Shown one piece after another: positions 1 to 23,380 of a DNA stretch of 23,380 nt. This stretch comes from a virus. The position numbers were made by a program, and so were the translations under genes. The notes beneath the pieces are model-generated. The model saw only the letters and a program-made list of their open reading frames with translations. It did not search any database and was not told the DNA's origin. The stretch's first letter is position 1, and each line of letters begins with the position of its first letter. Location: IMG/VR virus record IMGVR_UViG_3300032516_000202, positions 1 to 23,380 of that record, one strand, 5' to 3'.

Positions 1-65
1 AGGACAAGGCACTTTTTCCATTCAAGAACATAGCCTTCCCCGTCCATGAATTCGTCAGTGGTCAT
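1..65 (-). CDS. Start of an unidentified protein (cut by window edge)
   Basis: Only the first 21 codons are present. The protein begins MTTDEFMDGEGYVLEWKK and continues beyond the left end of the window. The ATG lies 4 bases after the stop codon of the giant surface protein gene, and a GTGAT sequence just before it can serve as a ribosome-binding site. It therefore looks like the next gene of the same tail operon. Too little is visible to suggest a function. Confidence 0.5.
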   Translation of the reverse strand, partial: MTTDEFMDGEGYVLEWKKCLV

Positions 66-69
66 TTCA

Positions 70-3000
70 TCACGTATCCTGTTCCCTGAAACCAAACTTC
101 ATTGTAAACCCTGATGGATTAGCCGGAGCCCCGACGCAATCGATCCATACCCATATGTAAGCGTACCCGGTAGTTTGTGCTCCGCTTGCTAAAGTGTGGT
201 TTGTTCCGTTTATTCTGTTCAGGATTTTGGGTGCGTTGACAGTCAGTAGTGTGCTTGTTGACCGCGTGTTGTTTTCACTGGCATAGAAATTAATTCCAAA
301 CGGAACAACTGGGGAAGCGTTGACCCACATCGTGTAGTTCTTGACATTCGTTGTGTTGAAATTCCGTATTCTGAAGATTCCAATTCCTGCCTTCTGCCCA
401 TAGGGAGTCACATTGTAGATTGTTGAATACGGGCAGGTGAACTTGAAAGTAGAAATCCCTGTAGGATAATAAATCCCAAACCCGGTTGAGTTGAAGGACG
501 CGCCCGATGTGTTTCTTGTGGTGTAATCGGCTTTCGAAAGATAGCAATACCAGTTGTATTCTCCTGGGAGCGGCATATTGTCTCCTGAAGCGTTGTACAA
601 ATAATTTCCGGTTCCAGGGATATATGAAGCGTTGTAGCGGATGTTGTTGATGTAGACATAAGAAGTTGCTGAATATGTAGTAGTTCCGTCATCTTTTGTG
701 TAGTTGCACCAGAACTCAACAGTCTGAGGTATAAGCGATGCTCCTAATGGATTCTTCCATGCAACAAGCGTTTCATTTATCGTGGTAACGTTTACATAAA
801 CAGATGCCCACGCGCCAAACTGCAAATTCGTTGCATTGTAGGCCCGGATCCAGATGAGGGAATTGTTGTCTATGACCATTCTGTGTAAGTTTATAGACAA
901 ACTCCCAGATGTTTCATTTGGATATACTGTTGCTGGAAGGCTCGCGTTGAAGATGCGGGACTGGTAATAGAATGTTCTGTTGTTTGAAAGTTTCACTTCG
1001 TAAGTGAGCCCGCTTATGGCTGTCCAAGTAAACGTGATGTTATTCGTGAGCGTCGTGTATGCCGTGTTGGCAGCTGGGAGAACTATTGTCGGAGCTCCAG
1101 GAGCAGTGAAGTCTACTTTGCTGATTGCAGTATATGTAGGTGTCTGATCAAAGTTGTTTGCAGTAACAACGGTTGATGAATTGTAGACATAATGGGTTCC
1201 CACTGCTCCGTTGGATGGGCTTCCACCACAGCTAGGGCTGTCTTCTCCATGCACGCCTCCAGCATTTGTTATTGCAGCTGCTGCTTTAGTGTAATTTCTC
1301 CCAAAGTAGTAGCTTCTGGTTCCTGCTCCTCCATCCCCCGGGCAACCTCCAACATATGAACAAGTAGTGCCACCCCTCCCCCCAACAGCAGAGATAGGAC
1401 CAAGAGTAAGTTTCATGGCGTCTATGCTGACATTCCCTCCAGTTCCACCTACCCCAGCCACACCTGGGTAAGCGCCACAAGAACCGCCTAAACCTCCATC
1501 TAAGTTAATTGTCCCGGTGCTGGAGAATTCACCAGTAGCTGTTGTGTTTATGGTTCCTCCTTTTGCTCCCGCACTTCCCTGTCCAGAAGATCCTCCGTAT
1601 CCGTAAATCAAACCAGTGTTGTTAACGAAACTTGTGTTGATGAATTTTAGATTTCCTCCGGAGCCACCAGCTCCAGAGAATAAGCCAGCAGATCCCCCAT
1701 AGAAGAAAATGTTTCCAGTACTGGTCATATTACGAGACGTTATGGTGATGTTTCTTCCGGGAGCCCCAGAAGAGCCACTCGCGTCTATAGTTCCATAGTT
1801 ATCAAATTCTTCTTGCGTTGTTATTTGTGTTGCTTGAGATGGCAAGGTGAGCGTGGTGCCACTGCTAATCTTTAGATATTGATGGGATATGTTGTAGCTA
1901 ACAGAGCCTGACAGCGTCATCGTGCAGTTCGCTTTCCATAAGCAAGATGGAGTTGCTGTAGTTGAGATGATCTGGAATGTTCCGTTGGTATAGTAATTGA
2001 CTAAGTCTGATTGTTCAGCATACCCCTGGCATCTCCAATTTCCCATCTGATTCGGAGTGAATGATGGAGATTCCCAAACATTCCAGTCGTCTGAACGGCG
2101 GGTTCCAACTACCCAAGTAGAGCTATCCCCTACAGCATAACTTCCGTCTGGTCTGATTATTTTAAAGGAGATGTCTACAGTGGTTTTGTTGTTGGTTGGA
2201 TAAAATTCAAACCCACACTTTCCAACAGACGTTGTAGCATAGTGAGCCCAGCGCGTGTAGTTGTCCATGTAATACAAGACAGACTGCAGACTTCCATATG
2301 CACCAGGTGCAGTGTAATTTACGATTGTGATTTGTGAAGAGAACGCTTCCGGAGCAGACTTCATGCTGTAGCCAGTATCGTTCACGATGACGGAGCAGTT
2401 GATCATGTCAGTCACATTTATCTTCCGGAGTGTCAAGTTAAGAACTCCAGTATGCTCTGGCAGGACCGTCGTGTTGTTCAGGAACCAGCGCCAGTATGCG
2501 GTAGCGTTTCGGGCATCTCCATCAGCATCAGAGAATGTGCCATTCGCGCAAGTCAAGATGCTCGTGTTGAAATATCCTGTGTCGTTGCTGGTGACAACAC
2601 TAGCAGCTTGAGTCGGAGCTGTGTTGTTCACTGTTATCCCAGTTGAATTGACTTCTATCCCCCACTGACTACTATCATAACAAGACAAGCCAACTTTCAA
2701 GGAATCAGATTTGTTCAATCCTGAAGTTGAAGTGTTAGTGTAATTTGTTTGATTCACCACCCAGTTATACCTCAAGTAAGAAGCTAACTTCGTTCCATTC
2801 AGATAAAACGTAAAGTTGCCCGTCATAGTGTTATTCTCTAAGTCTGAACAGTTGCCTGATGCATTGAAGTTAGCGGGGTTGTTCTTATATGGTGTCCCGA
2901 GAGTTGTGCCCGCAGAATTGTTTAGAAGAACAACTAATGAAGCAGTGGGCGCCGTATTTACTGCTGAAGCATAGAGTGTCAAATTCACAGTTAAATCTCT

Positions 3001-6000
3001 GGATGAGAAGTTGAATGTTGTTGTGTTCTGGACATAGTTGGCGAAGCTTGCGTTTATTGTATGGTTGTTCAACGTATAGTTAGCTGTGTTATTTGCATAG
3101 TAATCTGTGATGGTTATCCATGTGGTTAAGCCACCAGCCCCAGCTGTGGTTGCGAATAAGCTTTTTCCATTCTTGTCCGATACGTTCACGGACGCCGCGA
3201 GTGCTGCGGTTGTGTTGGTTACATTCACTCGACCATACCACTTTACTGTAAAATTACAGGGGGTACACGTGACGAATGATACTTTTGAAGCATTGAAACT
3301 TACGTTTAAGAACACACTGTTTTGAGAATTTAGGTCTAATTCGATATCTTTTGAACTCATGTTTGTTACTGTTGAATTTGCAAAAGTGTTATTATAACCC
3401 AGTGACTCTCCGTACATCCCAATCCCGAAAGTGCCGTTTGCCATGGTGATGTTGTTGAATATGTTGTTGCTTGCACTACCCAACGCCAACGAATAGTATA
3501 CGTTTGTTGAGGTTACATTTGTGGTTATGATCCCAGAACTCGAAGAAAGAAACACACCGTACTGTGATACATTCGTAAAGGTAACGTTAGTTATCATGCT
3601 GTTGGTCGTCGTTAAAATATAAATACTTCGTTCATGGTTTTTGATGTTGCAGTTCTTGATGGTGATGTTGTTTCTTGTCCCAGTTGTGTTGATTCCGTAG
3701 GCTCCTATTGATGTATTTCCGGTGATGTTATAGCCATTGCAGTTTAAGGTGATGTTATCCGCACCTATTGTTATGCAAGTCAAATCTGTTGAAGCGAGAT
3801 TATTGAAAAGTATTGTGTCAACTGTTATTGTTCCGCACACCGAGGACACAACTGCTTGTGTCGAGAACATCTCTGTTGAATTTTTCGTGCTGTAGCCACT
3901 GTCTTCAGTCTTGTAAGAACAGTTGATCCTGTCTGTTTCGTTTGCTCCGATAGCTGCTAGATCAAGTGATTGTGCAGTCTGCCCTCCGATTACGGTTCCA
4001 TTGAACCACCATCTCCATCGCCCAAGCCCTATTGTATCGGAATCCCCGTCGTTATAAGAACCATTGACACAAAGCAAAACATCTGCTTTTTTCGGTGTTG
4101 TGCTGTTTAAGGATGGCACAGCCACAGTTGGGGCCGTATTATTCACCGTGATTGTTGTACCGTTAGTCTGATTACCCCACAAGCCTCCATCGTAGCAAAT
4201 CAAACCCACTGTTAAAGAATCTGATTTGTTTAAACCACCTACGGAAGCATTCGTGTAGTTCGTCTGATTCGCCACCCAGTTATACGTCGTGTAATTTATG
4301 AGAAAGGTGTTGTTCAGGTAGAAGTTGAAAACTCCTTTCAGTGTTGCATTCTCCACGTCGGAGCAGTTTCCCGAAGCGTTGAAGTTGGTTGGGTTGTTTT
4401 TGAATGGTGTCCCAAGAGTTGTTCCAGCTGAATTGTTGAGCAAAACAACTGATGAAGCAATCGGGATAGTATTTGATGAAGCACCTTGCTCAGCTTCCAT
4501 TGAAACCAACATCCCATATTCAGCTTTAGCCCAATCAGCCGTTTTTGTGTCCGTTGAAATCCTGAATTCATCAATATAGCCAGCCCAGGAAGCAGTGTCA
4601 GCCCGCTCAAAAACATCTGCACCAATAGCGAATCTCGGTGAACCATCAATCGCTGTTCCTGTATTGCCCGAGGATTTCAGTGTCCCGTTCACATATATTG
4701 ACCCCGTAGTCGTGCCGTTATTCATGAAATTATAAAGCGTCCATGTATTGGAGCATACGCCAACTGCCTGTAATCTTGTGCCATACCCATCCCTTGAAAA
4801 GCTTATGGTTTTTGTAGTATCTGCATAAGTTGCTGCCCCCGTCCCATATGGCGGAGAAACTACAGCATAGCTCGAAAGGAACCCTGCTATTGTAGCAGAT
4901 CCAGGAAGCCAATCATAATACCAGCCTTCGAATGTTCCAGCAGCTTTCGTAAATAAATAGACATTTGTGAAATTTACATATTTTCCAGCTACGTTTCGAG
5001 TTACTCCGTAAAACAAGGAATAACCAAACTTCGAGGAAGTGTTTAAGAAGGGAGTCGGGGCTGCGCTTCCTGTCATTGCGTGGTCAGCGTATTGCGAACT
5101 GTCCTCTACTGCTTTATGAGCGCTGTTTCCGAGTGTAGTTTCCCCAAAGTGATAAACTCGGATATACCCACTTTGATTCCATAAAGTGTGGGGGTCTTGT
5201 GCATCTGCTACAGTATTAGAACCGTAGTAGAAATAAGCAGTCGTGTTCGCCATCCCTGTCCCAATTCCGTTGGTCAAATTGACCGAAAACCAAACGATAG
5301 TCGCTGTAGTGTTGCAGGTGTTATTTTCGATTTCATAGGGAAGCAAAAGCAATTCCGTGCTATCTACAACCCGCAAATCCTTGCATGTTTCGTTCATTTT
5401 TCCGGCAGTTATCAGAGCATTAGTATCTACCGTCATTCGTACAGGGAAAAAGTTTAATGTCGTTGCCGTTGTAGAGTTTATCTGTATCAATTTTTTATAA
5501 CCCCATGTTGCGTTCCACCAGGGGTCGAGGATGACTGCAGGAACCGTCTTATCAAGGAATGCCGATTGAATAGAATCGCTCGTTCTCTTCATCAGAATAT
5601 CATATTTTCCGTTCGTGTTCGGCTTCACTTCAATAGTCGCTTTCAACTGCCTTTTCTGCCCCTGAGTAAATGAAACATTCTCTACATAGTAATAAGTTAT
5701 CCCACCGTAATCGGCAACCTTGAACGATGGACCAACATCAACCCAATCATCCCAATACTCGAGATGCTGACCTGTTTGACCGTAATAAGTCTGATTGTAT
5801 TGACAGCTCATGCTTGTGGGAAAAAACCTAGGAGAAGGACAATCTAAAGTCTTGTTTGTTGCATTAGACGCATAGTAGCACCATACATGCGTATTGTTTA
5901 TTATTCCTGCAGAAGTACCATCACAAACCACAGTCTGAAGCGATAGAAGGTTCCCATAATCAGGAACAGTGTGAGATACATTCAAAACCCAAGTTGAAAC

Positions 6001-6327
6001 CGAAGTCGGTCGAGCATCTGGAGGATTGAAGCCAAAGTAAGAATCTATGTATTGAGTGCCCGTCAAGTTAGAAGTAACGTTGATGTAAACAGTGTTCCTG
6101 ATATCGTTCAAGGTATGTGGAAACACAGATATTTCTCCCCACTCATTGAAATACCTTATTGAATTCCCTATGATTTGAGGAGAAGAAACATTTGCACCTG
6201 TGGTTATATTAGGGATTGTATTTTCCTCAGGCTTGCTGTTCATAAAGACTACGGCAAATCCGAAGATAGCCAAGATAAACGCAAGAATTCCAAACTGTTT
6301 TATGTCTTGGGTATCCATGTCAGTCAC
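70..6327 (-). CDS. Giant multidomain surface/adhesin-like protein (2085 aa)
   Basis: Last complete gene of the tail operon. A membrane segment at about residues 12-30 (FGILAFILAIFGFAVVFM) follows a very short N-terminus. A DUF2341-like domain starts at W270-W271 and ends near 375 (YFYYGS). A LamG/concanavalin-like domain spans about 390-602. A 208-residue unit (619-826) recurs at 1124-1334. Between the copies lie a NosD-like right-handed parallel beta-helix (about 830-1020) and an Ig-like segment (about 1030-1120). A Gly-rich stretch covers about 1511-1712, an FN3-like domain about 1734-1846, and a beta-rich C-terminus follows. N-X-S/T sequons occur throughout, by eye roughly a hundred or more. 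The start may be GTG at 6327, with GGGAG 10 bases upstream, or the ATG at 6318 just after the upstream gene's stop. By position it could be a receptor-binding fibre. Its membrane anchor and sequons instead resemble an exported archaeal cell-surface protein. The domain reading is good; the role is uncertain. Confidence 0.85.
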   Translation of the reverse strand: MTDMDTQDIKQFGILAFILAIFGFAVVFMNSKPEENTIPNITTGANVSSPQIIGNSIRYFNEWGEISVFPHTLNDIRNTVYINVTSNLTGTQYIDSYFGFNPPDARPTSVSTWVLNVSHTVPDYGNLLSLQTVVCDGTSAGIINNTHVWCYYASNATNKTLDCPSPRFFPTSMSCQYNQTYYGQTGQHLEYWDDWVDVGPSFKVADYGGITYYYVENVSFTQGQKRQLKATIEVKPNTNGKYDILMKRTSDSIQSAFLDKTVPAVILDPWWNATWGYKKLIQINSTTATTLNFFPVRMTVDTNALITAGKMNETCKDLRVVDSTELLLLPYEIENNTCNTTATIVWFSVNLTNGIGTGMANTTAYFYYGSNTVADAQDPHTLWNQSGYIRVYHFGETTLGNSAHKAVEDSSQYADHAMTGSAAPTPFLNTSSKFGYSLFYGVTRNVAGKYVNFTNVYLFTKAAGTFEGWYYDWLPGSATIAGFLSSYAVVSPPYGTGAATYADTTKTISFSRDGYGTRLQAVGVCSNTWTLYNFMNNGTTTGSIYVNGTLKSSGNTGTAIDGSPRFAIGADVFERADTASWAGYIDEFRISTDTKTADWAKAEYGMLVSMEAEQGASSNTIPIASSVVLLNNSAGTTLGTPFKNNPTNFNASGNCSDVENATLKGVFNFYLNNTFLINYTTYNWVANQTNYTNASVGGLNKSDSLTVGLICYDGGLWGNQTNGTTITVNNTAPTVAVPSLNSTTPKKADVLLCVNGSYNDGDSDTIGLGRWRWWFNGTVIGGQTAQSLDLAAIGANETDRINCSYKTEDSGYSTKNSTEMFSTQAVVSSVCGTITVDTILFNNLASTDLTCITIGADNITLNCNGYNITGNTSIGAYGINTTGTRNNITIKNCNIKNHERSIYILTTTNSMITNVTFTNVSQYGVFLSSSSGIITTNVTSTNVYYSLALGSASNNIFNNITMANGTFGIGMYGESLGYNNTFANSTVTNMSSKDIELDLNSQNSVFLNVSFNASKVSFVTCTPCNFTVKWYGRVNVTNTTAALAASVNVSDKNGKSLFATTAGAGGLTTWITITDYYANNTANYTLNNHTINASFANYVQNTTTFNFSSRDLTVNLTLYASAVNTAPTASLVVLLNNSAGTTLGTPYKNNPANFNASGNCSDLENNTMTGNFTFYLNGTKLASYLRYNWVVNQTNYTNTSTSGLNKSDSLKVGLSCYDSSQWGIEVNSTGITVNNTAPTQAASVVTSNDTGYFNTSILTCANGTFSDADGDARNATAYWRWFLNNTTVLPEHTGVLNLTLRKINVTDMINCSVIVNDTGYSMKSAPEAFSSQITIVNYTAPGAYGSLQSVLYYMDNYTRWAHYATTSVGKCGFEFYPTNNKTTVDISFKIIRPDGSYAVGDSSTWVVGTRRSDDWNVWESPSFTPNQMGNWRCQGYAEQSDLVNYYTNGTFQIISTTATPSCLWKANCTMTLSGSVSYNISHQYLKISSGTTLTLPSQATQITTQEEFDNYGTIDASGSSGAPGRNITITSRNMTSTGNIFFYGGSAGLFSGAGGSGGNLKFINTSFVNNTGLIYGYGGSSGQGSAGAKGGTINTTATGEFSSTGTINLDGGLGGSCGAYPGVAGVGGTGGNVSIDAMKLTLGPISAVGGRGGTTCSYVGGCPGDGGAGTRSYYFGRNYTKAAAAITNAGGVHGEDSPSCGGSPSNGAVGTHYVYNSSTVVTANNFDQTPTYTAISKVDFTAPGAPTIVLPAANTAYTTLTNNITFTWTAISGLTYEVKLSNNRTFYYQSRIFNASLPATVYPNETSGSLSINLHRMVIDNNSLIWIRAYNATNLQFGAWASVYVNVTTINETLVAWKNPLGASLIPQTVEFWCNYTKDDGTTTYSATSYVYINNIRYNASYIPGTGNYLYNASGDNMPLPGEYNWYCYLSKADYTTRNTSGASFNSTGFGIYYPTGISTFKFTCPYSTIYNVTPYGQKAGIGIFRIRNFNTTNVKNYTMWVNASPVVPFGINFYASENNTRSTSTLLTVNAPKILNRINGTNHTLASGAQTTGYAYIWVWIDCVGAPANPSGFTMKFGFREQDT
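2325..2958 (-). repeat. Internal protein repeat, copy 2 (about 211 aa)
   Basis: Encodes residues about 1124-1334 of the giant surface protein. It opens with NTAPTASLVVLLNNSAGTTL and keeps the landmarks of copy 1: FNASGNCSD, NQTNYTN, GLNKSDSL, ITVNNTAPT, YWRWFLNN, LTCANG and INCSVIVNDTGYS. DNA identity is clear only in short blocks, so the duplication is not recent. The beta-helix region separates the two copies. Confidence 0.8.
3850..4473 (-). repeat. Internal protein repeat, copy 1 (about 208 aa)
   Basis: Encodes residues about 619-826 of the giant surface protein. It opens with NTIPIASSVVLLNNSAGTTL and includes FNASGNCSD, NQTNYTN, GLNKSDSL and ITVNNTAPT. A WRWWFNGT block, a cysteine (LLCVNG) and INCSYKTEDSGYS follow. 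The same blocks appear in the same order in copy 2. The layout suggests two adjacent Ig/PKD-like beta-sandwiches per copy. Confidence 0.8.
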
Positions 6328-6601
6328 GTTTCAGAATTCTCCCTTGCCAATCAACAAATGTCGGGGAAGGGAGATTTTCATTCCTCCGCTTTTCGAGAAC
6401 GAACTCCTTTAACAGAACTCGCTGCTTTTCCAATAGTTTGTCCAGTTCTGTTTTATGAACGTAGAGATCCTTGCTGGTCGTAGCTCCAGGAGGCAGAGGG
6501 CGAATTCGGCATATTTTCCTCAAGCTCCTTATGCTTTCAGTCCTTGAAGCTATCTGTTCATCCAGTTCCTTGAGTGACCGTTCTAATTCAGCGAGGCTCA
6601 T
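6320..6601 (-). CDS. Small coiled-coil protein of the tail operon (93 aa)
   Basis: Unrecognised family. Residues 1-30 (LAELERSLKELDEQIASRTE) and about 50-75 (KTELDKLLEKQRVLLKEF) form two amphipathic helices with heptad-like leucines, joined by a Pro-rich turn (IRPLPPGATT). A hairpin of helices or a coiled-coil oligomer is likely. The C-terminus is short and polar. Its ATG overlaps the stop of the upstream gene (ATGA), and a GGGGTGAT ribosome-binding site precedes it. Its stop lies next to the start of the giant surface protein. It could be a tail-tip or fibre-attachment component or a fibre chaperone; position is the only support. Confidence 0.75.
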   Translation of the reverse strand: MSLAELERSLKELDEQIASRTESIRSLRKICRIRPLPPGATTSKDLYVHKTELDKLLEKQRVLLKEFVLEKRRNENLPSPTFVDWQGRILKRD

Positions 6602-7137
6602 ATCATAATCACCCCAGAAGAAAGATCGACTTCTTCAAATACAACGGTTCCTTTCATGAACCCGGGAGCTCCACCTTCTTGGCTGAAGCTCAGGGAACGG
6701 AAGTTGACATAGAAAAGCTTGTCTCCGCTTCCACTCACACAAGTTGAAGTATTTGCAGAGCTCTGCTGGTGCCCGCCAGTGAACAGAGCTGAGGGGAACG
6801 GAATCACAAGAACGAATAGATTGTTAGTTCCAACGAATGAGTTGAGGCCCTGGAATGCTTTGTCCAAATCTTCCATCATATCTAAGTAAGTTCCAGTGGC
6901 TCCCGGAGTATCTGAAGAATATGTAACACCAGAATTCAACAAGATGAAGTCAATTCGAATCTGCCTGTTCTGGGAGGTCATATCAAATCCCATCGGGCGA
7001 ACCTGTGAGGGGATGTCGATGTTGCTAACTCCGCTCTTGTCATAGTTCAGATCTATTTTCAGTGGAGCCGGGTTGAAGCGATAGACCAAGGTCCCTGTGG
7101 ATGAATTCAAGTAAAGATCAACATATGCGTTTGTCAC
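6598..7137 (-). CDS. Putative distal tail / tail-tip protein (179 aa)
   Basis: Follows directly after the tape measure gene, where long-tailed phages usually encode their distal tail or baseplate proteins. The sequence is mainly beta: YVDLYLNSSTGTLVYRFNP, then QIRIDFILLNSG, NLFVLVIPFPSA, KLFYVNFRSLSFSQ and GTVVFEEVDLSS. This looks like one beta-sandwich or barrel with few charged helices. The start is GTG, because the next in-frame Met is near residue 49; a GGGGTGG sequence just upstream serves as ribosome-binding site. The gene begins one base from the tape measure stop and ends in an ATGA overlap with the next gene. No family was recognised, so the tail-tip role is inferred from gene order and fold impression. 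Confidence 0.7.
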   Translation of the reverse strand: MTNAYVDLYLNSSTGTLVYRFNPAPLKIDLNYDKSGVSNIDIPSQVRPMGFDMTSQNRQIRIDFILLNSGVTYSSDTPGATGTYLDMMEDLDKAFQGLNSFVGTNNLFVLVIPFPSALFTGGHQQSSANTSTCVSGSGDKLFYVNFRSLSFSQEGGAPGFMKGTVVFEEVDLSSGVIMI

Positions 7138-9138
7138 TCAGGCCACCCCCCTCATCTTCTCGGAGAGCCTTCGGTCCACTAGCTCCACGATCTTTCGCTT
7201 TAAATCATCGTTTAGGATACCCTGAACAGGAATATTGATGTTAATTCCGCCTCCTCCGCTTCCGGCTTTGAAGCCGACGATTGTGTCGCTTGAAGAGAAT
7301 GAGACAGGCGCTTGACCAGGTCGTTGAATGAAGTCACCCCAAGAGCCTACATCTCTATCTCCTAATCCAAGACTTTCTGGTGCCCCGCCTCTGGGATCTC
7401 CTGAAACAGGATTTCCAGCAGCATCATACCATTGGTCTTTTATTCTAGAACTTCCAGGGCCTATGTTTAGGTTGAGTGAGCCACCAGCACCTGCATACTT
7501 ACTTGCGCTATTCGTTGCATAAGCGTTCAATCCTGAACCAGTAAGCAGGAACTGGGAGAACGCCACGGCATTCGCATTCAGGTCGTCCATCGTTGCGCCC
7601 ATCTCGCCTGTTTGTTTCTCGAACATTTCTAAGGCTTCTGAAGATGAAAGAGCAGTTCCACTTAAAGTTGTAAATGAAGAAGTTGCCACATATTTAGCCG
7701 TATCGCTCATAAGGCACATACTGTCGTTTGTTGTTTTTAGAGTATCACCTAAAGCTTTTGCAGGTGCTTCGGCACTGAGCGGAGTGCGTAAACTCATGGT
7801 TATTGGAGCGAGATGGAGAAGATTATAGACTACATCTGCTATTGTGCTGGACATTGTTCCTTTGTCAGCACCTTCTGGAAGCTTTCCAAACACACTTGGA
7901 AGTACTCGTTGTAAAGCGTTTGTAATCTCTAATGCCAACGGATATGTTGCTTTCTGTAAAGCATCAGCAGCTGCTTTTATTAATGGATTATCTTTCAGCA
8001 TGTACGCTAGTATAGCTGCAAAAATTGCTCCACCAATAAGTGCACCCAACGGACTAGCAGTGATAGCCAAACCGATTGCTGAACCCAGCCCAGAAATGGA
8101 GGTGGCTATCCCGCCACTCCATAAAGCGATTCCGGCAGCAAGTGATTTTCCAAGTCCAACTAACGTGAAAGTTAAAGTTGAAAACGAGATTCCTCCAAGT
8201 GCAAATTTTAATGCTGCAGCGGATAAAATTAATTTAGTCATTTCGTCAACAACTGGAGCTGCCGAGAAAAGTGCTCCGCCTACTCCACCTAAACTTGCCC
8301 CGACATCCCCTCCTGTCTTTCCCCCGACAGCAGTCCCTAGCATTCTCCCAGCAAACGATCCAGCCATTACAGTCAACGCAGCCATACCAAGTTTTGTTAT
8401 CAACGGTCCGAGCGTATCAGCTGCAGCCATAACTCCTTTAATAAGCCCTATTCCAAGAAGCATGCCGAACATAGCAAGATCCAATCCGACTATGCCTGAC
8501 TCCTTGGCGGATTTTATCATGTCCATCAAAAGTTTATAGACTGGTTTTAGTATTACGCTCACTAATTTAACAATCGGCCCGAGCATCCAGAGTATCGGAA
8601 GAAGCAACGGAATAAGAAGATTCACGACAGGCATGATGAGCAATCCCAATAGTTTCATGATTACTCCGAGAACCTTGAAGAGCACCCCGAATCCAGTCTC
8701 CAGCGTGTCCTTTAAAAGAATAAGTGCTCCTATGATTGGAGCTGCTACTCCGAGCGTCTTTCCTGCAACTCCAATTCCGTATGCAAGAGGACCACGAAGT
8801 CTTGCAGTTCCGGCGATACCTGCAAGCGCATCCTCAAAAAGCTTAACAAAACCAGATGTTTTTGCCTTTTCTTTTCCCAAACCCATGCTTTCAAACTGCG
8901 ATTTCATGCTTTTTTCGATCTCGCGCATCGCTTTCTTAGCATTATCCGCCAACTGTTTGTCAACCTTTTGTTGAATAATGATTGTAGATTTCTGCCATGA
9001 AGAGGTTGAGGCACTACCGCCTCCTCCTCCCCCAACAGCAGTGAATGACGGCATGCTTTTCTTGAGGTCCAGTATTTGCTTCTTAAAGTCATCTAGGTCG
9101 GCAGTCACCCGTATCTTAACTTCTCCAACGTCCGTCAT
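7138..9138 (-). CDS. Tape measure protein (666 aa)
   Basis: Sets tail length and is expected to leave through the tail tube during infection. Residues 1-30 and 55-85 are helical and charged. A Gly run lies at 36-41. A long, strongly hydrophobic, Ala/Gly/Leu-rich region covers about 100-385, with several stretches of membrane-segment character (for example VVNLLIPLLLPILWMLGPIV). The C-terminal part is polar and Gly-rich, ending in a beta strand (ININIPVQG) and an amphipathic helix (about 645-662). It is the largest gene after the tail chaperones, as expected for tape measures. At about 0.15 nm per residue the tail would be around 100 nm. The ATG follows AAGGTGAGGAA and overlaps the upstream stop by four bases. 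Sequence alone would not identify it, but composition, length and position agree. Confidence 0.88.
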   Translation of the reverse strand: MTDVGEVKIRVTADLDDFKKQILDLKKSMPSFTAVGGGGGGSASTSSWQKSTIIIQQKVDKQLADNAKKAMREIEKSMKSQFESMGLGKEKAKTSGFVKLFEDALAGIAGTARLRGPLAYGIGVAGKTLGVAAPIIGALILLKDTLETGFGVLFKVLGVIMKLLGLLIMPVVNLLIPLLLPILWMLGPIVKLVSVILKPVYKLLMDMIKSAKESGIVGLDLAMFGMLLGIGLIKGVMAAADTLGPLITKLGMAALTVMAGSFAGRMLGTAVGGKTGGDVGASLGGVGGALFSAAPVVDEMTKLILSAAALKFALGGISFSTLTFTLVGLGKSLAAGIALWSGGIATSISGLGSAIGLAITASPLGALIGGAIFAAILAYMLKDNPLIKAAADALQKATYPLALEITNALQRVLPSVFGKLPEGADKGTMSSTIADVVYNLLHLAPITMSLRTPLSAEAPAKALGDTLKTTNDSMCLMSDTAKYVATSSFTTLSGTALSSSEALEMFEKQTGEMGATMDDLNANAVAFSQFLLTGSGLNAYATNSASKYAGAGGSLNLNIGPGSSRIKDQWYDAAGNPVSGDPRGGAPESLGLGDRDVGSWGDFIQRPGQAPVSFSSSDTIVGFKAGSGGGGININIPVQGILNDDLKRKIVELVDRRLSEKMRGVA

Positions 9139-9440
9139 TTCCTCACCTTAACTGCATCCATCTGCCGTTTCTCTTCTCGCTTCGTCTCTTGTATCAGGAA
9201 CATGAACTGCTCCATGAGCTTCTGACTCGCCCCGTCAACGCGGAGCTTCGTCCTGATAGTCGCGCCTTTCCCGAAGAACCCCTTGATCAGTTCGACGAGT
9301 GGCGGGATCTCGGTGTCGAGAACCCCATTCACTCCTTCGGTGATCCAGGGGAACCAGAAGACTTCCTTGTTCAAGATGAACTTTTGGAAGATCTCTGAGG
9401 TTTCCTCGTCTCTGAGCGTGCCGTTGCGCACGCCGATCAT
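9135..9440 (-). CDS. Tail assembly chaperone, downstream (gpT-like) frame (101 aa)
   Basis: Lies between the first chaperone frame and the tape measure, the place of the lambda T frame. It has a short beta/turn N-terminus (MIGVRNGTLRDEE), a Trp-containing segment (EVFWFPWITEG) and a charged C-terminal helix (about 72-98). The ATG overlaps the upstream stop (ATGA). Unlike most neighbouring genes, it has no GGTGA or GGAGG ahead of the start. A slippery A AAU UUA directly before the overlap and a hairpin just after it indicate that it is mainly read as a -1 frameshift extension of the upstream protein. The fusion would have 206 residues. Family identity is inferred from position and signal, not from recognisable sequence. 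Confidence 0.8.
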   Translation of the reverse strand: MIGVRNGTLRDEETSEIFQKFILNKEVFWFPWITEGVNGVLDTEIPPLVELIKGFFGKGATIRTKLRVDGASQKLMEQFMFLIQETKREEKRQMDAVKVRK

Positions 9441-9446
9441 AAATTT
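9416..9446 (-). other. Probable programmed -1 ribosomal frameshift signal
   Basis: On the coding strand the first chaperone gene ends AAG AAA AAT TTA TGA. This contains the slippery heptamer A AAT TTA (9440-9446) in the correct X XXY YYZ phase, immediately before the stop. After 6 bases (TGATCG) comes a perfect 6-bp stem, GCGTGC and GCACGC, around the loop GCAACG (9416-9433), with a possible seventh G-U pair. A -1 slip makes ATG ATC GGC the next codons, exactly the downstream reading frame. Heptamer, phase, spacer and stem all fit known -1 frameshift signals. Confidence 0.75.
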
Positions 9447-9754
9447 TTCTTCTCGGTTTCAGTGAGTCGATTCACCTCTTCAGCTGTCTTGACCAGCTTG
9501 TCATAGGACGGGGAGTCAACTTGATCGAGAGAGAGCTTCAAGCTCGGTGGGGAAACTATACTGTCTTTCACCAGGCCATCCTGGTATTGCTCTATCTTTT
9601 CATAGTCCACCGTATAGTTCATCGGATCGTTTGGATTTACCTTAGCTGGCATGACCAGGCGCTTCAGGCGCCTCATCGCCGAACACGGAATGGACTTAAC
9701 CACCACAGTGATGGTTTCTCCACTCACCAAATCCACTTGAATCTCTTTCTCCAT
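9437..9754 (-). CDS. Tail assembly chaperone, upstream (gpG-like) frame (105 aa)
   Basis: Sits between the tail tube and tape measure genes, like lambda G, whose product coats the tape measure during tail assembly. The N-terminus is a beta hairpin (EIQVDLVSGETITVVVKSIP), followed by a basic helix (SAMRRLKRLVMP) and an alpha-helical, acidic C-terminus ending in TEKKNL at the frameshift site. This beta-then-helix layout with an early conserved residue block is common in tail chaperones. I chose the ATG at 9754, which has GGAGATGAT eight bases upstream; a TTG one codon earlier is possible. Most ribosomes should stop at TGA, and a minority should shift into the next frame. Confidence 0.8.
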   Translation of the reverse strand: MEKEIQVDLVSGETITVVVKSIPCSAMRRLKRLVMPAKVNPNDPMNYTVDYEKIEQYQDGLVKDSIVSPPSLKLSLDQVDSPSYDKLVKTAEEVNRLTETEKKNL

Positions 9755-9783
9755 CAAATCATCTCCACGCCCTACTTGAGCGT

Positions 9784-10821
9784 TTAAGCTGGATACGTTA
9801 CGCTGTTGTTGTCTGTGGTCACGATTCCTGTCTCAGTCAACCCATAGAGGTGCCCGGACAGCTCCATCTTTGTGATGTCACCGACTCTCGAGGGGATGTT
9901 GACCGTGTCCCACTTTACGTTGGTCAGGTCGAAGTTGATCTTCCTCAAGTAGGTCGTTGCACCAAGATTCGAATATGTCAGGTTGAACGCTTCAATCGTT
10001 GCATCTCCCTGCGCTGCTACAGTGAACGGAGAGGCTGCGTCCCCGAGGAATTTGTTAAACCTGTTCAGAGCAGCGATGTTGTTGAATATCAACGTAGTCC
10101 TTACATCCATCACGAATGTCTTGGGCATGACTTGCTGAACAAGCCTTGAGCCCAGTCCATAGATCGACTCGAGGTTGTTGCTGATCGTTATGTCAACATC
10201 CTGCACATCAGCCACGGAACTCCCTCCAAGTGTAACTGTTCCATATTGAGGGGGTTGAACCGTATCTGTGTCGTATGTTATCGGATAAGAGGTAGTTGCA
10301 GGCGTGTAAACCTGAACGTTCTGCCCTATGATATCCAACGACACTTCAAGCGGAGCATCGAGCGTTCCCTTGAAAGTCATGCTGTTGATTTTGCACCCAG
10401 TGTACATCTCCTGCGTTCCGGTGCTGGAGCCACCATGCTGCACGAGCATGGAGAACGATCCTAGAAGGGAGTTTGGAGGAACCAATGACGTTCCAAACGT
10501 GTGAGCCTGCGCCGAATCAACTGTCGTTCTTACGTCTGTCCCGATGCCATAAGCAAGGAACCTCCCAATCTGGAAGGACCCGCTGATCGAACCAGACACT
10601 TCGAACTTGGTGGCAACATCCTGCTGCGCAAGCCTACTCCCAAGCCCGAAGCTCCTAACGAGGTTGTTCTTCATGCTCATCGAACATTCAGGAGTAAGAA
10701 GCCCAAGTGTCTTGGTCCACGTGGTTGATGTTGCCAGTGTACCGTAAGCAGCCTCATTCTGAATCCAGACCGAAGCGGTTGTCCCTGGATACACTTCCGT
10801 TATTGCTGTTTCGCCTGTCAT
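9784..10821 (-). CDS. Major tail tube protein (345 aa)
   Basis: Polymerises into the tail tube. It is nearly all beta structure, rich in Ser, Thr and Gly, and lies directly before the tail chaperones. Two halves share a motif: NNLVRSFGLGSRLAQQ near residue 60 and NNLESIYGLGSRLVQQ near 220. Each is followed by a beta strand (KFEVSGSISGSF and KTFVMDVRTTLIF). This indicates a duplicated tube fold, resembling the two-part Phage_tube_2 type of tube protein. The start is the ATG at 10821 (MTGETAITEVYP), preceded by AAGGAGGGATAAC. The longer reading from 10863 would have no such site and would overlap the previous gene. The upstream gene stops one base before. No sheath gene is present next to it, which suggests a non-contractile tail. 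Confidence 0.85.
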   Translation of the reverse strand: MTGETAITEVYPGTTASVWIQNEAAYGTLATSTTWTKTLGLLTPECSMSMKNNLVRSFGLGSRLAQQDVATKFEVSGSISGSFQIGRFLAYGIGTDVRTTVDSAQAHTFGTSLVPPNSLLGSFSMLVQHGGSSTGTQEMYTGCKINSMTFKGTLDAPLEVSLDIIGQNVQVYTPATTSYPITYDTDTVQPPQYGTVTLGGSSVADVQDVDITISNNLESIYGLGSRLVQQVMPKTFVMDVRTTLIFNNIAALNRFNKFLGDAASPFTVAAQGDATIEAFNLTYSNLGATTYLRKINFDLTNVKWDTVNIPSRVGDITKMELSGHLYGLTETGIVTTDNNSVTYPA

Positions 10822-10822
10822 G

Positions 10823-11029
10823 TTATCCCTCCTTTGTAAGAACAGGAACAATCTTGATTCCAAGCATCAGTGCGTGCTCGTAATCCTGCTCACCAATCCA
10901 CTGTTTTATTTTTGTTTCCCCACTGGGGTATATCCATCTCGAAAACTGAAGTGGAAATTTGTATTCCACTTCCTTCTGCTCTTCAACTACTTTGTCAGAA
11001 GGAACATAAACGTATTTTTCTTTTGTCAT
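10823..11029 (-). CDS. Small unidentified tail-operon protein (68 aa)
   Basis: A short charged protein, MTKEKYVYVPSDKVVEEQKE at its start, with a central aromatic segment (KFPLQFSRWIYPSGE) and an ILE/VAL-rich end (HALMLGIKIVPVL). It has no membrane segment and no Cys motif. The ATG has GAGGTGA upstream at good spacing, so translation is well supported. It lies tightly between the tail terminator and tube genes; its stop overlaps the ribosome-binding site of the tube gene. A minor tail or tail-joining role fits the position, but nothing in the sequence shows it. Confidence 0.75.
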   Translation of the reverse strand: MTKEKYVYVPSDKVVEEQKEVEYKFPLQFSRWIYPSGETKIKQWIGEQDYEHALMLGIKIVPVLTKEG

Positions 11030-11038
11030 AGCTTCACC

Positions 11039-11500
11039 TCAAGCTGTCTGCATCCACAGACCTCCTACATTAATCGTCCTGTAATATCTGTTGTTCGACG
11101 AGTTGAACAGCGTCTCTGTTCCCCCCGTGATCTTTAACTGACAGAAATATCCATTAGAATTCACTGTTGACTTCCCACCAAAACTGTCGGTGATGGTCAC
11201 AGTTGTCTGCCTGTAGTTCCTGTTGTTCGCTATGGTATCCTCGACCTGTTCCGCAACACGATCGACCATAATCGGGTTCTCATCCCAGATGGCTAATCGA
11301 AACATGATGTTCTTCCAAACTGGGATGCCTGCTCCGAGGCCAGCGAAGGTCTCTCCGGGAGTGATGCAGTGAACTGAGATGCGGGGATACTTGGCGTCTT
11401 CCCTCAAACCTGGGGGATAAACGCGATTTTGAACAAGGGTGACATTGTCCCGGAGTAACTTATTGATGAGAAATGATGTGTTCCTGATACTTCCAGTCAC
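11039..11500 (-). CDS. Tail terminator / tail completion protein (153 aa)
   Basis: First gene behind promoter C. The N-terminus (FLINKLLRDNVTLVQNRVYP) followed by a segment ending in YPRISVHC resembles tail completion proteins of the DUF3168/lambda gpU type: a helix, a loop containing a pressure-point Pro, then strands of an alpha/beta fold. These cap the finished tube at the head end. The remainder alternates strands and one helix (VDRVAEQVEDTIANN), which agrees. The start is GTG with GGGTGAT seven bases upstream, and no alternative ATG exists nearby. It precedes the tube gene, as in many long-tailed phages. The assignment depends on weak sequence resemblance plus order. Confidence 0.72.
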   Translation of the reverse strand: MTGSIRNTSFLINKLLRDNVTLVQNRVYPPGLREDAKYPRISVHCITPGETFAGLGAGIPVWKNIMFRLAIWDENPIMVDRVAEQVEDTIANNRNYRQTTVTITDSFGGKSTVNSNGYFCQLKITGGTETLFNSSNNRYYRTINVGGLWMQTA

Positions 11501-11520
11501 GATATCACCCTACTTGGGCT

Positions 11521-11560
11521 ATCTACTCCAAATTGTTTTCTACTATTTAAAGGTTCCTAT
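11521..11560 (-). promoter_or_regulatory. Promoter C (tail operon), archaeal TATA type
   Basis: On the coding strand this reads ATAGGAACC, then the TATA box TTTAAATA (11544-11551), then GTAGAAAACAATTTGGAGTA. Counting about 31 bases from the first T of the box puts the transcript start near 11520, about 20 bases before the GTG of the tail terminator gene. All 40 bp are identical to promoter B. The upstream edge coincides with the TAG stop of the previous gene. Confidence 0.85.
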
Positions 11561-12060
11561 CCACGCGTGAACATATCTGCAAAGATTCCCTTGATTTTCT
11601 CGCCATGTTGCCCTTCAGCATAGAGTGCTGCAGTAGGCTCCATGTATTTGTGAGCCTGGACTTCGATTGGCTTGTCCGGCATGGGTTTACCCTTCTTTTC
11701 TGAGTACCAGCGCTTCAATGTAGGCGATGGTTGCGCGGTTCCACCAGTTGAGAGAAATACAGCATAGGAAACCGTGGGAGAAATCTCAAATCCTAGATCT
11801 CCAGTGTTCTTAATCCCCAAGCTATTCAACAACGATCCTTCCCAAACAGGCAACATTCCCAGGGATACAGCAGCACTTTTTGACATTGACTCGAGAGACA
11901 CGGGATTAAAATTAGGAACTGCTGGCCCCTCGTATATAGTATAGACTGCACGATCTTTGAGATCAGCCATAATCTCTTCAGTCACGGCACTCAGGGCTTT
12001 GTCTGTGAGTGCTTTGAGTTTTCCTTCGTCTATCGTGACAGAAGTTATTTCAATCTTCAT
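11557..12060 (-). CDS. HK97 gp10-like head closure / minor tail protein (167 aa)
   Basis: Expected to join head and tail. A helical N-terminus (KLKALTDKALSAVTEEIMAD) is followed by ISPTVSYAVFLSTGG, then a basic segment (TLKRWYSEKKG) and KYMEPTAALYAE. The pattern of a Tyr-Ala strand followed by a Thr-Gly turn, and a late motif ending in PA with a terminal helix, is typical of the HK97-gp10-like family. The length fits. The ATG overlaps the upstream stop (ATGA) and has GGTGAAGGT before it, so it is translationally coupled to the adaptor gene. Its stop codon lies at the edge of promoter C, making it the last gene of the head unit. Confidence 0.75.
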   Translation of the reverse strand: MKIEITSVTIDEGKLKALTDKALSAVTEEIMADLKDRAVYTIYEGPAVPNFNPVSLESMSKSAAVSLGMLPVWEGSLLNSLGIKNTGDLGFEISPTVSYAVFLSTGGTAQPSPTLKRWYSEKKGKPMPDKPIEVQAHKYMEPTAALYAEGQHGEKIKGIFADMFTRG

Positions 12061-13190
12061 ATTACCTTCACCGAGAGTTTTCTTCCAACAGCTTCGTAGA
12101 TCTCTTTGACGTCTTCCTTCAGCGCATTTATATGCCTGGTCGGAACATCAAGAGAAGCATTAGGCATTCCAAGAAGCCGGGACCTAAGAACCTCGATGGC
12201 GGTGAGCTTTACACTGAGTTCCTCGATTAGTTTCGGGACATCCGTGTAGCCATAAGTGTAAGTGACTGAAACGTTCTGCACTCCCTTCGTGAAAAGCAAC
12301 CCACTGTCCACGTGCAGGTAGATGATGCCTTCTTCTGTGAGGATATCATAGTCTGCAGCATCTACAGCAGTTCCGCCAACGGAGAAAGCCGAAACAGCAA
12401 CAATAGGAAAGTTCTTGAGAAGCAGGGTTCTTTCATCAATAAACTCTGCGTCCACAGGCTTGAAGTCGCTAGCGAGGTTGGAGAAGTCCTGGGCTTCGTA
12501 GGAAAACCAGTTGACGGTGTTCCAGGAGTTCCCGTTGTAAACCTGAGTGACGGATGCTACCCCATAGAATGTGCGTCCGAGCATCTGGTCTATGTGCGCT
12601 TGGCTTCTCTGGAGATAATCAGAAACCAGGCGTGAAGAATAGTCCGACCACCAATAATCTGCGGTCACTGCTTGGGCGAGTGTCGGTATTGAAGCGGTTA
12701 CGAATGTAATTCTGCCAAATTCGCTGTCGAATGAATAGTCATCATTGACCACCTTCAGGGCCCCGGCAACATAGACTTTTAGCGTCCCTTCCACTATTTT
12801 CTTGTTGGCTAGGTCGAAAATCGCAAGAGAGCCAGTTCCAGTTCCAACTGCTTCTGAATATTGTTCGTTATACCAGTTCATGTATTCATAAACCTTTTTC
12901 ACCGTCGCATAGGTTCCGATGGTTGAGGTCTGAACTGCACTGGATTTTGCTGATTCTGCTGCGTTGATGCTGTCATAATTGGAGATTTTGTACCACGCAG
13001 TTGAACTTCCAGTCAGGTCGTAGTAAAGGTAATCCTGCAGGTTGACGGTCCCAAGCGCAGTTCCATACGACGCTCCGGCTGTGGTTGCAGTGTAGACTTT
13101 CACTTGGTCATATTGAGTGGCTTCAGTAAGAGGATCCCAGCGAATTGAATTCCCGCCACCCATGTATTTGACCGAGGTTATTTTTGGCAT
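12057..13190 (-). CDS. Head-tail adaptor with N-terminal FN3-like domain (377 aa)
   Basis: Residues 1-90 look like a fibronectin type III domain: ITSVKYMGGGNSIRWDP, ATQYDQVKVYTA, LYYDLTGSSTAWYKIS and AESAKSSAVQTS follow the FN3 strand pattern. A segment at about 130-182 (YVAGALKVVNDDYSFDSEFG) is a separate beta module. The C-terminal half (VSVTYTYGYTDVPKLIEELS, then LTAIEVLRSRLL) matches the end of gp6/gp15-like head-tail connectors, in which a strand with a YG turn leads into a long helix. The family is usually about 100-200 residues, so this protein carries extra domains that probably point away from the neck. The ATG has GTGAGGT upstream. It is coupled to the gp10-like gene by a 4-base overlap. 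Confidence 0.75.
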   Translation of the reverse strand: MPKITSVKYMGGGNSIRWDPLTEATQYDQVKVYTATTAGASYGTALGTVNLQDYLYYDLTGSSTAWYKISNYDSINAAESAKSSAVQTSTIGTYATVKKVYEYMNWYNEQYSEAVGTGTGSLAIFDLANKKIVEGTLKVYVAGALKVVNDDYSFDSEFGRITFVTASIPTLAQAVTADYWWSDYSSRLVSDYLQRSQAHIDQMLGRTFYGVASVTQVYNGNSWNTVNWFSYEAQDFSNLASDFKPVDAEFIDERTLLLKNFPIVAVSAFSVGGTAVDAADYDILTEEGIIYLHVDSGLLFTKGVQNVSVTYTYGYTDVPKLIEELSVKLTAIEVLRSRLLGMPNASLDVPTRHINALKEDVKEIYEAVGRKLSVKVI

Positions 13191-13199
13191 TGGAAGACC

Positions 13200-13568
13200 T
13201 CACAACGATTCCCAGAATACCGAAACTTTGTGGGCTACTGCATTACCTCCACTCGCAATCGTTATTGTAAGTGGTGAATTCACGACGAAATAATCATAGA
13301 GGTTGTCACCAGCAGAAGCTGCTGTTCCGTTGCTCGCACAGACTACCGCACGCGGATAAGCGATAGTAGAAGCTGTGAGCGCCTTGGTGTAGATTGTTTC
13401 GTTTACTGCCTGGTTTGATGCTTTGGTAGCAAGAGTCACTGTTCCATTTCCAACCTTCAGCCACACGAGCTTCAAAATCTTCCCGTTAACTATGAGTGGA
13501 GTGTCACCAGTGGCATCCCCATCTGAATTTGTAGTAAGCGTTGTCGTATATGATTGCACTCCTGACAT
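13200..13568 (-). CDS. Small beta-rich virion protein, paralogue of next upstream gene (122 aa)
   Basis: Family not recognised. The sequence is Thr/Ala/Gly-rich beta structure: SYTTTLTTNSDGD, GNGTVTLATKAS, SPLTITIASGGN and KVSVFWESL. It is clearly related to the adjacent 132-residue protein: both start MSGV, both contain ETIY-K, YPR-VVC, GTAA-AGD-LYD and end VFWE. A tandem duplication is the simplest origin. GGAGGTG six bases before the ATG gives strong translation. Position between capsid and neck genes suggests a head decoration or head-fibre protein; this is inference. Confidence 0.8.
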   Translation of the reverse strand: MSGVQSYTTTLTTNSDGDATGDTPLIVNGKILKLVWLKVGNGTVTLATKASNQAVNETIYTKALTASTIAYPRAVVCASNGTAASAGDNLYDYFVVNSPLTITIASGGNAVAHKVSVFWESL

Positions 13569-13580
13569 TCATTCCACCTC

Positions 13581-13979
13581 CTAATCATCTGCTTCCCAAA
13601 AGATAACTGCTGACACTGCGTTTGTGAGTGCGTCGCTTTGGGCCAACGCTATATTGACTATTCCGCAACATGCGAAACAATCGTAAAGGTCATCGCCTGC
13701 CCCTGCTGCAGTCCCTGTGCTTCCGCAAACCACTACGCGTGGGTAGACTACAACATCAGTCGCTGTATTTGCTTTCGCGTAGATTGTCTCTGCGACTCCG
13801 CCGTTTGTTCCAGCAGTAATCGTAATTGTAATATCAGTCGTATTGGGAGCGTCTGCATGATAGTTCAAGGCAATCTTAGTGATTCTTCCATTGATGACTA
13901 TGCTGTCTGTGTTCCCAGCAGCTGAAGCAGCTACGCCAGTAGTAGTAACGTCAACTTTTGTACTCCTTACTCCTGACAT
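13581..13979 (-). CDS. Small beta-rich virion protein, paralogue of next downstream gene (132 aa)
   Basis: Same family as the 122-residue neighbour: MSGVRS start, IVINGRITKI, TDITITITAGTNGG, AETIYAKANTATDVVVYPR, then VVVCGSTGTAAGAGDDLYD and a final VIFWEADD. It has three cysteines in LYDCFACCG where the neighbour has LYDYFVVNS, so the copies have diverged. GGAGGTG precedes the ATG. It is the first gene beyond the hairpin/poly-T terminator, so it may be made at lower level than the capsid genes. A decoration role is inferred only from size, fold type and position. Confidence 0.8.
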   Translation of the reverse strand: MSGVRSTKVDVTTTGVAASAAGNTDSIVINGRITKIALNYHADAPNTTDITITITAGTNGGVAETIYAKANTATDVVVYPRVVVCGSTGTAAGAGDDLYDCFACCGIVNIALAQSDALTNAVSAVIFWEADD

Positions 13980-13997
13980 GCTCGCACCTCCTTACTG

Positions 13998-14036
13998 AAA
14001 ATAAAAAAAATAAAAAGGGTAGGGGCTTGCGCCCCC
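13998..14036 (-). terminator. Hairpin plus poly-T transcription terminator
   Basis: On the coding strand, 8 bases after the stop of the last 92-residue gene, GGGGC and GCCCC pair around a GCAA tetraloop (14022-14035), with a possible sixth G-U pair. TACCC and the tract TTTTTATTTTTTTTATTTT (13998-14016) follow. T-rich tracts are the main intrinsic termination signal in archaea. No promoter is evident before the next gene, so readthrough is probably partial and lowers expression of the neck genes relative to the capsid. Confidence 0.72.
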
Positions 14037-14043
14037 GGTATCT

Positions 14044-14322
14044 TCATCGAGTCCCGATCACCAGGCACGACACAACTCCGGTCGTAGTTCCACCAAAGGT
14101 TATGGTCCCTGCACTGAATGTGGAGGGGTTCATGGCGCCGTTGGCGTCCCTTATCGCAAGCACGAACAGCACTGATCCAAGACAATGATCTTTGTAGAGC
14201 GTTGCCGTTGAAAGAGTGATGTAGTCGCTTGACGCCGTAACCAATGCTTTCACTACAAGTGCTTTCACTCCCAATTCTGGGATGAGACCCCGAAGAGTCG
14301 CTGCCGTTACTTCTGCAGTCAT
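14044..14322 (-). CDS. Small capsid-operon protein, tandem paralogue 2 (92 aa)
   Basis: Close relative of the adjacent upstream gene: both have EVTA, PELGVKA, VVKALV, SDYITLSTATLYK, CLGSVLF, AGTITFGGTTTG/AATITLTGSTTG and end VVSCLVIGTR or AVSCLVIGTR. A 23-bp DNA block (14207-14229) is identical in the two genes. The protein is a compact beta structure without charged helices. GGTGAT precedes the ATG. Following the major capsid gene, it is best explained as a capsid decoration (cement) protein. It lies just before the terminator, so it should be strongly expressed. Function is inferred from position. Confidence 0.82.
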   Translation of the reverse strand: MTAEVTAATLRGLIPELGVKALVVKALVTASSDYITLSTATLYKDHCLGSVLFVLAIRDANGAMNPSTFSAGTITFGGTTTGVVSCLVIGTR

Positions 14323-14327
14323 TCAAA

Positions 14328-14606
14328 TCACCGCGTCCCTATCACGAGACACGACACTGCTCCGGTGGTCGAACCTGTGAGAGTTATCGTTGCTGCGGTG
14401 AACGTTGATGCGTTCAAAGATCCGTCGGTGTCCCTCAAGGCGACTGCAAACAGCACAGATCCAAGGCAATTCCCCTTATAGAGAGTTGCTGTTGAAAGAG
14501 TGATGTAGTCGCTCTGGGTGTTGACGAGCGCTTTCACAACTATGGCTTTCACCCCTAATTCAGGGGCGAGGCCATAGTTGGTTACTGCTGTTACTTCAGC
14601 TACCAT
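14328..14606 (-). CDS. Small capsid-operon protein, tandem paralogue 1 (92 aa)
   Basis: First gene after the major capsid gene, with AAGGAGG upstream of the ATG. Begins MVAEVTAVTNYGLAPELG. It is the same length as its downstream paralogue and aligns with it without gaps, with most differences conservative. The 80-residue protein behind promoter B has a similar tail (SGDYLDVPFGT, then FYLLVIGR) and is probably a more distant third member. Genes in this place in HK97/lambda-like viruses often encode trimeric capsid decoration proteins, lambda gpD being the classic case; this one is not recognisably gpD. Confidence 0.82.
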   Translation of the reverse strand: MVAEVTAVTNYGLAPELGVKAIVVKALVNTQSDYITLSTATLYKGNCLGSVLFAVALRDTDGSLNASTFTAATITLTGSTTGAVSCLVIGTR

Positions 14607-14620
14607 TTACATCAGCCTCC

Positions 14621-15769
14621 TTATGCTAGACCTGTCGCCTTGCTGTTGAACATCTGCGCGGTGCAGATGAAGGTCTCGTACATCTTCAACATGAACTTGT
14701 AGGCATCGGTTGTCTTGGCGAGTTCCTCGTAGGTGACATCCTGCAGCACTCTTGTCTGCCAGGTGCTCATGTCCAAGCAGAGAACGTTTCTCGCCGACGC
14801 GTAGTCGTAGGAGAACTTGCTCGGAATTATTGGCATCCCTTCAAACTCGAGTGTCTTCATTCCCCAAGCTATCGAGAAGTTTGTGTTTATATACCTCTGA
14901 TAGTCCTGTAGGAGGGATTTTATGTCATCCATGGTCTTGAAGTCCGTCACCATCAGGTTTGGATCACCCTGCCCTAGGGTTGTGCTTGCGTTGGCGGTCC
15001 TTGCCTTCCTGACAAGCTGCCTGAGCTCGGAGATCGAGATTGATGCAGCAGACATCGTATCAGCGTTTGTGGTGATTGTGTCCGTCATCCCGACTGGCTC
15101 ATCAGCTGCAGCGTAGGATGCACTTCCGTAGGTCGGAGGGGTGCTTCCACCTGTCCTCGCAGCTGCGGTCCCGTTCAGGAGTGAATCTTCCTCGATATAT
15201 CTCATCGAGATGGTCTTGTTCCTGACTTCAAGGTTAAGCGCGTCTATGTACTGGTTGCTGAGATATTGTCTGCTTGCAGCAAGGTATGGCCCAGTCACGT
15301 TGCCCACCTGGTAACAGTACTTTATCGCCGTACTGGACCGAGTGAAGGTATCGTTTTCTGCAGCAAGAGAAGGATTCTCATTTCTCCAGCCAACTACACC
15401 ACGTGCACTCAGATAGTTGAACTCGGCAGTCCTGCCGTAGTTGGTCAAACGGGGCATAAGCTCCACGAGAGGAGTTAGCCTTCTGGTCTGATCGACTATC
15501 GTCGGGTCGACGTAGATGGGTATGAGCGAAAGGTCTGTGGTTCCAGACGACAAACTCGCTATACCGAAAGTGGTCTTGCTAAGGTCGACGCCAGCAAGCT
15601 TTCCGAATGCTTCTCTCAACTCAGGTCTGCCATCAAAGCCAGTCATGGCATCGACGTAGCAAGCCTGCTTCGGGAGAACCATGTTGTCCTCGAAGTTGCG
15701 TGCAACAAACCTGAGTGCCGTGAGAGTCTTCTGCATATCTGGTATTGAATCCTTTTTCAAATCTTCCAT
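14621..15769 (-). CDS. Major capsid protein, HK97 fold (382 aa)
   Basis: Forms the icosahedral shell. Length and place after the protease are standard. An N-terminal helical region (about 1-60) could be the delta/scaffold domain removed by the protease. The shell domain begins around GIASLSSGTTDLSLIPIYVD, and VDQTRRLTPLVELMPRLTNYGRTAEFNY and QVGNVTGPYLAASRQ are typical N-arm/E-loop and spine-helix features. The C-terminal part (LMVTDFKTMDDIKSLL, then EGMPIIPSKFSYD) matches the P/A-domain pattern in which a receptor loop, helix and strand precede a late Pro turn. I chose the ATG at 15769 because GAGGTGA lies six bases before it; the GTG at 15778 is part of that site. No obvious cleavage site could be fixed by eye. 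Confidence 0.88.
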   Translation of the reverse strand: MEDLKKDSIPDMQKTLTALRFVARNFEDNMVLPKQACYVDAMTGFDGRPELREAFGKLAGVDLSKTTFGIASLSSGTTDLSLIPIYVDPTIVDQTRRLTPLVELMPRLTNYGRTAEFNYLSARGVVGWRNENPSLAAENDTFTRSSTAIKYCYQVGNVTGPYLAASRQYLSNQYIDALNLEVRNKTISMRYIEEDSLLNGTAAARTGGSTPPTYGSASYAAADEPVGMTDTITTNADTMSAASISISELRQLVRKARTANASTTLGQGDPNLMVTDFKTMDDIKSLLQDYQRYINTNFSIAWGMKTLEFEGMPIIPSKFSYDYASARNVLCLDMSTWQTRVLQDVTYEELAKTTDAYKFMLKMYETFICTAQMFNSKATGLA

Positions 15770-15774
15770 TGATT

Positions 15775-16251
15775 TCACCTCAATTCTAACCTTCTGTCTA
15801 TAAGACTCTTGAACTCTTCTTCCCGAGATCCAGCGAGCTGCCGAAGCTTGACTTCTTTCATTTCCTCGGCGCCAACGAGTCCTTTCCTGCTCTTCTGAAC
15901 AGAGACTTCGACGTTTTTCTCCATTTCCGTCTCAGTGCTCTTTATGCCCGGAGGCGTTCCAAAAAGCTTCGGCTCGTTAGGTGCAGGTGCCTGGACTGTA
16001 ACAATCGGCGTTCCAGTCGCAACTGCGGGCTGAATGGCGTAGAAGTCAAAACTCTTGCCACAATCGGGGCAGGAGAACTTTCCAAGGGACTTTTCAGTTT
16101 CCTTGTCCTTCTTCTTTTCTTTGGCTTCCTGCTCGCCCTTTTCAGGCTCTTTGTGCTCGCTCTTGGTCACAGGAGAGACTTCAGGAGCTTCTGGTTTATG
16201 CCCACCGATAGCGACTTCTGCGCCAACGGACGGGGTTTCAGCTTTCTCCAT
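15775..16251 (-). CDS. Nested in-frame scaffold protein (158 aa), internal start
   Basis: Within the protease gene, codon 187 is an ATG preceded by GGAGATGAT and ACG, matching the ribosome-binding site and spacing used for the tail chaperone gene. The encoded residues, TKGDDT then MEKAETP, fall exactly at the boundary between protease and scaffold domains. The separate product would hold the Glu/Lys-rich segment, the CPDC knuckle and the C-terminal helix. In lambda the scaffold Nu3 is made in this way from inside gene C. Expression is inferred from the site alone. Confidence 0.55.
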   Translation of the reverse strand: MEKAETPSVGAEVAIGGHKPEAPEVSPVTKSEHKEPEKGEQEAKEKKKDKETEKSLGKFSCPDCGKSFDFYAIQPAVATGTPIVTVQAPAPNEPKLFGTPPGIKSTETEMEKNVEVSVQKSRKGLVGAEEMKEVKLRQLAGSREEEFKSLIDRRLELR

Positions 16252-16809
16252 CGTATCATCTCCTTTGGTAAGCGACTCCACAAACAACGATTTCGCCATG
16301 CGCGTCATCATCGCGTCCGGGTTCGCGCCAATTCCAACTATTGATCCTTCAAGGGCTTTCACCTCATCTATGATGGTGATGTCCTTCTGAACGGAGTCAA
16401 AAAACTTGGTGATCGTCTTGATTTTCTTTCCACCAATGCTCATGCACTTGAGGACTCCCTCATTGACTTGAGTGACAACGTCCTGAATTCCGGCTGCCTT
16501 TGAAGGTTTCACCCGGAGCTTGAGAAAGGTCTTGGACACTCCATCCTTGTCCTTTCCTTTTTCGGTCCAGGCTTTAGTAGTCTTTCCAACACCAAGGCCC
16601 TTGTGATCATGGTTGAAGAACACTGTGGAATTTTCCATCAGATCCGTTGCAGCCATCTCAAGCGCCTTTTCCGAAAGGCATTCGTCGTCATAGTCTATCC
16701 CAGTGGAAGAAAGGATACCCTCCCAATAAGTCTCGCCATCTTCCCCTTTGATCAGGTCGATGGAGCCAGTCTTGTAGAAGATATCCTTATCGTTTTCCAT
16801 TGACGGCAT
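15775..16809 (-). CDS. Capsid maturation protease fused to scaffold (344 aa)
   Basis: HK97-type prohead protease (U35-like) in residues about 10-185. It cleaves the scaffold and the capsid protein N-terminus during head maturation. The catalytic His is H67 in FFNHDHKGLGVGK, and the nucleophile is S124 in KCMSIGG, in the family pattern of an NHD motif followed by an S-I-G turn. From about 187 the protein is a Lys/Glu-rich, flexible scaffold with one zinc-knuckle half (CPDC, C247 and C250) and a charged C-terminal helix. An internal start appears to make this scaffold alone. The ATG at 16809 follows TTAGGTGATTGA. It ends 5 bases before the capsid gene start. Fusion of protease and scaffold is known in other tailed viruses. 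Confidence 0.88.
   Translation of the reverse strand: MPSMENDKDIFYKTGSIDLIKGEDGETYWEGILSSTGIDYDDECLSEKALEMAATDLMENSTVFFNHDHKGLGVGKTTKAWTEKGKDKDGVSKTFLKLRVKPSKAAGIQDVVTQVNEGVLKCMSIGGKKIKTITKFFDSVQKDITIIDEVKALEGSIVGIGANPDAMMTRMAKSLFVESLTKGDDTMEKAETPSVGAEVAIGGHKPEAPEVSPVTKSEHKEPEKGEQEAKEKKKDKETEKSLGKFSCPDCGKSFDFYAIQPAVATGTPIVTVQAPAPNEPKLFGTPPGIKSTETEMEKNVEVSVQKSRKGLVGAEEMKEVKLRQLAGSREEEFKSLIDRRLELR
16255..16263 (-). promoter_or_regulatory. Internal ribosome-binding site for the nested scaffold
   Basis: The coding strand reads GGAGATGAT, three bases before an in-frame ATG, inside the protease gene. The same nine bases precede the first tail chaperone gene at nearly the same distance. Most genuine starts in this window use GAGGTGA, GGTGAT or GGAGG sites, so this is within the local norm. 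Confidence 0.6.
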
Positions 16810-16817
16810 TCAATCAC

Positions 16818-17843
16818 CTAAGTCCTCAATACCTGGAATGATCCTGCTTCCTGCCAGTTGTTCGCCATCAACATCGTTGTGGGAACCTTGTTGTCTGCAG
16901 TTGCACCGAATGATTTACCAGTGAAACCAAAGTCGTTTCCGGTGATTACTCCGATACACCCAGTACCCAACGTCAAACACTCTGCGTTTGTCCCTGAGTT
17001 AAGTGCGGGGTAGCAGGTAAAACAGTTGTTCCGAATTATCAATCCGCTGATCCCGTCTGCAGCTACATAGATGTTGGTGTCAACACTCGTAGTCGGCCCA
17101 CTGAATATGTTGTCCTCGATCACAACATCCTGCACAACACCGTCAGAAGTTCCCTTCATGACAATATCGCCTACGTTCTTGTAGAAACGATTGCCTTTAA
17201 TCAGCGTCTGCCATGCTCCACCAAGTGCAGTCCACTGTATTGCGCCACCAGTCGCTGCGTTGGTCGCAGTTGTGCCGACACAGTTCTTGAAGTAGCAGCC
17301 GTATATCGTGGTTCCGAAAGCAGATTTTGTCTCAGCACTTCCCGAATCATCATCAAGGAGAATGCCTCCACCTGTGCCTCCGGCTCCGTTGATGCAGAGA
17401 TTCGCTATGAGGCAACCGGGTGCCCTGATCGTCAGGACTGGGCTCGTGGTAGTTGCTCCGATCTTGAGCTGTGGGAGTCCACCCTGAGTCCTTCCGCGGT
17501 TCACTCCGATTATCGAAAGGCGGTCTGTAGCTGGCGGGATTATTATGTTCTCAGTGTAGTTTCCCGGATCAGATCCTCCTGTCCCTATCTTGATCGATTC
17601 AACGAAAATCGTGTCACCGCTGGACGCAGCCGTCACCGCAGTCTGAATAAGTGCAAAGGCAGTCGCCCAACCCTTTCCATCGTTTGCAGCACTCCCAGTG
17701 TTGCCATCAACATACCACACATTCGCATGGGCATTCACTCCAGCGAGTCCCCCAGTAAAAGTGACTTGCTGGTCCCAAGTGTACGGACCCTTTGAATAAG
17801 GCGGTGATGCTCCGCCTCCGTTTATTCCTCTCAAACCTTCCAT
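16818..17843 (-). CDS. Right-handed parallel beta-helix protein in the head operon (341 aa)
   Basis: Residues about 40-85 (WYVDGNTGSAANDG, then GWATAFALIQTAVTAASSGD) match the well-known opening of pectate-lyase-like beta-helix proteins. Later repeats follow the coil pattern, for example LTIRAPGCLIANLCINGAGG, IYGCYFKNCVG, LIKGNRFYKN, VVIEDNIFSG and LIIRNNCFT. No catalytic residues can be assigned. The N-terminus before residue 35 is Gly/Pro-rich (GINGGGASPPYSKG) and may anchor it. The start is the ATG at 17843, with GAGGTGA six bases upstream. Beta-helix proteins of phages are often trimeric tailspikes or fibres that bind or cleave glycans. Its place between a small head protein and the protease suggests it decorates the head, but that is inference. 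Confidence 0.8.
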   Translation of the reverse strand: MEGLRGINGGGASPPYSKGPYTWDQQVTFTGGLAGVNAHANVWYVDGNTGSAANDGKGWATAFALIQTAVTAASSGDTIFVESIKIGTGGSDPGNYTENIIIPPATDRLSIIGVNRGRTQGGLPQLKIGATTTSPVLTIRAPGCLIANLCINGAGGTGGGILLDDDSGSAETKSAFGTTIYGCYFKNCVGTTATNAATGGAIQWTALGGAWQTLIKGNRFYKNVGDIVMKGTSDGVVQDVVIEDNIFSGPTTSVDTNIYVAADGISGLIIRNNCFTCYPALNSGTNAECLTLGTGCIGVITGNDFGFTGKSFGATADNKVPTTMLMANNWQEAGSFQVLRT

Positions 17844-17865
17844 AAATTTCACCTCGTATTCTTAG

Positions 17866-18108
17866 TTACCGCCCTATCACAAGGAGGTAAAATATCCCGG
17901 TTCCTCCGATTATCGAAATCCTGTTAGACGACACCGACACACAACTCGCCGTTGCAGATGAGTATGCTTCGGTCAAGAAGACTGCGTCGACGGTTCCGAA
18001 TGGAACGTCAAGATAGTCTCCTGACTGAGTTGTGGTTACGTTATAGGCTATTGCTCCGGGAAGCGCAAAATTTGTCGTTGTATTTTTAGTTACTGCTGCA
18101 GCGGTCAT
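17866..18108 (-). CDS. Small beta-rich protein, first gene of the head operon (80 aa)
   Basis: Starts MTAAAVTKNTTTNFALPG and is mainly beta. Its C-terminal half (TQSGDYLDVPFGTVDAVFLT, then ISIIGGTGIFYLLVIGR) resembles the tandem 92-residue proteins (SSDYITLSTATL, then SCLVIGTR), so it may be a distant third paralogue. AGAGGTG precedes the ATG at good spacing, and the expected transcript start from promoter B is about 20 bases upstream. As a first gene of the head unit it should be strongly made. A decoration role is plausible but not shown. Confidence 0.75.
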   Translation of the reverse strand: MTAAAVTKNTTTNFALPGAIAYNVTTTQSGDYLDVPFGTVDAVFLTEAYSSATASCVSVSSNRISIIGGTGIFYLLVIGR

Positions 18109-18129
18109 GTAAACGCACCTCTTTTAGAT

Positions 18130-18169
18130 ATCTACTCCAAATTGTTTTCTACTATTTAAAGGTTCCTAT
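18130..18169 (-). promoter_or_regulatory. Promoter B (head operon), archaeal TATA type
   Basis: The TATA box TTTAAATA is at 18153-18160 on the coding strand, preceded by ATAGGAACC and followed by GTAGAAAACAATTTGGAGTA. The expected transcript start is near 18129, leaving a 5' leader of about 20 bases that holds the AGAGGTG ribosome-binding site. All 40 bases match promoter C. It lies right after the stop of the 27-residue microprotein, separating the packaging and head units. Confidence 0.87.
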
Positions 18170-18171
18170 TC

Positions 18172-18255
18172 TCAACCATCGTTCATCGGCTTGTATTTTG
18201 GGCGCACGATGTAATGCTTCTTACAGCATGGGCAGAAGCGCCCGACTTTTTTCAT
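18172..18255 (-). CDS. Possible Cys-rich (zinc-knuckle-like) microprotein (27 aa)
   Basis: Begins MKKVGRFCPCCKKHYIVRP. C8, C10, C11 and H14 form a single knuckle of the kind seen in zinc ribbons, with many Lys/Arg residues around. A full ribbon would need a second knuckle, so it would have to dimerise or bind another protein. The ATG overlaps the stop of the membrane-protein gene by four bases, which suggests translational coupling; no ribosome-binding site is visible. It fills what would otherwise be a gap before promoter B. The overlap and sensible composition support it, but an ORF this short could be chance. Confidence 0.45.
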   Translation of the reverse strand: MKKVGRFCPCCKKHYIVRPKYKPMNDG

Positions 18256-18524
18256 TTTGCTTGTGCTTGATTTGCGAACCACAACACCACAGTTCCGAGC
18301 CACCCTATCAACCCAACTAAACCCGCATACGCCATAGTCCGTAAGCCCCTCGTCTCCTCGGCGATGTTTTCTATTTTAACACTGTGTTCACTACAGGGAA
18401 AAACATCAAGTTTTTTTTCTATTCTATCTAGGCGTTCCAGTATCTGAGAGTGTTCAACGTCGTTTCTTTCTCGGATGTTATCAAACTTTATGCACAACTC
18501 TCTAATCGTGACTTTCCCGTTCAT
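18252..18524 (-). CDS. Coiled-coil protein with C-terminal membrane segment, XhlA-like (90 aa)
   Basis: The topology is a helical, heptad-like N-terminal region (FDNIRERNDVEHSQILERLD, continuing to about residue 40), a short linker with one Cys, and one membrane segment near the C-terminus (GLVGLIGWLGTVVLWFA). This layout recalls the phage hemolysin XhlA family, which assists holins, but sequence identity is not evident. Start at 18524 (MNGKVTIREL) is favoured: GGAGG lies nine bases before it, whereas it is too close to the ATG at 18530. The gene overlaps the end of the portal gene by about 23 bases. It could serve lysis, membrane attachment of the packaging complex or an unknown purpose. Confidence 0.72.
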   Translation of the reverse strand: MNGKVTIRELCIKFDNIRERNDVEHSQILERLDRIEKKLDVFPCSEHSVKIENIAEETRGLRTMAYAGLVGLIGWLGTVVLWFANQAQAK

Positions 18525-20943
18525 GGGCATCCTCCTCCATTTGGTTAGTTCCTTTATAGAAAGTGGCTAAGTTCTTGCTTTCAGGAAATTCAAACTGGCT
18601 GATGAAACGAGTTAGCCGTTCACGCACTTCTTTGTCGTGCCTAACTATTTCTTTGTCTTTAGGAACGTCGACGTCATTCGATGCCCAGACAACTCTCCCA
18701 AGTACATCGACCTCGTCACGCTCGGGATTCTTGTTTGCTTCACGCTCAGGCTCGCCTTTGTTTTCTGCAGGGTTCTGCCCTTTCTGCGGGACGTCTTGGC
18801 TGTCTTTCGGGAAGACGCGGTCTGTATTCAGATCGAGTGCATTCGTTATCGGATTGTAAGCATACTGCATGATTTCCCTTGATCTCTCTTCAAGGACAGC
18901 TGCGAGCTGGTGTTCTGGCTTCTCGACATGAAATTGAGTTGCGCCAAAGGGATTTCTCACTTCGCGGTCCCGGATGGTCACGTCGTGGGGAGTGATCTCC
19001 TGCTGTTCGTTGGAAGTCTGCGAGGTCCCCGGCTTTTCGCTCGGTATCTGTGCTCCGAGGAATTGCTCACGAGCCATCCTGAGCCTCATTCGCTCCGGGT
19101 TAAAATCAGGAGTGGACTGAGAGAGTGATTTCTTCCGATTGTGGTCGAGCCATATTGTGTCGATTTCCTCGTCGGACATTGTTGGATGCTCCCGGCGCTC
19201 TTTCTGCCACTCTTCTGTTTCCCGCATCCGTTTGTCTTCAGGACCATAAGGTTTCGAAGAATAAGAATCAGGGCGAATGGATTTGTTCTGCATCTGCTGG
19301 TCGGTGTTTCGAGCTTCGGCATTTGATCCCCGGTCTTCCTTCGTCCTGGGATCAGAGTAACCAGCAGCGTTCATCTGGTAATTTAGCTTTTCGGAAGGCT
19401 TTGGCGGAGAAGGCATTTGATTCATCATTGGCTGTTCTCCGTCCTTTTTCTTTTCCCCTTCCTCGCCTTCTTCAGGTTCGTCATCCATAAGAGGGAGTTT
19501 CATCTTTGCCCGGATCTCGTTGAACGTAGCAAGGCGCCTGCCGTATTCATCTATCATGCCAGTCATCGGAACCAGCAAAGAAGCGGTTTGCGCGTCCTTC
19601 AGCTCTTCACGATTGTTATCTTCGATGAATTCGAAGATTACGTCATCGAAACCGAAATTCTCCTTCGTGAAGAATTGCTTGTTGAGCATGTCTGCGATTA
19701 CGTTCTTGAGCCCGCGGATCTTCCTGTCGAATGCTTCGAGCTGAACCTGTGCGTTGGATCGGTTGGAGCCGTCAGTCTCTCCGAGAAAGACTCCTGGGAC
19801 TCCAATCGCCGAGATGATATTTTTCTTGTAGTATTTCAAGAGGTCGGCGAACTGCATATCTGTGTTCGAAGGCATGAGCTGTTCCGCTTTCATGCCCGGG
19901 TCGGAAGAGGTCAAGACGATGTCCTGCTGCGGTTGAAGCGTTGCGAGCTGATTCTGGATTCGGACGAGCTGCGCTTCGTTCAGGTTCGGAATCATGTAGA
20001 CCATTCTTGGAATGGCTCCTCTCTTGAAGTAATCCGAATTGAAGCGTTCCGCGTGCTGCTTTGCCTGCAAGCTCTCAATCACTGAAACAAGGGGGGAGTG
20101 CCCGTATTGCCTGCCCCCGATGTTGTTCAGTGAGAGATGAGCCATTTCGTTGGGGTAGAAGTCTACACGCCTGTGAAGAACACGCTGAATATATTTAATC
20201 GTCTCACCGTGTTCGTTGTAGTCTATGCGAATAGTCGAAGCATCTGCAACGTAGAATTCCCTAACAAGCCCGGTTTGCGGTTTTTCATAGACGGACACGC
20301 TGTTGACCTTGTGCATGTTCGTCTGGATCTTTCCTTTGTTGTCAGAATCAAGAGAACAGCCTGGGCATCCATGCCACCCGCACTCGTATTCGTTTATTTT
20401 TTCTTTTGTGATGGTGAATGTCTCATCTGGATCAGCGACCTTCACAGTTTTTTCGAGCGAATCATAAGGCGACGCGTAAATCTTTGCGAGGTCTTTGCTA
20501 CTCTTGATATCTTTTGTTTGCGTCTGGTCCCTTCCAAGTTCAAGATAAGCATCGCCAAAAATAAAGAACTGATAGGTGACATCGCGCAAGGCCCGAGAGA
20601 ACTCATTTTTGGTGAGCAGTTTCGTTAGAACTTTTTGGTGGAGCTTCTTCCCTCCCTTCAGGCGATAGCCGTCTCCGACTATTCCTTCGACGAGAAGATT
20701 CACACAGCCGAAAACAATAGGATCCTCAAGAAACATTTTCCAGAGCAATTTGTAGTTGACAGGCTGGCTTTGGCCCCAATAAGTGTTCCGAAACGAGGAA
20801 TAGTCCGGGACAAGGCGATCTGCGCTCTTCGACAAATCGACGTGATATCCTTGCTTGGTGAGGAAGGCTGTCGCTGAGGCAGTGGCATCTGCGGTAGTTG
20901 GGAGTCGCATCGCCTTCAAGTCATTCGCTTTTAGCCATTCCAT
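18502..20943 (-). CDS. Portal protein with long C-terminal extension (813 aa)
   Basis: Forms the dodecameric DNA entry channel at one capsid vertex. The core at about 50-490 shows portal features: FLEDPIVFGCVNLLVEGIVG, the FFIFGDAYLEL strand, HLSLNNIGGRQYGHSPL with the adjacent helix, the KRGAIPRMVYMIPN strand and the SAIGVPGVFLGETDGSNRSN segment. An insert near 188-196 holds C188, H191, C193 and C196 (CGWHGCPGC) and could bind zinc. After residue 490 come an acidic/Lys-rich linker (DDEPEEGEEGEKKKDGE) and about 300 polar residues of unknown role; many portals are 400-550 residues. The ATG abuts the large terminase stop with no gap, and GGTGAT precedes it. Confidence 0.9.
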   Translation of the reverse strand: MEWLKANDLKAMRLPTTADATASATAFLTKQGYHVDLSKSADRLVPDYSSFRNTYWGQSQPVNYKLLWKMFLEDPIVFGCVNLLVEGIVGDGYRLKGGKKLHQKVLTKLLTKNEFSRALRDVTYQFFIFGDAYLELGRDQTQTKDIKSSKDLAKIYASPYDSLEKTVKVADPDETFTITKEKINEYECGWHGCPGCSLDSDNKGKIQTNMHKVNSVSVYEKPQTGLVREFYVADASTIRIDYNEHGETIKYIQRVLHRRVDFYPNEMAHLSLNNIGGRQYGHSPLVSVIESLQAKQHAERFNSDYFKRGAIPRMVYMIPNLNEAQLVRIQNQLATLQPQQDIVLTSSDPGMKAEQLMPSNTDMQFADLLKYYKKNIISAIGVPGVFLGETDGSNRSNAQVQLEAFDRKIRGLKNVIADMLNKQFFTKENFGFDDVIFEFIEDNNREELKDAQTASLLVPMTGMIDEYGRRLATFNEIRAKMKLPLMDDEPEEGEEGEKKKDGEQPMMNQMPSPPKPSEKLNYQMNAAGYSDPRTKEDRGSNAEARNTDQQMQNKSIRPDSYSSKPYGPEDKRMRETEEWQKERREHPTMSDEEIDTIWLDHNRKKSLSQSTPDFNPERMRLRMAREQFLGAQIPSEKPGTSQTSNEQQEITPHDVTIRDREVRNPFGATQFHVEKPEHQLAAVLEERSREIMQYAYNPITNALDLNTDRVFPKDSQDVPQKGQNPAENKGEPEREANKNPERDEVDVLGRVVWASNDVDVPKDKEIVRHDKEVRERLTRFISQFEFPESKNLATFYKGTNQMEEDAHERESHD

Positions 20944-22371
20944 TCAAATCACCAGCAGTGGACCGTCTCCCCATAATGTCGGGATATTTGGATAGACGCT
21001 GTCTTTTTTTGCGTATTCCGTGATTGGTCCTTTATCGAAAATCGGTTTCTCTGCTCCGACAACGTTGCAGTATGTTCCGACAGAAATCGGGAGAAATGCG
21101 AGTGCAAGCGATATTACGCAATCGTCGTGCTTTCCTTTCGCTGCTTTCATCTTCAAATTCTGGGTTTCCTCATTCAGCTCGAATTGATAATATCGAAGCT
21201 CGTCCTCGAGCGTCCTGTTCTGGTTGGAGAAACGAATTCGCCCCCTCTCGAAGCCAAGACGAAGAGTGTTGATCAATGAGATCTTCGCTGGCATCGAGAA
21301 TGTGAATCCTTCTGCTGCCGGGAGGTTCTCGCAGATGGATTCAGTGGGGCCTACGCCGACTCCGGTTTCATCCACGGTGATTCTAAGTGGATTGAACTGG
21401 GCAGCGATCGCAAAAACTCTTTCTACAACAAAGGAGTAAGGGCGGTTGTTGAAACGTTCACAATAAACAACCGAGCACTCGGAGGGGTTAGTCCCGTCGA
21501 TGACTGTGATAACTGTAAAGTCATAGGTCTTAGCAACGTCGATCCCAATATAATACGCGTGTCCAGGTATTCGTTCATAGGATTCATGGTATTCCTCCAT
21601 CGCCCGATTGATATATTCCCACTTGAAGACGCAGAGTTGGTCGTCGATGAACTCGCCGAGCCACTCAGTCCGGAATTCGATGTCGAGCATCTTCTCTTTC
21701 TGCTTTTCCACGAAAGAATGCGAGATGTGCGGATTCGCCGTCGAGGGGAACTGCCAGGACTTGAATCCTCCTTTCTGGTCCCTCCCGAGCTCGAACATAT
21801 TGAAGAAGTCGTTTCTGCCCTTCGGAGTGGAAATGACGACCATCTCCCCGTCGTAGTCCGCAAGAAGGGGCATGATGACTGGATCGATTATTCCGTCCTT
21901 CACATAAGCAGCTTCGTCAATAAAAATGCGGTGGGCGTGATGCCCACGGATGTAGTCTGGGTTTTTGGTTGTCCTTGCATGGATCTCGGAGCCGTTGACG
22001 AAAGAGATGAACGGGAAGTTCGCGCGGGAAATCTTCTCGACAGTGTTTCGCAGGAATTCCGTTTTAGTTGCGAAGCGGACAAGAGTTTCGAAGATGATGT
22101 TTGCCTGGTCCTGCGTCGCCGAAATGATGAATTGGGTAGAAGCGTTCTTGGTCAATGCGAAGTAGAGAAGGTCAACTGAGCACATTTCAGATTTTCCGAA
22201 ACGGCGCCCTGCGGAGACGACCTTGTATTTTGATTTGTCGAGCATGATTTGCTCCTGCGCCTTGTGAGCCGTCCAGTTTAGGTGCTGCCTGCCGAAGGCT
22301 ACTGCGCCATTCCATTTCATGTCAAGCAGTGCTTTCACTGAATTTCTAGGTTGCCTGGGGTCTGTTTCCAT
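20944..22371 (-). CDS. terL: Large terminase subunit, ATPase and nuclease (475 aa)
   Basis: Motor that cuts concatemeric DNA and pumps it through the portal. The ATPase domain has Walker A SAGRRFGKS (53-61), Walker B IFIDEAAY with D152 and E153, and coupling motif VVISTPKG (178-185). The RNase H-like nuclease domain has metal-binding acids D278 (IGIDVAK), D334 (ITVDETG) and D416/D417 (GKHDDCV). All key residues are intact and the length is normal. The gene overlaps the end of the preceding small gene by 37 bases in another frame. A GGAG precedes the ATG closely. The symbol is used generically for the family. Confidence 0.97.
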   Translation of the reverse strand: METDPRQPRNSVKALLDMKWNGAVAFGRQHLNWTAHKAQEQIMLDKSKYKVVSAGRRFGKSEMCSVDLLYFALTKNASTQFIISATQDQANIIFETLVRFATKTEFLRNTVEKISRANFPFISFVNGSEIHARTTKNPDYIRGHHAHRIFIDEAAYVKDGIIDPVIMPLLADYDGEMVVISTPKGRNDFFNMFELGRDQKGGFKSWQFPSTANPHISHSFVEKQKEKMLDIEFRTEWLGEFIDDQLCVFKWEYINRAMEEYHESYERIPGHAYYIGIDVAKTYDFTVITVIDGTNPSECSVVYCERFNNRPYSFVVERVFAIAAQFNPLRITVDETGVGVGPTESICENLPAAEGFTFSMPAKISLINTLRLGFERGRIRFSNQNRTLEDELRYYQFELNEETQNLKMKAAKGKHDDCVISLALAFLPISVGTYCNVVGAEKPIFDKGPITEYAKKDSVYPNIPTLWGDGPLLVI

Positions 22372-22847
22372 TTCTCCAGCTCCTTCAGCTTTTGCTCTAT
22401 CGCTTCAACCTCTGGGGCGTTTATCCCGAGGATATCAGTGCGATTTATGTTCACGGTCCGTCCCTTGAGGGCTTCCTGAACCCGCAGGTATCCGTGAACG
22501 AGAGTGCGAAGGAGGGCGACGGAATTCTTTGTGGACTTTCCGCCTGCATCGATTAGGTGAAGGTCCATCTCGACCTCAAATTTAGCCAGGAGGCGAATCG
22601 CGCGATCAACATTTTCGTCCCCGGTGACTTGCATCGTCTTGAACTTCTCGATGAACTTCTCTGCCCGGAGCTGGCAGCCTGTATTCGAAGGGTCTATGGA
22701 AGGCTGGTAAGGGCAAGAGTCTCTTATGTTGCATTTCTCACAGGAGTACATCAGGTAGTCCGTATAGTCATCAGTAAGGAGTTTCTTCTTTTTCTCGTCC
22801 TGTGCCTGGAGCTGCGTAGCGCGACGCTCTCGGTAATACTCGTCCAT
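22335..22847 (-). CDS. Putative small terminase subunit with Cys cluster (170 aa)
   Basis: Directly before the large terminase, where DNA-recognising small subunits are normally encoded. The N-terminus is charged and helical. Cys residues C36, C39, C45 and C58 (CEKCNIRDSC, then TGC) form a possible zinc or Fe-S site. The rest is mainly helix: VDRAIRLLAKFEVEMDLHLI, VALLRTLVHGYLRVQEALKG, NINRTDILGIN and a final EAIEQKLKELEKW coiled coil. A central helical oligomerisation domain fits small terminases, but the Cys cluster is unusual for them. The first T of the TATA box in promoter A lies 31 bases before the ATG, so the mRNA probably begins at or next to the start codon; there is no ribosome-binding site. 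Confidence 0.7.
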   Translation of the reverse strand: MDEYYRERRATQLQAQDEKKKKLLTDDYTDYLMYSCEKCNIRDSCPYQPSIDPSNTGCQLRAEKFIEKFKTMQVTGDENVDRAIRLLAKFEVEMDLHLIDAGGKSTKNSVALLRTLVHGYLRVQEALKGRTVNINRTDILGINAPEVEAIEQKLKELEKWKQTPGNLEIQ

Positions 22848-22856
22848 GGGTACTTG

Positions 22857-22881
22857 AAATTGTTTTCTACTATTTAAAGGT
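22857..22881 (-). promoter_or_regulatory. Promoter A (packaging operon), archaeal TATA type
   Basis: The TATA box TTTAAATA is at 22871-22878 on the coding strand. The block from ACC before the box to AACAATTT after it, 25 bp, is identical to promoters B and C; flanks differ. The expected transcript start falls at about 22847, the A of the ATG of the putative small terminase gene. Confidence 0.85.
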
Positions 22882-22890
22882 ATCGAAAAA

Positions 22891-23259
22891 TCACTTCCGA
22901 ATGAATCGGATGCCGTTGATCTCTTGGATGATTGCCCGGTCCTTTGCTGCCTGCTCCGCTTTCCGCTTGCGGGTGATAAAGAGATCGTTGAGATTTCGTT
23001 TGTGGTCTTTGTCGGTGCCCGTAGAACGGGAGGAATAGTCGAGGTAGTCCTTGCGGGCTTTGTCGGCGATTGCCTTGTCCTTCATGCAGAGCTGCTTATA
23101 ACGGCAGGGCCCCACCAAACCGAGCTGGGCGCAGTAGATAGGGTCAAAGTGCCCGAAGCAGGGAAGGGCAGCATTGACATTCCCGCGGTTAAGGTTCCCG
23201 GAATCATAGGGGGAAAGGAGAAACCTGGGATCATTCAGTTTTTTTCCGTTCCACGACAT
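22891..23259 (-). CDS. Small Cys-cluster protein, possible DNA- or metal-binding (122 aa)
   Basis: Residues 34-58 contain CFGHFDP and cysteines C34, C43, C52 and C58, a pattern resembling the CFG-x-FDP ... C-x5-C metal-binding motif found in small prokaryotic and viral proteins. The C-terminal half is Lys/Arg-rich and helical (DLFITRKRKAEQAAKDRAII). This combination suits a nucleic-acid-binding accessory protein, but no function is established here. GGTGA precedes the ATG, and the start overlaps the end of the upstream coiled-coil gene. It ends 10 bases before promoter A, so it belongs to the preceding transcription unit. Confidence 0.75.
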   Translation of the reverse strand: MSWNGKKLNDPRFLLSPYDSGNLNRGNVNAALPCFGHFDPIYCAQLGLVGPCRYKQLCMKDKAIADKARKDYLDYSSRSTGTDKDHKRNLNDLFITRKRKAEQAAKDRAIIQEINGIRFIRK

Positions 23260-23380
23260 TGTTGCTCACCATTATCTCGAGCCGTGAAAGGCGCTCTTCC
23301 AGGCGTCCGAGCCGTTCTGAAATTTCCGGGAGAGACTGGGCGTCCCTGAGCTTCACCTGCAGCTCGCTCACAGCTCGCTC
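23231..23380 (-). CDS. C-terminal part of a coiled-coil protein (cut by window edge)
   Basis: The last 49 codons are present; the start lies outside. The visible residues include SERLGRLEERLSRLEIMVSN, with heptad leucines typical of a coiled coil, then VVERKKTE. The stop overlaps the start region of the following gene by 29 bases. The reading frame is open throughout and agrees with the tight packing of neighbouring genes. Function unknown. Confidence 0.6.
   Translation of the reverse strand, partial: ERAVSELQVKLRDAQSLPEISERLGRLEERLSRLEIMVSNNVVERKKTE

Follow-up and report, generated by a model that had tools for sequence, protein, structure and literature searches.

A −1 ribosomal frameshift at the tail genes is known in most long-tailed viruses, including archaeal ones; a downstream stimulatory structure is not required in every known case, and A AAU UUA is already established as a shift site in other systems, e.g. 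Rous sarcoma virus. A programmed frameshift is described for lambda G/GT and, as a conserved feature, for the tail genes of dsDNA phages (Xu, Hendrix and Duda 2004, as cited in PMC5009743). At the chaperone gene of archaeal tailed viruses, a −1 frameshift has been predicted for HVTV-1, HCTV-1, HCTV-2 and HCTV-5 (PMC5009743, PMC8211752) and at the same gene of Hardycor1 (PMC7911831), and the GenBank records of HCTV-1 and HCTV-2 carry joined chaperone genes. A 2021 review gives only one demonstrated archaeal case of programmed −1 frameshifting, fucA1 of Saccharolobus solfataricus (PMC8211752), the viral ones being predicted. The ranking of heptamers differs between E. coli and eukaryotic ribosomes (PMC4066793), and no ranking for archaeal ribosomes was found in the literature looked at.

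The stretch of DNA analysed here, a virus contig of 23,380 bases referred to as the window, has its genes on the minus strand in the order terminase, portal, protease, SU10-like capsid protein, neck genes, tail tube, G, T, tape measure, distal tail genes and a 2085-residue DUF2341 protein. From the sequences compared below, the junction of G and T is very probably a site of programmed −1 ribosomal frameshifting in a tail assembly chaperone gene of the G/GT type, and the window is a further example of an arrangement for which annotation already exists in haloarchaeal viruses, among them HCTV-2 (Haloarcula californiae tailed virus 2, Saparoviridae, KC292028). In HCTV-2, genes 40/41 lie in the same gene order (protease, capsid, ..., tail tube, joined chaperone, tape measure), and a −1 heptamer likewise stands directly before TGA (A AAA AAC TGA); the differences are that the heptamer is AAAAAAC rather than AAATTTA, that T extends 162 codons past the stop rather than 99, and that the capsid protein is only about 23% identical to the window's, while the HCTV-2 frameshift is also a prediction. 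In its relative HHTV-2 (L089, KC292024), the region 5610-6553 is annotated as two genes, yet these stand in the same −1 relation, the first one ending G GAA AAC TGA, only a near-match to the HCTV-2 site.

The haloarchaeal siphoviruses HCTV-1 and Hardycor1 have a likewise predicted −1 shift between tail tube and tape measure genes, at GGGAAAC and GGGAAAT, respectively, but their chaperone sequences have no detectable similarity to that of the window. Lambda G/GT resembles the window in lying between the major tail protein and the tape measure, with a −1 shift near the end of G and a minor fusion product, both predicted for the window; it differs in slip site and efficiency and in showing no sequence similarity. 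With fucA1 the likeness would lie in −1 frameshifting by an archaeal ribosome, but that gene encodes a cellular enzyme and not a viral tail protein. An earlier note on this DNA had stressed that documented programmed frameshifting in archaea is scarce; the argument from rarity is weakened because a −1 shift at the chaperone gene had already been predicted or annotated in several haloarchaeal viruses.

The G/T junction in the window

Gene G (9437..9754, minus strand) is a 105-residue open reading frame in the zero frame that starts at ATG 9754, with an in-frame TTG also at 9757, and lies between the genes of the tail tube protein upstream (9784..10821, minus strand; Pfam PF18906, E 4e-24; PHROG 290, E 1e-25) and the 666-aa tape measure protein downstream (7138..9138, minus strand; weak match to the L004 tape measure region). 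The TTP-G-T-TMP order is conserved among relatives. G had no match in Pfam and reached PHROG 344 (tail assembly chaperone) with an E of 0.074, the best relative reaching 0.0014. An AF2 model of G built on the relatives' alignment (pLDDT 86, pTM 0.74) found YqbN (3klu) and the HK97 tail assembly chaperone (2ob9) as its best Foldseek matches in the PDB, with about 13-16% identity, a TM of about 0.5 and E of 0.004-0.02, and among viral proteins the best matches were ones annotated as tail assembly chaperones, along with one from an uncultured archaeal virus; these top matches together had probabilities of 0.96-1.00 and a best E of 1.7e-4. The predicted fold of G thus matches that of a tail assembly chaperone.

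On the minus strand, G ends with the codons GAG AAG AAA AAT TTA and the stop TGA (9439-9437). The slippery heptamer A AAT TTA (9446-9440), whose zero-frame codons are AAT TTA, directly adjoins this stop, a placement also found in HCTV-2, L091, L102, L047 and L076. The spacer TGATCG (9439-9434, six bases) is followed by a putative stimulatory hairpin (9416..9433, minus strand), in which GCGTGC (9433-9428) pairs with GCACGC (9421-9416) by six of six Watson-Crick pairs around the six-base loop GCAACG, before the next bases TCA. RNA folding extends the stem by an outer G-U pair (9434 with 9415), so the effective spacer is 5 nt. Frame T (9135..9440, minus strand; 101 codons) lies in the −1 frame relative to G and overlaps it by 22 nt; its open stretch starts 18 nt ahead of its own ATG (9440-9438). 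It continues for 99 codons past the G stop and has the codon usage of a coding frame. The earlier note had described the in-phase heptamer before TGA, the six-base spacer, the perfect 6-bp hairpin with its six-base loop, the −1 slip entering the downstream gene at its ATG and a 206-residue fusion; direct reading of the minus strand reproduced each of these, the length of the predicted fusion from ATG 9754 being 105+101 residues. T in the window aligns with the T frames of close relatives from just past the slip site and on both sides of a 34-residue insert, which lies mid-frame in the window's T relative to theirs. When profiles of the window's G and T were compared with distant relatives, the scores were weak; closer relatives aligned over the full length, and the predicted model of T had low confidence.

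In the proposed mechanism, most ribosomes would translate the 105 residues of G and terminate at TGA, while a minority, held up by the hairpin located 5-6 nt further on, would shift back by a single base at A AAU UUA, with the tRNAs for Asn and Leu re-pairing to AAA and UUU. The slipped ribosomes would continue ATG ATC GGC... in the −1 frame and produce the G-T fusion as a minor product. By analogy with lambda, many copies of G could coat the tape measure protein and a few of G-T link it to tail tube subunits, resulting in a tube of the right length. We infer the slippage itself, its efficiency and its role in assembly, the role being taken from lambda (PMC5009743). The hairpin probably aids the slippage.

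Of the 7554 codon sites in the genes of the window, 26 hold a canonical in-phase heptamer, and among the 24 window genes G is the only one with an overlap heptamer opening into a long −1 frame near its stop. By codon shuffling of the window's G alone, a heptamer arose in the 22-nt overlap with P ∼0.02. The hairpin is modest, with a folding z between −1.07 and −1.85 (−1.07 to −1.62 for stretches from 2 nt past the heptamer), and 8 of 200 shuffles folded as well over 60 nt from the stop codon. The window by itself is suggestive, and it is because the relatives keep the slip site that the case is decided. Elsewhere in the window, two adjacent 92-residue genes just downstream of the capsid gene (14328-14606 and 14044-14322, minus strand) are clear tandem duplicates, and the DUF2341-domain protein (70-6327, minus strand), rich in N-x-S/T and with an L004 counterpart at the same place, is probably a tail or surface adhesin.

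The slip site among related contigs

Single-sequence searches with G, the tail tube protein and the window's terminase returned zero or two relatives, and relatives were gathered via a capsid alignment, which yielded about 90 related virus contigs; the nearest by capsid (49-62% identity) are L004, L090, L091, L092, L002, L094 and L005. A tail tube profile placed the tail tube gene in each contig, and G was defined as the first frame of 75 codons or more following it. In 24 contigs including the window, the end of G overlaps a longer −1 frame that precedes the tape measure gene. A canonical in-phase X XXY YYZ heptamer lies inside the overlap in 23 of these 24, which are not fully independent, versus 2.5 expected (codon-shuffle P ∼1e-24), the test allowing for the poly-A heptamers that arise more easily by chance in A-rich genes (shuffle P up to 0.26); the overlaps with a heptamer span 10-85 nt. 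Among close relatives (MCP identity at least 50%), all six carry a heptamer (P 5e-9). The heptamer count depends on the rule for picking G: the T-less L006, L040, L063, L080 and L057 are not counted, and L023 and L057 were left out because their 'G', despite a G/T-like first look, is a different kind of protein.

About nine kinds of heptamer were found, i.e. AAATTTA, AAACCCT, CCCTTTA, AAAAAAA, AAAAAAC, AAAAAAG, TTTTTTG, CCCAAAT and GGGAAAG. Since the letters differ between relatives, it is the function that is kept and not the sequence. This is exemplified by the aligned ends of L004 and L090 (GTA AGC CCT TTA versus GTA AAC CCT ATT), where L004 uses C CCT TTA and L090 uses A AAC CCT, so that the site is shifted by one codon. 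The earlier note had proposed an alignment of relatives to see whether the heptamer is kept, and had counted relatives lacking one against the frameshift; the alignment shows the site retained while its letters vary, with the single exception of L018, in which the −1 overlap is kept and a canonical heptamer is absent. In L018 (16834-17315), there is no nearby T start and the overlap ends GTC TTG GGG GAA TAG, possibly allowing a single-tRNA slip. A single small gene and no T frame were observed between tail tube and tape measure in L006, L040, L063, L080 and L106 (L057 contig); judging from these gene contents, this branch appears to have lost the frameshift or never gained it. A tie between the loss of T and short tape measures was considered and dropped, as relatives with equally short tape measures keep T.

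The same note had asked whether the stem is kept. As a group, the relatives are enriched for downstream structure: over 60 nt past the heptamer, the mean folding z was −1.46 at 23 sites versus −0.08 at 182 control sites from the same neighbourhoods (Mann-Whitney P 1.5e-5). In L004, an 8-bp stem that includes wobble pairs follows the heptamer at 5 nt, as in the window, but L047, L096 and L110 have no downstream structure. With some relatives structureless, such structure would be a frequent aid rather than a fixed part.

Whether T is read by other routes

The T frame could instead be a separate protein made from its own ATG by termination-reinitiation, the heptamer being incidental. Its ATG overlaps the G stop as ATGA, like other genes in the window, which would allow coupled re-initiation, and in L094 the T ATG is likewise right at the G stop. 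The ribosome-binding sites, however, argue against this route. By pairing to the 16S tail, T in the window reaches at best −3.2 kcal/mol versus −9.2 for G, −8.5 for the tape measure gene (GGTGAG), which also starts in an ATGA overlap, with T, and −11.5 for the tail tube gene. A few other listed starts in the window are as weak, namely those of a 170-aa gene, of 16818-17852 and of the MCP at its GTG, and these are possibly explained by start mis-calling. Across 12 contigs, the mean for T was −3.1 kcal/mol versus −8.9 for G and −6.1 for the tape measure gene (paired Wilcoxon P 2e-4). The absence of a ribosome-binding site at the T ATG, as noticed earlier, is thus borne out, and a strong site in relatives, which would have spoken for a separate T, was not found, the sites being weak throughout.

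Several relatives, moreover, have no T start codon for tens of codons: the first ATG of L047 lies 108 nt past the G stop, and the first possible starts are a TTG at 150 nt in L079 and a GTG at 39 nt in L013. Ahead of any start, the T frame is nevertheless conserved. Between L091 and L102, the 13 T codons lying between the slip site and the earliest possible start contain six synonymous and two conservative changes (V/I, R/K), and since the changes are mostly synonymous, the stretch is under purifying selection as protein; as judged from the reading frames, it is one that only a frameshifted ribosome would read. This selection result comes from one pair, the other compared pairs being too diverged to inform. 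Together with the heptamers in all but one of the contigs, these observations leave a separately initiated T improbable, and free T may make a minor contribution in the window.

Still less probable is that the fusion arises by transcriptional slippage on A-runs. Many relatives do carry runs of about nine A, at which polymerase slippage is possible, but the window site AAAAATTT and those of L004 (CCCTTTA), L090 (AAACCCT), L047 (CCCAAAT) and L076 (GGGAAAG) are not homopolymers and keep the X XXY YYZ phase, and the enrichment of downstream RNA structure also stands against it. That the G/T pair is one gene broken by a base error in assembly or sequencing, a thought prompted by a single contig with no reads at hand, is practically negligible and already contradicted by the same −1 relation and heptamer in independent contigs from many metagenomes. 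Two further candidates for the window, +1 frameshifting and simple TGA readthrough, were rejected because T lies in the −1 frame of G. With −1 ribosomal frameshifting as the preferred reading, the G and T frames should be annotated as one joined gene.

Host and the wider group

An archaeal host is plausible for the window. The only isolates with a detectably related capsid protein are the haloarchaeal HHTV-2 and HCTV-2 (23-24% identity), and the link to Saparoviridae consists of this distant capsid similarity only. The other genes gave mixed matches: the terminase best matched Thermus phages and also HGTV-1/Hardycor1, the tail tube protein matched HCTV-1 and Bacillus phages, and the best portal matches were bacterial phages of Bacillus and Streptomyces. 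Provirus scans of 84,980 genomes found none, and a PCNA search of the relatives' contigs was empty and uninformative.

It is possible, and we hold it with some doubt, that the window and its relatives together make up a large group of tailed viruses, so far undescribed, whose archaeal hosts would extend beyond the haloarchaea. In this group, the slip site would have been kept while the heptamer changed repeatedly, including to heteropolymeric kinds such as A AAU UUA, and T would have been lost in one branch. If so, the group would offer a natural series of sites in which to study how archaeal ribosomes frameshift by −1. The window contributes a clean site with clear bounds and strong comparative support, and the relatives add more than 20 sites with varied heptamers; if the host is archaeal, these make a ready panel for asking which slippery codons archaeal ribosomes accept. 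On L081, the rest of the L004 contig, about ten small proteins were observed to share the start motif M(A/P/S)NCRFHKR or NCRFRVR with bodies that are unlike, for example those at 2561-2965, 4010-4381, 4374-4739, 4720-5046, 5046-5417, 8467-8868, 10609-10857, 11693-11917 and 11898-12164.
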